Assembly (NCBI RefSeq): GCF_018069875.1 | Contig: NZ_JAGQDF010000003.1 | Location: 1-64,000 of the forward strand | Reading direction: 5' to 3' | DNA length: 64,000 nucleotides | Source of the DNA: Ideonella alba | GTDB taxonomy: Bacteria > Pseudomonadota > Gammaproteobacteria > Burkholderiales > Burkholderiaceae_C | Part shown: positions 1 to 64,000 of the stretch, piece by piece | Layout: each line of letters opens with the position of its first letter | How positions within the stretch are numbered: position 1 is the stretch's first letter | Program-made: the position numbers and the translations under genes | The notes under the pieces: generated by a model | What the model saw: the letters and a program-made list of their open reading frames with translations, nothing else | Databases searched by the model: none | What the model was told of the DNA's origin: nothing

Positions 1-92
1 ACTGGCTGATCCGCCGCAACAAGAGCGTGATGGAGAAGGTCCGCGCCTTCTCGGGCGACCTGCACAACGTGCTGCTGTCGGGCAACAAATAA
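1..92 (+). CDS. exbB: ExbB/TolQ/MotA-type proton channel protein, C-terminal end only
   Basis: Only the last 29 codons lie in the window, ending at TAA 90-92. The residues end in FSGDLHNVLLSGNK, a basic then mixed tail as found at the cytoplasmic C-terminus of ExbB-type inner-membrane proteins. The call rests mainly on context: two exbD genes follow directly, and ExbB and ExbD form the proton-driven motor that energises TonB-dependent receptors. Such a receptor is encoded at 3975-6515. The 5' part is outside the window, so length and membrane segments cannot be checked. Confidence 0.75.
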   Translation, partial: WLIRRNKSVMEKVRAFSGDLHNVLLSGNK

Positions 93-101
93 GGGCCCCA
101 A

Positions 102-124
102 GACCTCGCCCTGAGGGCGAGGTC
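102..124 (+). other. Intercistronic stem-loop between exbB and exbD
   Basis: A perfect 10-bp inverted repeat, GACCTCGCCC and GGGCGAGGTC, is separated by the three bases TGA. It starts 9 bases after the exbB stop codon. No T-run follows, so it is not a classic intrinsic terminator. It may protect the exbB message or lower readthrough into exbD. A GC-rich repeat-like stretch with CCCCCCGAGGGGAGC follows directly. Confidence 0.6.
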
Positions 125-200
125 GCCCCCCGAGGGGAGCGAATTTCCTTGGGACGGCCCGGCGGAAATTCAAAGCCCTGAACCAACGAGGAGGCACCGC

Positions 201-632
201 ATGGCGATGTCCGTAGGCTCGTCCGACGAGGGCGAGGAGCAGATGAACTCCACCATCAACACCACGCCCCTGGTGGACGTGATGCTGGTGCTGCTGATCA
301 TCTTCCTGATCACCGTGCCGGCGATCACCCAGTCGATCCAGCTGTCGCTGCCCAAGGAGCGCAACGTGGTGACGGTGACCAAGCCGGAGAACATCCTGCT
401 GGGGGTGTCCAAGGACGGCGACGTTTACTGGAACACCAAGCTGATGCCCGACAACCAGGCGCTGGTCGAGGCGCTGAAGAAGGAGTCGGTCAAGGAGCCG
501 CAGCCCGAGGTGCACATCCGCGGCGACGAAGGGGTGCGCTACGAATCGATCGGCAAGCTGATCGTGGCCTGCCAGCGCGCCGGCATCGCCAAGGTGGCCT
601 TCGTCACCGAGCCGCCGCCCAACGGGTCCTGA
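201..632 (+). CDS. exbD: ExbD/TolR family biopolymer transport protein (first copy)
   Basis: A 143-residue protein of normal ExbD length. ExbD works with ExbB in the inner membrane to couple the proton gradient to TonB. The N-terminal cytoplasmic stretch (1-22) leads into one membrane helix at about 24-42, with the conserved proton-carrying aspartate at residue 26 in TTPLVDVMLVLLIIF. The rest is the periplasmic domain. AGGAGGC at 189-195 is a ribosome-binding site in front of ATG 201. A second exbD follows after 12 bases. Two ExbD copies in a row are common in systems serving specialised receptors, and the receptor at 3975 is the likely client. Confidence 0.93.
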   Translation: MAMSVGSSDEGEEQMNSTINTTPLVDVMLVLLIIFLITVPAITQSIQLSLPKERNVVTVTKPENILLGVSKDGDVYWNTKLMPDNQALVEALKKESVKEPQPEVHIRGDEGVRYESIGKLIVACQRAGIAKVAFVTEPPPNGS

Positions 633-644
633 GGAGACAAACAC

Positions 645-1064
645 ATGGCCATGAGTGTGGGGTCGTCCGACGACGACATGATGGTGGACATGAACACCAC
701 GCCGCTGATCGACGTGATGCTGGTGCTGCTGATCATGTTCATCATCACCATCCCGGTGCAGACGCACGCGGTGAAGATGAACATGCCGGTCAACAGCCAG
801 AGCGCGCCGCCGCCGACACCGCCGGAGATCATCCGCATCGACGTGGACTTCGACGGCACCGTCACCTGGAACGGCGAGACGGTGCCCAACCGCGCCGAAC
901 TGCAGGCCAAGCTCTACCGCATCGCCCAGCTGCCCGACCAGCCCGAGGTGCACCTGCGCCCGAACAAGCTGGTGACCTACAAGCATGTCGCGATGGTGAT
1001 GGCCGAGGCGCAGCGCCTGGGCGTCACCAAGATCGGCATCGTCGGCAACGAACAGTTCATGTGA
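645..1064 (+). CDS. exbD: ExbD/TolR family biopolymer transport protein (second copy)
   Basis: A 139-residue paralogue of the gene just upstream, sharing the N-terminus MAMSVGSSD. The membrane helix is at about 20-40, and the conserved aspartate is at residue 23 in NTTPLIDVMLVLLIMF. The periplasmic part carries a proline-rich linker (APPPTPPE) not present in the first copy. The two proteins are clearly diverged, so they may form a hetero-oligomeric ExbD dimer or serve different TonB proteins; that is inference. GAGGAG at 631-636 serves ATG 645. The stop codon overlaps a possible GTG start of the next gene. Confidence 0.93.
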   Translation: MAMSVGSSDDDMMVDMNTTPLIDVMLVLLIMFIITIPVQTHAVKMNMPVNSQSAPPPTPPEIIRIDVDFDGTVTWNGETVPNRAELQAKLYRIAQLPDQPEVHLRPNKLVTYKHVAMVMAEAQRLGVTKIGIVGNEQFM

Positions 1065-1075
1065 GGCCGCGCACG

Positions 1076-2281
1076 ATGAGCCCGATGCTCCGCGCTGCCG
1101 CGCTGGCGGCCCTGCTGGCCTGCGGCACCGCCCTGGCCCAGGACAAGGACGTGCTGCGCCCCGAGGTGGCCAAGCCGCTGCAGGCCGCGCAGGACGCGAT
1201 CAAGGCCGGCAAGTCGGCCGACGCGCTGGCCCGCGTCAAGGAGGCCGAGGCCGTGCCCGGCCGCACCCCGTACGAGGTCTTCATCACCGACCGCATGAAG
1301 GGCTCGGCCGCGCTGCAGGCCGGCGACTCGCCGCTGGCGCAGCAGGCCTTCGAGGCCGCGGTGACCAGTGGCCGCCTGGCCGGCGCCGATCTGCTGGCGG
1401 CGCTGAAGACGCTGTCGGCCCTGGCTGTGCGCAACCAGCAGCCGCAGGCCGCGGTGACCTGGGCGCGCCGCTACTTCGCCGAAGGCGGCACCGAGCCCGC
1501 GGTGCGCGTGGCCCTGGTCCAGGCGCTGTACGCCAGCAACGACCTGGCCGCCACCGCGCGCGAGGTGCTGCCGCTGATCACCGCCGACGAGTCCGCCGGC
1601 CGCACCCCCAGCGAGGAGCAGCTCAAGCTGCTGGCCTTCAGCCTGATGAAGACCGGCGACGAGGCCGGCTACACCCAGGCGCTGGAGCGCCTGGTCACCC
1701 ACCACCCGCGCACCGAATACTGGGCCGACCTGGTCTCGCGCGTGTCGCGCCGCCCCGGCTTTGCCGACCGCCTGCAGGTCGATGCGCTGCGCCTGGCCCG
1801 CCGTGTGGGCGCGCTGGAAGACGCCAGCGAGTACCTGGACCTGGCCCAGCTGGCGCTGCAGGCCGGCGTGCCCGGCGAGGCGCAGGCGGTGGTCGAGGAA
1901 GGCTATGCCAAGGGCGTGCTCGGCAAAGGCGCGCAGGCCGAACGCCACCAGCGCCTGAAGACCGGCGCCGACAAGGCGGTGGCCGACGACAAGTCGGCGC
2001 TGGCCGCGTCCGAGGAATCGGCGCGCAAGGCCCGCGACGGCGCGCCGCTGGTGGCCATGGGCCAGGCCCTGTTGACCTACGGCCAGGCCGACAAGGGCCT
2101 GGCGCTGATGGCCGAAGGCCTGGCCAAGGGCGTGCAGAAGCACCCCGACGACGCGCGGCTGCGCTACGGCGTGGCGCTGCTGGCCGCCGGCCAGCGCCCG
2201 GCCGCCGAGACCCAGTTCAAGGCCATCACCACCACCGACGGCGCCGCCGACCTGGCCCGCCTGTGGCTGCTGGTGCGCTGA
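1076..2281 (+). CDS. Secreted TPR-like helical repeat protein of the TonB cluster
   Basis: About 401 residues from ATG 1076. A GTG at 1061 is also in frame and overlaps the exbD stop. I prefer ATG 1076 because it starts a clear signal peptide (LRAAALAALLACGTALA, then QDKD). The mature protein is made of alanine- and leucine-rich helical pairs resembling tetratricopeptide repeats. Examples lie near the N-terminus (LQAAQDAIKAGKSADALARV) and near the C-terminus (GQALLTYGQADKGLALM). TPR proteins next to exbBDD and TonB-dependent receptors are seen in other proteobacteria and may scaffold the complex in the periplasm. No catalytic motif is visible. The exact function is unknown. Confidence 0.75.
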   Translation: MSPMLRAAALAALLACGTALAQDKDVLRPEVAKPLQAAQDAIKAGKSADALARVKEAEAVPGRTPYEVFITDRMKGSAALQAGDSPLAQQAFEAAVTSGRLAGADLLAALKTLSALAVRNQQPQAAVTWARRYFAEGGTEPAVRVALVQALYASNDLAATAREVLPLITADESAGRTPSEEQLKLLAFSLMKTGDEAGYTQALERLVTHHPRTEYWADLVSRVSRRPGFADRLQVDALRLARRVGALEDASEYLDLAQLALQAGVPGEAQAVVEEGYAKGVLGKGAQAERHQRLKTGADKAVADDKSALAASEESARKARDGAPLVAMGQALLTYGQADKGLALMAEGLAKGVQKHPDDARLRYGVALLAAGQRPAAETQFKAITTTDGAADLARLWLLVR

Positions 2282-2301
2282 TCGACAAGACCCCGAACAC
2301 C

Positions 2302-3762
2302 ATGAAAAACCAGGTCCAGCTCATCACCTATGTCGACCGCCTCGGCGGCGGCAACCTGCGCACGCTGCAAGGCCTGCTGCGGGGGCCCTTGCAAGGCCTG
2401 TTCGGCGGCGTGCACCTGCTGCCCTTCTACTTTCCGATCGACGGCTCGGACGCCGGCTTCGACCCGATCGACCACACCCGCGTCGACCCCCGCCTGGGCA
2501 CCTGGTCCGACATCGCCGACCTGACGCAGGACGTGGAGGTGATGGCCGACGTCATCGTCAACCACATGTCCTCGGACTCGCCGCAGTTCAAGGACTTCTC
2601 GGCGCACGGCAGCGCGTCAGAGTACGACGGCCTGTTCCTGACGCTGGACCGCGTGTTCCCGCAGGGCGCCACCGAAGAGGCGCTGCTCAAGGTCTACCGC
2701 CCCCGCCCCGGCCTGCCGCTGACCTATGCGGTGCTGGCCAACGGCGAGAAGCGCATCCTGTGGACCACCTTCACGTCCAAGCAGGTCGACATCGACGTCA
2801 CCCATCCGCTGGGCCAGGCCTACCTCAGCGGCATCCTGCGCTCGCTGTCCGAGGCCGGCATCCGCATGGTGCGCCTGGACGCCGTGGGCTACGCGATCAA
2901 GAAGGCCGGCGACAGCTGTTTCATGATGCCCGAGACCTTCGCCTTCATCGACCGCTTCGCGGCCGAGGCCAAGGCGCTGGGCATCGAGGTGCTGGTCGAG
3001 ATCCACAGCTACTACCGCCGGCAGATCGAGATCGCCGCGCGCGTGGACTGGGTCTACGACTTCGCGCTGCCGCCGCTGGCGCTGCACGCGCTGATGACCG
3101 GCCGCAGCGACGCCTTGAAGCAGTGGATCGCGGTGCGCCCCACCAACGCACTGACGGTGCTGGACACGCACGACGGCATCGGCATCATCGACATTGGTGC
3201 CGACGCTGCCGACCGCGCCGGCAGCCCGGGCCTGGTGCCGCCGGCCGAGCTGGACGCGCTGGTCGAGTGGATGCACGACAACAGCGGCGGCCAGAGCCGC
3301 CAGGCCACCGGCGCAGCGGCGTCGAACCTGGACCTCTACCAGGTCAACTGCACCTTCTACGACGCGCTGGGCCGCGACGACGAGGCCTACCTGGCCGCGC
3401 GCGCACTGCAGTTCTTCCTGCCCGGCGTGCCGCAGGTCTACTACGTCGGCCTGCTGGCAGGCCACAACGACATGGACCTGCTCTCGCGCAGCGGCGTGGG
3501 CCGCGACATCAACCGCCACCACTACAGCGAGGCCGAGATCGACGCCCAGCTGCAGCGCCCGGTGGTCCAGCGCCTGTGCGACCTGATCCGCCTGCGCAAC
3601 AGCCACCCGGCGTTCAACGGCCGCTTCGAGCTGCTGGCGGGCGAGGCCCATGAGCTGAACCTGCGCTGGAGCGACGGCGAGCACTGGGCCGAGCTGCGGC
3701 TGGATCTGCGGGCGCGCCAGCACCGCATCACGCACAGTGATCCGGTGCTGGCGGCTGCCTGA
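2302..3762 (+). CDS. Sucrose phosphorylase (GH13)
   Basis: 486 residues from ATG 2302, matching the usual 480-505 of the family. A GTG at 2263 inside the previous gene is in frame but adds only 13 unlikely residues. The enzyme splits sucrose with phosphate into glucose 1-phosphate and fructose in the cytoplasm. The nucleophile lies in VRLDAVGY (D193), the acid/base in VLVEIHSYY (E233) and the transition-state stabiliser in LDTHDGIG (D291). Each is offset by one from the Bifidobacterium enzyme (D192, E232, D290). No signal peptide is seen. The gene lies between the TonB motor genes and a sugar-type receptor, which supports a sucrose role. Glucosylglycerol or sucrose 6-phosphate phosphorylases are related alternatives. 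Confidence 0.9.
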   Translation: MKNQVQLITYVDRLGGGNLRTLQGLLRGPLQGLFGGVHLLPFYFPIDGSDAGFDPIDHTRVDPRLGTWSDIADLTQDVEVMADVIVNHMSSDSPQFKDFSAHGSASEYDGLFLTLDRVFPQGATEEALLKVYRPRPGLPLTYAVLANGEKRILWTTFTSKQVDIDVTHPLGQAYLSGILRSLSEAGIRMVRLDAVGYAIKKAGDSCFMMPETFAFIDRFAAEAKALGIEVLVEIHSYYRRQIEIAARVDWVYDFALPPLALHALMTGRSDALKQWIAVRPTNALTVLDTHDGIGIIDIGADAADRAGSPGLVPPAELDALVEWMHDNSGGQSRQATGAAASNLDLYQVNCTFYDALGRDDEAYLAARALQFFLPGVPQVYYVGLLAGHNDMDLLSRSGVGRDINRHHYSEAEIDAQLQRPVVQRLCDLIRLRNSHPAFNGRFELLAGEAHELNLRWSDGEHWAELRLDLRARQHRITHSDPVLAAA

Positions 3763-3773
3763 CGGGTCCGCTT

Positions 3774-3783
3774 ATCGATTGCA
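3774..3783. promoter_or_regulatory. Possible degenerate second operator (ATCGATTGCA)
   Basis: ATCGATTGCA, 12 bases after the sucrose phosphorylase stop, repeats the core and right half of the perfect palindrome at 3862-3873. Its left arm (CTTATCGATT) does not match well. The spacing of about 88 bases between the two sites would suit looping by a LacI-family protein. This is inference from sequence similarity only. Confidence 0.35.
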
Positions 3784-3861
3784 TCCCAACCACAAGGGGA
3801 TCACCGCGCGCGGCAGTCAAGCGTTGCGGTTTCCACCATGGTCCCGGGTAATCCCTGTGTT

Positions 3862-3873
3862 GCAATCGATTGC
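3862..3873. promoter_or_regulatory. LacI-type operator GCAATCGATTGC in front of the TonB-dependent receptor
   Basis: A perfect 12-bp palindrome with a central CG, the usual form of a LacI-family operator. The identical 12-mer occurs at 28522-28533, upstream of the sugar permease and close to a LacI gene. A candidate -10 box TATAGA lies at 3891-3896. The palindrome therefore sits about where the -35 box would be, which fits repression by blocking RNA polymerase. The receptor start codon is about 100 bases downstream. Confidence 0.75.
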
Positions 3874-3974
3874 TAATCATTTTCAAACCCTATAGATTTC
3901 CAACCAAGCCGGCCGATCGAGCACTTGAGCCGGCTCCTTTCCACCGCCACCGACCCTTCCCGCGAGGAGACCTC

Positions 3975-6515
3975 ATGAAGAAGCACCCCCAGGCCCCGCG
4001 CCTGAACCAGATCGCCGCGCTGTTGGCCACCTCGTCCTTCGCGGCGATGCTGGCCCTGCCGGCCCATGCTCAGGACGCCAAGCCGGCCGACGCCACCACC
4101 GCTGACGCCAAGGCCGACGCGGTCGGCCTGGACCGCGTGGTCGTGACCGGCACGTCCCAGGCCAAGTCCAAGATGCGCAGCTCGGTCTCGGTGACCGACG
4201 TTGACCAGGAACAGGTGACCAACCTGGGCGCCCGCTCCGAGGCCGAAGTCCTGAAGCTGATTCCCGGCATCCGCGCCGAAAGCTCGGCCGGTCCCGGCGG
4301 CAACTCCAACATCGCGGTGCGCGGTCTGCCGATCGCCTCCGGCGGCGCCAAGTTCGTGCAGTTCCAGGAAGACGGTCTGCCGGTCGTCGAGTTCGGCGAC
4401 ATGAACTTCGGCAACAACGACTACTTCATCCGCTTCGACAACAACGTCGACCGCATCCAGACCCTGCGCGGCGGCTCGGCCGCCACGCTGGCCTCGCAGG
4501 CCCCGGGCGCCGTCATCAACTACATCAGCAAGACCGGCAACGAGCCCGGCGGCTCGGTGGCCCTGACCCGCGGCCTGAACTACAACGAGACGCGCGTCGA
4601 CGCCGACTACGGCGGCCGTCTGGCCAGCGACCTGACCTACCACATCGGCGGCTACTTCCGCGATGGCGAAGGTCCGCGCAAGTCCGACACCAGCTCGCTG
4701 CACGGCTACCAGCTCAAGGGCAACATCACCAAGACCTTCAACGGTGGCAAGGGCTATGTCCGCGGCTACTTCAAGGTGCTGGACGAGAACGCCCCGACCT
4801 ACACCGGCATGCCTGCCGTCGCCAGCGTGAGCGGCACCTCGGTGTCCGGCATGAGCGCGCTGAAGAACTTCGACATCCGCACCGAGTCGCAGCTGTCGAT
4901 CTACAACCAGACCATGCCCACCGCCGACCTGTTCACGGGTCGTGCCGGCGTGGCCAACATCTCGAACGGCATCACCGTCAGCTCCAAGGCCGTCGGCCTG
5001 GAGTTCAAGAACGAGGTGGGCGGTTGGACGGTGGAGGACCGCTTCAAGATCAGCAGCACCTCCAGCTCGTTCCAGACCCAGTTCTGGAGCGCCAACACCC
5101 TGGCCGGCGTGCTCGGCAACCTCGGCGGGGCCTCGGCCAAGTATTTCAACGGCGCGCTGGCCGGCCAGACCGTCACCACCGCCAACCTGAAGACCGGCCT
5201 GGTCTCTCAGGGCGCGGCCATCAACCAGCAGTCGCCCGACATGGGCCACTTCGCGAATGACCTGAGCGTCAGCCGCAACTTCGACCTCTCGGGCAGCAAG
5301 CTCAACGCCAAGGCGGGCCTGTACATGTCCAAGCAGGACATCGTGCAGCAGTGGCAGATCAGCGAGCGCGTGATGGAGATCGGCCACAACGGTGCGCTGA
5401 TCGACATCTATGACGGTGCCGGCAATGCGCTGACCACCGCCGGCCTGACCGGCTACAACAACCAGTGGGGCGGCTGCTGCGCGCGCGATATCGACGCGCA
5501 CTACTCCAACACCGCGCCATACCTGGCGCTGAACCTGGAGTCGGGTGACTTCGACTTCGAAGGCGCGCTGCGCCGCGACAACTTCAAGGCCCGCGGCAGC
5601 TACGCCGGCGGCAAGCAGGTCGCTGGCGGCTTCGACGTCGACGGCAACGGCACGATCAGCGGCGCCGAGAAGAACGTCTACCTGGTCGACAACGTCAACC
5701 GCAGCCCGATCAACTACGACACCGCCTACACCTCGTACTCGCTGGGTGCCAACTACCGCGCCACCAAGGACCTGAGCGTGTTCGCCCGCGTCAGCAAGGG
5801 TGGCCGCGCGATCGCCGACCGTCTGCTGTTCTCGCCCTTCGTCGACGCCAAGACCGGCGCCCTGACCGCCGGCCTCGAGAACTACGCGGTGGCGACGGTC
5901 AAGCAGAAGGAGCTGGGCGTCAAGTACCGTGGCAAGTTTGACGGCGGCAACTACGGCCTGTTCGCCACGCTGTTCCAGACCACCACCGAAGAGTACGACT
6001 ACGACCAGACCCGCACGGTCGGTCCCAAGCTGAACGTCAAGGGCTTCAAGGCCAATGGCCTGGAGCTGGAGTCGGCGCTGAGCTGGGGGGCCTTCGCCCT
6101 GAACGCCAACGCGGTGTACACCGACCAGAAGGTGACCAAGGACCTGGTGGGCACCGCCACGGGCAACAGCACCGTGGGCAAGACCCCGGGCGGTCAGCCG
6201 AAGTGGATCTACAGCCTGTCGCCGCGCTACACCTTTGGCCAGCTCACCGTGGGCGGCACGATGTGGGGCCAGACCGCGGTGTGGAACAACGACTTCGACA
6301 CCGCCCAGGTCGCCGGCCGCGCGATCTTCAACGCCTTCGCCAGCTACCAGCTGAGCGACAACACGTCGGTCAACCTGAACGTCAGCAACCTGTTCAACAA
6401 GGTGGCCTCGTCCGGCGGCGTCGGCGGCCCGAGCAACCTCAACGGTCAGCAGATCGTCGAGCTGCGTCCCGAGGCCGGTCGCACCGCCAGCGTGACGTTG
6501 CGTTACGCCTTCTGA
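3975..6515 (+). CDS. TonB-dependent outer-membrane receptor, probably for sucrose or a fructoside
   Basis: 846 residues from ATG 3975. GAGGAGA at 3964-3970 decides this start over an in-frame upstream TTG. A long signal peptide (about 1-34, ending LPAHAQD) is followed by the plug domain. The plug has LDRVVVTGTSQAKSKMRS as a TonB-box-like start, then IRAESSAGPGGNSNIAVRGL and IQTLRGGSAATLASQAPGAVINYIS. The rest is a 22-strand barrel pattern ending in ASVTLRYAF with terminal phenylalanine. The substrate is inferred from neighbours: sucrose phosphorylase before it, and a halogenase-like protein and GH32 fructosidase after it. Energy would come from the exbBDD genes upstream. Expression is probably repressed through the palindrome at 3862-3873. 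Confidence 0.93.
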   Translation: MKKHPQAPRLNQIAALLATSSFAAMLALPAHAQDAKPADATTADAKADAVGLDRVVVTGTSQAKSKMRSSVSVTDVDQEQVTNLGARSEAEVLKLIPGIRAESSAGPGGNSNIAVRGLPIASGGAKFVQFQEDGLPVVEFGDMNFGNNDYFIRFDNNVDRIQTLRGGSAATLASQAPGAVINYISKTGNEPGGSVALTRGLNYNETRVDADYGGRLASDLTYHIGGYFRDGEGPRKSDTSSLHGYQLKGNITKTFNGGKGYVRGYFKVLDENAPTYTGMPAVASVSGTSVSGMSALKNFDIRTESQLSIYNQTMPTADLFTGRAGVANISNGITVSSKAVGLEFKNEVGGWTVEDRFKISSTSSSFQTQFWSANTLAGVLGNLGGASAKYFNGALAGQTVTTANLKTGLVSQGAAINQQSPDMGHFANDLSVSRNFDLSGSKLNAKAGLYMSKQDIVQQWQISERVMEIGHNGALIDIYDGAGNALTTAGLTGYNNQWGGCCARDIDAHYSNTAPYLALNLESGDFDFEGALRRDNFKARGSYAGGKQVAGGFDVDGNGTISGAEKNVYLVDNVNRSPINYDTAYTSYSLGANYRATKDLSVFARVSKGGRAIADRLLFSPFVDAKTGALTAGLENYAVATVKQKELGVKYRGKFDGGNYGLFATLFQTTTEEYDYDQTRTVGPKLNVKGFKANGLELESALSWGAFALNANAVYTDQKVTKDLVGTATGNSTVGKTPGGQPKWIYSLSPRYTFGQLTVGGTMWGQTAVWNNDFDTAQVAGRAIFNAFASYQLSDNTSVNLNVSNLFNKVASSGGVGGPSNLNGQQIVELRPEAGRTASVTLRYAF

Positions 6516-6544
6516 CGGCGCTGCGCCGGCAGCGCTGCAGCGCA

Positions 6545-6629
6545 GGACAGTGGGCTTCGGCCCCTGTCCCGCCCGCAGCGCCGCCGGCCTGTCGCGAGCG
6601 CCCCCGGTGGGCTTTCGCGACAGGCCGGC
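6545..6629 (+). terminator. Two tandem strong stem-loops after the receptor gene
   Basis: The first hairpin (6545-6569) pairs GGACAG/CTGTCC and GGGC/GCCC around a TTCG tetraloop, with one unpaired T. The second is a perfect 15-bp inverted repeat: GCCGGCCTGTCGCGA at 6583-6597 and its complement at 6615-6629, with a 17-base loop. Neither has a T-run. They sit between the abundant receptor message and the halogenase gene. They may stabilise the receptor transcript or thin out readthrough so that downstream enzymes are made in smaller amounts. Confidence 0.55.
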
Positions 6630-6670
6630 CACGATCCAGAATCGGACCTCCGCACATTCCCTGACCAGCC

Positions 6671-8197
6671 ATGAACGACCTCCAGGACCCCCAGGCGCTG
6701 CGAGACATCGTGATCGTCGGCGGCGGCTCGGCCGGCTGGATGGCCGCCGCCGCGCTGTCCAAGGCGGTCGACACCCGGCGCTGCCGCATCACGCTGGTCG
6801 AGTCCGACGAGATCGGCACGGTCGGCGTGGGCGAGGCCACGATCCCGCCGATCCGCACCTTCAACCAGGTGCTGGGCATCGACGAGGCCGAGTTCATGCG
6901 GCGCACCCAGGGCAGCTACAAGCTGGGCATCCAGTTCGTTGACTGGGGTCGCACGGGCCACAGCTACTTCCACCCCTTCGGCCCGCACGGCCTGGCGTTC
7001 GATCTGGCGCCGCTGCACCAGTACTGGCTGCGCTCGCGCCAGCGCCTGCAGCTGCCGCCGATCGACGAGTACTCGATGGCCTGGGCCATCGCCCGTCGCA
7101 ACCGCTTCGCCCGCCCGGTGGGTGACCCGCGCTCGGTGATGTCGAGCTTCGACTACGCCTACCACTTCGACGCCGGCCTGTATGCGCGCTACCTGCGTGA
7201 GCTGTCCGAGGCGCGCGGCGTGCGGCGGGTCGAGGGCAAGATCGAGCGCGTCACGCTGCAGCCCGACAACGGCCACGTGGCCTCGGTGCAGCTGCTCGAT
7301 GGCCAGGTGCTGGCTGGTGACCTGTTCATCGACTGCTCGGGCTTTCGCGGCCTGCTGATCGAGGAGGCGCTGCACACCGGCTACGAGGACTGGACCCATT
7401 GGCTGCCCTGCGACCGCGCGCTGGCCGTGCCCTGCGCCTCGGTACCCGGCGGCTTCACGCCCTATACCCGCTCGACTGCCCACGCCGCCGGCTGGCAGTG
7501 GCGCATCCCGCTGCAGCACCGCACCGGCAACGGCCATGTCTACTGCAGCCGGTTCATCTCCGACGATGAGGCGGCCGCCGCGCTGATGTCCCGGCTCGAT
7601 GGCCAGGCCCTGGCCGAGCCGCGGCTGTTGCGCTTCACCACCGGTCGGCGGCGTCTGTTCTGGAACCGCAATGTCGTGGCCCTGGGCCTGGCCAGCGGTT
7701 TCATGGAGCCGCTGGAGTCGACCAGCCTGCACCTGATCCAGTCGGGCATCTCGCGCCTGCTGGCGCTGTTCCCCGACCGGCGGATGGACGCCCTCACGCG
7801 CGACGAGTTCAACCGCATCGGCATCGAGGAGTTCGAGCGCATCCGCGACTTCATCATCCTGCACTACAAGCTCAACGATCGCCCCGAGCCGATGTGGCGC
7901 GCCTGCCGCGAGATGGCCGTGCCTGAGTCGCTGCAGTGGAAGATCGACCACTTCCGCCACAGCGGCCGCCTGGTCAGCCGCGGCAATGACCTGTTCGGCC
8001 CACAGAGCTGGCTGGCTGTGCACATGGGCCAGTTCAACGAACCCGAGGGCCACGACCCGCTGGTCGATCTGCGAACGGTCGATGCCGACACGATGCTGGA
8101 GCGCCAGCGCCAGGCCATGGCCCAGACCGCCGAGTCTCTGCCAGGTCACGATCACTTCGTCGCCGAGCACTGCGCTGCGCGGCCCGTCAACACTTGA
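6671..8197 (+). CDS. Flavin-dependent tryptophan-halogenase family protein
   Basis: 508 residues, the usual length for this family. The FAD-binding motif GGGSAGW is at 17-23. The halogenase lysine is at residue 84 in GSYKLGIQF (K79 in PrnA). The diagnostic W-x-W-x-I-P motif is at about 275-280 (WQWRIP). The motif [13 protein letters not shown] matches the active-site glutamate region. All key residues are present, so it could be an active FADH2-dependent halogenase. However, relatives of this group often lie beside TonB-dependent receptors in carbohydrate loci, where no halogenated product is known. Its partner flavin reductase is not visible here. The role in sugar use is unknown. Confidence 0.88.
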
Positions 8198-9744
8198 TGC
8201 CTCTCTTGCGACGAGAGTTCTGGGGAGCGATACGCTCCCCGCTTTTTTTCGGGCTCGCCCTGACCGCCATGTCCAGCTTTGCCCAAGCGCCCGCGGCCAC
8301 GCCGCAATGGCGCCCCGCCTTCCACTACACGCCGCAGGCGATGTGGATGAATGATCCCAACGGCCTGGTCTTCCACCGGGGCGTCTACCACCTGTTCTAC
8401 CAGTACCACCCGCACAGCGCCGTGTGGGGGCCGATGCACTGGGGCCACGCCACCAGCACCGACCTGCTGCGCTGGCAGGAGCAGCCGGTGGCGCTGGCGC
8501 CCGATGCACTGGGCATGGTCTTCTCGGGCAGCGCGGTGGTCGACGCCGACAACCGCAGCGGCCTGGGCCCCGCTGGCAGTCAGCCGCTGGTAGCCGCCTT
8601 CACCCACCACGCGATGGACGCCGACCGCGCCGGTGGCATCACCCACGAACGGCAGAGCCTGGCCTTCAGCCTCGACGGCGGCCTGACCTGGACCCCCTAC
8701 GCCGGCAATCCGGTGCTGCCCAACCCGGGCCGCAAGGACTTCCGCGACCCCAAGCTGCGCTGGCTGCCTGAACGCCAGCGCTGGCTGATGGCGCTGGCCT
8801 GTGGCGATCGCATCTGCTTCTACAGCGCGGCCGATCTCAGGCACTGGACACTGGAGAGCGAGTTCGGCGCCGGACTCGGCGCCCATGGCGGCGTCTGGGA
8901 ATGCCCGGACCTGTTTCCGCTCCCCGGACCCGACGGTCGCACGCGCTGGGTGCTGCTGGTCAGTCTGACACCGGGCGGTCCCAACGGCGGCTCGGCCACC
9001 CAGTATTTCATCGGCCAGTTCGATGGCCACCGCTTCACACCGGACGACACCCAGGTGCGCTGGCTGGACTTTGGCCCTGACAACTACGCTGGCGTGACCT
9101 GGTCGGGCGTCGAGGACCGAGCCCTCTTCATCGGCTGGATGAGCAACTGGCAGTACGCCACCCAGGTGCCCACCGCGCCCTGGCGCAGCGCGATGACCAT
9201 GCCGCGCGAGCTGGTGCTGCGCACCGGCGCGGGTGGACAGCTGCTGCTGGCCTCGCAGCCGGCGCGCGAGCTGCAGGCTCTGGTGCAGACGCCCCTGCTG
9301 GACCTGGGCGCGCAGCGGCTGAACGCGCCACTGGACCTGTCGGCGGCACTGGCTGGCGCTGACGGCCGCTTTCTGCTGACGCTGTCGACCCCGGCGCTGC
9401 AGGGCTTCACGCTGAGCATGGGCAACGACGCTGGCGAGCAGCTGCGTCTGGGCTACGACGCGCAGGCCCAGCGCTGGTGGATCGACCGTCGCGCCAGCGG
9501 CGAAGTGGATTTCCACCGCAGCTTCGCCGCCCAGCACAGCGCGCCGCGCCTGGTCGACGGCGGCGCCAGCCACCTGGCACTGTGGTTCGACCACGGCGTG
9601 GTGGAGCTCTTCGCCGACGACGGCCTGAGCGTCATGACCAGCCTGCACTTCAACCGCCAGCCCTGGCGCCAGGGCGTGCTGCAGGCCGAGCTGCCGATGG
9701 CCGTAGACAGCCTGCGCATCCAGCCGCTGCGCGACCCGCGCTGA
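8197..9744 (+). CDS. Secreted GH32 family beta-fructosidase (levanase, exo-inulinase or sucrose hydrolase)
   Basis: 515 residues from ATG 8197, which overlaps the halogenase stop codon. Residues 1-31 form a good signal peptide (hydrophobic SPLFFGLALTAM, cleavage near SFAQA). The three acidic GH32 motifs are all present: WMNDPNG (nucleophile D53), FRDPK (D184) and ECPD (acid/base E235). The rest is the five-bladed propeller followed by the C-terminal beta-sandwich. It would release fructose from sucrose, levan, inulin or raffinose in the periplasm or outside. An intrinsic-terminator-like hairpin lies inside the signal-peptide codons. A shorter start at ATG 8269 would avoid it but lose the signal peptide. 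Confidence 0.9.
   Translation: MPLLRREFWGAIRSPLFFGLALTAMSSFAQAPAATPQWRPAFHYTPQAMWMNDPNGLVFHRGVYHLFYQYHPHSAVWGPMHWGHATSTDLLRWQEQPVALAPDALGMVFSGSAVVDADNRSGLGPAGSQPLVAAFTHHAMDADRAGGITHERQSLAFSLDGGLTWTPYAGNPVLPNPGRKDFRDPKLRWLPERQRWLMALACGDRICFYSAADLRHWTLESEFGAGLGAHGGVWECPDLFPLPGPDGRTRWVLLVSLTPGGPNGGSATQYFIGQFDGHRFTPDDTQVRWLDFGPDNYAGVTWSGVEDRALFIGWMSNWQYATQVPTAPWRSAMTMPRELVLRTGAGGQLLLASQPARELQALVQTPLLDLGAQRLNAPLDLSAALAGADGRFLLTLSTPALQGFTLSMGNDAGEQLRLGYDAQAQRWWIDRRASGEVDFHRSFAAQHSAPRLVDGGASHLALWFDHGVVELFADDGLSVMTSLHFNRQPWRQGVLQAELPMAVDSLRIQPLRDPR
8222..8249 (+). terminator. Intrinsic-terminator-like hairpin inside the GH32 signal-peptide coding region
   Basis: GGGGAGCG at 8222-8229 pairs with CGCTCCCC at 8233-8240 around a 3-base loop. 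GC and seven T residues follow (8243-8249). This has all the parts of a Rho-independent terminator, 25 bases after the halogenase stop. The same bases are in frame for the GH32 signal peptide from ATG 8197. It may terminate most halogenase transcripts, with GH32 expressed by readthrough, or act as an attenuator when ribosomes do not follow. Confidence 0.7.
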
Positions 9745-9762
9745 GGGCTGGCTACGGGGCGA

Positions 9763-11079
9763 TCACTGGCTGGCCAGCGCCCGCGCCTGGCGGTTGGCCT
9801 CGCGCAGCAGCGGGCCGGCGGGCTCGCCGCTGAAGAGGATGCGCTGCATCGCCGAGTCCAGCACCTCGTTGATCTCGGCCGCGTTGGCGACGATGGGCGG
9901 GGCGAAGGTCCTGCCTTGCGCGGTGCTGAGGAAGACCCGCGCATCGGCGCCCAGTCGGCCTTGCGCCTGCAGCGCCACTTCGGCCAGCCCGCGGATGGCT
10001 GGGTACACCACGCCGGCCTGGGCCACCACCTGCTGGCAGGCAGGCGAGCCCAGGTAGTGCACCCACTGCCAGGCTTGCTCGGGATGGCGCGTGCCCTTCC
10101 AGATGGCGTGGCCGATGCCGCCCATCATGCTGGCGCGCTGACCGCTGGGGCCCACCGGCAGTGGCACCCAGGCGTGCGGGAACTTCAGCTGCCGGGCCAT
10201 CTGCCCGGTCATCCAGGCGCCGATCGGCACCACGGCCACGCGGCCCATCGAGAACAGCGTCTCGGCCCCCAGGCGACCGAGCTGCTGCGGTGTGGCCGAG
10301 ATGCCGCGGCGCGGCAGGCCCGCCAGCCAGTCCAGGGTCTCGGCCAGGCCCGGGTCGTCGTAGTGCAGGGCGGGCGACCAGGGCGCGTCCTGGTAGCGCC
10401 AGCCGTTGGAGACGGCGAAGTGGCTCCACTCGGTCTGACCCATCATGCCGCCGGAGGCCGGTGTCTGGTAGCCAAAGACCTTGACGCGGCGCTTGTCGAA
10501 GGCCGGGTCCAGCGCGTCGCGGTCAGCCTCGTCACGGCTCAGGCGGGCGATCAGGCGGCCAAAGCTGCCGCCATCGCGGGGATTCCAGTCCAGCCGTTGC
10601 AGCGCTTCATCGGTGATGCCGGCGCGGCGTGTCATGTCCAGGTTGACCAGCAGCGCCACGGTGTCCCAGTCGGCCGGCAGCGCGTATTGGCGGCCCTGGC
10701 GCGACCAGTTGTCGTACAGGCCGGGCAGGTAGGACGCCGGGTCCACACGGTCGCGCCGCACCTGAGGCGCGATGTCAAGCAGCACCCCGTTGTCGACCTG
10801 TTCGGGAAACTTGCTCAGGTGATTGGCAAAGACATCCGGCGCGGTGTTGGCGATGAAGCCGGTGGACAGGCTGCTCCAGTAGTCGTCCCAGCCCTGCTGC
10901 TGCACCCGCACCTGCACGCCGGGGTGCAGGCGCTCGAAGTCTCGCGCGCACTGCTGGTACATCGGGCGCTGACTGGCGTCCCACAGCAGGTGGCGCAGCG
11001 TCACCGGCGGTGCCGCGCTGGCGGTGCTGGCCAGGGCGGCAAGAAAGAGCGTGGTCAGGGCCTGTCGTGCGCGCATCAT
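9763..11079 (-). CDS. Carbohydrate ABC transporter substrate-binding protein
   Basis: 438 residues from ATG 11079; an in-frame GTG at 11097 would overlap the permease gene. A signal peptide (MMRARQALTTLFLAALASTASA) directs it to the periplasm. The fold type is that of family 1 sugar-binding proteins: an early FERLHPGVQVRVQ, then DVFANHLSKFPEQ, then an aromatic-rich sugar site (GGMMGQTEWSHFAV). It is the last gene of a three-gene operon with two permeases on the same strand. The alpha-galactosidase and Leloir genes across the promoter suggest melibiose, raffinose or another alpha-galactoside as ligand; that is inference. Confidence 0.9.
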   Translation of the reverse strand: MMRARQALTTLFLAALASTASAAPPVTLRHLLWDASQRPMYQQCARDFERLHPGVQVRVQQQGWDDYWSSLSTGFIANTAPDVFANHLSKFPEQVDNGVLLDIAPQVRRDRVDPASYLPGLYDNWSRQGRQYALPADWDTVALLVNLDMTRRAGITDEALQRLDWNPRDGGSFGRLIARLSRDEADRDALDPAFDKRRVKVFGYQTPASGGMMGQTEWSHFAVSNGWRYQDAPWSPALHYDDPGLAETLDWLAGLPRRGISATPQQLGRLGAETLFSMGRVAVVPIGAWMTGQMARQLKFPHAWVPLPVGPSGQRASMMGGIGHAIWKGTRHPEQAWQWVHYLGSPACQQVVAQAGVVYPAIRGLAEVALQAQGRLGADARVFLSTAQGRTFAPPIVANAAEINEVLDSAMQRILFSGEPAGPLLREANRQARALASQ

Positions 11080-11086
11080 GGGGCTC

Positions 11087-11992
11087 TCATCGACCACCGC
11101 TGAACTGCACCGACTCCACCACCCGCCGCCCGAAGGCCAGCAGCAGCACCAGCGTCGGCAGCACCGTGATCGCGCTGGCGGCCATCAGGCCGGACCAGTC
11201 GATCTGGCCTTGCGGCGTCTGCGACTTGAAAGCCTGCAGTGCCACCGGCAGCACCTGCATGTCCTCGCCCGGCGAGACCACGAAGGGCCAGAAGAACTCG
11301 TTCCAGGCACCGATGCCGGTGAGCATGGCGATGGTGGCCAGCGGGGTGGTGGACAGCGGCAGCACGATGCGGCGGAAGATGTAGAAGTGCGAGGCGCCAT
11401 CCAGCAGCGCTGCCTCCTCCAGGTCACGCGGCACCGACAGGAAGAACTGCCGCAGGAAAAAGATCGAGAAGCCCGACATCAGCGCGAACGGCGCCACCAT
11501 GCCGGCCATCGTGCCCAGCCAGCCCAGGTCGCGGACCAGGATGAAGTTGGGGATGAACAGCACCACGCCCGGCAGCATCATCGAGCCGATGAAGGCGCCG
11601 AAGATCAGCCGGCGCCCGGGGAACTCCAGGCGCGCGAAGGCATAGGCCGCCATCGCGCTGTGGGTGGTCTGCAGGACCACGACCAGCACGGTGAAGAGCA
11701 GCGAGTTCAGCAGGGCGCGGACAAAGTTGACCTCGGCGCCCGAGCCGCCCAGCGCCAGGCTCTGCTCGGCGTCCAGGCCGCCGGCCACGCGCACGAAGTT
11801 GACCAGCGTGGGCTCGCTGGGCCACCAGTCCGCGGCATGCTCGTACAGCGCCTGCGGGTGCTCGACGGCGGTCTTGAGCATCACCAGCAGCGGCGCCACC
11901 GTCAGCGCCAGCATCGCGGCCAGTGCGGCCCAGGCCAGCACCCGGCCTGGGCTGAGGGCGGTGCGGCGCATCGGGGTGGCGGAGGCGTCCAT
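11087..11992 (-). CDS. Carbohydrate ABC transporter permease, MalG type
   Basis: 301 residues with about six membrane helices, the first at about 14-35 (VLAWAALAAMLALTVAPLLVML). The permease EAA motif that contacts the ATPase reads EEAALLDGASHFYIFRRIVLP. It is the second inner-membrane permease of the importer. The start at 11992 lies 3 bases after the stop of the other permease, so the two are almost certainly translated together. The binding-protein gene follows after 7 bases. The last residues (ALVLLLAFGRRVVESVQFSGGR) are typical for MalG-type proteins. Confidence 0.93.
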   Translation of the reverse strand: MDASATPMRRTALSPGRVLAWAALAAMLALTVAPLLVMLKTAVEHPQALYEHAADWWPSEPTLVNFVRVAGGLDAEQSLALGGSGAEVNFVRALLNSLLFTVLVVVLQTTHSAMAAYAFARLEFPGRRLIFGAFIGSMMLPGVVLFIPNFILVRDLGWLGTMAGMVAPFALMSGFSIFFLRQFFLSVPRDLEEAALLDGASHFYIFRRIVLPLSTTPLATIAMLTGIGAWNEFFWPFVVSPGEDMQVLPVALQAFKSQTPQGQIDWSGLMAASAITVLPTLVLLLAFGRRVVESVQFSGGR

Positions 11993-11995
11993 GGG

Positions 11996-12910
11996 TCAGG
12001 CCAGGTCGTTCTGGTCGGCGCGCATCAGGCGCATCTGCAGCACGGTGTAGAGCAGCATCACCGCGCACAGCACCATCGACATCGCCGACGCGTAGCCCAT
12101 CTTCAGGTAACCGAAGGCGTTCTGCACGATGTACAGCACGATGACGCGTGTCGAGTCCTGCGGCCCGCCCTTGGTGGTCACGGCCACGGTGTCGAAGATT
12201 TGCAGCGAGCCGGTGACGCTGGTCACCAGCACGAAGACCATCACCGGGCGCAGCAGCGGCAGCGTGATGCGCCGGAACATCTGCCACTCGCTGGCGCCCT
12301 CCATGGCGGCCGCCTCGTACAGTGAACGCGGGATGTTCTGCAGCCCGGCCAGAAACAGCATGGCCACCAGGCCCATGTGGCGCCAGACATTGACCGCCGC
12401 CACCGTGGCCAGCGCCTGATCGGCCCCCGAGAAGAAGGGCTGGCGATCGCCCCCCAGGCGCTCGATCAGCGCATTGACCGCGCCCAGGGCCGGGTCCAGC
12501 ATCCACAGCCAGACCAGGGCGACCAGCACGTTGCTGAGCAGGTAGGGCAGCAGCACCACCGACTTGACGAACAGCGACCGGGTGAGCCGGTCCATGGCCA
12601 CCGCCAGACCCAGTCCCAGCACCGTCTGCAGCGGGATGTTCATCAGCGCGTAGCCCAGCGACAGCCGCATGCCCTGCCAGAAGCGCTCGTCATGCCACAG
12701 GCGCTGGTAGTTGGCCCAGCCCACGTCGCGCGGCGGACGCAGCAGGTTCCAGTCGGTGAAGCTGATCTCCACCGCGCGCAGCGCCGGCAGCGCGTAGAAC
12801 AGCACAAAGCCCAGCAGGGCCGGCGCGATCATGGCCCAGGCGGTCCAGGCCTCGCGGCCGGGCAGCAGGGTGCGCCAGGCGGGTCGGGCAGGGACATCGG
12901 GCCTTGTCAT
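11996..12910 (-). CDS. Carbohydrate ABC transporter permease, MalF type
   Basis: 304 residues from ATG 12910. Longer in-frame starts exist upstream, but they would run through the palindrome at 12914-12928 and read as non-coding sequence. Six membrane helices are expected; AWAMIAPALLGFVLFYALPAL is the first. The EAA loop reads YEAAAMEGASEWQMFRRITLP. It is the first gene of the minus-strand operon permease, permease, binding protein. The ATPase is encoded divergently at 13078. The operator-like palindrome lies only 4 bases upstream of the start and would also cover the ribosome-binding site. Confidence 0.92.
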   Translation of the reverse strand: MTRPDVPARPAWRTLLPGREAWTAWAMIAPALLGFVLFYALPALRAVEISFTDWNLLRPPRDVGWANYQRLWHDERFWQGMRLSLGYALMNIPLQTVLGLGLAVAMDRLTRSLFVKSVVLLPYLLSNVLVALVWLWMLDPALGAVNALIERLGGDRQPFFSGADQALATVAAVNVWRHMGLVAMLFLAGLQNIPRSLYEAAAMEGASEWQMFRRITLPLLRPVMVFVLVTSVTGSLQIFDTVAVTTKGGPQDSTRVIVLYIVQNAFGYLKMGYASAMSMVLCAVMLLYTVLQMRLMRADQNDLA

Positions 12911-12913
12911 GCC

Positions 12914-12928
12914 GCTAATGTTATTAGC
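12914..12928. promoter_or_regulatory. Palindrome GCTAATGTTATTAGC, candidate operator for the alpha-galactoside locus
   Basis: GCTAAT and ATTAGC are exact inverted repeats with a GTT centre. It lies 4 bases in front of the minus-strand permease start. A related palindrome lies 100 bases away, in front of the divergent ATPase gene. The likely binder is the LacI regulator encoded at 19695-20762 at the end of the gal genes, but no binding is shown by the sequence alone. Confidence 0.5.
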
Positions 12929-13027
12929 ATCGGATTCAGCAGCCATGCGGGACAACCCGCAAACGATCTCAATCAGAGAGAAGAACCTGCAGATTCCAGG
13001 TGGGCCCTGCGGGTTATCACTGGTGAT

Positions 13028-13041
13028 TGATAATATTATCA
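13028..13041. promoter_or_regulatory. Perfect 14-bp palindrome TGATAATATTATCA, candidate operator
   Basis: A perfect AT-rich dyad 37 bases in front of the ATPase start codon, in a region that is otherwise about 70 percent GC. Together with the palindrome at 12914-12928 it frames the divergent promoter of the alpha-galactoside importer. AT-centred dyads differ from the CG-centred operators bound by most LacI proteins, so another regulator type is possible. Confidence 0.55.
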
Positions 13042-13077
13042 GCGTGACAATGCCAAGCGTCACCCTCCGCCCTCACC

Positions 13078-14229
<1,152 letters not shown>

Positions 14230-14246
14230 ACCCACCCCTGTCCACC

Positions 14247-16418
14247 ATGACCTACACCGCCCTGCCTGCCAGTCCGGCCGAGTTCCTCGTGCTGCATGGC
14301 CGCGACAGCTCCCTGGTGATCGAGCACCACGCCGACGAAGGCCCGCTGTGGCGCTACTGGGGTCCGCGCCTGGCCGACGGCGCCACGCCCGGCCTGGCGC
14401 TGCGCGACAGCCGGCCGCTGCCGTCCTTCATGCTGGACCACGACCAGCCGCTGACCGTGATGCCGGGCTTTGGCGTGGGCTGGTTCGGCCAGAGTGCGCT
14501 GCTGGCGCACCGCGGCGGGCGGGACTTCTCGCTGGCCTTCCAGCGCGCCGAGGTGCAATGGCAGACCCCCGGCCGCGCGCTGGCATTGCTGCTGCACGAC
14601 GACACCGCCCGCCTGCAGGCCCGGCTGACGCTGTCGCTTGATGCGCACGACGTGCTGCGTGTGCAGACCACGCTGACCAACCTGGGCGACACGGCGCTGG
14701 AGCTGCAGTGGCTGGCCGCCGCCACGCTGCCGCTGCCGGCCGAGGTGAGCGCGGTGCGCAGCTTCGCCGGCCAGCACAACCACGAGTTCCTGCTGCAGGT
14801 TGACGCGCTGTCGCGCAGCACCTGGCGCCGCGAGAGCCGACGCGGGCGCACCAGCCACGACAACTGGCCCGGCGCGGTCGTCACCACGCCTGGCGCCACT
14901 GAGCACCAGGGCCTGGTCTTCGGCGCCCACCTCGCCTGGTCGGGCAACCACCAGCAAAGCATCGAGTGGCTGCACGATGGCAGCTACCAGTGGCAGCTGG
15001 GCGAGTGGCTGGCGCCGGGCGAGGTCCTGCTGGCGCCGGGTGCGGCGATCAGCACACCGGAGGTGGTGGCCAGCCTGTCCACCGCCGGCCTGAACGGCCT
15101 GGCCGCGAACTTCCACGCCGAGCTGCGTCGCCGCCTGCCCTGGGCCGGCGGCCGCATGACACCGCGGCCGGTGCACCTGAACACCTGGGAGGGCCTTTAC
15201 TTCGACCACCAGCTGCCGGACCTGATGGCCCTGGCCGATGCCGCGGCCGAGGTGGGCGTGGAGCGCTTCGTGCTGGACGACGGCTGGTTCCTGGGCCGCC
15301 ACCATGACCGCGCCGGCCTGGGCGACTGGTGGGCCGATCCCGGCAAGTACCCCGACGGACTGGCCCCGCTGGCACGGCATGTGGTGGCGCGCGGCATGCA
15401 GTTCGGCCTGTGGTTCGAGCCCGAGATGGTCAACCCCGACAGCGAGCTGCACCGCGCCCACCCCGACTGGGCGCTGCAGCTGGATGGCCGGCCGATGCTG
15501 ACCGCGCGCCACCAGCTGGTGCTCGACATCTCGCGGCCCGAGGTGTCGCAGTACCTGTTCGACAAGATGGACGCGCTGCTCAGCGCGCTGCCGATCAGCT
15601 ACATCAAGTGGGACCACAACCGCGACCTGGCCGCGGCCGGCCTGGCCGACGGCCGCCCCGGCTGGCATGTGCAGGTGGGCGCGGCCTATGCGCTGATGCA
15701 GCGCCTGCTGGACCGGCACCCGGCGCTGGAGATCGAGAGTTGTTCCGGCGGCGGCGGCCGCATCGACTTCGGCGTGCTGCGCCACACCCACCGCGTCTGG
15801 ACCAGCGACTGCATCGACGCCGGCTCGCGCGTGTCGATCCAGCGCCACTTCCTGCAGTTCTTTCCGCCCGAGGTGATGGGCGCCCACATCGGCACCGCGC
15901 CGGCGCACTCCACCGGCCGCAGCCAGGCCATGGCCTACCGTGGCGCGGTGGCGCTCAGCGGCCACCTGGGCGTGGAGCTGGACGTGCGGCACCTGGACGC
16001 CGACACCCGCCGCCAGCTGTGCGGCTGGATCGCGCTGTACAAGCAGTGGCGCGACCACATCCACGCCAGCCGCACCTGGCTGGGCGAGGCCGGCGACCAT
16101 GTCGTCTGGCAGCTGCATGGCCAGCCCGGCGGTGATGACTTCCTCTTCATCAGCCTGCGCACCGCGCCCAGCGGCCACCGCTACCAGCGCACCGCCAGGT
16201 TGCCGATGCTGGAGGCTGGCGCCCGCTACCGGCTGCGCGTGGTCACGCCCGACGGCCTGCCTGAAAGCCAGCTCTACTGCGGCAGCGCCCCCTTCTTCGA
16301 CGCCCTGCGCACGCCTGAGGGCGTGGAAATGGACGGCGACTGGCTGCGCCAGGGCGGCCTGCCCTTGCCGCGCAGCCTGGCCGAGACCGGCTTCATCGTC
16401 CACCTGCACAAGTGCTGA
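14247..16418 (+). CDS. Alpha-galactosidase (GH36)
   Basis: 723 residues from ATG 14247, the usual size for bacterial GH36 enzymes. It removes terminal alpha-galactose from melibiose and raffinose-family sugars. Conserved parts run in order: N-terminal beta-sandwich, FVLDDGWFLGRHHD at the start of the barrel, catalytic nucleophile D456 in YIKWDHNRD, SCSGGGGRIDFG, and acid/base D521 in WTSDCIDAG. There is no signal peptide, so it acts in the cytoplasm on sugar brought in by the ABC importer. It lies between the ATPase gene (17 bases) and galT (3 bases), in one operon. Confidence 0.95.
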   Translation: MTYTALPASPAEFLVLHGRDSSLVIEHHADEGPLWRYWGPRLADGATPGLALRDSRPLPSFMLDHDQPLTVMPGFGVGWFGQSALLAHRGGRDFSLAFQRAEVQWQTPGRALALLLHDDTARLQARLTLSLDAHDVLRVQTTLTNLGDTALELQWLAAATLPLPAEVSAVRSFAGQHNHEFLLQVDALSRSTWRRESRRGRTSHDNWPGAVVTTPGATEHQGLVFGAHLAWSGNHQQSIEWLHDGSYQWQLGEWLAPGEVLLAPGAAISTPEVVASLSTAGLNGLAANFHAELRRRLPWAGGRMTPRPVHLNTWEGLYFDHQLPDLMALADAAAEVGVERFVLDDGWFLGRHHDRAGLGDWWADPGKYPDGLAPLARHVVARGMQFGLWFEPEMVNPDSELHRAHPDWALQLDGRPMLTARHQLVLDISRPEVSQYLFDKMDALLSALPISYIKWDHNRDLAAAGLADGRPGWHVQVGAAYALMQRLLDRHPALEIESCSGGGGRIDFGVLRHTHRVWTSDCIDAGSRVSIQRHFLQFFPPEVMGAHIGTAPAHSTGRSQAMAYRGAVALSGHLGVELDVRHLDADTRRQLCGWIALYKQWRDHIHASRTWLGEAGDHVVWQLHGQPGGDDFLFISLRTAPSGHRYQRTARLPMLEAGARYRLRVVTPDGLPESQLYCGSAPFFDALRTPEGVEMDGDWLRQGGLPLPRSLAETGFIVHLHKC

Positions 16419-16421
16419 ACC

Positions 16422-17468
16422 ATGTCTGAGGCCTTTGATCCCGCCGAGCACTCGCACCGGCGCCGCAATCCGCTGACCGGCCAGTGGGTGCTGGTGTCGC
16501 CGCACCGCGCCAAGCGCCCCTGGCAGGGCGCCCAGGAGGCGCTGGCCGAGCAGCGCCCGCCCGCCCACGACCCCGGTTGCTACCTGTGCGCCGGCAACAC
16601 CCGCGTCACCGGTGAGCGCAACCCCGACTACCGCGGTCCCTTCGTCTTCACCAACGATTTCGCTGCGCTGATGGCCGATGCGCCGCCGGCCCCTGAGGCG
16701 GCCGATCCGCTGTTCAGCACCCAGGTGGCGCGCGGCACCAGCCGGGTCATCTGCTTCTCACCAGACCACGGCCGCACGCTGCCCGAGCTGTCAGCCGCCG
16801 AGGTGCGCGCGGTGGTCGACACCTGGTGCGACCAGAGCGCCGAGCTGGGCCAGCGCTGGCGCTGGGTGCAGGTGTTCGAGAACAAGGGCGCGGCCATGGG
16901 CTGCTCCAACCCGCACCCGCATGGCCAGATCTGGGCCTGCGACTTCCTGCCCAACGAAGCCGCCACCGAGGACCGCGAACAGCGCGCCTACCGCGCCACC
17001 CACGGCCGCCCTTTGCTGCTGGACGTGGCCGAGCGCGAGGCCGGCGGCGCGCGCGTCGTGGTGCAGAACGCGCACTGGCTGGCCATCGTGCCCTTCTGGG
17101 CCACCTGGCCCTTCGAGACCCTGCTGCTGCCGCGCTTTGCCGTGCAGCGCCTGCCCGCGCTGACCGACGCGCAGCGCGACGACCTGGCCGCTGCCGTGCG
17201 CGCGCTGACCGCCCGCTACGACAACCTGTTCCAGTGCAGCTTCCCCTACTCGATGGGCTGGCATGGCGCGCCGTTCCAGGATGAGGGCGAACACTGGCAG
17301 CTGCACGCGCACTTCTACCCACCGCTGCTGCGCTCGGCCACGGTGCGCAAGTTCATGGTCGGCTTCGAGATGCTGGCCGAGGCGCAGCGCGACCTGACGC
17401 CCGAGCAGGCGGCCGAACGCCTGCGCGCTGTACCGGCCACGCATTTCCGCGAGGAGGCGCTGCGATGA
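16422..17468 (+). CDS. galT: Galactose-1-phosphate uridylyltransferase
   Basis: 348 residues, as in E. coli GalT. It exchanges UMP between UDP-glucose and galactose 1-phosphate in the Leloir pathway. The active-site His-Pro-His is in [11 protein letters not shown], with the nucleophilic second histidine at residue 167 (166 in E. coli). The early motif [20 protein letters not shown] and the metal-site pair CYLCAGN are also present. The start lies 3 bases after the alpha-galactosidase stop and the end overlaps galK by 4 bases, so the operon is translationally coupled. Confidence 0.96.
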
Positions 17469-18631
17469 GCACACCGCTGCAGCAGCGTGCGCTGGCCAGC
17501 TACTTCGGCGCCTTCGACAGCGCCCCGCAGGTGCTGGTGCAGGCCCCCGGCCGCGTCAACCTGATCGGCGAGCACACCGACTACAACGACGGCTTCGTGC
17601 TGCCCTGCGCGATCGACTTCCACACCGTCATCGCCATCGGACCGCGCACCGACGGCCGAGTGCGCGTGGTCGCCGCCGATTTCGGCCATGCGCTGGATGA
17701 CTTCGCGCTGGGCGACACCATCGCCCACGCCGGGCCGCGCTCGGCCTGGGCCGACTATGTGCGTGGCGCGGTGCAGATGGGCCTGCGCGAGGGCCTGCCG
17801 CTGCGCGGCGCCAACCTGGCGATCGCGGGCGATGTGCCGCAGGGCGCGGGCCTGTCGTCCTCGGCAGCGCTGGAGGTGGCAGTGCTGCAGGCGCTGAAGT
17901 CGCTGCTGGGCACGACCGCGCCCGCGCCGGCGCGCATGGCCCAGCTGGCGCAGGCCGCCGAGAACGACTTCGTCGGCTGCCGCTGCGGCATCATGGACCA
18001 GATGATCTCGGCATGCGGCCAGGCCGGACACGCCTTGCTGATCGACTGCCGCAGCCTGCAGACCCAGGCCGCGCCACTGCCGGACGACTTGGCGGTGATG
18101 ATCGTGCACTCGCGTGTGCGCCGCGGTCTGGTCGACAGCGCCTACAACGAACGCCGCCGGCAGTGTGAGCAGGCCGCCCGCGTGCTGGGCGTCAGCCACC
18201 TGCGCGACGCCACGCTGGCGCAGCTGCTGGCCGCCCATGGCCAGCTGGACGACACGGTGTTCCGGCGCGCCCGCCACATCATCACCGAGAACGCGCGCAC
18301 CCTGGCGGCACACCAGGCGCTCACCCGCGGCGACCTGCCCGAGATGGGTCGGCTGATGGCCGCCTCGCACGCGTCCATGCGCGACGACTTCGAGATCACC
18401 GTGCCGGCCATCGACGCGCTGGTGGCGCTGATGCAGCAGGCGATTGGCGCCGACGGCGGCGCGCGCATGACCGGTGGCGGCTTCGGCGGCTGCTGTGTCG
18501 GCCTGCTGCGCGAGGACCAGGCCGAGCGGGTGGCCGCCGCGATCGAGTCCGGCTACCGCAGCCCGGACGGGGAGCCGCCGCATGTCTGGATCACCCGCGC
18601 CGTCGACGGTGCCGGACCACTGTCCCTCTGA
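17465..18631 (+). CDS. galK: Galactokinase
   Basis: 388 residues, a GHMP-family kinase that makes galactose 1-phosphate from galactose and ATP. The galactokinase signature [19 protein letters not shown] is at about 30-48. The ATP-binding GHMP motif [16 protein letters not shown] is near 126-141. The C-terminal GHMP motif [14 protein letters not shown] closes the active site. Its ATG overlaps the galT stop by 4 bases and galE follows after 11 bases. The order galT-galK-galE behind an alpha-galactosidase indicates full use of released galactose. Confidence 0.96.
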
Positions 18632-18642
18632 CCGGGCGCCCC

Positions 18643-19662
18643 ATGCCACGTGTCCTGCTCACCGGTGCCACCGGCTACATCGCCTCCCACACCTGGCTCG
18701 CCCTGTGGTCCGCGGGCTTCGAGGTGGTGGGCCTGGATGACTTCTCGAACAGCTCGCCCGAGGTGCTGCGCCGCCTGGCCGAGCTGGGGGGCCGCGAGCC
18801 GGTCTTCGTGCAGGCCAGTGTCACCGACGCCGCCGCGCTGGACCGGGTGTTCGCCGAGCACGCGATCGATGCGGTGGTGCACTTCGCCGCCTTCAAGGCG
18901 GTGGGCGAGTCCGCCGCCGAGCCGCTGAAGTACTACGCCAACAACCTCGGCGGCCTGGTCACCACCTGCCAGGCCATGGGCCGCGCAGGCGTCAAGACCA
19001 TCGTCTTCAGCTCCAGCGCCACCGTCTACGGCACGCCACAGTTCCTGCCCTACACCGAGGCGCATCCGCTGGACGCAATGAACGTCTACGGCCGCACCAA
19101 GCTGATGGGCGAGCAGATCCTGCGCGACCTGGAAACCGCCGATCCCGCCTGGCACATCGCCTGGCTGCGCTACTTCAACCCGGTGGGTGCGCACGAGAGC
19201 GGGCGCATCGGTGAAGACCCGCGCGGCGTGCCCAACAACCTGATGCCCTATGTGCAGCAGGTGGCGGTGGGGCGGCGGGCCTTCCTGTCGGTGTTCGGTG
19301 GCGACTACGACACGCCGGACGGCACCGGCGTGCGCGACTACCTGCATGTGATGGACCTGGCCGAGGGCCATGTGGCGGCGCTGCGCTACCTGCTGGGGCA
19401 GCGCCAGTCGGTCACCGTCAACCTGGGCACCGGCGTGGGCTACAGCGTGCTTGATCTGGTGCGGGCCTTCGAGCGGGCGGCGGGCCGGCCCATCCCCTAC
19501 CAGATCGTGGACCGCCGACCCGGCGATCTGCCCAGCTACTACGCCGACGCCACCCGGGCGCGCGAGCTGCTGGGCTGGCAGGCCACGCGCAGCCTCGAGC
19601 AGATGTGCGCCGACGCCTGGCGCTGGCAGAGCGGCAACCCCGACGGCTACGCCGGCGCCTGA
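18643..19662 (+). CDS. galE: UDP-glucose 4-epimerase
   Basis: 339 residues, an extended short-chain dehydrogenase. It interconverts UDP-galactose and UDP-glucose and so regenerates the GalT co-substrate. The NAD-binding motif is GATGYIASH at 7-15. The catalytic Y149-x-x-x-K153 is in NVYGRTKLMG and matches the E. coli numbering exactly. The SSSATVYG motif supplies the catalytic serine region, and LRYFNPVGAH and GTGVRDYLHV are GalE hallmarks. It is the last enzyme gene of the gal operon; the regulator starts 32 bases later. Confidence 0.96.
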   Translation: MPRVLLTGATGYIASHTWLALWSAGFEVVGLDDFSNSSPEVLRRLAELGGREPVFVQASVTDAAALDRVFAEHAIDAVVHFAAFKAVGESAAEPLKYYANNLGGLVTTCQAMGRAGVKTIVFSSSATVYGTPQFLPYTEAHPLDAMNVYGRTKLMGEQILRDLETADPAWHIAWLRYFNPVGAHESGRIGEDPRGVPNNLMPYVQQVAVGRRAFLSVFGGDYDTPDGTGVRDYLHVMDLAEGHVAALRYLLGQRQSVTVNLGTGVGYSVLDLVRAFERAAGRPIPYQIVDRRPGDLPSYYADATRARELLGWQATRSLEQMCADAWRWQSGNPDGYAGA

Positions 19663-19694
19663 GAGAATCTCCGGGTCCGTCGCCGCAGCCCGTC

Positions 19695-20762
19695 ATGAGC
19701 CCCAACCGCCCTCCGTCACCCAGGTCGCGCCGCCCCACGATGACCGACGTGGCCAAGGCCGCAGGGGTCTCGCAGTCGACCGTCTCGATGGTGCTGAACA
19801 ACGCCAGCGGCGCGCGGCTGTCGGCCGAGACCCGCGCCCGCGTGCTGCAGGAGGCGATGGCGCTGGGCTACCGGCTGCCGCACCGCGACCCGTCCCTGCC
19901 CACGGGGCCGACCAAGCAGCAGCCGGTGATCGGCTACCTGGTCGACGAGATCTCGACCAGTCCGCACCCGGTGGTGAGCCTGGATGGCGCCCGGGACGCC
20001 GCCTGGGAGCAGGGCTGCGTGCTGCAGGTGGCCGTCACCCGCAGCAATCCCGAGCAGGAGAACGCCACCATTGCCGCGATGCTGAACCAGCCCGGTCTGG
20101 TCGGGGTGGTCTATTCGACGATCTTCACGCGTCCCGTCGAGGTGCCCGAGGCCCTGCTGGCCCGGCCCCTGGTGCTGCTGAACTGCCACGATGACCGGCG
20201 GCGTCTGCCGGCCGTGGTGCCCAGCGAAGTCGCCGGCGGCCACGCGGCCACCGAGTACCTGATCGCGCAGGGCCATACCCGGATTGCCTTCATCAATGGC
20301 GAGCCCTGGATGGAGGCCGCCCAGGACCGGTTGAAGGGCTACCGCCGCGCGCTGGCCACGGCCGACCTGCCCTTTGATCCGCAGCTGCTGCGCGAGGGCG
20401 ACTGGATGTCGGGCAGCGGCTACGAGCAGGCCCTGGCGCTGATGGCGCTGCCGCGCCCGCCCAGCGCCATCTTCTGCGCCAACGACCTGATGGCGCTGGG
20501 CGCGCTGGAGGCGCTCAAGCACCTGGGCCTGCGCGTGCCGGCCGATGTCTCGGTGATCGGCTACGACGATCAGGAGATCTCGCGCCACACCCACCCGCCG
20601 CTCACGACCCTGGTGCTGCCCAACGAGGAGATGGGCCGCACCGCGGTGGAGCTGCTGTTGTCGCTGGCGGCGGGCGAGCGCCTGCCGCGCGCGCTGACCA
20701 AGATCGCCGGGCCGGTGGTGGTGCGCGAGTCGGTGGCCGGGCCCGCCCGAACGGCGGGCTGA
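19695..20762 (+). CDS. LacI family regulator of the alpha-galactoside/galactose locus
   Basis: About 355 residues from ATG 19695. The N-terminal helix-turn-helix reads [21 protein letters not shown], followed by a periplasmic-binding-protein-like sensor domain ([10 protein letters not shown] to [15 protein letters not shown]). It most likely senses galactose or an alpha-galactoside and controls the operon in which it sits. Two features are unusual. The recognition helix has SMVLN where SRVLN is usual, and the hinge after LGYRLP reads HRDPSLPTG and lacks the common A-x-x-L-R segment that inserts into a CG-centred operator. This fits the AT-centred palindromes at 12914 and 13028. Confidence 0.88.
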
Positions 20763-20813
20763 GTTCGGCGGGCTGACCGGCGGCGCGCCCAGTTGCGGCG
20801 CGGGCCCGGCCGC

Positions 20814-21518
20814 TCAGCTCAGCGAGCCCACCGAGATGATCGGCCCGGTGGGCGCGCCGGAGGGCGAGCCGCCTTCCGGCTCGACACTGACCGCGAAGGC
20901 GGCGGTGTTCTGCAGCAGGCTGTCGCGCAGCAGCCGCGTCGAGCGGTCGCTGGCCACCAGGCCCAGCGAGCGCGGCGCACCCTGGGCGGGCACCGCCCAC
21001 AGCTCCAGCGCGCGGCCAGCGTCCACACTCAGCGTGTCCAGCGGACGCAGCACCAGGCCGCGGCCATCGGCGCTGACGCTGGCGACGAACCGGGCCTGGG
21101 ACAGCTGGGCCGACGTGACACTGGCGTTGGCATTGGGCATCAGCACCACCAGCACCGGCGCCGTGGGCGGCGGCGGCACCGCCAGCGCCACCGCCAAGGC
21201 CAGTGCGGCCGTGCTGGCCAGGCCGGCGGCCACCCGCCAGGGCAGCAGCCGCTGCCACCAGGGCGCAGGCGCGGCGGCGGAGGGCGATGGCCCGAACAGC
21301 CGCGCCTCGATCGCCTGCCACACGCGTGCCGACGGTGTCACCGGCGCGATGCTGCCGGCCAGCGGCAGCAGCGTCTCCTGCCAGGCGGCCACCGCGCGGC
21401 GCAGCGTCGGGTGGGCCGGCAGCAGCGCATCGAAGCGGCGTCGTGCGGCGCCGCGCAGCGTGCCCAGCACGTACTCGCAGGCCAGGCGATCGGCCAGATG
21501 GGGGCGGGAGTAGTCCAT
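20814..21518 (-). CDS. RskA-type anti-sigma factor
   Basis: 234 residues. The N-terminal cytoplasmic part (1-85) is a zinc-free anti-sigma domain (LADRLACEYVLGTLRGAARRR, then WQAIEARLFG). One membrane helix follows at about 94-114 (WRVAAGLASTAALALAVALAV). The periplasmic part resembles the RskA C-terminal domain (LVVLMPNANASVTSAQL, then ALELWAVPAQGAPRSLGLV). It should hold the sigma factor encoded directly upstream at the inner membrane until a signal releases it. The start lies one base after the sigma stop codon, which keeps the two in balance. Confidence 0.9.
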   Translation of the reverse strand: MDYSRPHLADRLACEYVLGTLRGAARRRFDALLPAHPTLRRAVAAWQETLLPLAGSIAPVTPSARVWQAIEARLFGPSPSAAAPAPWWQRLLPWRVAAGLASTAALALAVALAVPPPPTAPVLVVLMPNANASVTSAQLSQARFVASVSADGRGLVLRPLDTLSVDAGRALELWAVPAQGAPRSLGLVASDRSTRLLRDSLLQNTAAFAVSVEPEGGSPSGAPTGPIISVGSLS

Positions 21519-21519
21519 C

Positions 21520-22143
21520 TCAGGCCCCCGTCGGCTCGATCGCGCCGCTGCGTTCCAGGCAGCTGCGCAGGGCCTGCAGGCCGCGCCGCAGCCAGCTCTT
21601 GACGGTGCCCAGCGGCTGGCCCAGGTGCTGGGCCAGCTCGGGGTGGGTCAGGCCGTCGTAGAAGGCCAGCGCCAGGCTCTGCTGCTGTTCGGCACGCAGG
21701 CCGCCCAGGCAGCCGCGCACCGCGCCGTCCTCCAGCGCGCGCGCCAGCAGGTCCTGCGGGCCGGGGTGGTCGCTGGGCAGGGTGTCGACCAGATCGTCGG
21801 GGTCGTCGTCCAGGCCCCGTGTGGTGACCCACACCGGCTCGGCCTGCCGGCGGCGCAGGCTGTCGATCGCGCGGTGGCGGGCGATGGCGGTCATCCAGGT
21901 CAGGGGCTGGGCGCGCTGGGCGTCGAAGCTGGCCGCCGCGCCCCAGATCTTGACGAAGACCTCCTGCAGCAGGTCTTCGGCCTGCGCACGGTCGCGGTTG
22001 ATGCGCAGGATCACGCCCAGCAGCCGGCCGCCGACCGCGTCGTACAGCTGGCGAAAGGCCGCGCGGTCGCCCAGCGCCACGCGCGACAGCCACAGGGCCA
22101 GCTGCGCTTGCGCGGGCGAGGCGGGATCGGACAGCTCAGCCAT
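21520..22143 (-). CDS. ECF sigma factor, SigK-like
   Basis: 207 residues, an extracytoplasmic-function sigma factor. Region 2 includes AEDLLQEVFVKIWGAAASF and PLTWMTAIARHRAIDSLRRR for -10 recognition. Region 4 includes LALAFYDGLTHPELAQHLG and GTVKSWLRRGLQALRSCL for -35 recognition. It has two domains and no sigma-1. Pairing with an RskA-like anti-sigma protein is typical of SigK-type (ECF19) systems. Two copies of GCATC-N17-CGTA face this gene from upstream, which suggests self-activation. The divergent DUF4331 gene carries a third copy and is the likely first target. Confidence 0.93.
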   Translation of the reverse strand: MAELSDPASPAQAQLALWLSRVALGDRAAFRQLYDAVGGRLLGVILRINRDRAQAEDLLQEVFVKIWGAAASFDAQRAQPLTWMTAIARHRAIDSLRRRQAEPVWVTTRGLDDDPDDLVDTLPSDHPGPQDLLARALEDGAVRGCLGGLRAEQQQSLALAFYDGLTHPELAQHLGQPLGTVKSWLRRGLQALRSCLERSGAIEPTGA

Positions 22144-22231
22144 GGTGGGTCACCCGTGCAGCAACAGAGTGGGCGGATTCTAGGAACGGCATGGGGGCTC
22201 CAGGCGGTGGGTGGGTCGGGTCCAGGGTCTC

Positions 22232-22257
22232 TACGCAGCGACAGCCGCCGCAGATGC
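22232..22257 (-). promoter_or_regulatory. Candidate ECF promoter P1 for the sigma/anti-sigma operon
   Basis: On the minus strand GCATC (22253-22257) and CGTA (22232-22235) are separated by 17 bases. The same pair with the same spacing occurs twice more in this 278-bp region. Transcription would start about 80 bases upstream of the sigma start codon. The -35 core resembles the CATC of known SigK-type promoters. Confidence 0.55.
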
Positions 22258-22275
22258 ACCTGTCACGCGCCCGCG

Positions 22276-22301
22276 TACGCAGCAGCCCTGCGCCTGGATG
22301 C
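22276..22301 (-). promoter_or_regulatory. Candidate ECF promoter P2 for the sigma/anti-sigma operon
   Basis: On the minus strand GCATC (22297-22301) and CGTA (22276-22279) are again 17 bases apart. The copy is preceded by T and continues as CA after the -35 core (TGCATCCA). It lies 44 bases upstream of P1. Confidence 0.55.
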
Positions 22302-22336
22302 ATGCCCGATGGCGTGGCAGGGGGATCTTCGTGCCC

Positions 22337-22362
22337 GCATCTGCGCCGATGACCGGCTCGTA
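22337..22362 (+). promoter_or_regulatory. Candidate ECF promoter for the DUF4331 gene
   Basis: On the plus strand GCATC (22337-22341) and CGTA (22359-22362) are 17 bases apart, the same arrangement as the two minus-strand copies facing the sigma gene. The DUF4331 start codon lies 58 bases downstream of the -10 element, giving a leader of about 50 bases. Confidence 0.55.
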
Positions 22363-22420
22363 CAGAGCGCAGACCCGGCCAGACCGCCGGGTCCCACCCA
22401 CCACCGATCGAGGAGCCACC

Positions 22421-23956
22421 ATGTCCACTTCCACCCTGCGCCTGGCGCCCCTGGTTGCTGCCGCCCTGTGCGCCCTGAGCGTGCCGGCCGGCGCATCCAG
22501 CCACCGCGAAGCACCCTTCATCACCACCGCGCCCAAGGTCGACGGCACCGACTTCTACCTGTTCACCAGCTACGAGCCGGGCCGCTCGGACTTCGTCACG
22601 CTGATCGCCAACTACCAGCCACTGCAGGACGCCTACGGCGGCCCGAACTACTTCTCGATGGATCCGAACGCGCTGTACGAGATCCACATCGACAACAACG
22701 GCGATGCCCAGGAAGACCTGAGCTTCCAGTTCCGCTTCAGCAACCAGCTGGCCGGCGGCAAGGGCATCGCCTTGCCGGTGGGCTCCAAGAGCGTGCCCAT
22801 CCCGCTGGTGCAGGCCGGCCCGGTGGCCAATGTGGCCGATACCAACCTCAACGTGGCGCAGACCTTCACCGTCACGCTGATGCAGGGGGACCGCCGCAAG
22901 GGCACGGCCTGGACGGTCACCAACGCCGACACCGGCGCCAGCGTCTTCGACAAGCCGGTCGACAACATCGGCACCAAGACGATTGCCGACTACCCGGCCT
23001 ACGCGGCCAAGCACCTCTACAACATCAACCTGCCGGGCTGCGCCACCCCGGGACGGATGTTCGTCGGCCAACGCGCCGAAGGCTTCGCGGTCAACCTGGG
23101 CGTGGTCTTCGACCTGGTGCATGCGCCGGCCGCCGTCATCACCGACCCGTCCTACCTGGGCGCCGTACCCAACCCGATCGCCAGCAGCAACGTCACCACG
23201 CTGGCGCTGGAGATTCCCAAGGCCTGCCTGACCCGCCCGGGTGAGCCGGTGATCGGTGGCTGGACCACCGCCAGCCTGCGCCAGAGCCGCCTGCTCGAGG
23301 CCGATCCCAAGAGCGGCCTGCAGCGCACCGAGCGCGTGCAGGGCGACTGGGTGCAGGTGTCGCGCCTGGGCATGCCCCTGGTCAACGAGGTGGTCATCGG
23401 CCTGCCCGACAAGAACCGCTTCAACGCCTCGGCGCCCGCGGCCGACGGCCAGTTCGCCACCTATGTGACCCATCCGACGCTGCCCAAGCTGCTGGAGATC
23501 GCGCTGGGCCTGCCCGGCATCGCGCCCAAGAACTACCCGCGCACCGACCTGAGCACCACCTTCCTGACCGGCATCGCGGGCGTCAACCGGCCGGCGAATG
23601 TGGTGCCGTCTGAAATGCTGCGCCTGAACACCGCGATCCCGCCGGTGCCCTTCGCGCAGCAGAACCGCCTGGGCATCGTCGGCAACCTGCTGGCCGGCGG
23701 CAACGATCTGGCCGGCTACCCCAACGGCCGCCGGCCCAAGGACGATGTGGTCGACATCTCGCTGGTGGCGATGATGGGCGGTCTGTGCATGGCCAATGGC
23801 ACGACCGACGCACTGGGCTTCGGCGCCAAGTGCAAGCCGTCGGCGGTGCCGCTGGGCGCCACCTCGTTCAAGCTGCATGACGCGGTGGACCAGGCGGTCA
23901 CGCCCTTCCTGCCGGGCTTCCCGTACCTGAACACGCCCACGCCCGGCGCGATGTGA
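22421..23956 (+). CDS. Secreted DUF4331 family protein
   Basis: 511 residues from ATG 22421, with GAGGAG at 22410-22415 as ribosome-binding site. A signal peptide (1-26, ending VPAGASS) is followed at once by the family hallmark SSHREAPFITTAPKVDGTDFYLF. Further family-like segments are YFSMDPNALYEIHIDNNGDAQEDLSFQFRF, here 30 residues of acidic, asparagine-rich sequence, and FLPGFPYLNTP near the end. Members of the family are extracytoplasmic and have no established function. The acidic DNNGD stretch could bind calcium or another cation; that is inference. It is divergent from the ECF sigma pair and shares its putative promoter motif. A TPR gene and a HupE-like gene follow. Confidence 0.9.
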   Translation: MSTSTLRLAPLVAAALCALSVPAGASSHREAPFITTAPKVDGTDFYLFTSYEPGRSDFVTLIANYQPLQDAYGGPNYFSMDPNALYEIHIDNNGDAQEDLSFQFRFSNQLAGGKGIALPVGSKSVPIPLVQAGPVANVADTNLNVAQTFTVTLMQGDRRKGTAWTVTNADTGASVFDKPVDNIGTKTIADYPAYAAKHLYNINLPGCATPGRMFVGQRAEGFAVNLGVVFDLVHAPAAVITDPSYLGAVPNPIASSNVTTLALEIPKACLTRPGEPVIGGWTTASLRQSRLLEADPKSGLQRTERVQGDWVQVSRLGMPLVNEVVIGLPDKNRFNASAPAADGQFATYVTHPTLPKLLEIALGLPGIAPKNYPRTDLSTTFLTGIAGVNRPANVVPSEMLRLNTAIPPVPFAQQNRLGIVGNLLAGGNDLAGYPNGRRPKDDVVDISLVAMMGGLCMANGTTDALGFGAKCKPSAVPLGATSFKLHDAVDQAVTPFLPGFPYLNTPTPGAM

Positions 23957-24060
23957 TCGACCGCTGACGCCGCTGGCCGCCCGACGCGGCGGCCAGCGCG
24001 TCCCCGTGCGGCCGGGGCGCGATGCCACGGCCGCTCTCCCTGTCCTGACCCCCACCCACC

Positions 24061-25293
24061 ATGTCCGGACCTCTGTCACACCGCCTGATGGGCGCCGCGC
24101 TGGGCGTGCTGGCGGCGCTGTTCACCCCTGCCGCGCCGGCCGCGCCCAGGACCCCAGGCGACGACGCCGAGCTGCTGCAACAACTGCCCACCCGGCTGGG
24201 CGAGGCGCCGCCGCAGCGCGCACGCCTTCAGGCCCTGCGCGCCGACCCCACCCGGCTGCCGCTGGCGCTGGCACTGGCCCGCGAGGCGCTGGAGCGCGCC
24301 CGCACCCGCGGCGACCCCAGCGAGCTGGGCCCGGCCCAGGCCGCGCTGGCGCCCTGGTGGGGGCTGGCCGCGCCGCCCCCGCCGGTGCGGCTGCTGCGGG
24401 CCACACTGCGCCAGAACCAGCACGACTTCAGCGCCGCGCTGGCGGATCTGGATGCGCTGGCCGACGCGCCCGCGGGCGCCACGCCACCGGTGCCGCTGGC
24501 CGTGCGTGCCCAGGCCGAGTGGACCCGCGCCACGCTGCACCAGGTGCTGGGGAACTGGGCGCAGGCGCGCACCGGCTGCGAGCGCCTGGCCGCCGGGGTT
24601 GACCAGGCCCTGGGCCCCGCCACGGCCTGGACCGGCCAGGTCTGCCTGGCCGAACTCGACAGCCTGCAGGGGCGCGATCCGCAGGCTGCCCAGCGCACCC
24701 TGGCGTCGATCGCGCGGCGCGCGGCGGGCAGCGGGCTGGACACCGCCTGGCTGGCACTGGTCCGCGCCGAGCTGGCCGCCCGCCTGGGTTCGGCCGAGGC
24801 CGGCCCATTGTTCCGCGAGGCCACCGCCGGCTCGCCCGGCGTCTACGCCCTGGCGGCCCATGCCGACTGGCTGCTGGACCAGCGCCGCGAGCGCGAGGTG
24901 CTGCGCCTGCTGGCCGACCGCGCTGAGGCCGATGCGCTGCTGCTGCGCCTGGCGCTGGCGCAGCAGCGGCTGGGCGACCCCGCCGCGGCGGCCAGCATCG
25001 CGCAGCTCCAGGCCCGCTTCGATGCGGCCCGGCTGCGCCAGGACAACAGCCACGCCCGCGAGCTGTCGCGCTTCGAGCTGGAACTGCGCGGCCGCGCTTC
25101 AGTGGCGCTGGAACTGGCGCTGGGCCAGTGGCAGCTGCAGAAGGAGCCCGCCGACGCGCTGGCCGTGCTGCGCGCCGCGCAGGCGGCCGGCCGCCCCGAG
25201 GCCGCGGCCCCGGTGCGCGCCTGGGCGCGCGCCCAGGGGTTTGTCGATCGGCGCTGGCCGAGCGACCGGCCGCGTCCGGGGGTGGGTTCATGA
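24061..25293 (+). CDS. Secreted TPR/helical-repeat protein
   Basis: 410 residues. The N-terminus (MSGPLSHRLMGAALGVLAALFTPAAPAA) looks like a signal peptide. The remainder is made of alanine/leucine/arginine-rich helical repeats of TPR type, for example LALALAREALERARTRGDPSELG and later VYALAAHADWLLDQRREREVL. No catalytic motif is visible. It lies 104 bases after the DUF4331 gene and overlaps the following hupE-like gene (ATGA), so the last two are translationally coupled. The function is unknown. It probably serves as a periplasmic scaffold for the DUF4331 and HupE partners, which is inference. Confidence 0.75.
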   Translation: MSGPLSHRLMGAALGVLAALFTPAAPAAPRTPGDDAELLQQLPTRLGEAPPQRARLQALRADPTRLPLALALAREALERARTRGDPSELGPAQAALAPWWGLAAPPPPVRLLRATLRQNQHDFSAALADLDALADAPAGATPPVPLAVRAQAEWTRATLHQVLGNWAQARTGCERLAAGVDQALGPATAWTGQVCLAELDSLQGRDPQAAQRTLASIARRAAGSGLDTAWLALVRAELAARLGSAEAGPLFREATAGSPGVYALAAHADWLLDQRREREVLRLLADRAEADALLLRLALAQQRLGDPAAAASIAQLQARFDAARLRQDNSHARELSRFELELRGRASVALELALGQWQLQKEPADALAVLRAAQAAGRPEAAAPVRAWARAQGFVDRRWPSDRPRPGVGS

Positions 25294-26456
25294 GCGCGCT
25301 GGGCCGACCGTTGCGCCGGCTGGCGCTGGCCCTGTGGCTGGTGGCCTGTTCGGGGGTGGCGATGGCGCATGCGCCCAGCACCGCCTACCTGACACTCACG
25401 GTGGTGGGCGAGCAGGTGCAGCAACGCCTGGACGTGTCACTGCGCGACCTGGACCGCGAACTGGCGCTGGACGCAGACGACGATGGCCGCATCACCTGGA
25501 GTGAGCTGCGCCAGCGCCAGGCCGACCTCGACGCCTGGCTGCGGCCGGCGCTCGGCCTGGGCACGCCCGCCGGCGGCGACTGTGCGGCCGGCCCGCTCGC
25601 CCCGGTGCAGGTGGACGACCATGCCGACGGCACCCATGCCGTGCTGCGGCGCGACTGGCAGTGCCCCGCGGCGGCCGCTGCGCTGGTGCTGCAGTACCGC
25701 CTGTTCGCCCACAGCGACCCGGCGCACCGCGCCATCCTGCGCTGGGTGGGCGACCCGCCGGCCTCGGGCGCCGAGCCCATGCCGCTGGCCCCCGGCGATC
25801 AGCGGACCTGGACCCGGGCCGGTCAGCCCGCGGCGGGCGCGCCCGCCACGGCCGGCTGGGCGGCCTACATCGGCGAGGGCATCCACCACATCCTGATCGG
25901 CGCCGACCATCTGCTGTTCCTGTGGGTGCTGCTGCTGCCTTCGGTGCTGCGGGGTGGCGCGGCCGGCACCCCCGCACCGAATTGGCGACCGGTGCTGCTG
26001 GATGTGGCGCGCACCATCAGCGCCTTCACCGTGGCGCATTCGGTGACGCTGGCGGTGGCGATGCTGGGCGTGTTCAGCCCACCGACGCGCTGGGTCGAGT
26101 CGCTGATCGCGGCCAGCGTGGCGCTGACGGCGATCGACAACCTGCGGCCCTTCCTGCCGTCGCCGCGCTGGAAGATCAGCGCGCTGTTCGGCCTGGTGCA
26201 CGGCTTCGGTTTTGCCGGCGCGCTGAGTGACCTCGGGCTGGACCGGGCCGACCTGGCGCGCACCCTGGCGGGCTTCAACCTGGGTGTGGAGCTGGGCCAG
26301 CTGGGCGTGGTGGCGCTGTGGCTGCCGCTGGCCTGGTGGGGACACCGGCAGCCGGGCTACCGGCGCTGGGTGCTGGGCGGCGGCTCGGCGCTGGCCGGCG
26401 TGGTGGCCATGCTCTGGTGCACCGAGCGGCTGTTCGACCTGCAGCTGCTGGCCTGA
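25290..26456 (+). CDS. HupE/UreJ family membrane protein with extracytoplasmic N-terminal domain
   Basis: 388 residues from ATG 25290, overlapping the previous stop as ATGA. A signal peptide (ending SGVAMAHAPS) is followed by an extracytoplasmic domain to about residue 190. This domain contains DADDDGRITWSEL, a good EF-hand calcium loop, at about 65-77. The C-terminal half is the HupE/UreJ membrane domain with GEGIHHILIGADHLLFLWVLLL and GLVHGFGFAGALSDLGL, whose histidines suit metal passage. HupE/UreJ relatives move nickel or cobalt, but no urease or hydrogenase gene is nearby. The link with DUF4331 and the ECF pair suggests a metal or calcium-related envelope function. Confidence 0.82.
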   Translation: MSALGRPLRRLALALWLVACSGVAMAHAPSTAYLTLTVVGEQVQQRLDVSLRDLDRELALDADDDGRITWSELRQRQADLDAWLRPALGLGTPAGGDCAAGPLAPVQVDDHADGTHAVLRRDWQCPAAAAALVLQYRLFAHSDPAHRAILRWVGDPPASGAEPMPLAPGDQRTWTRAGQPAAGAPATAGWAAYIGEGIHHILIGADHLLFLWVLLLPSVLRGGAAGTPAPNWRPVLLDVARTISAFTVAHSVTLAVAMLGVFSPPTRWVESLIAASVALTAIDNLRPFLPSPRWKISALFGLVHGFGFAGALSDLGLDRADLARTLAGFNLGVELGQLGVVALWLPLAWWGHRQPGYRRWVLGGGSALAGVVAMLWCTERLFDLQLLA

Positions 26457-26495
26457 GGGTCTGGGCAGGCCAGCGGCGTGGCCGATACTGCGGCC

Positions 26496-27131
26496 ATGCC
26501 CGACACCCACACCCTGCTGCTCTTCATCGGGGCCGGCTGGCTGCTGAACCTGACGCCCGGCCCCGACGTGCTGTGCATCGTCAGCCATGCGCTGCGCGGC
26601 GGCCGTCGGGTCGGCGTGGCGGCAGCCCTGGGCGTGGTGGCCGGCTGCTTCGTCCATGTGCTGGGCGCGGCGCTGGGCCTGGGTGTGCTGCTGGCCGGCT
26701 CGGCACTGGCCTTCGGGGTGTTGAAGTGGGTGGGCGCGGCCTACCTGTTCTGGATGGGCGCCCGGGCGCTGCTGCAGCGCGGCGGCCAGCCGACGCCACT
26801 GGCCGCCTCCACCGCATCGACCGACCTGAGTGGCGCCTTCCGCCGCGGCTTCGCCACCAACGTGCTCAACCCCAAGGTGGTGATCTTCTTCCTGGCCTTC
26901 CTGCCGCAGTTCATCGCACCCGATGCCGCCCACAAGACGGCGGTGTTCCTGGCGCTGGGCGTGGTCTTCAACCTGGGCAGCCTGCCGGTGAACCTGGGCT
27001 GGGCCTGGGCCGCGGCCTGGATGGCGGGTCACCCCGCGGTGCAGCGCCGCCTGCACTGGCTGGACCGCGTGGCCGGCCTGCTCTTCATCGGCTTCGGTGT
27101 GAAGCTGCTGATGAGCGAGCGCACCGGCTGA
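26496..27131 (+). CDS. LysE/RhtB family amino acid exporter
   Basis: 211 residues from ATG 26496; a GTG at 26478 is also in frame but adds a poor N-terminus. About six membrane helices are expected. The family motif NLTPGPDVLCIVSHALRGG lies at about 16-34, followed by GAAYLFWMGARALL and GFATNVLNPKVVIFFLAFLPQF. Such proteins export amino acids or homoserine lactones from the cytoplasm. The substrate cannot be read from the sequence. It ends 4 bases in front of the convergent permease gene. Confidence 0.9.
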   Translation: MPDTHTLLLFIGAGWLLNLTPGPDVLCIVSHALRGGRRVGVAAALGVVAGCFVHVLGAALGLGVLLAGSALAFGVLKWVGAAYLFWMGARALLQRGGQPTPLAASTASTDLSGAFRRGFATNVLNPKVVIFFLAFLPQFIAPDAAHKTAVFLALGVVFNLGSLPVNLGWAWAAAWMAGHPAVQRRLHWLDRVAGLLFIGFGVKLLMSERTG

Positions 27132-27135
27132 TCGG

Positions 27136-28452
27136 TCAGCGCGCCGGCACCTCGCGCGGCACGCGCACGAACAGCGTGGCCACCGCCGCGCACAGCAGCA
27201 GCGCGCCGCCCAGCATCACCACCTGGCGCGGATCGCCGCCCAGCCAGCTGCGGTAGATGAAGGGCAGGGTGGCGCTCTGGATCAGCATGGGGATCACGAT
27301 CATCATGTTGAAGATGCCCATGTAGACCCCGGTGCGCTGCGGCGGGATGCTGCTGGCCAGCATCACGTACGGATTGCCCATGATGCTGCCCCAGGCCAGG
27401 CCCACGCCGATCATCGGCAGGAAGATCATCCAGCGGTCGTGCAGGCCCGGCAGCATCAGCATGCCCACGCCGCCGGCGGCCAGGCAGAAGGCGTGCACCT
27501 TGCCGGCGCCCAGGCGGCGCGTGAAGGGCACCATCGCAAAGGCCGCCACGCAGGCGATCAGGTTGTAGAACGCACCGGCCTGGCCGTAGGCCAGCGAGGC
27601 CTCGCGGAAGGCCGCGCTGTTGGGGTCGGTGGTGTCGAAGACCGAGCGCGCCACCGCGTGGATCACGTACTGCCAGTAGCAGACCATCGCGTACCACTGG
27701 AACAGCTTCATCACCGCCAGCTGGCGCATCGCGGTGGGCATCTCGCGGATCGCGTCCCAGATCTCGCGCAACGTGGCGCCCAGGCCGGTCTTGAGCGCGG
27801 CGATCTCGGCGCGCTGCGCCTCGCTCAGCGGCAGCTCGGGCACGCGGCGGATGCTGTACCAGATGGTGGCAAACGACAGCACCGCGCCGATCAGGAAGGA
27901 CACCCGGGTGATCACCGGGATGCCGTTGGCGTCCAGGGCGTCGCGGTTCATGCCCAGCCAGACCAGGATCGAGGGTGACAGGTAGCTCAGCGTCTGCGCC
28001 AGCCCGGTGAAGGCGCTCTGGGTGAGGAAGCCCTGGGCGTGCTGCGAGGGATCGAGCCGGTCGCTGACATAGGCGCGGTAGGGCTCCATCGTGATGTTGT
28101 TGGCCGCGTCCAGGATCCACAGCAGCGCGGCCGCCATCCACAGCGCCGAGCTGTAGGGCATGGCGAACAGGCTCAGCGAGCACAGGATGGCGCCGATCAG
28201 GAAGTAGGGCGTGCGCCGGCCGCGCGGCGACAGCGTGCGGTCGCTCATCGCACCGACGATGGGCTGCACCAGCAGGCCGGTGACCGGCCCGGCCAGGTAG
28301 AGCAGCGGCAGTGCCGATTCGTCGGCCCCGAGGATGCCGTAGATCGGGCTCATGTTGCCCTGCTGCAGGCCGAAGCTGAACTGCAGGCCCAGGAAGCCCA
28401 CGTTCATCTGGACGATCTGGCGGGGCGAGAGGATGGGCTTGGCGGCGCTCAT
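27136..28452 (-). CDS. MFS sugar permease, sucrose/maltose (SLC45/GPH-like) type
   Basis: 438 residues from ATG 28452, with about 12 membrane helices. The protein begins with NVGFLGLQFSFGLQQGNMSPIYGILGAD and carries the loop PIVGAMSDRTLSPRGRRTPYFLIGA (D-x-x-L-x-x-R-G-R-R), a hallmark of sucrose and maltose permeases of the GPH/SUT group. This suits proton-driven uptake of intact sucrose or maltose across the inner membrane. The perfect palindrome GCAATCGATTGC lies 70 bases upstream and is identical to the one before the TonB-dependent receptor at 3975. It probably completes the sucrose path: outer-membrane receptor, this permease, then cytoplasmic sucrose phosphorylase. Confidence 0.9.
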   Translation of the reverse strand: MSAAKPILSPRQIVQMNVGFLGLQFSFGLQQGNMSPIYGILGADESALPLLYLAGPVTGLLVQPIVGAMSDRTLSPRGRRTPYFLIGAILCSLSLFAMPYSSALWMAAALLWILDAANNITMEPYRAYVSDRLDPSQHAQGFLTQSAFTGLAQTLSYLSPSILVWLGMNRDALDANGIPVITRVSFLIGAVLSFATIWYSIRRVPELPLSEAQRAEIAALKTGLGATLREIWDAIREMPTAMRQLAVMKLFQWYAMVCYWQYVIHAVARSVFDTTDPNSAAFREASLAYGQAGAFYNLIACVAAFAMVPFTRRLGAGKVHAFCLAAGGVGMLMLPGLHDRWMIFLPMIGVGLAWGSIMGNPYVMLASSIPPQRTGVYMGIFNMMIVIPMLIQSATLPFIYRSWLGGDPRQVVMLGGALLLCAAVATLFVRVPREVPAR

Positions 28453-28521
28453 GGTGACGGTGGCGTCGGGCGGCATGCGGCCCCCGAGTGTCGATGCGAT
28501 ACCGCGATCGTCGCGGGCATC

Positions 28522-28533
28522 GCAATCGATTGC
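28522..28533. promoter_or_regulatory. LacI-type operator GCAATCGATTGC in front of the sugar permease
   Basis: A perfect CG-centred 12-bp palindrome, identical to 3862-3873. It lies 70 bases upstream of the permease start and 93 bases after the stop of the LacI gene on the same strand. Flanking bases extend the dyad imperfectly to CATCGCAATCGATTGCAATG. The neighbouring LacI protein is the obvious candidate binder. Confidence 0.75.
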
Positions 28534-28625
28534 AATGCCGGTTTTCCCGGACAAGCCGTCAAGAGGCCCGCAGCGGCTCGGGCCACGCCCGGCGCCTGCC
28601 TGGCGCGGGGCGGTGGTCGGCGTGG

Positions 28626-29687
28626 TCAGCGGCTGCTGTCGCGCAACACCAGCTCGGTCAGCAACTGGCGCGAGGCCGGGCGCGCGCCGTCCAGCTGCTC
28701 CAGTAGTGCCGCCACCAGCTGCTCGCCGGCCGCCTCGATCGGCTGGCGCACCGTGGTCAGGCTGGGGTGGTAGTGGGCGGCCAGCGCGATGTCGTCGTAG
28801 CCGCCCACGCGCAGCTGCTGGGGCACCCGCCGACCCAGCCGCTGCAGCGCGCCGATCGCGGTCATCGCCATCAGGTCGGAGGCACAGAACAGGGCGTCGA
28901 AGCTGGTGCCGTCGGCCAGCAGGGTCTCGACCGCGTGCTCGATCGCCTCGGTCTCGAAAGGCACCTGGCGGGTCAGTGCCGGGTCGGCCTGCAGGCGCGC
29001 TTCGGCCAGCGCCTGCAGGTAGCCGCGGTGGCGCTGGCCGATTTCTTCCAGCGCGGTGTCGCCCATGAAGACGATGCGCCGGGCGCCGCGCTCGATCAGG
29101 TGCCGCGTCATCTGCTGGCCGCCGGCCACGTTGTCGCTGCCCACCGTGGCATAGGCCTGTCCGGGCAGCTGCGCGCCCCACACCACCAGCGGCACGCCGC
29201 GCACCGCCAGTTCATTGAGCTGCTCGTGGTGGTGCCACTGGCCGACCAGCACGATGCCGGCGGCCCGCCCGGCCTCGTAACTCTGGGCCGCCAGGTCCAG
29301 GCGGTTGACGTCGACGCGCGAGACCAGCATCTCGTAGCCGCGGTCGGTCAGCGCATCGGCCAGGCTGCCGATCAGGCTCAGGAAGAAGGGGTCCGACAGG
29401 TGCTGGCGGGTCGCCGGGTCATAGGGCACGACCACCGCGATCGTGCGGTTCTGCTTCAGGCGCAGGTTCTGCGCGCCGACGTTGATCGTGTAGTTCAGCG
29501 AACGCGCCAGCTCGGCCACACGCAGGCGGGTGGCCTCGTTGACCAGGCTGCTGCCGGCCAGCGCGCGCGAGACGGTGGACACTGACACCCCGGCCAGGCG
29601 GGCGATGTCGGCCATTTGCAGGCGGGAGGCCTTGCCGCCGGTGGGCGGCGTGGCAGGCGAGGGCGGTGCGGACTTGGTGCGCGGCAT
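28626..29687 (-). CDS. LacI family regulator, probable sucrose regulon repressor
   Basis: 353 residues from ATG 29687; a longer in-frame start at 29720 is less likely. The helix-turn-helix MADIARLAGVSVSTVSRALAGS and the hinge LNYTINVGAQNLRLKQNRTI are both classic, including the A-x-x-L-R segment that inserts into a central CG. The sensor domain follows (IAVVVPYDP to LTELVLRDSSR). It lies upstream of the sugar permease on the same strand, and the CG-centred palindrome between them also occurs before the receptor at 3975. The likely effector is sucrose, fructose or a derivative; that is inference. Confidence 0.9.
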   Translation of the reverse strand: MPRTKSAPPSPATPPTGGKASRLQMADIARLAGVSVSTVSRALAGSSLVNEATRLRVAELARSLNYTINVGAQNLRLKQNRTIAVVVPYDPATRQHLSDPFFLSLIGSLADALTDRGYEMLVSRVDVNRLDLAAQSYEAGRAAGIVLVGQWHHHEQLNELAVRGVPLVVWGAQLPGQAYATVGSDNVAGGQQMTRHLIERGARRIVFMGDTALEEIGQRHRGYLQALAEARLQADPALTRQVPFETEAIEHAVETLLADGTSFDALFCASDLMAMTAIGALQRLGRRVPQQLRVGGYDDIALAAHYHPSLTTVRQPIEAAGEQLVAALLEQLDGARPASRQLLTELVLRDSSR

Positions 29688-29790
29688 GGATGACGGCGGG
29701 GACAAGGCTCCCCGCGTCATGGGCGGAGAGCGCTGTCCCGGATGGTAATCGCTGCGGCGACCTGGCTGTAACCCGGTTTCCTGCGTCGCC

Positions 29791-31314
<1,524 letters not shown>

Positions 31315-31397
31315 GGGAGTCTCCGTCGGACAGGCTGTGCGATGCGCGCCAGTCTAGGCAGCTGCCGCCGTCCGCAGAAGACCGGCACGCTGGATTC

Positions 31398-31419
31398 ATT
31401 GTTCGCCTTGGTGAACAAT
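31398..31419. promoter_or_regulatory. 22-bp LysR-type dyad in the mmsA/LysR intergenic region
   Basis: ATTGTTC (31398-31404) and GAACAAT (31413-31419) are exact inverted repeats, and the inner CC and GG also pair. It lies 23 bases upstream of the LysR start and 84 bases upstream of mmsA. A second, inverted copy of the half GTTCGCCTTGGTGA follows at 31425-31439 (TCACCAAAGACGAAC). This fits an autoregulatory site for the divergent LysR protein that also controls mmsA. Confidence 0.6.
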
Positions 31420-31441
31420 CACGGTCACCAAAGACGAACCA

Positions 31442-32419
31442 ATGACCAGCACCGAGAGCGCCCCTCGCCACCCGCCCTGGGCCCACCTGCACGCGCTGAC
31501 CGTGCTGGGCGAGGCCGGCAGCTTCACCGCCGCGGCGCAGCGCCTGGGCTGGTCCAAGGCCTTGATGAGCCAGCGCGTGGCCGAGCTGGAAGCCCAGGCC
31601 GGCGTGCCCCTGGTGCGCCGCACCACCCGCAGCGTGCGCCTGACCGAGGCCGGCCAGCAGCTGGTGGACCGCAGCCGCAGCGCCTTTGCCGAGATCGACG
31701 CCGCGTTGGCCAGCGTGCGCGACCTGGCCGGCGCGCCGCGCGGTCTGCTGCGCGTCACCGCGCCGGTGGCCTTGGCCCGCCAGCAGCTGCTGCCGCGCCT
31801 GCCCGATTTCCTGCGCCGCTACCCCGAGCTGCGGCTGGAGCTGGACCTGGCCGACCGCCTGGCCTCGCTGGCGCAGGAGGGCTTTGATCTGGCGATCCGC
31901 CACACCCACGCGCCGCCCGACACCCATGTGGCCTGGCCGCTGTGCGAGACCCGCTCGGTGCTGGTGGCCAGCCCCGCCTACCTGCGTGCGCGCGGTGAGC
32001 CTGCGCACCCGCTGGACCTGAGCGCCCATGACTGCCTGTACTACCCACGCCCGGGTGCCACGCCCGTGTGGCAGCTTGAAGCGCGCCAGGGCGGCGCGCG
32101 CCACCGGGTGGCCGTGCGCGGGCCGCTGGCCGCCAACAACTCCGAGGCGCTGCGCGAGGCGGCGCTGGGCGACCTGGGCATCGCGCTGCTGCCGGACTTC
32201 AGCGCCCAGGCGGCGCTCGCCGCTGGCCGGTTGCGGCCCGTGCTGCCCGGCTGGCGGCCGGTGGGCGCCTTTGCCGAGCGGCTGTGGGCGATCCGGCCGC
32301 ACACCGCCCAGGTGCCGCGCGGCGTGCAGGTCCTGGTGGCCTGGCTGCGCGAGGTGCTGGCCGAGGGCTTTGCCACGCCGCCCCAGACCGGTGCGTCGCG
32401 GGCAAAAAAAACGACCTGA
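31442..32419 (+). CDS. LysR family transcriptional regulator
   Basis: 325 residues. The winged helix-turn-helix is N-terminal (HALTVLGEAGSFTAAAQRLGWSKALMSQRVAELEAQAG, cited here in part), followed by LVRRTTRSVRLTEAGQQL and a two-lobed effector domain. Its sequence suits the CrgA/DntR-like LysR group common in Burkholderiales. Divergent placement from mmsA, with a dyad between, suggests it controls mmsA. The last codons (AKKTT) overlap the terminator of a candidate antisense-strand small RNA. Confidence 0.9.
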   Translation: MTSTESAPRHPPWAHLHALTVLGEAGSFTAAAQRLGWSKALMSQRVAELEAQAGVPLVRRTTRSVRLTEAGQQLVDRSRSAFAEIDAALASVRDLAGAPRGLLRVTAPVALARQQLLPRLPDFLRRYPELRLELDLADRLASLAQEGFDLAIRHTHAPPDTHVAWPLCETRSVLVASPAYLRARGEPAHPLDLSAHDCLYYPRPGATPVWQLEARQGGARHRVAVRGPLAANNSEALREAALGDLGIALLPDFSAQAALAAGRLRPVLPGWRPVGAFAERLWAIRPHTAQVPRGVQVLVAWLREVLAEGFATPPQTGASRAKKTT

Positions 32420-32495
32420 CCCTTGCGGGCCAGGTCGGCAAGTCCTCCAGGAGGACGTCGTTGGGACCGGTGCGCATGCACTGAAGCAGCGCTTG
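32404..32495 (-). ncRNA. Candidate small RNA with three stem-loops and a strong intrinsic terminator
   Basis: On the minus strand a stem of 11 pairs (CGACCTGGCCC, tetraloop GCAA, GGGTCAGGTCG) ends in eight T residues (plus-strand A run 32404-32411). In front of it a perfect hairpin GTCCTC-CTG-GAGGAC lies at 32442-32456, and a weaker GCGC-closed hairpin lies further upstream. A possible promoter has TTGGCA at 32523-32528 and TACATT at 32502-32507, though the 15-base spacing is short. No convincing protein gene on the minus strand could own this terminator. The 3' end overlaps the LysR stop. The exact 5' end is an estimate. Confidence 0.55.
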
Positions 32496-32631
32496 CGAAC
32501 CAATGTAGCGCACCTGCCGTGGTGCCAATTCCCCAAGTTAAGGGACATGTGTCGCCGTTACCACGGCGTTGCGCGCTTGTGCCGGATCTGAAAGTCCGCC
32601 CACCGACGGTCGCCGCAGCGACAATCCCGCC

Positions 32632-33324
32632 ATGTCCTCCCCCTCTGCCGACCCGCGCCTGCCCCTGACCGACGCCGACATGGCCGAACTGGAGCGCCGC
32701 CTGGACGAGCTGCCCGCCACGCTGGAGCCGCTGGACCTGGGCATGTCCGATGGCTACCTGGTCGGCGTGCTGCTGCAGCCGCAGCCGGTGCCCGAGGCCG
32801 ACTGGCTGCGCTACGTCTTCGACACCGACGGCCGGCCGGTGCCGCCCGGTGTGGCCACCGAGCCGATCGCCGCGCTGCTGCGCCGCCGCCATGCCGAACT
32901 GAACCGCGCCATCCACCACCGCCAGTGGTTTGACCCCTGGGTGTTCGAGCTCGACGACGAGGCCGATCCGCTGGAGACCGTGCTGCCCTGGGTGGCCGGC
33001 TTCGCCACCGCGCTGACGCACTTCCCGGCGCTGACCCGCATCGACTCGCCCGAGCTGCTCGAGCCGCTGGCCGTGCTCTACCGCAGCTTCGACCCCGAGG
33101 ACCTGGAGGACGCCGACGACCTGCTGGCGCTGGTCGACGAGCTGGAGCCGCCAGCCGACCTGGCCGATGCGGTGGAAGCGCTGGTCAGCTCCAGCCTGCT
33201 GATCGCTGACGTCAGTCGGCCGCAGCAGGGGCAGAGCGCCTCGCGCGCCGGTGCGCGCACGCCGCGGCGGCCGGGCGGGCCCGGCAGCAAGCCCCGCTCG
33301 GGCCCGCCGCGCGGCCGGCGCTGA
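32632..33324 (+). CDS. UPF0149/YecA family protein
   Basis: 230 residues from ATG 32632. The N-terminal two thirds match the YecA/UPF0149 pattern: LTDADMAELERRLDELP, then LGMSDGYLVGVLLQPQPV, and later LPWVAGFATALTHFPAL. The C-terminal 40 residues are a basic, glycine- and proline-rich tail (SRAGARTPRRPGGPGSKP). It lacks the C-terminal SEC-A-like zinc motif found in longer YecA proteins. The family is poorly understood. The basic tail may bind nucleic acid, which is inference. Confidence 0.8.
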   Translation: MSSPSADPRLPLTDADMAELERRLDELPATLEPLDLGMSDGYLVGVLLQPQPVPEADWLRYVFDTDGRPVPPGVATEPIAALLRRRHAELNRAIHHRQWFDPWVFELDDEADPLETVLPWVAGFATALTHFPALTRIDSPELLEPLAVLYRSFDPEDLEDADDLLALVDELEPPADLADAVEALVSSSLLIADVSRPQQGQSASRAGARTPRRPGGPGSKPRSGPPRGRR

Positions 33325-34608
33325 TCAGCCGAACACCCGCGCCGCGTGCAGGCCCAGCCCCTGGGCCACCGAGGCCAGCCGGTCGCCGCGCACCGTGCGC
33401 GCCTGGGCGTAGGGCGCGGCGATGCGCGTGGCCAGCGGCGCCAGGCCGGTGGAGCCGCCGGTCAGGTAGACCGCCTCGATCGCCGACGGCGCCACGCCGG
33501 CCCGGCGCACCGTCTCCAGCCCGGCCTGCACGATGCGCTCCAGGTCGGTCTCCAGCGCGTCCAGCGCCTGCGCCTCGTCCAGGTGGCTGGCCAGACCGGG
33601 TTCCACCGCGTCCAGGTCGATCGGCGCGGCCTGGCCTTCAGCCACCGCGATCTTGGCGGCCTCGGCCGCCGCCATCAGGCCGTGGCCCAGGCGCTGGTCG
33701 ATGATGGCCATCAGCCGCGCATGCAGGCCCCAGTCGGCGTAGAAGGTCTTCATGCGGCGCAGCTCCATCACCCGCTGCGGCAGGTAGACGGTGTTGATCA
33801 GGTGCCAGGTGGCCAGGTCGAAGTAGACCTTGCTGGGCACCTCGCGCTCCACCGGCTTCGGGCCGCGCGCCTTGTAGCCCGCCAGCGGCAGGATGGCGGC
33901 CAGCTCCACGTGGCGGTCGAAGTCGGTGCCGGCCACGTGCACGCCGTGGCTGGCCAGGATGTCGTCGGCGCGCTCGGTGCGGCCGCGCCGCGCCGGCCCC
34001 ACCCGCACCACCGAGAAGTCCGAGGTGCCGCCGCCGATGTCGGCCACCAGCACCAGCTGCTCATGGTCCACCGTGGCCTCGTAGTCCAGCGCGGCGGCAA
34101 TCGGCTCGTACTGGAAGGCCACCTCGTCGAAGCCCACGCTGCGCGCGGCGGCCTCCAGCGCGGCCTGGGCCTGGGCGTCGCGCTCGGCATCGTCGTCGAC
34201 GAAGTAGACCGGCCGGCCCAGCACCGCGCGGTGCAGCGGTGCGCCCACCTGCGCCTCGGCCAGCGCCTTCAGGTGGCGCAGGTAGCCGCCGATCACGTCG
34301 GCATAGCGCACCGCGCGGCCGGCGCCCACATCGGTGGCCTGGTCCATCAGCGCCGAGCCCAGCACGCTCTTCATCGAGCGCATCAGCCGGCCTTCCTGGC
34401 CCTCCACATAGGCGGCCAGGGCCGCACGGCCGAACAGGCGGCGCGGCTCCTCGTGGGCGGCCAGGCCTTCCAGCGCGTAGAACACCGCGGTGGGCATGGT
34501 CGGCTGGCCATCTTCCACCGGCACCAGGCCCATGCGGCCGTCGGCGGCAGGCACCGCGATGGCCGAGTTGGAGGTGCCGAAGTCGATCGCGCAGAAGGAA
34601 TGCGTCAT
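33325..34608 (-). CDS. Hsp70 family protein, YegD-like
   Basis: 427 residues, matching YegD and shorter than DnaK because the substrate-binding domain is absent. The actin-like ATPase motifs are clear: phosphate-1 FCAIDFGTSNSAIAV at the start, phosphate-2 LVLVADIGGGTSDFSVVRV in the middle, and adenosine motif AVYLTGGSTGLAPL near the end. QYEPIAAALDYEA is also conserved. It probably is an ATP-driven chaperone-like protein of unknown client. It is convergent with the UPF0149 gene with no space between the stops. Confidence 0.9.
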   Translation of the reverse strand: MTHSFCAIDFGTSNSAIAVPAADGRMGLVPVEDGQPTMPTAVFYALEGLAAHEEPRRLFGRAALAAYVEGQEGRLMRSMKSVLGSALMDQATDVGAGRAVRYADVIGGYLRHLKALAEAQVGAPLHRAVLGRPVYFVDDDAERDAQAQAALEAAARSVGFDEVAFQYEPIAAALDYEATVDHEQLVLVADIGGGTSDFSVVRVGPARRGRTERADDILASHGVHVAGTDFDRHVELAAILPLAGYKARGPKPVEREVPSKVYFDLATWHLINTVYLPQRVMELRRMKTFYADWGLHARLMAIIDQRLGHGLMAAAEAAKIAVAEGQAAPIDLDAVEPGLASHLDEAQALDALETDLERIVQAGLETVRRAGVAPSAIEAVYLTGGSTGLAPLATRIAAPYAQARTVRGDRLASVAQGLGLHAARVFG

Positions 34609-34669
34609 GCCGCGCCCGTCAGGAAGGGGGCGCGGATGATACGCGAGCCGCGCCGCGGCGACAGCGGGC

Positions 34670-36001
34670 TCAGGCGGCGGCGGTGACCGGCGCGCGGCGG
34701 CCGGTCTCGACCGGGCCGCAGAAGCCGAAGTCCAGCTGCGGCTGGCGGCCGGCGATCAGCTCGGCCAGCGCGCGGCCCGAGCCGGCGCCGTGCGTCCAGC
34801 CCAGCGTGCCGTGGCCGGTGTTGAGCCACAGGTTGCCCCACTTGGGCGCGCGGCCGATGTAGGGGATGTTGGTCGGCGTGCTGGGGCGCAGGCCGGCCCA
34901 GAAGTTGGTCTCGGTGGTGTCGGCCACGCCGGGGAACAGCTCCTCGTAGCGGGTGACCAGGGCCTGGCAGCGCACGCGGGCGGTGTGGCCGTCCAGGCTG
35001 GTGTCGTAGCCCGAGAGCTCGGCCGTGCCGGCGATGCGGATGGTGTCGCCCAGGCGCGAGATCGCCAGCTTGCGGGTGTCGTCCATCAGGCTGACCACGC
35101 TGGCGTCCTGCGGGCGCTTGAGCTTGAGCGTGGCCGAGTAGCCCTTGGCCGGGTAGATGTCCAGGCTGACGCCCAGGCGGCGCAGCAGCGGGGCGCTGTA
35201 CGAGCCCATGGCCACCACCACCTGCTCGCCGTCGATCGTGCGGGCCAGGCCGCTGGCGCGCTCGGCGATGCGCACGCCGCTGACGGCGCCGGCGGCGGTC
35301 TCGAAGCCCAGCACGTCGTGGCCCCACAGGAACTGCACGCCGCGCTCGGCGCAGAGGCGCGCCAGCTCCTGGGTGAAGACGCGGGCGTCGCCCGATTCGT
35401 CGCTGGCGGTGAAGGTGCCGCCGTGGATGTTCGGGCCGAAGGTGGCCAGCGCCGGCTCGACCTTCAGCACCTCCTCGCGGGTGAGGATCTTGCGGTCCAC
35501 GCCGTGGCGGCGCATCAGCTCGGCGGCGGCAAAGCCGGCCTCGGCGTCGGCGGCCGACGAGAAGAAGTGCAGGATGCCGCGCTCCAGCCGCTGGTAGGCG
35601 ATGCCGGTCTCGGCCACCAGGCCCTTGAGCGACTCGTGGCTGTAGGCGCCCAGCGCCACCAGCTGCTGCACGTTGCGGGCGAAGGCCGCGTCGGTGCACT
35701 GGGTCAGGAACTTCAGGCCCCAGCGCCACTGGTGCGGGTCCAGGCGGGGGCGGAACAGCAGCGGCGAGTCCTCGCGCAGCAGCCACTTGGCCACCTTCAG
35801 CGGCGCGCCGGCATTGGCCCAGGGCTCGCAGAAGCTGACCGAGATCTGGGCGCCGTTGGCAAAGCTGGTTTCCAGCGCGGCGTCGTCCTGGCGGTCGACC
35901 ACCGTGACGCGGTGGCCCTGGCGGGCCAGGTACCAGGCGGTGCTGATGCCGATGATGCCGGCACCGAGGACGATCACATGCTGGTTCGACTGCGACTTCA
36001 T
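34670..36001 (-). CDS. dadA: D-amino acid dehydrogenase small subunit
   Basis: 443 residues from ATG 36001; an in-frame ATG at 36010 would add three residues. This flavoprotein oxidises D-amino acids, mainly D-alanine, to 2-oxo acids at the membrane. The FAD motif VIVLGAGIIGISTAWYLARQGH is at the N-terminus, followed by TSFANGAQISVSFCEPWAN, a DadA hallmark. The C-terminus has WLNTGHGTLGWTHGAGSG. In many Burkholderiales an Lrp-type regulator adjoins dadA; here the divergent neighbour is only a 61-residue protein. A short dyad (36116-36130) lies in the divergent region. Confidence 0.93.
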   Translation of the reverse strand: MKSQSNQHVIVLGAGIIGISTAWYLARQGHRVTVVDRQDDAALETSFANGAQISVSFCEPWANAGAPLKVAKWLLREDSPLLFRPRLDPHQWRWGLKFLTQCTDAAFARNVQQLVALGAYSHESLKGLVAETGIAYQRLERGILHFFSSAADAEAGFAAAELMRRHGVDRKILTREEVLKVEPALATFGPNIHGGTFTASDESGDARVFTQELARLCAERGVQFLWGHDVLGFETAAGAVSGVRIAERASGLARTIDGEQVVVAMGSYSAPLLRRLGVSLDIYPAKGYSATLKLKRPQDASVVSLMDDTRKLAISRLGDTIRIAGTAELSGYDTSLDGHTARVRCQALVTRYEELFPGVADTTETNFWAGLRPSTPTNIPYIGRAPKWGNLWLNTGHGTLGWTHGAGSGRALAELIAGRQPQLDFGFCGPVETGRRAPVTAAA

Positions 36002-36115
36002 GGCGCTCACCTCGTGGGGGGTTGTGGACCTCCGCGACGGGGAGCGCGGGGCAGTGAGCGCATTCTCGGCAGCCGGACCTAGTTCATGAAGGGAAATTCG
36101 CCAAAATCAATATTC

Positions 36116-36130
36116 ATTAGGCTTACTAAT
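36116..36130. promoter_or_regulatory. AT-rich dyad in the dadA upstream region
   Basis: ATTAG and CTAAT are inverted repeats separated by GCTTA. They lie in a locally AT-rich stretch (about 36087-36135) in otherwise GC-rich DNA. It could be part of a promoter or a binding site of an Lrp-like regulator for dadA, 115 bases upstream of the gene. Evidence is base composition and symmetry only. Confidence 0.35.
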
Positions 36131-36216
36131 ACTTTCCCAGCGGCCGTGCCACGGGCTTGATTTCGACCGCCGTCGGCCGAAGTCCAGGCAAAGAACCCAC
36201 CCCGCCGGAGACACCC

Positions 36217-36402
36217 ATGTCCGCCACCGCCCGCCCCAGCCTGTGGAACCGCCTGTTCGCGCGCAGCAGCGCGCCGCGCACCGAGGACGACGAGGACGCC
36301 GCCGGCCTGGGCACCGCGTTTGGCCTGGACTACGTGCTGGACGAGGTGCCGGTGCCGATGCCCTGGCAGGTGGCCGACGAGGCGCCGGCCTCGCCGCGCT
36401 GA
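36217..36402 (+). CDS. Small hypothetical protein of 61 residues
   Basis: From ATG 36217, with CCGGAG 9 bases upstream as a modest ribosome-binding site. A basic N-terminal half (ARPSLWNRLFARSSAPR) is followed by an acidic half (EDDEDAAGLGTAFGLDYVL, then DEVPVPMP). There is no signal peptide or membrane helix. I do not recognise the family. It is convergent with the universal stress gene, whose stop lies directly adjacent, and divergent from dadA. Codon bias fits a real gene, but the call is tentative. Confidence 0.55.
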   Translation: MSATARPSLWNRLFARSSAPRTEDDEDAAGLGTAFGLDYVLDEVPVPMPWQVADEAPASPR

Positions 36403-36825
36403 TCAGCGCACCAGCAGGACCGGCGTCTTGCAGTGGGCCATCACCTTGGTGGCCACCGAGCCCATGACCAGGTTGCCCAGCGAGCCGTGGCCGTGGGAGC
36501 CCATCACCAGCAGGTCGAAGTCGCCCTTGTCGGCGGTGGCGGCGATGACCTCGGCCGCCGAGCCCACCTTGGACACGTAGCTGGCCTCGATGCCCTGGCG
36601 CTTGAAGAAGGCGCGGATCGGCTTGAAGACCTTCTCGGCCTCGTCCTCGTAGTAGCCCTTCAGCAGGGCCTTGTCCAGCACGGCCGAGGCGCGCGGCGGC
36701 ACCGCGTTGACGGCATTGACGACGCTGAAGCTGTTGCCGCGCACCAGCCACTCGTCGTGGGCGGCCAGGTAGGCCAGCATGCGCTTGGTGAAGGAACTGC
36801 CATCGACGGCGACGAGGATCTTCAT
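36403..36825 (-). CDS. Universal stress protein, UspA family
   Basis: 140 residues, the usual single-domain length. It opens with MKILVAVDGSSFTKRML. It ends with the ATP-binding motif of the UspFG-like branch, MGSHGHGSLGNLVMGSVATKVM, here summarised as G-x2-G-x9-G-S. It is therefore expected to bind ATP. Such proteins accumulate in stress and growth arrest. It is a single gene with AT-rich upstream sequence and no obvious partner. Confidence 0.92.
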   Translation of the reverse strand: MKILVAVDGSSFTKRMLAYLAAHDEWLVRGNSFSVVNAVNAVPPRASAVLDKALLKGYYEDEAEKVFKPIRAFFKRQGIEASYVSKVGSAAEVIAATADKGDFDLLVMGSHGHGSLGNLVMGSVATKVMAHCKTPVLLVR

Positions 36826-36913
36826 GGGGGGTACTCCGCGGTGGAATCGATGAGTTCAGTGTCGCACGCAGCCGCGGTGGCGGGCATGCGCAATCACCAC
36901 AGGCTGAGCCGCG

Positions 36914-37690
36914 TCAGACCTCGATCAGGCGCAGCGCATCCCAGCCCTCGTCCTCGCCCTTGGACACCAGGCCGCGCGCCTGGCAGACCACCCGTGCCGG
37001 CGCCCGGCCGGGCCGCGGCAGCGCGTAGGCGTGGCGGCAGTGCACATGGCCGTGCAGCCACAGGTCGGCGCGGGTGACCAGGTCCTCGTCGTCGTTGCAG
37101 AAGCTGGCTGTACCCGGCTGGCGGCCGTAGCGCGGGTCGGCGCTGCGCAGGCTGGGCGCGAAGTGGGTGATGACCAGGGTTGCGTCCCAGCGGTCCTGGG
37201 CCGGCTCGGCCAGCGCGGCCTCCAGCCAGTGGCGGCAGACCCGGGCCTCGGCGCGCACCGCGGCGGCATCGAAGACCTGGCCGGCACGGGTGCTGCGCTG
37301 CACGCGCGCGAAGTACTCGCCGGCGCGCATCGCCCGCTCGCGCTGCGCGGCGCCGAAGACGTCGAAGTCGCTCCAGCGCGTGGTGCCCAGCACGCGGATG
37401 CGCCGCCCGTCGGCGCCGGTCAGCAGCACCGATTCCCGCTCCAGCAGCCGGATGCCCAGGCCGGCCAGGTGCGCGCGCAGCGCCGGCAGCGCCTCGTCCA
37501 TGTCGCGCCCGTCGTACTCATGGTTGCCGGCCACCATCAGCACCGGCACCGGCCAGCTGGCAAAGCGTGCCAGACCCTGCCAGGAGCTGTCGATGTCGCC
37601 CGCCAGCACCAGCAGTTCGGCGCCGGGCGCGGGCTGCGGCTCACAGGGCTCGGTTTCCAGGTGCAGATCGGACAGCAGTTGCAGGCGCAT
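36914..37690 (-). CDS. Metallophosphoesterase
   Basis: 258 residues from ATG 37690, where the fold begins. A longer in-frame start at 37792 would add a non-homologous stretch. Metal-ligand motifs run in order: D8-L-H10 in LLSDLHLE, GDID at about 31-34, GNHEYD at about 57, THFAP, and the histidine pair in LHGHVHCRHAY. These define the calcineurin-like fold with a two-metal centre. The substrate cannot be inferred; relatives act on phosphodiesters or nucleotides. It is divergent from the small gene at 37827. Confidence 0.9.
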   Translation of the reverse strand: MRLQLLSDLHLETEPCEPQPAPGAELLVLAGDIDSSWQGLARFASWPVPVLMVAGNHEYDGRDMDEALPALRAHLAGLGIRLLERESVLLTGADGRRIRVLGTTRWSDFDVFGAAQRERAMRAGEYFARVQRSTRAGQVFDAAAVRAEARVCRHWLEAALAEPAQDRWDATLVITHFAPSLRSADPRYGRQPGTASFCNDDEDLVTRADLWLHGHVHCRHAYALPRPGRAPARVVCQARGLVSKGEDEGWDALRLIEV

Positions 37691-37826
37691 CGCCAGATCA
37701 TCGCAGAGCCCACAGCGCGGCTCGCTTATGCGCGGCGCGAGCAAGCAATCGCGAAGGCCTTCGTTGTCCGGGGGCGGTGCGGCGCCGATCATTCCCTCAC
37801 TCCACCCCTAAAACGAGGCCCCCGTC

Positions 37827-38108
37827 ATGAGCATGACTGCACATCACCTTGAATTGCCGTTCACCGGGCAGGCGCTGCGCCAGGCCGTCGAGGCCCGTGA
37901 CATTCCCCGGCTGCACGCCATGGCCGCCCAGCTGCGGGTGGCCGGCTACCGCGGCGACACCCAGACCCTCGTCAGCGAGCTGCTCAGCAACGGCTGCGCC
38001 TGGATCACCGACGCCTTCGACCAGCGCGTGCCGCTGCAGGTGCGCGTGCCGCCGGCCCTGCCGCGTCAGCAGGTCGACGAGCGGGTCGCGTTCCGCATCG
38101 CCGACTGA
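37827..38108 (+). CDS. Hypothetical protein of 93 residues upstream of molbindin
   Basis: I do not recognise the family. The protein is soluble and has no signal peptide. The N-terminal half is helical with LRQAVEARDIPRLHAMAAQL, and the C-terminal half is short beta-rich sequence (VPLQVRVPPALPRQQVDERV). It lies 43 bases upstream of the molbindin gene on the same strand, so the two may be co-transcribed. Length and codon use fit a genuine gene. Confidence 0.6.
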   Translation: MSMTAHHLELPFTGQALRQAVEARDIPRLHAMAAQLRVAGYRGDTQTLVSELLSNGCAWITDAFDQRVPLQVRVPPALPRQQVDERVAFRIAD

Positions 38109-38151
38109 CCGCCGTCTGCCCCCCTTTTCACCACTGCCTGAAGCACACACC

Positions 38152-38370
38152 ATGAGCATCCTCGCTGTCAACGCACGCAACCAGTTCCGCGGCAAGGTCC
38201 GCGAAATCATCGAAGGCCCGGTCGTCTCCGAAGTCGACGTGGAAACCCCGTCCGGCCTGGTCGTCACCTCGGTCATCACCACCCGCTCGGTGCATGAGCT
38301 GGGCCTGCAGGTCGGGCGCGACGTCGTGGCGCTGGTCAAGTCCACCGAGGTCTCGATCGCCACCTTGTGA
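38152..38370 (+). CDS. Molbindin (Mop-type TOBE domain) protein
   Basis: 72 residues, a single Mop/TOBE domain. The sequence opens [18 protein letters not shown], then shows [20 protein letters not shown] and [17 protein letters not shown], the standard molbindin pattern. Such proteins form hexamers that bind molybdate or tungstate and buffer it in the cytoplasm. Its place directly before a sulfate importer is notable, because sulfate and molybdate are similar oxyanions that share transporters. No modABC genes are in the window. Confidence 0.9.
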
Positions 38371-38409
38371 CGCGCCCGCACCGGCGCGCCTCCGGACAAC
38401 GCCTGTCAG

Positions 38410-38433
38410 AAAACGCATAAGCGACTGCGTTTT
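38410..38433. promoter_or_regulatory. Inverted repeat in the sbp promoter, candidate CysB site
   Basis: AAAACGCA and TGCGTTTT are exact inverted repeats with an 8-base spacer. The wider 30-base segment at 38413-38442 (ACGCATAAGC, 3 bases, then GCGTTTT and TTCGTTC) recurs at 39569-39598 in front of cysT with only a few differences. A CysB-like regulator is encoded at 50965-51909, and it is the likely binder. Confidence 0.6.
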
Positions 38434-38503
38434 CATTCGTTCCCTGGATGCGCGCCGTTCCCGACACTGCGTTGGCCGTACCCCACCTTGTGTCAGGAAC
38501 ACC

Positions 38504-39517
38504 ATGAATCGCTTCTCCCTTCGCCTGGGCGCCATCGGCGCCACACTGCTGCTGAGCCTGGCCGGCGCCGCGCACGCCAAGGACATCACGCTGCTCAATG
38601 TCTCCTACGACCCGACGCGGGAGCTCTACCAGGACTTCAACAAGGCCTTCGCCGCCCAGTGGAAGGCCAAGACCGGCGACACCGTCACCATCAAGCAGTC
38701 GCATGGCGGCTCGGGCAAGCAGGCCCGCTCGGTGATCGACGGCCTGGAGGCCGACGTCGTCACGCTGGCGCTGGCCTACGACATCGACGAGCTGGCCGAC
38801 AAGGCCAAGCTGATCCCCGCCGACTGGCAGAAGCGCCTGGCGCACAACAGCAGCCCCTACACCTCGACCATCGTCTTCCTGGTGCGCAAGGGCAACCCCA
38901 AGGGCATCAAGGACTGGGGCGACCTGGTCAAGCCCGGCGTGTCGGTGATCACGCCCAATCCCAAGACCTCGGGCGGCGCCCGCTGGAACTACCTGGCCGC
39001 CTGGGGCTATGCGCTGAAGCAACCGGGCGGCAATGAAGCCAAGGCCCGGGACTTCGTCACCGCCCTGTTCAAGAACGTGCCGGTGCTCGACAGCGGCGCC
39101 CGCGGCTCGACCACCACCTTCGTCGAGCGCGGCATCGGCGACGTCTTCATCTCGTGGGAGAACGAGGCCTTCCTGGCGGTCAAGGAACTGGGCCCGGACA
39201 AGTTCGAGATCGTCGTGCCCTCGCTGAGCATCCTGGCCGAGCCGCCGGTGACGGTGGTCGACAAGGTGGTCGACAAGCGCGGCACCCGCGAGGTGGCCAA
39301 GGCCTACCTGGACTACCTCTACACGCCTGACGGCCAGCGCATCGCCGGCGAGAACTACTACCGACCGACCGACCCCAAGGTCGCCGAGAAGTTCGCCAAG
39401 CAGTTCCCGAAGATCAACCTCTTCACGATCGACGAGGTCTTCGGCGGCTGGGCCAAGGCGCAGAAGACCCACTTCGCCGACGGTGGCGTGTTCGACACGA
39501 TCTACCTGAAGAAGTGA
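38504..39517 (+). CDS. sbp: Sulfate-binding periplasmic protein
   Basis: 337 residues from ATG 38504. A signal peptide (1-25, ending LAGAAHA) is followed by [20 protein letters not shown], the start of mature Sbp. Sulfate contacts are in [20 protein letters not shown] and [19 protein letters not shown]. The C-terminus [23 protein letters not shown] is also typical of Sbp rather than molybdate-binding ModA. It delivers sulfate or thiosulfate to the CysTWA importer encoded downstream. Expression probably depends on CysB through the repeat upstream. Confidence 0.95.
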
Positions 39518-39524
39518 GTCCCGC

Positions 39525-39560
39525 GGACACCCCGTGCGCCCGACGCGCACCGGGGTGTCC
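39525..39560 (+). terminator. Strong stem-loop between sbp and cysT
   Basis: GGACACCCCG pairs with CGGGGTGTCC, and TGCGC pairs with GCGCA inside, with one bulged C and a 5-base loop. That gives 15 pairs starting 8 bases after the sbp stop. No T-run follows. It probably caps an abundant sbp message, so that binding protein exceeds membrane components. A second promoter-like repeat follows before cysT. Confidence 0.6.
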
Positions 39561-39568
39561 TGCATCGA

Positions 39569-39598
39569 ACGCATAAGCAAGCGCGTTTTGCTTCGTTC
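39569..39598. promoter_or_regulatory. Second copy of the sulfate-promoter repeat, in front of cysT
   Basis: The segment starts ACGCATAAGC and ends GCGTTTT-GC-TTCGTTC. It matches 38413-38442 in about 25 of 30 positions. It lies 58 bases upstream of cysT, after the sbp stem-loop, so cysTWA probably has its own CysB-dependent promoter. Confidence 0.55.
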
Positions 39599-39655
39599 TC
39601 CGGCGCAGGCGTCCTGCCTAGCATCGGTTCCCGCATAACCCACTGCGGTCCTCGC

Positions 39656-40507
39656 ATGAGGACCGACCCTGCCGTGCTGCTGTCCCGCACCCTGCTCAAG
39701 CGCCACACCGTGCTGCCCGGTTTCGACCTGGCGCTGGGCTTCGCGCTGCTCTACCTCGGTCTGATCGTGCTGCTGCCCTTGTCAGCGGTGTTCCTGAAGA
39801 CCTTCACCCTCAGCTGGGCCAGCTTCTGGGACACGGTCAGCTCGCCGCGCGTGGTGGCCTCGTACCAGCTGACCTTCGGCGCCTCGCTGGCGGCGGCGCT
39901 GATCAATGCGGTCTTCGGACTGCTGGTGGCCTGGGTGCTGGTGCGCTACCACTTTCCGTTCAAGCGCGTGGTCGACGCGCTGGTGGATCTGCCCTTCGCG
40001 CTGCCCACCGCGGTGGCCGGCATCGCGCTGACCGCGCTGTATGCCGAGAACGGCTGGATCGGCAGCTGGCTGCCCTTCAAGGTGGCGTTCACGCCCACGG
40101 GTGTCTTCGTGGCGCTGACCTTCATCGGCCTGCCCTTCGTGGTGCGCACGGTGCAGCCGGTGCTGGAGGACCTGCAGAAGGAGCTGGAAGAAGCCGCCGC
40201 CACCTTGGGCGCCAGCCGCGGCCAGACCTTCCGCCTGGTGATCCTGCCCACGCTGACGCCGGCGCTGCTGACCGGCTTCGCGCTGGCCTTTGCCCGGGCG
40301 CTGGGCGAGTACGGCTCGGTGATCTTCATCGCCGGCAACATGCCGATGGTCAGCGAGATCACACCGCTGCTGATCATCACCAAGCTCGAGCAGTACGACT
40401 ACGCCGGCGCCACCGCGATCGCGGTGGTGATGCTGACGATTGCCTTCGTGCTGCTGCTGGGCATCAACATGATCCAGGCCTGGGCCCGCCAGCGCCAGGG
40501 ACGCTGA
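39656..40507 (+). CDS. cysT: Sulfate ABC transporter permease CysT
   Basis: 283 residues with about six membrane helices, the first at about 22-44 ([20 protein letters not shown]). The permease loop [21 protein letters not shown] matches the ATPase-contact motif. The segments [20 protein letters not shown] and [21 protein letters not shown] are typical for CysT. It pairs with CysW to form the membrane channel for sulfate and thiosulfate. CysW starts one base after its stop codon. Confidence 0.95.
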
Positions 40508-40508
40508 C

Positions 40509-41516
40509 ATGACACCCCCACGCTCCCTTCCGGTCGCTGCCCCCCAAGGGGGCTCTGGCAGCGGCCCGGCCAAGCCGGATCCGCGCCAGGTCCTTGACGG
40601 CGTGAGAGGACGCTCGATCGTACTGCCGCCCACCACCGAACCCGCCTGGGTTCGTGTCACGCTGATCGGCGTGGCGCTGGCCTTCCTGTCCTTCTTCCTG
40701 TTCGTGCCGCTGTTCGCGGTGTTCCACGAAGCATTGAAGAAGGGCTGGGAGGTCTATCTGGCGGCGATCGCCGAGCCTGATGCGCTGTCGGCGGTCAAGC
40801 TCACGTTGATCGCCGCCGGCATCTCGGTGCCGCTGAACCTGGTCTTCGGCATCGCCGCGGCCTGGGCCATCGCCAAGTTCGAGTTCCGCGGCAAGAACCT
40901 GCTGCTTACCCTGATCGACCTGCCCTTCTCGGTCAGCCCGGTGATCGCCGGCCTGATCTATGTGCTGGTCTTCGGCCTGCAGGGCTGGCTGGGCGAGTGG
41001 CTGCGCGACCACGACCTGAAGGTGATCTTCGCGGTGCCCGGCATCGTGCTGGCCACGGTCTTCGTGACCTTTCCGTTCATCGCCCGTGAGCTGATTCCGC
41101 TGATGCAGGCCCAGGGCCAGGAGCAGGAAGAGGCCGCGCGCGTGCTGGGCGCCAGCGGCTGGCAGATCTTCTGGCGCGTCACGCTGCCGAATGTGAAGTG
41201 GGCGCTGCTGTATGGCGTGATCCTGTGCAACGCGCGGGCGATGGGCGAGTTCGGCGCGGTCAGCGTGGTCTCGGGCCACATCCGTGGCCAGACCAACACC
41301 ATGCCGCTGCACATCGAGATCCTCTACAACGAGTACCAGTTCGCTGCAGCCTTCGCCGTGGCCTCGCTGCTGGCCGGCCTCGCCCTGGTCACCCTGGTCC
41401 TGAAATACATCGTCGAACAACGCATGAAACAGGACCCCCAGGCTTCCTCCGGTCGCCACCCCCCGGGGGGGCTCCGCCAGCAGACCGGCGAAGCCGGATC
41501 TGCGGCGGCGGCTTGA
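40509..41516 (+). CDS. cysW: Sulfate ABC transporter permease CysW with repeat-derived ends
   Basis: 335 residues, longer than the usual 280-295. The core is standard: helix [42 protein letters not shown], and [21 protein letters not shown]. The first 30 residues ([20 protein letters not shown]) and the last 25 ([18 protein letters not shown]) are low-complexity. Both are encoded by copies of the same GC-rich repeat, at 40521-40585 and 41440-41504. A GTG at 40602 would give a normal-length N-terminus. I keep ATG 40509 because it follows the cysT stop directly, but the true start is uncertain. Confidence 0.9.
40521..40585. repeat. GC-rich repeat, copy at the 5' end of cysW
   Basis: The copy runs from CGCTCCCTTCCGGTCG through CCCCCCAAGGGGG to AAGCCGGATCCGCG. 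It matches the copy at 41440-41504 over about 60 bases. The inner CCCCC and GGGGG arms form a short hairpin. A looser relative lies at 121-165 (GGTCGCCCCCCGAGGGG, then GGCCCGGCGG). Confidence 0.6.
41440..41504. repeat. GC-rich repeat, copy at the 3' end of cysW
   Basis: The copy contains CTTCCTCCGGTCGCC, CCCCCCGGGGGGG and GGCGAAGCCGGATCTGCG in the same order as the copy at 40521-40585. It encodes the extra C-terminal residues of CysW and runs up to the stop codon. The orientation is the same as the first copy. Confidence 0.6.
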
Positions 41517-41547
41517 CCCCCATTCACCACCCTTGGCAGCACATTCC

Positions 41548-42573
41548 ATGTCCATCGAAGTCAAGAACCTGGTCAAGCACTACGGCCCGCTGGCGGTATG
41601 CAACCACCTGAACCTGACCATTCCCTCGGGTGAGCTGGTCGCCCTGCTGGGTCCGTCGGGCTCGGGCAAGACCACGCTGCTGCGCATGATCGCTGGCCTG
41701 GAGCAGCCCGACAGCGGCCAGGTGCTGTTCCACGGCGAGGACGCGACGTTCTCGGATGTGCGCGAGCGCCATGTGGGTTTCGTCTTCCAGCACTACGCGC
41801 TGTTCGGTCACATGACGATCTTCGAGAACATCGCCTTCGGCCTGCGCGTGCGCCCCAAGGCCACGCGGCCCAGCGACGGCACGATCCGCGCCAAGGTCGG
41901 CGAGCTGCTCAAGCTGGTGCAGCTCGACTGGCTGGCCGACCGCTACCCGCACCAGCTCTCCGGCGGCCAGCGCCAACGCGTGGCCCTGGCGCGCGCGCTG
42001 GCGGTGGAGCCCAAGGTGCTGCTGCTTGACGAGCCCTTTGGCGCGCTGGATGCCAAGGTGCGCAAGGAGCTGCGCCGCTGGCTGCGCCGCCTGCACGACG
42101 AGGTGCATGTGACCAGCGTCTTCGTCACCCACGACCAGGAAGAGGCGATGGAAGTGGCCGACCGCATCGTGGTGATGAACGAGGGCCGCATCGAGCAGGT
42201 CGGCAGCCCCGACGAGGTCTACGACCACCCCGCCACCCCCTTCGTGCTGAAGTTCCTGGGCGACGTCAACCTGTTCCACGGCCGCGCCCAGGACGACGTC
42301 AGCTACGTGCGCCCGCACGAGCTGGACATCGTGCCGGCGGCCGACGACGGCACCTGGTCGGTGACCTTCTCGCAGGCACTGACCGTGGGCCCGAACACGC
42401 GGGTCGAGTTCCTGCGCGACGACGGCGCCTACGTGGACGTGGAGCTGCCGCGCGAGCGCTGGCACGCGCTGCGCCAGCAGCATGGGCTGCAGGACGGCAG
42501 CCGCGTGCACCTGAAGCCGCGGCGTGTCACGCGCTTCGGAGACCCGGCCGTGGATCCGGCGTCGGTGATCTGA
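41548..42573 (+). CDS. cysA: Sulfate/thiosulfate ABC transporter ATP-binding protein
   Basis: 341 residues from ATG 41548; an in-frame TTG at 41533 is less likely. It opens [20 protein letters not shown]. Walker A is GPSGSGKTT near residue 35, the signature is [13 protein letters not shown], Walker B is [12 protein letters not shown], and the switch histidine is in [16 protein letters not shown]. The C-terminal domain ([11 protein letters not shown], then VRPHELDI) is the CysA regulatory part. It powers the CysTW channel. Two tandem hairpins without T-run follow the stop (42575-42591 and 42597-42616). Confidence 0.95.
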
Positions 42574-42574
42574 G

Positions 42575-42616
42575 CCGCCGCTCGTCGGCGGCGCAGCGCC
42601 ACTCGTCGGCGTGGCG
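42575..42616 (+). terminator. Tandem hairpins after cysA
   Basis: CCGCCG-CTCGT-CGGCGG at 42575-42591 is followed by CGCCAC and GTGGCG at 42597-42616 with an 8-base loop. Both share CTCGTCGGCG. There is no T-run, so this is either a Rho-dependent or processed 3' end of the sulfate operon. It begins the 309-base space that also holds the riboswitch at 42690-42780; between 42617 and 42689 I see nothing else. Confidence 0.45.
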
Positions 42617-42689
42617 ATCGGTGCCGGTATCGACGTGTGAACGATGTCATACCGCGTGTCGGCCAGGCGTCCCTACAGTGCACTCGCTC

Positions 42690-42780
42690 CCTTGGCAAAC
42701 CCGCTGAAAGGCGGGGACGCAAAGCCTCCGGTCTTCGCGCGGCCCCCACCGGGCCGCGACAGATAGCGGGGTTGCCCTTC
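42690..42780 (+). promoter_or_regulatory. Cyclic di-GMP-I (GEMM-I) riboswitch
   Basis: The conserved GEMM-I core is present in order: GGCAAACC (42694-42701), a short stem capped by a GAAA tetraloop (42706-42709), GGGACGCAAAGCCTCCGG (42714-42731), a variable stem CGCGGCCC/GGGCCGCG (42738-42758), and ATAGCGGGGTTGCC (42763-42776). GGCAA and TTGCC can close the outer helix. These are the same blocks as in the Vibrio cholerae Vc2 aptamer. The downstream space to ATG 42883 has a GGGCCG-CAGA-CGGCCC hairpin (42847-42862) just before the ribosome-binding site but no T-run, so control may be translational. Confidence 0.9.
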
Positions 42781-42882
42781 GCGCCCGTTCCCCGGGCCGA
42801 TGGTCACGCGTTCCTTCCGTGTTTGGCGGCGCCTGTTGTGCAACCCGGGCCGCAGACGGCCCACCCACGAAGGACGCCCACC

Positions 42883-43632
42883 ATGAAGTTCGCTCTCTCG
42901 CTGATCCCGCTGCTGCTCACTGTCGGCATCGCCCAGGCTGCTGAGCCCGCCCCCGGCACCGAGATCAATGCGCTGATGCGCGTGATGAAGAAGGACGGCA
43001 GCACGCTGATCGCGCAGGCGCCGGTCAGCCGCAACCTGTCGTTCATCCCGGTGATCCGGCTGAACGCTGCCGACGCGCTGGTGGCTGCCAACGGCCGCTG
43101 CGCCTTCAACGTCAAGCTCGACCAGGTCAGCGGCCATGCCCTGTCGGGCAGCGTGGACCGGCTCTATGCCAACGACACGCTGATCGCCCAGCCCGGCGGC
43201 ATCCAAGCCGAGGCCGGCCAGCTCACCACCGTCTGGACGCAGCCCTACTTCTTCGCCGGCCGCAACAACCTGAGGGTGGTGCTGGATGCCGATGGCGCCA
43301 CCCCGGTCACCGGCTGGGTGCGGGTGGAGGTGGCGGGGACCTGCGCGGCCGTGCCGGTGGCGGTCTGGGTCAAGCCGGGCAGCGGCGACTGGAACGCGCT
43401 GTACAACGCCTTTGGCTACAGCAACTACGGCACCAAGCAGCTCAAGGGCAAGGGCCTGGGCTTCTATGACGAGCTGGCCTCGATCAACGCCGCGCTGACG
43501 GCCGCGGTGAAGGCCGGCCGCATCGAGCGACCGGCCTGGGAAGCGCTGATGAACCGCTGGAACGCGCTGCTGGCCAACCCCGACTTCGTCGCCGCGATGA
43601 AGGCCATCGTGCCGGCCAAGGGCGGGATCTGA
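42883..43632 (+). CDS. Secreted protein controlled by a c-di-GMP riboswitch
   Basis: 249 residues from ATG 42883. A signal peptide (1-20, KFALSLIPLLLTVGIAQA) is followed by a beta-rich domain to about residue 155. That domain is likely immunoglobulin-like (INALMRVMKKDGSTLIAQAP, then NLRVVLDADGATPVTGWVRV) and contains two cysteines, in GRCAFNV and GTCAAV. The C-terminal 90 residues are helical (FYDELASINAALTAAVKAG). I do not recognise the family. The c-di-GMP-I riboswitch upstream points to a surface, matrix, adhesion or motility role. It is the only gene in its transcription unit; the next gene is convergent. Confidence 0.8.
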   Translation: MKFALSLIPLLLTVGIAQAAEPAPGTEINALMRVMKKDGSTLIAQAPVSRNLSFIPVIRLNAADALVAANGRCAFNVKLDQVSGHALSGSVDRLYANDTLIAQPGGIQAEAGQLTTVWTQPYFFAGRNNLRVVLDADGATPVTGWVRVEVAGTCAAVPVAVWVKPGSGDWNALYNAFGYSNYGTKQLKGKGLGFYDELASINAALTAAVKAGRIERPAWEALMNRWNALLANPDFVAAMKAIVPAKGGI

Positions 43633-43644
43633 GCGGCGGAGCGC

Positions 43645-44412
43645 TCAGCGTGGCGCGCCGTAGCGCACGCCCTTGAGGCTGGTCGTGTTGGCGCCCGGCA
43701 CGTCGGTGGTCAACGAGACGCGTGCGCTGTCCAGCATGCGCAGTGTGTTCTCGGCGCAGAAGGTGTTGGATCCCAGGAAGCGGCTCGCCTCGACGAAGCC
43801 TCTGATTTCAACGCCCAGGGACAGCGTATCGCCCACGGCCATCGTCTTCGTCAGCGACATGCGGTAGGTCCCGTTGAACGGCGCGACCGGGTTCCAGAGG
43901 GTGAACGGACCTGACAGGTTGAGGTACGCGCGGAAGAAGGGCACGGAGTTGCAGCCGTTGCCCTCGCGCGGCATGTCGATCGCGAAGTCGACGTTGGCGG
44001 TGTAGGTCACGGGCGTGCCTGCTGGCAGATCGCCGGCCTTGACCTCGATCTCGTCCTTGAAGTAGACGATGCTTTCGGCGCTCGCCGCAGAGACACGGCA
44101 GTTGGGCGGGATCTCGGCGGCCAACGCCTTGAGGCTCATTCGCGGCAGGTGTCCCAGCGCGATGCCTCCCGACACCAGGGCCTGGCTGCCGCTGGGCGCC
44201 AGCGCGGCAAGCTTGAGTTTCTTCCGCTCGCCCTTGATGGGATTGAAGTCGAAGTCCTCGGGCTGGGTGTCGGCGACGCCGTCGCAGCCAAAGGTCTGGG
44301 CGGTGCCGTATCGGTAAGTCGTGGGGGTGGCCTGCGCGGGTGCTGACAGGCCCATGAGGCAGCCCGCGGCCGAGGCGGCGGCCAGCAGGCGCAGGTAGGA
44401 ACGGTGGGACAT
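43645..44412 (-). CDS. Hypothetical secreted protein
   Basis: 255 residues from ATG 44412; longer in-frame starts lack a good leader. A signal peptide (MSHRSYLRLLAAASAAGCLMGL, cut after about residue 28, APAQA) precedes a beta-rich mature domain. Cysteines are in TFGCDGVAD, PPNCRVSAAS, GNGCNSVPF and NTFCAENTL, an even number that could form two disulfides. I do not recognise the family. It is convergent with the riboswitch-controlled secreted protein, 12 bases apart. Its composition is slightly less GC-biased than its neighbours, which may hint at separate origin. Confidence 0.65.
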   Translation of the reverse strand: MSHRSYLRLLAAASAAGCLMGLSAPAQATPTTYRYGTAQTFGCDGVADTQPEDFDFNPIKGERKKLKLAALAPSGSQALVSGGIALGHLPRMSLKALAAEIPPNCRVSAASAESIVYFKDEIEVKAGDLPAGTPVTYTANVDFAIDMPREGNGCNSVPFFRAYLNLSGPFTLWNPVAPFNGTYRMSLTKTMAVGDTLSLGVEIRGFVEASRFLGSNTFCAENTLRMLDSARVSLTTDVPGANTTSLKGVRYGAPR

Positions 44413-44571
44413 GCGTGGACTCCTGGTCAGGTGCTGCCTCCCGCCGTGATCCAGCGTGATCCGGTCGGCAAGGAGCGCTGACAGGCTATCCAGTGGTCCC
44501 GCGGAGCGCATCCTCAGATCGGTGGAGCTGCGGCCGGGCGGTCACAGCCTTGTCATCGTGGCCGGCCACGA

Positions 44572-44706
44572 TCAGCGGCTGCGCCGCGATGCCTGCAGGC
44601 GGCTGCGTGCGAGCGCCAGGCACTCCAGCGCGCCGACGGCCATGGCCAGCAACCACCAGGCCAGGCTGGTACGGGGGGCGGCGCGGAGATGGGTGAGGTC
44701 GTGCAT
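44572..44706 (-). CDS. Possible small single-helix membrane protein of 44 residues
   Basis: From ATG 44706. The sequence MHDLTHLRAAPRTSLAWW starts a soluble head. A membrane helix follows (LAWWLLAMAVGALECLALA), and the tail is basic (RSRLQASRRSR), giving a cytoplasmic C-terminus by the positive-inside rule. It lies divergent from the M14 peptidase gene, 33 bases apart. It is too short for certainty and no family is recognised; the helix and basic tail are the only support. Confidence 0.4.
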   Translation of the reverse strand: MHDLTHLRAAPRTSLAWWLLAMAVGALECLALARSRLQASRRSR

Positions 44707-44739
44707 GCGCCGAGTCTGGCGACAGGAGATGACGGATTG

Positions 44740-45765
44740 ATGGCAGGCCGCAGCGGCGCCTCGGTGCTCGACGAGATCGACGGCCTGGCCGCCCAGTGCC
44801 CGCCCGGGATGCAGGTGCAGCCGCTGTGCCAGATCGATGCGCGAGGCCGGCGCTGCGCCGTGCTGAGCTTCAGCGCCGGTCCCAGCGACCCGGCGCTGCC
44901 AGCCTTCGGCGTGTTCGGGGGCGTGCATGGCCTGGAGCGCATTGGCGTCGAGGTGGTGCTGGCCTTCTTGCGAGCTGTGCTGGCGCGCTGGGCCTGGGAT
45001 GTGTCGCTGCACGATCTGCTGGGACGCGTGCGCCTGGTGGTGGTGCCGCTGGTCAACCCGGGCGGGCTGTTGCACGGCACGCGCGCCAACCCGGCCGGTG
45101 TGGACCTGATGCGCAATGCCCCGGTGGACTGCCGCCACGGCGCGCCCTGGGGCGTGGGCGGCCAGCGCATGAGCGCCCGCCTGCCCTGGTACCGCGGTCC
45201 GGCCGGCGCGGCGATGCAGCCCGAGGCGCAGGCGCTGTGCGGTGTCGTCGAGCGCGAGCTGATCGGCCGGCCGCTGGCGATCAGCATCGACTGCCACTCG
45301 GGTTTCGGGCTGGACGACCGGCTGTGGTTTCCGCACGCCCACACGCCCGCGCCGATCGAGCACCTGCCGGAGCTGCACGCGCTGTCGCAGGTGCTGGACG
45401 GCGCGCTGCCGCACCACCGCTACCGCTTCGAGCCGCAGAGCCTGCAGTACCTGGCGCACGGCGACCTGTGGGACCACCTGTACCTGCGCGCGCAGCAGCA
45501 GCCCGGCACCACGCTGCTGCCGCTGACGCTGGAGATGGGCTCCTGGCTGTGGGTCAAGAAGAACCCGCGCCAGGCCTTCAGCCGCCACGGCATCTTCAAC
45601 CCGCTGATCGCCCACCGCCAGCAGCGCGTGCTGCGCCGGCACCTGGCGCTGCTGGACCACCTGATGCGCGCCGCCGCCAGCCAGCACCGCTGGCGGCCCC
45701 AGCCGCTGCTGCGCGAGACCGCCCGCGAGGCGGCGCTGCGCCACTGGTACGGGGCGCGTCGATGA
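44740..45765 (+). CDS. M14 family zinc carboxypeptidase
   Basis: 341 residues from ATG 44740, with AGGAG 11 bases upstream. Zinc ligands are H63 and E66 in GGVHGLERIG and H186 in SIDCHSGFG. The catalytic glutamate is E265 in LTLEMGSW. NPGGLLHGTRANPAGVDLMRN is the substrate arginine/asparagine region seen in M14 enzymes. There is no signal peptide, so it is probably cytoplasmic, as in the DUF2817-like or succinylglutamate-desuccinylase-like M14 groups. The substrate is unknown; it could trim peptides or murein pieces. The stop overlaps the start of the next gene (ATGA). Confidence 0.88.
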   Translation: MAGRSGASVLDEIDGLAAQCPPGMQVQPLCQIDARGRRCAVLSFSAGPSDPALPAFGVFGGVHGLERIGVEVVLAFLRAVLARWAWDVSLHDLLGRVRLVVVPLVNPGGLLHGTRANPAGVDLMRNAPVDCRHGAPWGVGGQRMSARLPWYRGPAGAAMQPEAQALCGVVERELIGRPLAISIDCHSGFGLDDRLWFPHAHTPAPIEHLPELHALSQVLDGALPHHRYRFEPQSLQYLAHGDLWDHLYLRAQQQPGTTLLPLTLEMGSWLWVKKNPRQAFSRHGIFNPLIAHRQQRVLRRHLALLDHLMRAAASQHRWRPQPLLRETAREAALRHWYGARR

Positions 45766-46523
45766 ATGCCACGCCGAGCACCTGGGTGCTGCTGCGCGGC
45801 CTGACGCGCGAGGCCGCGCACTGGGGCGATTTCGTGCCGGCCCTGCAGGCCGCGCTGCCGCAGGCGCGCCTGCTGTGTGTGGACCTGCCGGGCGCCGGCA
45901 CCGCGCACCGGCAGGCCTGCCCGCCTACGATCCCGGCGATCGCCGCGCACTGCCGCGCCGCCGCCCAGGCCGCCGGCGCGACCGGGCCGCTGGGCCTGCT
46001 CGGCCTGTCGATGGGCGGCATGGTGGCCGCCGACTGGCTGCTGCGCCACCCGAGCGAGGTGCAGACGGCGGTGCTGGTCAACAGCAGCGTGGCGGGCCTG
46101 AGCCCGCTGCACCACCGCCTGCGCCCCGGCCACTGGCCGCGGCTGCCGGCGCTGGCCCTGGGCTGGGGCAGCGCGGCCGCTGAAGCGCAGGTGCTGGGCT
46201 TGAGCAGCCGCCGCCGCCCGCTGCCGCCCGACTGGCTGGCCCACTGGACCGCGATCCAGCGCCAGCGGCCGGTCGGCCGCGGCAATGCGCTGCGCCAGCT
46301 GTGGGCGGCGGCGCGCTACCGCCTGCCGCCCGGCCGACCGGCGATGCCGGTGCTGGTGCTGCGCAGCCTGGGCGATGCGATGGTCGCGCCCGCCTGCTCG
46401 GCCGCGCTGGCGCGGCATTGGGACTGCCCACTGTGGGAGCACCCCCGCGCCGGCCACGACCTGGCGCTGGACGATCCGCAGTGGCTGGCGCAGGCGGTGG
46501 CGCGCTGGACGGCCTGTGCCTGA
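45762..46523 (+). CDS. Alpha/beta hydrolase
   Basis: 253 residues, starting within the previous stop codon, so it is coupled to the M14 peptidase. The nucleophile elbow is GLSMGG with serine 83. The acid is likely the aspartate in SLGDAMVAP and the base the histidine in RAGHDLALDD. WVLLRGLTREAAHWGDFVPAL at the start, where HG usually stands, reads RG; the oxyanion-hole loop is thus slightly unusual. The substrate is unknown. An esterase or a small amidase working with the carboxypeptidase are possible roles. Confidence 0.85.
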   Translation: MNATPSTWVLLRGLTREAAHWGDFVPALQAALPQARLLCVDLPGAGTAHRQACPPTIPAIAAHCRAAAQAAGATGPLGLLGLSMGGMVAADWLLRHPSEVQTAVLVNSSVAGLSPLHHRLRPGHWPRLPALALGWGSAAAEAQVLGLSSRRRPLPPDWLAHWTAIQRQRPVGRGNALRQLWAAARYRLPPGRPAMPVLVLRSLGDAMVAPACSAALARHWDCPLWEHPRAGHDLALDDPQWLAQAVARWTACA

Positions 46524-47372
46524 TCAGGCCAGGATGAAGCGCCGCAGGGTGGCGAAGGCGGCATCGGGTTCGTCGCGCCAGGCGCCATGGCCCGAGCCGT
46601 CGAACACCGCCAGCTCGCCCAGCCCGGGTGGCAGCGCAGCGGCGATGTCCTGGCTGTCGGCCAGCGGGCACACCGGGTCCTGCGCGCCGGCCATCACCAG
46701 CACCGGGCACTGCGCGCGCGCCAGGCCGGGCAGCAGGTCCATGGTCTGCTGCTCGCCGCCGGCCGAGGCGAACAGGATGGCCTCGTTGAAGACGATGCGG
46801 CGCGTCGCCTCGTCGCTGCGCGCGGGCGTGGTGTTGTACAGCGGCAGGCAGACCTGGCGGTAGGGCGCCCAGGTGGCCTCGGTCGGCTGGCGCCAGAAGG
46901 CCTCGGCCACCGCGCGCGCTGCCGCACCGCCCAGGCGCTCGAACATCGCCAGCTTGCGCGCCAGCCCCAGGTGCGGCGAGGTGCTGGACAGCACCACCTT
47001 GGCCGCGTGGCCCGGGTGGCGGGCGATGTAGCGCTGCGCCACGAAGCCGCCAAAGCTCTGGCCCAGCACGATCGGCCGCGTGATGCCCAGCGCGTCGCTC
47101 AGCCGCACCAAATCGTCGGCGAAGCTGTCCAGCGTCCACTCGTCGGCCGGCCGGCGGTCGCTGCGGCCGTGGCCGCGGTGGTCGTAGTAGACGATCTGCG
47201 CCACGTCGGCCAGGCGCGAGAAGGCCGGCTTGAAGCCGCTGTGGTCGTAGCCGGGGCCGCCGTGCAGCAGGATCAGCGTGGGCCGCTCGCGCATCGCCGG
47301 GCCGTCGGGCACGAGGCCCGGGCCTTCGATGTCGACGAAGAGGCGGACGCCGGGTTCGATCTCGATGCGCAT
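46524..47372 (-). CDS. Alpha/beta hydrolase, proline iminopeptidase-like
   Basis: 282 residues. The oxyanion motif HGGPGYDHSGFK, the segment YYDHRGHGRSDRRP and the nucleophile elbow GQSFGGF (S106) are those of prolyl aminopeptidase and related hydrolases. The acid is in GAQDPVCPLA and the base in GSGHGAWRDEPDA. There is no signal peptide, so it is cytoplasmic. It is convergent with the preceding hydrolase and ends directly next to it. Either a peptidase releasing N-terminal proline or a general esterase is possible. Confidence 0.88.
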   Translation of the reverse strand: MRIEIEPGVRLFVDIEGPGLVPDGPAMRERPTLILLHGGPGYDHSGFKPAFSRLADVAQIVYYDHRGHGRSDRRPADEWTLDSFADDLVRLSDALGITRPIVLGQSFGGFVAQRYIARHPGHAAKVVLSSTSPHLGLARKLAMFERLGGAAARAVAEAFWRQPTEATWAPYRQVCLPLYNTTPARSDEATRRIVFNEAILFASAGGEQQTMDLLPGLARAQCPVLVMAGAQDPVCPLADSQDIAAALPPGLGELAVFDGSGHGAWRDEPDAAFATLRRFILA

Positions 47373-47392
47373 CGTCAGGGCCGTTCAGCGGC

Positions 47393-47977
47393 TCAGAAGC
47401 GCCAGGCGCCTTCGGCGGCGATGGCCGACAGCGGCAGCCGGTCGTTGGGCTCCTCGCGGGCCTGCAGGCCCTCGGGCAGGGCTTCCTTCGGACCTTGCTT
47501 GCCAATGGCCACCACCGCGTGCACCTGGACATCGTCGGGCAGGTCCAGCGCGGTCTTCAGCGCGGCGGCGTCGAAGCCGCCCATGCCGTGCGTGACGTAG
47601 CCCATCAGATGGGCCTGCAGCGCCAGGCTCATCCAGGCGGCGCCGGCATCAAAGGCGTGCCAGGGGTTGGGCTTGGCCTCGGTGGCGCCGGGCGCCACCG
47701 AGCTTTTCTTCGAGGCCACCACCAGCAACACCGACGCCTTGTGCGCCCAGCCCTGGTTGAAGGGCACCAGCCCCGCCAGGATGCCGGCGAAGCTGCCGCT
47801 GCCGGCGTGTCCGTAGAGGAAGCGCCAGGGCTGGATGTTGGACGCCGACGGCGACCAGCGGGCGGCTTCCAGCAGGGTGTCGAGGTCGGCCTGCGGCATG
47901 GCCTCGCCGGTGAAGGAGCGCGGCGACCAGCGGGTGGTGAAGAGTTCGGCGACGGGGTGAGCGGCTTGGCGGGGCAT
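47393..47977 (-). CDS. Nitroreductase family protein
   Basis: 194 residues from ATG 47977; an in-frame longer start upstream reads as non-coding. FMN-binding features are RWSPRSFTGEAM at about 14-25, ARWSPSASNIQPWRFLYG, and GYVTHGMGGFDAAALKTAL. The C-terminus has VVAIGKQGPKEALP. Such enzymes reduce nitro groups, quinones or flavins with NAD(P)H. It lies 20 bases upstream of the proline iminopeptidase-like gene on the same strand. The substrate is unknown. Confidence 0.9.
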   Translation of the reverse strand: MPRQAAHPVAELFTTRWSPRSFTGEAMPQADLDTLLEAARWSPSASNIQPWRFLYGHAGSGSFAGILAGLVPFNQGWAHKASVLLVVASKKSSVAPGATEAKPNPWHAFDAGAAWMSLALQAHLMGYVTHGMGGFDAAALKTALDLPDDVQVHAVVAIGKQGPKEALPEGLQAREEPNDRLPLSAIAAEGAWRF

Positions 47978-48126
47978 CGGGGTGGGGGGTGGGTGGAAGG
48001 ATGGTGGGATTGTGGCGGCGTTGCCGCGAGGCTGCTCATGCGGGGATGTTGCTTGGCAGGCGGCCGCTGGCGGCCCTATCCTGTGCGCCCCTGACCGCTC
48101 CAACAACACCCCGAGGAGAACTGAGC

Positions 48127-49416
48127 ATGACCTGGCGCTTCGAGACCGTGTCCGTCCACGGCGGCTACTCGCCCGACCCCACCACCAAGGCGGTGGCCGT
48201 GCCGATTTACCAGACCGTGGCCTACGCCTTCGACAGCGCGCAGCACGGCGCCGACCTGTTCGACCTGAAGGTGCCGGGGAACATCTACACCCGGATCATG
48301 AACCCGACCACCGATGTGCTGGAGCAGCGCATCGCGGCGCTGGAAGGCGGCATCGCGGCGCTGGCGCTGGCCTCGGGCCAGGCGGCCGTGACCTATGCCA
48401 TCCAGACCATCACCGAGGCTGGCGACAACATCGTCGCTTCCAGCGCCCTGTACGGCGGCACCTACAACCTGCTGGCCCACACGCTGCCGCAGTTCGGCGT
48501 GCAGACCCGCTTTGCCGACTACCGTGACCCGGCCAGCTTCGAGGCGCTGATCGACGACAGGACCAAGGCGGTCTTCGTCGAGTCGCTGGGCAACCCGCAG
48601 GGCAACATCACCGACATCGGCCGCATCGCCGAGATCGCCCACCGCCATGGCGTGCCGCTGATCGTCGACAACACCGTGCCCAGCCCCTACCTGTGCCGGC
48701 CCTTCGAGCACGGCGCCGACATCGTCGTGCACTCGCTGACCAAGTACTGCGGCGGCCATGGCAACAGCCTGGGTGGCGCGATCGTCGACTCGGGCAAGTT
48801 CCCCTGGGCGCAGCACAAGGAGCGCTTCCCGCGCCTGAACACGCCGGACGTCAGCTACCACGGCGTGGTCTACACCGAGGCCCTGGGCCCGGCCGCCTAC
48901 ATCGGTCGCGCCCGCGTGGTGCCGCTGCGCAACACCGGCGCCGCGCTGTCGCCGTTCAATGCCTTCCTGATCCTGCAGGGCCTGGAGACGCTGGCGCTGC
49001 GCATGGACCGCATCAGCGCCAACGCGCTGGCGGTGGCGAAGTTCCTGCAAGGCCACGCCAAGGTCGACTGGGTCAACTACGCCGGCCTGCCGGACCATGC
49101 CGACCACGCCCTGGTGCAGAAGTACCTGAGCGGCCAGGCCTCGGGCCTGCTGACCTTCGGGCTGAAGGGCCCGGCCGGCGGCGGTCGCGAGCGCGGTGCC
49201 CGCTTCCTGGACGCGCTGCAGCTGTTCACCCGCCTGGTCAACATCGGCGATGCCAAGTCGCTGGCCACCCACCCGGCCAGCACCACGCACCGCCAGCTCG
49301 GTCCGGAGGAGCTGGCCAAGGCCGGCGTCAGCGAGGACACGGTGCGGCTGTCGATCGGCATTGAGCACATCGACGACCTGCTCGCCGACCTGAACGACGC
49401 GCTGGCCGCGGTCTGA
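48127..49416 (+). CDS. metY: O-acetylhomoserine aminocarboxypropyltransferase
   Basis: 429 residues from ATG 48127, with GAGGAGA at 48112-48118. It makes homocysteine from O-acetylhomoserine and sulfide, assimilating reduced sulfur directly. The pyridoxal-phosphate lysine is K206 in [41 protein letters not shown] is the phosphate and substrate region, and [21 protein letters not shown] is the family N-terminus. The length with extra loops fits MetY rather than MetZ or MetB. It is followed after 20 bases by a persulfide dioxygenase-like gene, so both sulfide use and disposal are encoded together. Confidence 0.93.
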
Positions 49417-49436
49417 CGCGGCGGGAGTGGACGGCC

Positions 49437-50186
49437 ATGATCTTCCGCCAGCTCTTCGAGCCCCTGTCCAGCACCTACACCTACCTGCTGGGCTGCGAGC
49501 AGACCGGGCAGGCGCTGCTGATCGATCCGGTGGTCAACGCCATGGACCGCGACCTGGCGCTGCTGCAGCAGCTGGGCCTGCGGCTGGCGTGGACCGTCGA
49601 GACCCACATCCACGCCGACCACATCTCCGCCGGGCGCCACCTGCGTGAGCAGGTGGGCTCGCGCATCGCGGTGTCGGCGATGGACGCACTGCCCTGCGCC
49701 GACCTGGGGCTGCAGGATGGGCTGCCGCTGACCCTGGGCGAGGTGACGCTGCTGCCGATCCACACCCCCGGCCACACCGCCCACCACCTGGCTTTCGAAT
49801 CCGCCGGGCGGCTGTTCACCGGCGATGCGCTGCTGATCGAGGGCTGTGGCCGCACCGATTTCCAGGGCGGCAGCGCAGCCGCGCTGTACCGCAGCATCCA
49901 CGAGCGCCTGTTCAGCCGGCCCGACGAGACCCTGGTCTACCCCGGCCACGACTACCAGGGCCGCCAGGTCTCGTCGATCGGCCAGGAGAAGGCGCGCAAC
50001 CCGCGCCTGGGCCAGGGCCGCAGCCAGGCCGACTTCGAGGCGCTGATGGCGGCGCTGAACCTGCCCTACCCGAAGTTCATCGACCACGCGGTGCCCGGCA
50101 ACCGCGACTGCGGCCGCTGTCCGGACGACCTGCCCACCCAGCTGCAGGCCTACTGCGGACGCATGACCGAGAGCCCGCAGGGCTGA
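49437..50186 (+). CDS. MBL-fold persulfide dioxygenase-like protein
   Basis: 249 residues. The metal motif H-x-H-x-D-H is THIHADH at about 57-62, with further ligands in [21 protein letters not shown] and VYPGHDYQG. That pattern and the segment [20 protein letters not shown] are typical of ETHE1/SdoA enzymes that oxidise glutathione persulfide to sulfite. The C-terminal [11 protein letters not shown] is a small cysteine pair sometimes seen in this group. Placement after metY supports a sulfur role. A glyoxalase II function is less likely because of the GCGRTDFQ segment. Confidence 0.87.
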
Positions 50187-50231
50187 GTGCCACCGCCGGA
50201 AGGCATGGACAAATCAGGGGGATTCGCCAAT

Positions 50232-50250
50232 AATGTGCATGTTGCACATT
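50232..50250. promoter_or_regulatory. Palindrome AATGTGCA-TGT-TGCACATT upstream of a secreted protein
   Basis: An exact 8-bp inverted repeat around a 3-base centre. It lies 16 bases upstream of the chosen ATG at 50266 and close to the ribosome-binding site TGGAGA. The sequence differs from CRP/FNR sites. It could be an operator or, in RNA, a hairpin that controls ribosome access. The binder is not known. Confidence 0.5.
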
Positions 50251-50265
50251 TATTGGAGACCTGCG

Positions 50266-50961
50266 ATGTCCGTTCTTTCCAGCCCCTGGCTGCGGCGGCT
50301 GCCCCTGGCGGCCCTGCTGGCCGCCCCGCTGCTGGCCTCGGCCGGCATCCAGATCGGTGCCAGCGGCAAGACCTTTGCCTCCGACGCCTGGGCCTGCGCG
50401 CTGCACCCCACGCGCGGCTATGCACCGCGGGTCGAGGCGGGCCTGTACCAGCCGGCGCCCACCGCCAGCGCCAAGGTGCTGCTCAACGGCCAGCGCGTGG
50501 CGCTGGTGGATGCCGCCAACCCGTCGGCCCCGGTGTGGCTGGCCAACGGCCTGAACAGCGTGGGCGTGAAGCTCAGCAAGAAGGCCAACGACAGCTTCGG
50601 CTTTGACGCCGCGCTGACCTGGCCCAACCAACCCAACGCCTGCATCCCGGACACCGGCGCCAACACGGTGGCGGGGGACCTGGAGACCGCGGTGTCGGGC
50701 AAGTCCTCGGCGGTCGTGCCGCTGGGCTGCGCCTTCAACCCGGCCACCGGCCGCAACCAGGCCTTCGTCAACCTGTTCGACAACGGCACCTGGCTGCTCA
50801 ACGTGTCGGTCAACGGCGTGCCGCTGACCCAGCTCAACGGCACCACCCGGCGCAGCGTGCCGGTCTTTCTGGCCACCGGGCTGAACGTGATCACCGCGGC
50901 CAACGGCCAACTGTCGGTGGACGCCTACGTGCGCGACGTGCCCGCGGGCCAGTGCCCCTGA
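50266..50961 (+). CDS. Hypothetical secreted protein
   Basis: 231 residues from ATG 50266; an in-frame ATG at 50233 would overlap the palindrome. A signal peptide (1-25, WLRRLPLAALLAAPLLASAG) precedes a beta-rich mature part. Cysteines are in AWACALHP, NACIPDTG, LGCAFNPA and GQCP at the very end. Repeated segments of similar form (VLLNGQRVALVDAANPSAPVWLANGLNSV and later LLNVSVNGVPLTQLNGTTRRSVPVFLATGLNVI, cited only in part) suggest a duplicated domain. I do not recognise the family. It is transcribed in the same direction as metY but separated by 79 bases with a strong palindrome. Confidence 0.65.
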   Translation: MSVLSSPWLRRLPLAALLAAPLLASAGIQIGASGKTFASDAWACALHPTRGYAPRVEAGLYQPAPTASAKVLLNGQRVALVDAANPSAPVWLANGLNSVGVKLSKKANDSFGFDAALTWPNQPNACIPDTGANTVAGDLETAVSGKSSAVVPLGCAFNPATGRNQAFVNLFDNGTWLLNVSVNGVPLTQLNGTTRRSVPVFLATGLNVITAANGQLSVDAYVRDVPAGQCP

Positions 50962-50964
50962 GGC

Positions 50965-51909
50965 TCACAGCGGCGCGGGCGTCGCGCCAGCGGGCGCGGC
51001 CTGCGCCTGCTCCACCACCTCGCGCGTCAGGTGCGGCGCGAAGACGGTGATGAAGTCGTAGGCGTAGCGGCGCAGCAGGCTGCCGCGGCGCACCCCCACC
51101 ATGGTGGTGTTGATCGCGAACAGCTGGCGCGCATCGATCGCGCGCAGGTGGGCGTCGCGCTGCTCGTCGAAGGCGATGGCGGCGATGATGCCCACGCCCA
51201 GGCCCAGCTCGACATAGGTCTTGATCACGTCGGCGTCCATCGCGCTGAGCACCACCTGCGGCTTCAGGCCGGCGCGGGTGAAGGCGTCGTCGATGCTGCC
51301 GCGGCCGGTGTAGCCGGCCTCGTAGGTGATCACCGGGTAGGCGGCCAGGCGCTCCAGCGTCAGCGGCGCGTCCAGCAGCGGGTGGCCGGGCGGCACCACC
51401 ACCGAGTGGCTCCAGCGGTAGCAGGGCAGGGCGGCCAGCTCGGGCGCCTCGGCCAGGTAGTGCGAGGCGATGCCGATGTCGGCCACGCCCGACAGCAGCA
51501 TCTGCGCCACCTGGGCCGGCGAGCCCTGGTGCATCTGCAGCTGCACCTGCGGGTGGGTGGCGCGGAAATCGTGCACCGCCGAGGGCAGCGCGAAGCGCGC
51601 CTGCGAGTGGGTGGCGGCAATGCTCAGCACGCCGGCGTCGCCCAGGCGGAAGTCGTCGCCGGCGCGCTGCAGGTTCTCGGCTTCCAGCAGCAGCTTCTCC
51701 ACCCAGGGCAGCACGCGTTCGCCGGCGGCGGTCAGGCCGGTCAGGCGCTTGCCGGCGCGCACGAAGATCTCCACGCCCAGCTCGTCCTCAAGCTCGCGGA
51801 TCTGCCGGCTGACGCCGGGCTGCGAGGTGTGCAGCGCCGCCGCCACGTCGGTCAGGTTGAAGGCCCGGCGCACGGCCTCGCGCACGGAGCGCAGTTGTTG
51901 GAAGTTCAT
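50965..51909 (-). CDS. cysB: CysB-like LysR regulator of sulfur assimilation
   Basis: 314 residues, close to CysB and Cbl. It opens MNFQQLRSVREAVRRAFNLT, the hallmark start of this branch, and continues with VAAALHTSQPGVSRQIRELE as the recognition helix. The effector domain has IAATHSQARFALPSAV, the sulfate/O-acetylserine-site threonine and glutamine region, and VITYEAGYTGRGSIDDAF. It should activate sulfate uptake genes when sulfur is short. Likely targets are the repeats at 38410 and 39569. It is convergent with the secreted-protein gene at 50266 and divergent from the prolyl oligopeptidase. Confidence 0.9.
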   Translation of the reverse strand: MNFQQLRSVREAVRRAFNLTDVAAALHTSQPGVSRQIRELEDELGVEIFVRAGKRLTGLTAAGERVLPWVEKLLLEAENLQRAGDDFRLGDAGVLSIAATHSQARFALPSAVHDFRATHPQVQLQMHQGSPAQVAQMLLSGVADIGIASHYLAEAPELAALPCYRWSHSVVVPPGHPLLDAPLTLERLAAYPVITYEAGYTGRGSIDDAFTRAGLKPQVVLSAMDADVIKTYVELGLGVGIIAAIAFDEQRDAHLRAIDARQLFAINTTMVGVRRGSLLRRYAYDFITVFAPHLTREVVEQAQAAPAGATPAPL

Positions 51910-52122
51910 GCGAAGGCGCGCAACAGTCGGCCCGGGTTCATCGAAAACCGCATTATCAAAAGCCCTGGCGCCGACCCCAACAACGAAATCGGCCTATCGC
52001 TATGCCGTGCGCGAATATCGACCCGTCGGGCCGGGCCTGCGTGTTCTAGGTGATGCCAGGCCGCGGGCCCTGCACTAGCATGCCCGCCCAGCCGGGCTGC
52101 TGACCCGAGGCAAGGGAGTGCC

Positions 52123-54312
52123 ATGACATGCCAACCGAATCGACGCCGCCCCGGCTTGCGGGCCCTGCTGCTGCTGGCCGCCGCCTGCAGCGCGCTGGCT
52201 CAGGCCCGCCCGCCGGCGGCGCCGGTGCGCGATGTCGTCGACACCTACCACGGTGTGGCGGTGCACGACCCCTACCGCGACCTGGAAGACCTGAAGAACC
52301 CCGCCACCCAGGCCTGGATGGCGGCCCAGGGCGCCTGGGCCAGCCAGACCCTGGCCGCGATCGACGGCCGCGACGCGCTGGCCGCGCGCATCGCCGAGCT
52401 GACCCAGAGCGGCGGCGACGCCATCGGCGAGCTGGTGCGCGTGCGCGGCGGCCGCGTCTTCTACCTGAAGCGCCCCGAGGGCAGCAGCCAGTTCAAGCTG
52501 ATGGTGCGCGACGGCCTGGGCGGCGCCGAGCGCGTGCTGGTCGACCCCGAGGCCATCGCCCGCCGCCACGGCGGCGTGCCGCACGCGATCAACTACATGA
52601 TGCCGTCCTGGGACGGGCAGCGCGTGGCCTACGGCCTGTCGGCCGCCGGCTCCGAGGACGCCTGGCTGCACGTGATCGAGACCGCCACCGCCCGCGAGCG
52701 CATCCGCCCGGTGCCGCGGGTGCAGGAGGCACTGGTCCACTGGACCCCCGACAGCCGCGCGCTGACCTACAACCAGCTGCGGCGCCTGCCGCCCTCGGCC
52801 GACCCCACCGAGTTCTACCTCGACTCCATGGTCTACCTGCAGCGCCTGGGCCAGGCCCGGCCGCAGCCGATCTTCGGCCGCCTGCTGCGCCACGACCTGG
52901 GCATCGACCGGCTGGATGTGGCCGGCGTGCAGTTCCAGGCCGGCAGCCGCTTCATGGTGGCCCGCACCACCGACACCACGGTGCCCGAGGGCCGCATCTT
53001 CGTCGCCCCGCTGTCCGACCTGGGCCGCCCGCGCGCCCGGTGGCGCGCCCTGGTCACCGCCGCCGACCAGGTGACCGACCTGGCGCTGGACGGCGACCAG
53101 CTTTACCTGCGCAGCCGCCAGGGCGCCCCCAACGGCCGCTGGCTGGTGCTGGACCTGGCCCGCGGCGACACCCTGGCCGAAGCCCGCACGGCGGTGGCCG
53201 AACCCGCCCAGGGCGTGCTGCAGCGCCTGCTGCCGCGCCCCGACGGCCTGATCGTGACGGTCAGCCAGGGCTTCACGCAACAGCTGATGCGCGTGGGCCC
53301 CGACGGCCGCGTGGGCGCACCGCTGACCCCCGGCCTGAGCGGCTACCACGAGGCCGTGGCCGACCTGGGCCGCGCGCCCGACATCTGGCTGCGCACCAGT
53401 GAATGGACCGCGCCGCCGCGCATCCTGCGCACCCAGGCCGACGGCCCGCCGCTGGACACCGGCCTGCAGCCGGTGCGCCTGCCCAAGGGTGCGCCGGCGC
53501 TGGTGGCCCGCGAGGTGCTGGTGCCTAGCCATGACGGCGTGCCCGTGCCGCTGGCCATCGTCCACCGCGCCGGCCTGGCGATGGACGGCCAGCGCCCCAC
53601 GCTGCTGGAAGGCTACGCCTCCTACGGCAGCTCCATCGAAGCGCACTACGGCCGGCGCGCCCTGGCCTGGCTGGAGAAGGGCGGCGTGCTGGCCTTCGTC
53701 AACGCGCGCGGCAGCGGCGCCTTCGGCGATGCCTGGCACCGCGCCGGCTTCAAGACCACCAAGGCCAACACCTGGAAGGACGGCATCGCCGCGGCGAAGT
53801 ACCTGATCGCTCAGGGCATCACCCGGCCCGCCAAGCTGGCGGTGAACGGCGGCAGCGCCGGCGGCATCTTCGTCGGCCGCGCCAGCACCGAGGCGCCCGA
53901 GCTTTTCGCCGCCGCCGTCTACGAGGTGGGCAGCCTGGACACGGTGCGCGCCGAGTTCACCGCCAACGGCATCACCAACATCTCCGAGTTCGGCACCGTC
54001 AAGGACCCGGCCGAGTTCAAGGCCCTGCTGGAGATGAGCACCTACCACCAGATCCGGGACGGCGTGGCCTACCCCGCGGTGCTGCTGATCCACGGCATGA
54101 ACGACCCGCGCGTGGAGGTGTGGAACAGCAGCAAGACCGCCGCCCGCCTGCAGGCTGCCAACCCGAACGGCAAGCCGGTGCTGCTGCGCCTGGACGCCCA
54201 GGCCGGCCACGGCATCGGCAGCACCGCCAACCAGTTCGACCAGCAGGTGGCCGACATGTTCAGCTTCCTGTGGTGGCAGATGGGCGAGGTCACCGGCCCG
54301 AAGCTGCGCTGA
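52123..54312 (+). CDS. Prolyl oligopeptidase family serine peptidase (S9A)
   Basis: 729 residues. A signal peptide (about 1-28, LRALLLLAAACSALAQA) suggests a periplasmic enzyme. The propeller domain occupies roughly 90-430. The catalytic domain has S578 in NGGSAGG, D661 in GMNDPRV and H696 in AGHGIGST. The N-terminal VHDPYRDLEDLKNPATQAWM is the S9A hallmark. It should cleave short peptides after proline, though specificity differs within the family. The fumarylacetoacetase-family gene follows after 15 bases. Confidence 0.93.
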   Translation: MTCQPNRRRPGLRALLLLAAACSALAQARPPAAPVRDVVDTYHGVAVHDPYRDLEDLKNPATQAWMAAQGAWASQTLAAIDGRDALAARIAELTQSGGDAIGELVRVRGGRVFYLKRPEGSSQFKLMVRDGLGGAERVLVDPEAIARRHGGVPHAINYMMPSWDGQRVAYGLSAAGSEDAWLHVIETATARERIRPVPRVQEALVHWTPDSRALTYNQLRRLPPSADPTEFYLDSMVYLQRLGQARPQPIFGRLLRHDLGIDRLDVAGVQFQAGSRFMVARTTDTTVPEGRIFVAPLSDLGRPRARWRALVTAADQVTDLALDGDQLYLRSRQGAPNGRWLVLDLARGDTLAEARTAVAEPAQGVLQRLLPRPDGLIVTVSQGFTQQLMRVGPDGRVGAPLTPGLSGYHEAVADLGRAPDIWLRTSEWTAPPRILRTQADGPPLDTGLQPVRLPKGAPALVAREVLVPSHDGVPVPLAIVHRAGLAMDGQRPTLLEGYASYGSSIEAHYGRRALAWLEKGGVLAFVNARGSGAFGDAWHRAGFKTTKANTWKDGIAAAKYLIAQGITRPAKLAVNGGSAGGIFVGRASTEAPELFAAAVYEVGSLDTVRAEFTANGITNISEFGTVKDPAEFKALLEMSTYHQIRDGVAYPAVLLIHGMNDPRVEVWNSSKTAARLQAANPNGKPVLLRLDAQAGHGIGSTANQFDQQVADMFSFLWWQMGEVTGPKLR

Positions 54313-54327
54313 GCCCAAGGAGAGTTC

Positions 54328-55092
54328 ATGAAGTGGATGCGCGCCCGCCTGAACGGCCAGGAGCTGTTCGGCACGCTGGACGGCGATGCCCTGCTGGTGT
54401 TTGAGGGCGAGCTGTTCGGCGAGCCCCGCCCCACCGGCCAGCACCTGCCACTGGCCGATCTGCAGTGGCTCACGCCCTGCCGACCCGGCAAGATGCTGGC
54501 GCTGTGGAACAACTTCCGCGCCGCGGCCGAGAAGAACGGCTGGGCGGTGCCCGCCGAGCCGCTGTACTTCGTCAAGACGCCCAACAGCTATGCGGCGCAT
54601 GGCCAGGCCATTGCCGCGCCGCCGTCCGAGGTGGGGCGCGTGGCCTATGAGGGCGAGCTGGCGGTGGTGATCGGCCGCCAGGCGCGCGGCATCACGGCTG
54701 AGCAGGCGCGCGCGCACATCTTCGGCTACGCCTGCGCCAACGACCTGACGGCGATCGAGCTGCTGAACCGCGACCCGGCCTTCCCGCAGTGGACGCGGGC
54801 CAAGGGCTTTGACGGCTTCGGGGTGTTCGGGCCGGTGATCGAGACCGACTTCGACGCTGCCAGCGCGTCGGTGCGCACCATCGTGGGCGGCCGCGAGCGG
54901 CAGCACTACCCGCTGGCCGACATGATCTTTCCGCCGCACGAACTGGTGGCGCGGCTGTCGCAGGACATGACGCTGGAGCCCGGCGACGTGATCCTGTGCG
55001 GCACCTCACTGGGCGTGCTGCCGATGAAGCCGGGCACCGAGGTGGCGGTCGAGATCGACGGCATCGGCCGCCTGGTCAACACCTTTGGCTGA
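54328..55092 (+). CDS. Fumarylacetoacetate hydrolase family protein
   Basis: 254 residues. AAGGAGAG at 54318-54325 serves ATG 54328. The FAH-fold metal and substrate region appears as PLYFVKTPNSYAAHGQAI, then VAYEGELAVVIGRQARGI and GYACANDLTAIELL. The end has DVILCGTSLGVLPMKPG. Members split or isomerise 2-oxo-acid products of aromatic breakdown, or act as oxaloacetate tautomerase or decarboxylase. The exact substrate is unknown. It is convergent with the PanE-like gene, with the two stops directly adjacent. Confidence 0.9.
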   Translation: MKWMRARLNGQELFGTLDGDALLVFEGELFGEPRPTGQHLPLADLQWLTPCRPGKMLALWNNFRAAAEKNGWAVPAEPLYFVKTPNSYAAHGQAIAAPPSEVGRVAYEGELAVVIGRQARGITAEQARAHIFGYACANDLTAIELLNRDPAFPQWTRAKGFDGFGVFGPVIETDFDAASASVRTIVGGRERQHYPLADMIFPPHELVARLSQDMTLEPGDVILCGTSLGVLPMKPGTEVAVEIDGIGRLVNTFG

Positions 55093-56103
55093 TCAGCCCA
55101 GCGGCTGCATCTGCAGCCGGCCGCGCTGCGCCGCCAGGCTCTGCGCCAGCAGCCGGGTGGCGGCGTAGATCGCGTCGATCGTGGGCGTGGGCGTGCCGGT
55201 GATGCGGCCCAGCTCCACCACCGAGCCCACCAGCGCCTCCAGCTCCAGCGCGCGGCCCTGCTCCACGTCTTGCAGCATCGAGGTCTTGTGGGCGCCCACC
55301 GCCTCGGCGCCCGCAATGCGCTGCTCCAGCGAGATCTTGAAGCGCACGCCCAGCGCCTCGGCCACGGTCTGCGCCTCGCGCATCATCGCCGCGGCCAGCG
55401 CGCGCGTGGGCTCGAAGCGGCAGATCTGCTCCAGCGTGGCGTGGGTCAGCGCCGAGATCGGGTTGAAGCTCAGGTTGCCCCACAGCTTGATCCACAGCTC
55501 CGAGCGGATGTCGCGGCTGACCGGCGCCTTGAAGCCGGCGCGCATCAGCGCCTGCGACAGCGCCTCGATGCGCGGCGTGCGCTCGCCATCGAGCTCGCCC
55601 AGCGTGAAGCGGTTGCCCTCGATCACCCGCACCACGCCGGGCTCGACCAGTTCGCTCGCGGGGTAGACCACGCTGCCGATGATGCGCTCGCGCTCGATGT
55701 GCGCATCGATCAGGCCGCCGGGGTCCACGCTCTCCAGCTGCCGGCCCTCGAAGGCGCCACCCAGCTTGTGGAAGTACCACCAGGGGATGCCGTTGATCAT
55801 CGTGACCACCACGGTCTGCGGGCCGAACAGCGCGCGCAGATCGGGCAGCACATCGCGCACCTGGTGCGCCTTGAGCGTCAGCAGCACCGCGTCCTGCGGC
55901 CCGGCCTCGGCCATGGTCTGCACCGCCTTCGCGGTCGGCGCGTGTTCCTCGCGGCCGTCCTCCAGGATCAGCCGGAAGCCGCGCGCGCGGATCGCTTCGA
56001 GGTTGCGGTTGCGCGCGATGAAGGTGACGTCCTCGCCGGCGATCGCCAGCTTCGCACCCAGGTAGCCGCCGATCGCACCGGCGCCAACAACAGCGATCTT
56101 CAT
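55093..56103 (-). CDS. 2-dehydropantoate 2-reductase family protein (PanE-like)
   Basis: 336 residues. The NADP-binding motif VVGAGAIGGYLGAKLA is at 4-19, followed by LTLKAHQVRDVLPDL and MINGIPWWYFHKLGG. Conserved SELWIKLWGNLSFNPISALTHAT provides the catalytic lysine region. The length is slightly above E. coli PanE (303). Because it is the last gene of an operon with a tricarboxylate-type importer and an acyl-CoA synthetase, it may reduce another 2-oxo acid rather than ketopantoate. That alternative is inference from context. Confidence 0.87.
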   Translation of the reverse strand: MKIAVVGAGAIGGYLGAKLAIAGEDVTFIARNRNLEAIRARGFRLILEDGREEHAPTAKAVQTMAEAGPQDAVLLTLKAHQVRDVLPDLRALFGPQTVVVTMINGIPWWYFHKLGGAFEGRQLESVDPGGLIDAHIERERIIGSVVYPASELVEPGVVRVIEGNRFTLGELDGERTPRIEALSQALMRAGFKAPVSRDIRSELWIKLWGNLSFNPISALTHATLEQICRFEPTRALAAAMMREAQTVAEALGVRFKISLEQRIAGAEAVGAHKTSMLQDVEQGRALELEALVGSVVELGRITGTPTPTIDAIYAATRLLAQSLAAQRGRLQMQPLG

Positions 56104-56113
56104 CTCGGGAACC

Positions 56114-57625
56114 TCATGCCGCGGGCCGGTATTCTCGCCGCCGCAGCGTCTGCCGCGCGAAGCTCAGCAGCGGCCACACCAGCATCGCCAGCGCCAGCGC
56201 GACGATCGAGCCCACCAGGCCGTTCGACCAGAAGATGCTCAGGCTGCCCTGCGACAGCAGCATCGCCTGACGGAAGCTCGCCTCGGCCATGTCGCCCAGC
56301 ACCAGGGCCAGCACCAGCGGCGCCAGCGGGTACTTGAGCTTCTTGAAGAAGTAGCCCAGCACACCGAAGACCAGCATCAGCACCACGTCGAACATCGAGC
56401 TGTGCACGGTGTAGGCGCCGATCGCGCAGATCACGATGATCACCGGTGCGATCACCGAGAACGGGATGCGCAGCAGCGCGGCCCACCAGGGCACCGTGGT
56501 CAGCACCACCAGCAGGCCGACCAGGTTGCCCAGGTACATGCTGGCGATCAGGCCCCAGACGAAGTCCTTCTGCTCAACGAACAGCATGGGCCCGGGCTGC
56601 AGGCCCCAGATCAGCAGGCCGCCCAGCAGCACCGCGGCGGTGGGCGAGCCGGGGATGCCCAGCGTCAGCATCGGCAGCAGCGCCGAGGTGCCGGCGGCGT
56701 GCGCGGCGGTCTCGGGCGCGACCACGCCCTCGATCGCGCCCTTGCCGAACTGCTGCGGGTTCTTCGAGAAGCGCTGCGCCACCCCGTAGCCCATGAACGA
56801 GGCCGGCGTGGCGCCACCGGGCGTGATGCCCATCCAGCAGCCGATCGCGGTGGAGCGCAGGAAGACCTTCCAGTGCTTGGCGATCTCGGCCCAGGTCTGC
56901 AGCACCACCTTGGGGCTGATGCGCGCGCTCTTGCCCTTGAAGGCCAGGCCTTCTTCCATGGTCAGCAGGATCTCGCCAATGCCGAACAGGCCGATCACCG
57001 CGATCAGGAAGTCAAAGCCCTTGAGCAGCTCGGGCACGCCGAAGGTCATGCGCAGCTGGCCGGTCACCGTGTCCATGCCCACCGCCGCCAGCGCGAAGCC
57101 CAGCATCATCGCGGCGATGGTCTTCATCGGGGGCTCCTTGCTCATTCCCACGAAGCTGCAGAAGGTGAGCAGCTGCACCGCGAAGAACTCGGCCGGCCCG
57201 AACTTCAGCGCGAACTTGGCCAGCCAGGGCGCCAGGAAGGTGATCAGCAGCACCGCAAAGAAGGCACCCACGAAGGACGAGGTGAAGGCGGCGGTGAGCG
57301 CCTGCGCGGCGCGGCCCTGCTGGGCCATCGGGAAGCCATCGAAGGTGGTGGCCACCGACCAGGGCTCGCCCGGGATGTTGAACAGGATCGAGGTGATCGC
57401 CCCGCCGAACAGCGCGCCCCAGTAGATGCAGCTGAGCATGATGATCGCCGAGGTCGGGTTCATGCTGAAGGTCAGCGGCAGCAGGATCGCCACGCCGTTG
57501 GCGCCGCCCAGCCCGGGCAGCACACCGATCAGCACGCCCAGCAGGATGCCCACCAGCATGTACAGCAGGTTGGGCCCGGTCATGGCGACCGCGAAGCCGC
57601 CCATCAGGTTGCCGAAGTCTTCCAT
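56114..57625 (-). CDS. tctA: Tripartite tricarboxylate transporter, large membrane subunit TctA
   Basis: 503 residues with about 12 membrane helices, normal for TctA. The family motif GVLIGVLPGLGGANGVAILLPLTF (cited here in part) is near residue 30, with GALFGGAITSILFNIPGEPWS after it and GITPGGATPASFMGYG in the centre. It forms the sodium- or proton-driven channel of the importer, with TctB 11 bases upstream and the periplasmic receptor TctC before that. The carboxylate substrate cannot be read from the sequence. Confidence 0.95.
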   Translation of the reverse strand: MEDFGNLMGGFAVAMTGPNLLYMLVGILLGVLIGVLPGLGGANGVAILLPLTFSMNPTSAIIMLSCIYWGALFGGAITSILFNIPGEPWSVATTFDGFPMAQQGRAAQALTAAFTSSFVGAFFAVLLITFLAPWLAKFALKFGPAEFFAVQLLTFCSFVGMSKEPPMKTIAAMMLGFALAAVGMDTVTGQLRMTFGVPELLKGFDFLIAVIGLFGIGEILLTMEEGLAFKGKSARISPKVVLQTWAEIAKHWKVFLRSTAIGCWMGITPGGATPASFMGYGVAQRFSKNPQQFGKGAIEGVVAPETAAHAAGTSALLPMLTLGIPGSPTAAVLLGGLLIWGLQPGPMLFVEQKDFVWGLIASMYLGNLVGLLVVLTTVPWWAALLRIPFSVIAPVIIVICAIGAYTVHSSMFDVVLMLVFGVLGYFFKKLKYPLAPLVLALVLGDMAEASFRQAMLLSQGSLSIFWSNGLVGSIVALALAMLVWPLLSFARQTLRRREYRPAA

Positions 57626-57636
57626 CGCGGCGTGCC

Positions 57637-58149
57637 TCAGAGACCGAGCGCGGCCTCGAGCGGGCCCTTGGGCAGCAGCACGAGGAACCAGCGCTCGAAG
57701 AGCAGGAAGAAGGCGATCGGCACGCCGGCCGCCACCGCCACCGTCAGCAGCCAGCCGTAGCTGCCGTGCCGCTTCATGAAGTAGGCGATCAGCGCGAACG
57801 AGGCCACGTAGATGCCCAGCACCGCCACCAGCGCCACGTACAGCACCATCGGCACCAGCACCGCCAGCACCTGGCCCAGCTCGGTGCGGCTGGCGAAGAC
57901 GGGCTTCAGCGGGCTCTTGCCCATCAGCCCGCGCGCCATGGTCCAGGCGCTGGCGCCCATCAGCAGCAGGCCCACGTAGAACGGGAAGTAACCCGATCGC
58001 GGGCCGTCATCGGCCCAGCCGATGCCCACGCGCAGGCTGTCAGCCACCACCAGTGCGCCCACCGCCAGCAGGAGCGCGGCAATGCCGACCTCCGGCCCGC
58101 GGACGCCGACGACGCGTTCGTCGTCGGACTCCGTTGCGTCCGTCATCAT
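57637..58149 (-). CDS. tctB: Tripartite tricarboxylate transporter, small membrane subunit TctB
   Basis: 170 residues with four predicted membrane helices, for example VGIAALLLAVGALVVADSL and VLVPMVLYVALVAVLGIYVA. These small subunits are poorly conserved; length and position between tctC and tctA carry the call. The segment DDGPRSGYFPFYVGLLLMGA is common in TctB proteins. Confidence 0.9.
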   Translation of the reverse strand: MMTDATESDDERVVGVRGPEVGIAALLLAVGALVVADSLRVGIGWADDGPRSGYFPFYVGLLLMGASAWTMARGLMGKSPLKPVFASRTELGQVLAVLVPMVLYVALVAVLGIYVASFALIAYFMKRHGSYGWLLTVAVAAGVPIAFFLLFERWFLVLLPKGPLEAALGL

Positions 58150-58220
58150 GTCTCCTCGGCCCGGCCTGCGGCCAGGCGCCTCGGGGTCGATCGGGGGCGA
58201 TCGGGGGGATCAGCTGCGGG

Positions 58221-59228
58221 TCACTGGGCCAGGAAGCCCGCTTCCTTCATCAGCACGCGGTGCATCTGTTCGTTCTGGCCCAGCCAGTCGAAGAAGGCCT
58301 GGCCGCTGAGCGCGGTCTGGCGGAAGGCGCCCTTGTTCATGAACTCCTTCCACTCCGGCAGCGCGCGCACCTTGGCGAACAGGTCCAGGTAGTACTTGGT
58401 CTGGTCGGGCGTGACGCCCGGCGGCATGAAGATGCCGCGCAGCATCAGGTACTCCACCGGGATGCCGGCCGACGCGCAGGGCGGCAGATCGGCCCAGGAC
58501 TGGGTGGCGGTGACCTTGTCGGTGTAGGGCAGCTTGTCCTTGTCGAACACGCACAGCGCGCGCAGCTTGCCGGCGCGCCAGTGCGACTCGGCCTCGATCG
58601 GGTTGTTCACCGTGGAATCGATGTGCTTGCCCACCAGCTGCACCGCCACGTCGCCGCCGCCCTTGAAGGGCACGTAGGTCATTTTCTTGCCGGCGGCCTT
58701 CTCCATCATCACGGTGATGATCTGGTCTTCCTGCTTCGAGCCGGTGCCGCCCATCTTGAACTGGTTGGGCGTGCCGGCCTTGATGGCGTCGAAGTAGGCC
58801 TTGGCGGTCTTGTAGGGCGCCTCCTCGTTGACCCACAGCACGAACTGGTCCAGGGCCAGCATCTGCACCGGCGTCAGGTCGCGCCAGTTGAAGGGCACGC
58901 CGGTGGCCAGCGGGGTGGTGAAGAGGTTGGACAGCGTGATGACGATCTTGTGCGGGTTGCCCTTGTCGTTCTTGACGTCCAGGAAGCCCTCGGCGCCCGC
59001 GCCGCCCGACTTGTTGACCACCACGATCGGCTGCTTGGCCAGGTTGTTCTTGGCCACCACGCCCTGGATGAAGCGCGCCATCTGGTCGGCGCCGCCCCCG
59101 GTGCCGGCGGGCACCACGAATTCGATCGGCTTGCTCGGCTCCCAGGCGGAGGCCGCCAGGCTGGCACAGGCACCGGCCAGCGCCACAGCGCTGCACAGCC
59201 ATCGCTTCACGGTCGGTCGCGTCGTCAT
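58221..59228 (-). CDS. tctC: Tripartite tricarboxylate transporter receptor TctC (Bug family)
   Basis: 335 residues from ATG 59228. A signal peptide (about 1-28, ending LAASA) precedes WEPSKPIEFVVPAGTGGGADQMAR, the standard Bug-family opening with the ligand-binding glycine loop. VVVNKSGGAGAEGF and YVPFKGGGDVAVQLVGKHID are also conserved. Bug proteins are expanded in Burkholderiales and bind diverse carboxylates. The neighbouring acyl-CoA synthetase gene may act on the same substrate, but its identity is unknown. Confidence 0.93.
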   Translation of the reverse strand: MTTRPTVKRWLCSAVALAGACASLAASAWEPSKPIEFVVPAGTGGGADQMARFIQGVVAKNNLAKQPIVVVNKSGGAGAEGFLDVKNDKGNPHKIVITLSNLFTTPLATGVPFNWRDLTPVQMLALDQFVLWVNEEAPYKTAKAYFDAIKAGTPNQFKMGGTGSKQEDQIITVMMEKAAGKKMTYVPFKGGGDVAVQLVGKHIDSTVNNPIEAESHWRAGKLRALCVFDKDKLPYTDKVTATQSWADLPPCASAGIPVEYLMLRGIFMPPGVTPDQTKYYLDLFAKVRALPEWKEFMNKGAFRQTALSGQAFFDWLGQNEQMHRVLMKEAGFLAQ

Positions 59229-59274
59229 GATGGAACCTTTCTCAAGTGGGAGAACGAATCCGGGGAAGGCGGTG

Positions 59275-60798
59275 TCAGCCCAGGCCGAGCTTGGCGGCCA
59301 GGCCGATGCGCTGCAGCTTGCCGGTGGCGCCCTTGGGGATCTCCGGCATGAACAGCACCTTCTTGGGCACTTTGAAGTCGGCGGCGCGCGCGGCCACGAA
59401 GGCCTGCAGATCGCGCTCGGTGGCCTCGTGGCCCTCGCGCAGCACCACCACCGCGGCGACTTCCTCGCCCAGCTTGGCGTGCGGCATGCCAAAGCACACC
59501 ACCTGCGCCACCGCGGGGTGGTCCATCAGGATCTCGTCCACCTCGCGCGGGCTGATCTTCTCGCCGCCGCGGTTGATGATCTCCTTGAGGCGGCCGGTGA
59601 TCGACACATAGCCGTCGGCGTCCATCACGCCCTGGTCGCCGGTGCGGAACCAGCCGTTCACGAAGGCCTCGGCATTGGCCGTGGGGTTGCTCTCGTAGCC
59701 GGCGGTCACGTTGGGGCCGCGGATCACGATCTCGCCGGTCTGGCCGGCAGCCAGCAGCGTGCCGTCCTCGGCCATGATCGCCACCTCGGGGCCGCCCGAC
59801 GGGCCCACGGTGCCCGGCTTGCGCACGGCAGGCGGCAGCGGGTTGGAGCACATCTGGTGCGTGGCCTCGGTCATGCCATAGGCCTCGATCAGTGGCGCCT
59901 TGAACACGTCTTCCAGTTCCCGGATCACCTGCGGCGGGATTGACGACGACGACGAGCGCAGGAAGCGCAGCGGATGCCGCGCGATCACGTCGGCGTTCTT
60001 GGACGCCCGGCCCAGGATCGCTTGGTGCATGGTGGGCACCGCGGTGTACCAGGTCGGCTTGGCTTCATCCATCCAGCCGAAGAACTTCAGCGCATTGAAG
60101 CCTGGCGTGCAGAACACCTGCGAGCCCGCCGACAGCGGCGCCAGCACGCCGGCGATCAGGCCGTGGATGTGGAACAGCGGCATGATGTTCAGGCCGCAGT
60201 CCTGCGCCGTGAACTGCAGCGTGCGCGCGATGTGCACCGCCGACGCCGCCAGGTTGCCCTGCGACAGCGGCACGATCTTCGGCCGCGAGGTGGTGCCCGA
60301 GGTGTGCAGCACCATCGAGATGTCCTCGGGCTGGGCATAGCCGCCGTTCGCAGTGGCGGTAGCGGCGCGGTCCTCGCGCGGCGCCAGCGTGAACAGGCCG
60401 GCGGGCTCGGCCGCATCGCTGACCAGGTCCAGCACCGGCACGCCCAGCTTCACCGCCACGTCCACCGCCGGTGAGGTGCTGCCGCGCGCGACGATCAGTG
60501 CCTTGGCGTTCAGGTCGGACAGGTAGAACTCGAACTCGTCGGCGCGGTAGGCCGGGTTCAGCGGCGCGCTGGCCACGCCGCTGGCGCAGGCGATGAAGCA
60601 GGTGGCCATCTCGGGGCCGTTGTCCAGCACGATGGCCACGCGGTCATTGCGGCCCAGGCCGAGTGCGTTCAGACGCGCCAGCGTGGCATCGATCAGACGG
60701 CGCAGGCCGCCATGGCTCAGCGCCGGGCGCCCCGGCGCCGACACCGCGGTGGCAGTTTCGGCGCCTTGCGCCAGCAGGTCCTTCAGCGTGCGGGACAT
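59275..60798 (-). CDS. AMP-forming acyl-CoA synthetase, AAE3/oxalyl-CoA synthetase-like
   Basis: 507 residues from ATG 60798, with GAGGAG in front. The ANL-family motifs are complete: A3 HTSGTTSRPKIVPLSQGN, A5 YGMTEATHQM, A7 GWFRTGDQGVMDADGY, A8 LKEIINRGGEKISP, and A10 PKGATGKLQR with the catalytic lysine. General similarity to plant and yeast AAE3/Pcs60 suggests a short dicarboxylic acid such as oxalate or malonate as substrate, but frc and oxc are not in the window. It is the first gene of an operon with tctC, tctB, tctA and a PanE-like gene. Confidence 0.88.
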   Translation of the reverse strand: MSRTLKDLLAQGAETATAVSAPGRPALSHGGLRRLIDATLARLNALGLGRNDRVAIVLDNGPEMATCFIACASGVASAPLNPAYRADEFEFYLSDLNAKALIVARGSTSPAVDVAVKLGVPVLDLVSDAAEPAGLFTLAPREDRAATATANGGYAQPEDISMVLHTSGTTSRPKIVPLSQGNLAASAVHIARTLQFTAQDCGLNIMPLFHIHGLIAGVLAPLSAGSQVFCTPGFNALKFFGWMDEAKPTWYTAVPTMHQAILGRASKNADVIARHPLRFLRSSSSSIPPQVIRELEDVFKAPLIEAYGMTEATHQMCSNPLPPAVRKPGTVGPSGGPEVAIMAEDGTLLAAGQTGEIVIRGPNVTAGYESNPTANAEAFVNGWFRTGDQGVMDADGYVSITGRLKEIINRGGEKISPREVDEILMDHPAVAQVVCFGMPHAKLGEEVAAVVVLREGHEATERDLQAFVAARAADFKVPKKVLFMPEIPKGATGKLQRIGLAAKLGLG

Positions 60799-60954
60799 GA
60801 GACTCCTCGAATCGCGACAAGCCACCCCTCGCCGGCAAGGGGCGCCGGCCACAAAAACAAATCAGGGGTGCGGGGGGGATGCCGGCAGCCCTGCCCGGCT
60901 GATGGCCGGACCGATAGGCGGGTCCTGATGCAGACCCAGACCGCAGGCGAATTC

Positions 60955-60983
60955 TTTATAAGGGGAACAGGGGGGTGTGACAA
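60955..60983 (-). promoter_or_regulatory. Sigma-70 promoter of the acyl-CoA synthetase/tct operon
   Basis: On the minus strand TTGTCA (60978-60983) and TATAAA (60955-60960) are separated by 17 bases. Each box differs from consensus at one position. Transcription would start near 60948, giving a leader of about 150 bases. The leader contains a GC-rich inverted repeat (GCCGGC arms near 60831-60849). Confidence 0.65.
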
Positions 60984-61028
60984 ATCAGGGTCTCTACCCG
61001 GAGTGTGGCGAGCCCCCCAAAGAACCGA

Positions 61029-61048
61029 GGGCCACCGTGTGGTGGCCC
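61029..61048 (-). terminator. Stem-loop after the tannase-family gene
   Basis: GGGCCACC and GGTGGCCC pair around a 4-base loop. It lies 24 bases after the stop of the minus-strand esterase gene. On that strand it is followed by TCGGTTCTTT, a weak T-rich tail. It probably ends the esterase transcript before the acyl-CoA synthetase promoter. Confidence 0.5.
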
Positions 61049-61072
61049 TGGATCCGGTGGGGTGACCAGAAC

Positions 61073-62674
61073 TCAGCGTCTGGCGCAGCTGTAGCTGCTG
61101 GCCTGCTGGACATCGCCGCCCCGGTAGCGCGGGAAGGTCGGGTAGCTGCACATCGGTCGCTCCTGGCCGAGGAGGTCCAGCAGGTTGCGCATCGTCGGGC
61201 GCTTCGGTGCCACGCCGCGTTCCACCCAGTCCTCCAGCAGGTCCAGCGAGCGCCAGGCCAGCGTGTAGCGGCCCTCGCCATGGCCGAATCCGGCCACCGG
61301 GTAGAAGCGCAGGAACTGGTCCACCGCGTCCGAACCCAGCGCCTCGCGCAGCCGTTGGACATAGCGCACGCTGACGCTGAAGGGCACGATGGTGTCGGAC
61401 GTGCCGTGGGCCAGCAGGATCTTGCCGCCGCGCTGGATGAACTCGCCCAGCTCGACCGAGGTGGCGTCGTGCAGCGCCGACACGGTCTGCACGCGGGCCT
61501 GCCAGGGCCCGGCGGTGACGGGGTCGAAGTCGAATGGCGAGTAGGCAGGGTCGCGCGTGATGAAGTGCTTCAGGTAGCCGCTGTGCATCGAGGCCACGTA
61601 GCCGTTGAGGCCCAGCACCGGCGGGTCCAGCAGCTCGGGCCAGGTGCCGATGTCCACCGGCCCGGCAAAGTTGGCGCCGTACAGGATGCCGTAGGGCGGC
61701 GCGGAGTCCAGGCCGTTGGCCAGCCGGAAGGCCAGTGGGTGTGTGTCCGACAGGGTGCGCACCGTGGCCAGCTGGGCGTCGGTGAGGCAGCTGTCGCCCC
61801 AGTCGATGTTCGACCAGCAGCGCAGCACCTGCGGGTCGAAGCGGCAGGCGCGGACGTTGTTGATCAGACCGTCAGCCAGGCCGTCCAGCGCGTCACAGGC
61901 GGCGATGACATGCTGGTTCAGGGTCTCCAGCTTGCCCCAGCTGGTGAAGCCGCCCGGCCCGTACAGCGACTGGGCGAAGGCGTTGGCGCGCATCATCATG
62001 CCGACGAATTCCAGCGCCGGGTAATGGGCGATGATGCCCTGGTAGTCGCGTGGGTAGCGCTGCGCCACCGACAGCGCCTCGCGCCCGCCGGTCGAGCCAC
62101 CGGCAAAGTAGGTGAGCGAGGGCAGCCGGCCATAGCGCCGCAGCAGCAGCGCCTGCGCCGTGTCGTGCACCTTCTTCAGCGCCTCGCCGGTGAAGTTGCG
62201 CAGCGCCTCGTCGTTGCGGGCGAACGAGGCGTCGGGGTCGCTGCCGCTGTGGCCGCCGTCGCTGCCATAGGTGGCGTAGCCGCGCTGCAGCGGCGTGCTG
62301 CTGCCGGGCCAGGCGTGCGGCACGTTGCCGGTGGCGCTGACCACGCTGCCATCGAAGCCGCCACCGCCGAAGTGCAGCGCCTTGCCATTCCAGTGGGCGG
62401 GCAGGTTGAGCTGGAATCGGATCGGTGGCGCGGCCGGATCGACCGGAGCGATCTCGCCGGCCAGCTCGCAATGGTCGGGCGACTGGCCCAGCGGGCCCAC
62501 CGCGCGTGCGCTGCGCACCACGGCCCCCGAGGTGGGCAGGCCGATCTGGTCGGCCGGCACGCGGGCATTGGCCAGGCCGGCGCAGACGTCGGCTGCGTGG
62601 GCGGGCAGCGTCGCCAGCCACAGGCTGCCCAGCAGGGTGCGCAGCAGCCGGGAACAGGACAGGAGCAGTTTCAT
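61073..62674 (-). CDS. Tannase/feruloyl esterase family protein
   Basis: 533 residues. A signal peptide (about 1-27, LGSLWLATLPAHA) sends it to the periplasm or outside. The nucleophile elbow is GGSTGG with S194. CDALDGLADGLINNVRAC holds the family calcium-binding and disulfide segment, and AHGTSDTIVPF with VAGFGHGEG supplies the catalytic aspartate and histidine. YATYGSDGGHSG is also conserved. It should hydrolyse ester bonds of phenolic acids such as ferulate or gallate esters. It is a single-gene unit divergent from a Crp/Fnr regulator. Confidence 0.9.
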   Translation of the reverse strand: MKLLLSCSRLLRTLLGSLWLATLPAHAADVCAGLANARVPADQIGLPTSGAVVRSARAVGPLGQSPDHCELAGEIAPVDPAAPPIRFQLNLPAHWNGKALHFGGGGFDGSVVSATGNVPHAWPGSSTPLQRGYATYGSDGGHSGSDPDASFARNDEALRNFTGEALKKVHDTAQALLLRRYGRLPSLTYFAGGSTGGREALSVAQRYPRDYQGIIAHYPALEFVGMMMRANAFAQSLYGPGGFTSWGKLETLNQHVIAACDALDGLADGLINNVRACRFDPQVLRCWSNIDWGDSCLTDAQLATVRTLSDTHPLAFRLANGLDSAPPYGILYGANFAGPVDIGTWPELLDPPVLGLNGYVASMHSGYLKHFITRDPAYSPFDFDPVTAGPWQARVQTVSALHDATSVELGEFIQRGGKILLAHGTSDTIVPFSVSVRYVQRLREALGSDAVDQFLRFYPVAGFGHGEGRYTLAWRSLDLLEDWVERGVAPKRPTMRNLLDLLGQERPMCSYPTFPRYRGGDVQQASSYSCARR

Positions 62675-62828
62675 CGCAGGGTCTCCTCAACAGCGGGGCG
62701 GCCGGATCCGCCGTGGCGGTCCGGGTCTTGTTCGCAGCGCTTGGATTTCACGGATGCGCTGCGCTGGCTTCCAGCTTAGATTCGGGGGCCTGGACGCCGA
62801 GTCGTCGCGATGACACTGGAGGCGCCGC

Positions 62829-63545
62829 ATGGACCGTACTTTCCCTGAAGCTGCCACCCCTCACGACCCGCTGGAGGCCTTCCTGCGCTCGGCGGGCTGG
62901 TCGCGCGCGCTGACCAGCGAGCAGCTGTCGGTGGTACTGGCGCACACCGAGCAACGCCGCTGCGACAGCGGGCAGTGGGTGCTGCGCGCCGGCGAGGTGG
63001 TCGAGCACTGGTGCGGCGTGGTCGAGGGCTTCGCGAAGATGTCGGTGGCCTCGGCCGACGGCAAGGTGTCGACGCTGACCGGCGTCTGCGCCGGGGCCTG
63101 GTTCGGCGAGGGCTCGCTGATGAAGCACGAGGCCCGGCGCTACGACGTCTATGCGCTGCGTCCGCTGCGGCTGGCACTGGTGCCGCGCGCCATCTTCGAG
63201 TGGTTGCGCCACACCAGCATTCCCTTCAACCACTGCCTGCAGGATCTGCTGAACGCGCGCCTGGCCCACTTCATCGGCACGCTCTCGGACGACCGCCTGC
63301 TCGACACCGATGCGCGCGTTGCGCGGGCGCTGGCCGGGCTGTACGACGAAGACCTGTATCCGGGCACCGGCAGCCACCTGGACATCGACCAGCGCGAGGT
63401 GGGCCTGCTGGCCAATGTGTCGCGCCAGCGGGCCCATGTGGCGCTGCACCGGTTGCAGGCGCAGGGCGTGCTCAGTCTGGCGCGCCGCGGGCTGACGGTG
63501 CTGGATCTGTGTGCGCTGCGCCGGGCGGCCACCGCGCCTGGCTGA
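62829..63545 (+). CDS. Crp/Fnr family transcriptional regulator
   Basis: 238 residues, with GGAGGC before ATG 62829. The cyclic-nucleotide-like sensor barrel is at about 35-130 (SGQWVLRAGEVVEHWCGVVEG, then GAWFGEGSLM). The C-terminal winged helix contains LDIDQREVGLLANVSRQRAH as helix-turn-helix at about 181-200. There is no N-terminal cysteine cluster for an iron-sulfur centre, so it is not an oxygen-sensing FNR. The ligand is unknown. It is divergent from the tannase-family esterase and may regulate it. Confidence 0.9.
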   Translation: MDRTFPEAATPHDPLEAFLRSAGWSRALTSEQLSVVLAHTEQRRCDSGQWVLRAGEVVEHWCGVVEGFAKMSVASADGKVSTLTGVCAGAWFGEGSLMKHEARRYDVYALRPLRLALVPRAIFEWLRHTSIPFNHCLQDLLNARLAHFIGTLSDDRLLDTDARVARALAGLYDEDLYPGTGSHLDIDQREVGLLANVSRQRAHVALHRLQAQGVLSLARRGLTVLDLCALRRAATAPG

Positions 63546-63575
63546 GCCGCGGGCCCCGCCCGAACGCGATGAAAA

Positions 63576-63597
63576 AAGGCCACCCTCGGGTGGCCTT
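63576..63597 (-). terminator. Intrinsic terminator of pckG
   Basis: AAGGCCACCC and GGGTGGCCTT form a 10-bp stem with a 2-base centre in the DNA (a slightly shorter stem in RNA). On the minus strand it runs into six T residues (plus-strand A run 63572-63577). It lies 20 bases after the pckG stop. The plus strand has no T-run, so it serves pckG rather than the convergent regulator. Confidence 0.8.
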
Positions 63598-63617
63598 GGT
63601 CGCGGGTGCGGCGGGGC

Positions 63618-64000
63618 TTACTTGGCCAGCGCCGCTTCCATCTTCTGCTTGGTGGCGGTCAGCTCGGCCGGCAGGTGATAGGCCAGGGTCTTGAACAGCT
63701 CGTCGTGCAGCTTCAGCTCGGCCTGCCAGGCCGTGGGGTCGGCGTCGATGATGCTGTCGAACTGGGCCTTGCTGAAGTCCAGACCGGTCCAGTCCAGGTC
63801 CTCGTAGCGCGGGCTGATGCCGAAGAAGTGGCCTTCGCCCTGGGCCTGGCCTTCGATGCGGCCGATCATCCACTTCAGCACGCGGGCGTTGTCGCCGTAG
63901 CCGGGCCAGACGAACTTGCCGTCGGCGCCCTTGCGGAACCAGTTGACGCAGAAGATCTTGGGCAGGTTCGAGCCCTGGCCCTGCAGCTTGTGCTCCATGT
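63618..64000 (-). CDS. pckG: Phosphoenolpyruvate carboxykinase (GTP), C-terminal part
   Basis: The gene enters from the right edge; about 127 C-terminal residues are visible, ending KMEAALAK. The segment LPKIFCVNWFRKGADGKFVWPGYGDN and VLKWMIGRIEGQA match the end of GTP-dependent PEP carboxykinases, including the nucleotide-base pocket phenylalanines. The enzyme converts oxaloacetate to phosphoenolpyruvate for gluconeogenesis. The catalytic P-loop lies outside the window. An intrinsic terminator follows the stop. Confidence 0.93.
   Translation of the reverse strand, partial: MEHKLQGQGSNLPKIFCVNWFRKGADGKFVWPGYGDNARVLKWMIGRIEGQAQGEGHFFGISPRYEDLDWTGLDFSKAQFDSIIDADPTAWQAELKLHDELFKTLAYHLPAELTATKQKMEAALAK

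Follow-up and report, generated by a model that had tools for sequence, protein, structure and literature searches.

We propose that three copies of a two-part element, GCATC and CGTA lying 17 bases apart, between the divergent genes of an ECF sigma factor and a DUF4331 protein are target promoters of this SigK-like, RskA-paired sigma factor, which would autoregulate its own operon and drive the DUF4331 gene. We give this reading, which is built on sequence comparison, a probability of about 0.88. The earlier note on this DNA had taken the copies for the DNA signal of the neighbouring sigma factor, serving autoregulation as well as expression of the DUF4331 gene, and comparison with relatives supports that proposal; the positions, strands and 17-base spacing it had given for the three copies proved exact. 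Within the window, i.e. the whole 64-kb stretch of DNA analysed, both strands together hold these three copies of GCATC-N16-18-CGTA and no further one. The sites and the genes around them are listed below, with scores from a matrix of 66 sites in other genomes; the ranking of the window sites as 1 to 3 is partly circular because those 66 sites were gathered by the same core.

20814..21518, minus strand: RskA-type anti-sigma factor, 234 aa (PF10099, E 7.9e-20; NF052375, 106.7 bits, cut-off 100)
21520..22143, minus strand: ECF sigma factor, SigK-like, 207 aa (PF04542 and PF08281; closest PDB entry SigK, 4nqw)
22232..22257, minus strand: promoter-like site, proximal, facing the sigma operon; exact GCATC-N17-CGTA, matrix score 19.5, rank 2 in the 64 kb
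22276..22301, minus strand: promoter-like site, distal, facing the sigma operon; exact GCATC-N17-CGTA, matrix score 23.5, rank 1 in the 64 kb
22337..22362, plus strand: promoter-like site facing DUF4331; exact GCATC-N17-CGTA, matrix score 13.0, rank 3 (rank 4 in the window scores 10.8)
22421..23956, plus strand: DUF4331 protein, 511 aa (PF14224, E 5e-144), the sole DUF4331 match in the genome
24061..25293, plus strand: 410-aa protein, no Pfam match, TPR-like by eye; second gene behind the DUF4331-facing site
25290..26456, plus strand: HupE/UreJ_2 membrane protein (PF13795); third gene behind the DUF4331-facing site

Each copy consists of two short elements at a fixed spacing and points at a gene, as ECF sigma-dependent promoters do. 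The CGTA of the proximal minus-strand site is separated by 88 bases from the ATG of the sigma gene, that of the plus-strand site by 58 bases from the ATG of DUF4331. The consensus of the matrix set is TGCATCC-N16-GCGTA, GCATC being preceded by T in 51 and followed by C in 62 of the 66 sites, and CGTA being preceded by G in 49. The distal site reads TGCATCC-N16-GCGTA and is the best fit of the three, while the DUF4331-facing copy is the weakest, as T replaces C after GCATC (rare in the matrix set, 3/66 sites) and TCGTA replaces GCGTA.

From this arrangement we infer direct recognition by the neighbouring sigma factor: RNA polymerase carrying it would read TGCATCC as -35 and GCGTA as -10 element. 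The two tandem copies would fire at sigma-rskA, leading to positive autoregulation together with more anti-sigma factor, and the single plus-strand copy would fire at DUF4331 together with the next two genes. In the resting state RskA would presumably hold the sigma factor, which an envelope signal may then set free. ECF promoters place the transcript start 6-9 bases after the -10 element, here CGTA; for sigma-rskA this predicts starts around 22223-22226 and 22267-22270, for DUF4331 around 22368-22371.

The sigma factor encoded at the locus resembles the SigK/RskA-type ECF sigma factors (ECF18/19): it possesses regions 2 and 4, an adjoining RskA-type gene and the two SigK cysteines. Its closest solved relative is SigK (4nqw; E 3.2e-27), and in the alignment to this entry both C133 and C183 of SigK fall on cysteines. 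The NCBIfam SigK model NF007228 is the top-scoring model with 154.8 bits, below the cut-off of 226, so that the protein is classed as SigK-like and not as SigK itself. The N-terminus of the DUF4331 protein looks signal-peptide-like by eye. Comparison with the PDB yielded no solved structural relative of DUF4331, the one match having E 0.52, and an AlphaFold model from two-sequence input (pLDDT 28) was set aside. DUF4331, the 410-aa protein and the HupE/UreJ_2 protein occur as a set in 9 of 89 sigma loci (L067, L159, L187, L189, L212, L214, L215, L224 and the window); L161 and L183 contain DUF4331 with no detected match to the latter two. On the far side of rskA, ahead of its end, positions 16422-20762 hold what look like galT, galK and galE and a regulator of the LacI type, as judged by eye.

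For the comparison with relatives, a sigma gene was called close at E up to 1e-50, which held in 87 of 399 family genomes, the window genome counted. The 89 sigma loci comprise 80 sigma genes with up to 9.7 kb each (76 of the 88 other places from the family search and 4 same-genus places), 8 named loci and the window; L068 duplicates L221, and L069 duplicates L172. Retention of the motif in relatives that keep the gene pair, on which the earlier note had staked its proposal, was found at the three other divergent sigma/DUF4331 loci (L067, L159, L224): the sigma-facing copy is present in all three and an exact DUF4331-facing copy in two, L159 being without it. Where rskA is followed by a co-directional DUF4331 gene, the gap between the two genes contains the motif in 5/5 loci. 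For DUF3455 genes behind rskA, one of whose proteins was verified by Pfam, this applies to 16/17 loci (12 with N17, 4 with N18), with L207 as the exception. The motif thus stands directly behind rskA in 21 of the 89 loci (N16-18; 17 with N17), 5 times before DUF4331 and 16 times before DUF3455.

An N17 copy lies at most 400 bases upstream of the sigma gene in 20/88 loci. Blind enumeration of pairs was also applied to 86 sigma genes, covering 250 bases upstream of each. GCATC-N17-CGTA did not come into the top 15, which were filled by protein-coding DNA of a conserved neighbour. In the relatives, the sigma gene often has as its upstream neighbour an opposite-strand gene that looks PurU-like by eye (39/87 loci). 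The pair TGCTG..GATGTTGCA, found upstream of sigma in 39/87 loci and considered as a second signal, was rejected, as it reads as opposite-strand coding sequence of the PurU-like gene. Likewise, GCATCCAT..CGTA with spacing 16, conserved 283-329 bases upstream of sigma in L071, L175, L192, L196, L216 and L217, may belong to the coding region of the adjacent gene.

The motif can also be reached from its presumed targets. Family-wide profile searches matched DUF4331 in 120 and DUF3455 in 170 of the 399 genomes, and the best 30 loci of each were analysed by blind enumeration of all 5-N8..22-4 pairs upstream of the gene, with no motif supplied. GCATC-N17-CGTA came out joint first for DUF4331, in 19/30 best loci, together with the overlapping CATCC-N16-CGTA; for DUF3455 it appeared in 14/30 best loci, one below the overlapping ATCCA-N15-CGTA (15). 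Across all spacings from 0 to 44, GCATC and CGTA were 17 bases apart in 19 DUF4331 regions, 16 apart in 3 and 30 apart in 1, with zero otherwise; the DUF3455 regions gave 14 at 17, 3 at 13, 2 at 41 and zero otherwise. Counting gene-facing copies up to 450 bases from the domain start in the best 30 loci each, the motif faced DUF4331 in 16/22 loci of close-sigma genomes versus 3/8 in other genomes, and DUF3455 in 11/14 versus 3/16. Copies facing away occurred at 4 DUF4331 loci of close-sigma genomes, where in L242 and L245 the sole copy near DUF4331 points away from it, and at 0 in other genomes; the corresponding numbers for DUF3455 are 1 and 2. Forward copies elsewhere across the 60 loci numbered 5. 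In close-sigma genomes, 14 of the 16 DUF4331 sites either do not share a contig with the sigma gene or are separated from it by 0.7 Mb or more, unlike many DUF3455 sites, which are near it. We read the sites as the switch of this sigma factor because they keep turning up ahead of members of the same families, also at such distances.

One might argue that only the sigma-facing copies work, the plus-strand copy being a remnant and DUF4331 being driven otherwise. The low matrix score of that copy, 13.0 compared to 23.5 and 19.5 with the next window site already at 10.8, and the missing exact copy in L159 would fit such a scenario. We nevertheless consider it unlikely, given that DUF4331-facing copies occur in 2/3 divergent loci, 5/5 rskA-DUF4331 gaps and 19/30 DUF4331 loci (overlapping sets), and that the variant GCATCTG of the plus-strand copy is also found before DUF3455 in L148 and L297 as well as among the internal sites described below.

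A different regulator, or an ECF sigma paralogue, could also be what reads the motif and would then co-regulate these genes. Six loci in five genomes carry the motif where a close sigma match is missing: one of these genomes, G084 (86% complete), yielded no sigma relative at 1e-25, and in G082 a sigma relative is cut by the contig end. Distant sigma relatives were detected in 13/14 genomes checked, and some of them are preceded by GCATC (N17 in L306 and L313, N18 in L312); the window genome holds four additional weak ECF matches. Set against this are the two-part form, the strict spacing, the orientation and the place before sigma and rskA, all of them traits of ECF promoters, and the higher frequency of the motif in genomes with a close sigma factor (27/36 versus 6/24 loci for both families pooled, relatedness uncorrected), so that we rate this explanation as quite improbable and keep the neighbouring sigma factor as the reader of the sites.

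A second type of -35 element was observed among the loci without GCATC: GAATC at the same spacing precedes 5 DUF4331 and 10 DUF3455 genes, as TGAATCC in all but one, and in L286 (DUF3455) GAATC has N18 (GAATC loci before DUF4331 or DUF3455: L250, L252, L254, L264, L267, L274, L275, L277, L281, L286, L287, L290, L292, L298, L300, L301). TGAATCC is also located upstream of six more distant SigK-like sigma genes (L304, L305, L308, L315, L025, L028), whereas none of 87 close-sigma loci has GAATC in the 400 bases before the sigma gene. This distribution suggests that the -35 element recognised is not the same in neighbouring sigma clades.

Considered by itself, the triple in the window is weak evidence, as it is not rare in shuffled sequence, and it is the comparison with relatives that carries the case. 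In 100 shuffles of the 64 kb, the N16-18 pattern had a mean of 0.69 copies and reached at least three in 2/100. When the composition of the 278-base region was shuffled, some 5-N14..19-4 pair occurred at least three times, both strands pooled, in 35/300 trials; random 278-base draws from the window did so in 118/300, where draws overlapping the region were skipped yet counted in the 300. Genome-wide, N16-18 gave 71 copies compared to 93 for a reversed control and hence no clear enrichment. Exact N17 gave 27 copies compared to 5, an excess on which we do not rely since codon structure makes the reversed control poor and nearly all inspected copies are in ORFs. Chance repetition in GC-rich DNA, to which the shuffles and the unenriched N16-18 pattern could be taken to point, is made very improbable, as an account of the motif, by its recurrence in numerous genomes beside genes of the same families.

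The genome scan for copies near gene starts, suggested in the earlier note, brought no larger regulon to light: besides the three sites there are 24 N17 copies, and of the 15 that were inspected, 14 fall within ORFs of 100 codons or more and 1 falls between ORFs, with no other convincing site among these 15. The copy L230/L317, situated between ORFs and ending 3 bases before an unrelated 288-codon ORF, was rejected as a regulon member; in L317 it fits the extended consensus in part, with C after GCATC, without T before GCATC and without G before CGTA. The DUF3455 model had no match in the window genome and none in 14 control genomes either, though 170/399 family genomes match. With one DUF4331 gene and no DUF3455 match, the predicted regulon of the window genome looks local.

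In many relatives, GCATC-N17-CGTA additionally lies inside the sigma gene itself, namely in 48/88 loci with the window and one duplicate counted, or 47/87 without the duplicate. Two examples are:

L010:1611-1636: internal copy of the motif
L011:214-239: internal copy of the motif

This internal motif corresponds to the His codon CAT and the Arg codon CGT seven residues further. CAT is present in 48/48 rows with CGT versus 9/40 others (Fisher 5e-16), and elsewhere in these sigma genes CGT accounts for 158/1674 Arg and CAT for 89/307 His codons. Among 38 columns with at least 10 T-ending codons, the linkage of CAT and CGT is by far the strongest (next 3e-6). On a tree built without the columns compared, no other synonymous state in the 14 columns is as clumped as CGT, which takes 11 changes versus 29.2 after shuffling (ratio 0.38; next 0.65). 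The lower GC3 of the CGT group (0.87 versus 0.91) hardly explains the linkage. In a test on independent pairs, CAT went with CGT in 5.2 of 6 (median p 0.06).

The same internal place is occupied by a different element in 72 more distant loci, which are mostly Alphaproteobacteria (32 of them Mesorhizobium). GAAAC-N17-CGT was found there in 62/72 loci from many genera and from Halomonas, and likewise in five other Burkholderiales loci (L017, L018, L019, L021, L023). At this place in the distant loci Lys is encoded by AAA in 65/72 and Arg by CGT in 65/72, compared to 108/414 Lys and 123/1401 Arg codons elsewhere in their sigma genes. Outside the gene, GAAAC-N17-CGT occurs 28 times near the rskA end and 2 times upstream of sigma versus 12 times elsewhere on the same strand in 741 kb. 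The ORF behind the external GAAAC site was looked up in six loci; five are fasciclin-like, as Pfam confirmed for two, while L078 yielded no such ORF. In the distant relatives L097 and L079, fasciclin genes lie behind the GAAAC site. Loci with an internal GCATC type have an external GCATC in 14 cases and an external GAAAC in 0, those with an internal GAAAC type in 1 and 21 cases, respectively; the agreement of internal and external -35 elements (p 4e-9) is uncorrected for relatedness and is largely a contrast of two clades. The internal residue is His in 49/49 and Lys in 67/67 loci, as the search patterns themselves imply. No internal site is present in 40/88 close and 10/72 distant loci, which, like the result on independent pairs, counts against a conserved internal promoter.

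We read the internal site as a conserved putative promoter within the sigma gene, which would transcribe rskA and what follows. The window sigma gene carries CGG and CGC at the two internal codons and hence has no internal site; it has the two upstream sites instead. Among the 88 loci, 47 have an internal site only, 19 an upstream site only (N17, 400 bases), 1 has both and 21 have neither. An upstream site therefore occurs in 1/48 loci with an internal site versus 19/40 others (p 2e-7, calculated without a tree). On 8 independent pairs, 0.0 went the same way, 3.4 the opposite way and 4.6 showed no difference (median p 0.25), so that mutual exclusivity of upstream and internal sites appears as a trend only.

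We are slightly inclined to believe that proteobacterial SigK-type sigma genes harbour a functional internal promoter ahead of rskA that is read by their own product, acts as a brake, imposes a codon demand and was lost in the lineage of the window. A released sigma factor would thereby raise its own inhibitor while the sigma level stays unraised, which amounts to a built-in brake. The demand of the DNA would set the residue, a GCATC -35 element calling for His (CAT) and a GAAAC one for Lys (AAA). In the window lineage, tandem upstream promoters would have taken over after loss of the internal site, resulting in positive autoregulation. If real, the internal site means that a promoter constrains codons and one residue of the very sigma factor reading it, and that moving one promoter flips the sign of autoregulation.

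As to novelty, ECF promoters that serve autoregulation and a divergently placed target are of a known type. What may be new is the placement of DUF4331 and DUF3455 in an ECF regulon, together with the internal promoter; a predicted motif for the ECF group may already have been published. In the collection of papers searched, none names DUF4331, and nine name DUF3455, of which eight concern fungi and one Delftia, judging by their titles. The analysis provides a concrete predicted promoter for a SigK-like, RskA-paired sigma factor of Burkholderiales, and it links DUF4331 and DUF3455, both of them uncharacterised protein families, to a single predicted regulon.

The closest known system is SigK-RskA of Mycobacterium tuberculosis (ECF18/ECF19), which shares with the window the adjoining RskA-type anti-sigma factor and the two cysteines and provides the closest solved relative. 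SigK has a CATC-like -35 element, and MPT70/83 of its system are secreted fasciclin proteins, while the predicted target in the window is DUF4331 (in relatives DUF3455 as well) and the window sigma factor remains below the SigK cut-off. SigK contains C133 and C183 and is autoregulated (PMC7509140). RpoT of Pseudomonas resembles the window in that a proteobacterial ECF18 sigma gene forms an operon with an anti-sigma gene, but in P. putida it is tied to toluene tolerance and an efflux pump, and the accessible section of that paper does not mention DUF4331 alongside RpoT (PMC3597554). The ECF26 factors of sulfite oxidation (RpoE4, SigE) likewise constitute sigma/anti-sigma pairs next to a target, and their -10 element CGTC resembles CGTA; they differ in the -35 element GGAAT and in their target enzymes (PMC6527743). 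For the internal site, Caulobacter sigV offers a parallel, since there, too, an ECF sigma promoter is placed in coding sequence; that promoter drives sigV from within the 3' end of the gene before it, whereas the putative internal site of the relatives lies within the sigma gene, ahead of rskA (PMC13171946).
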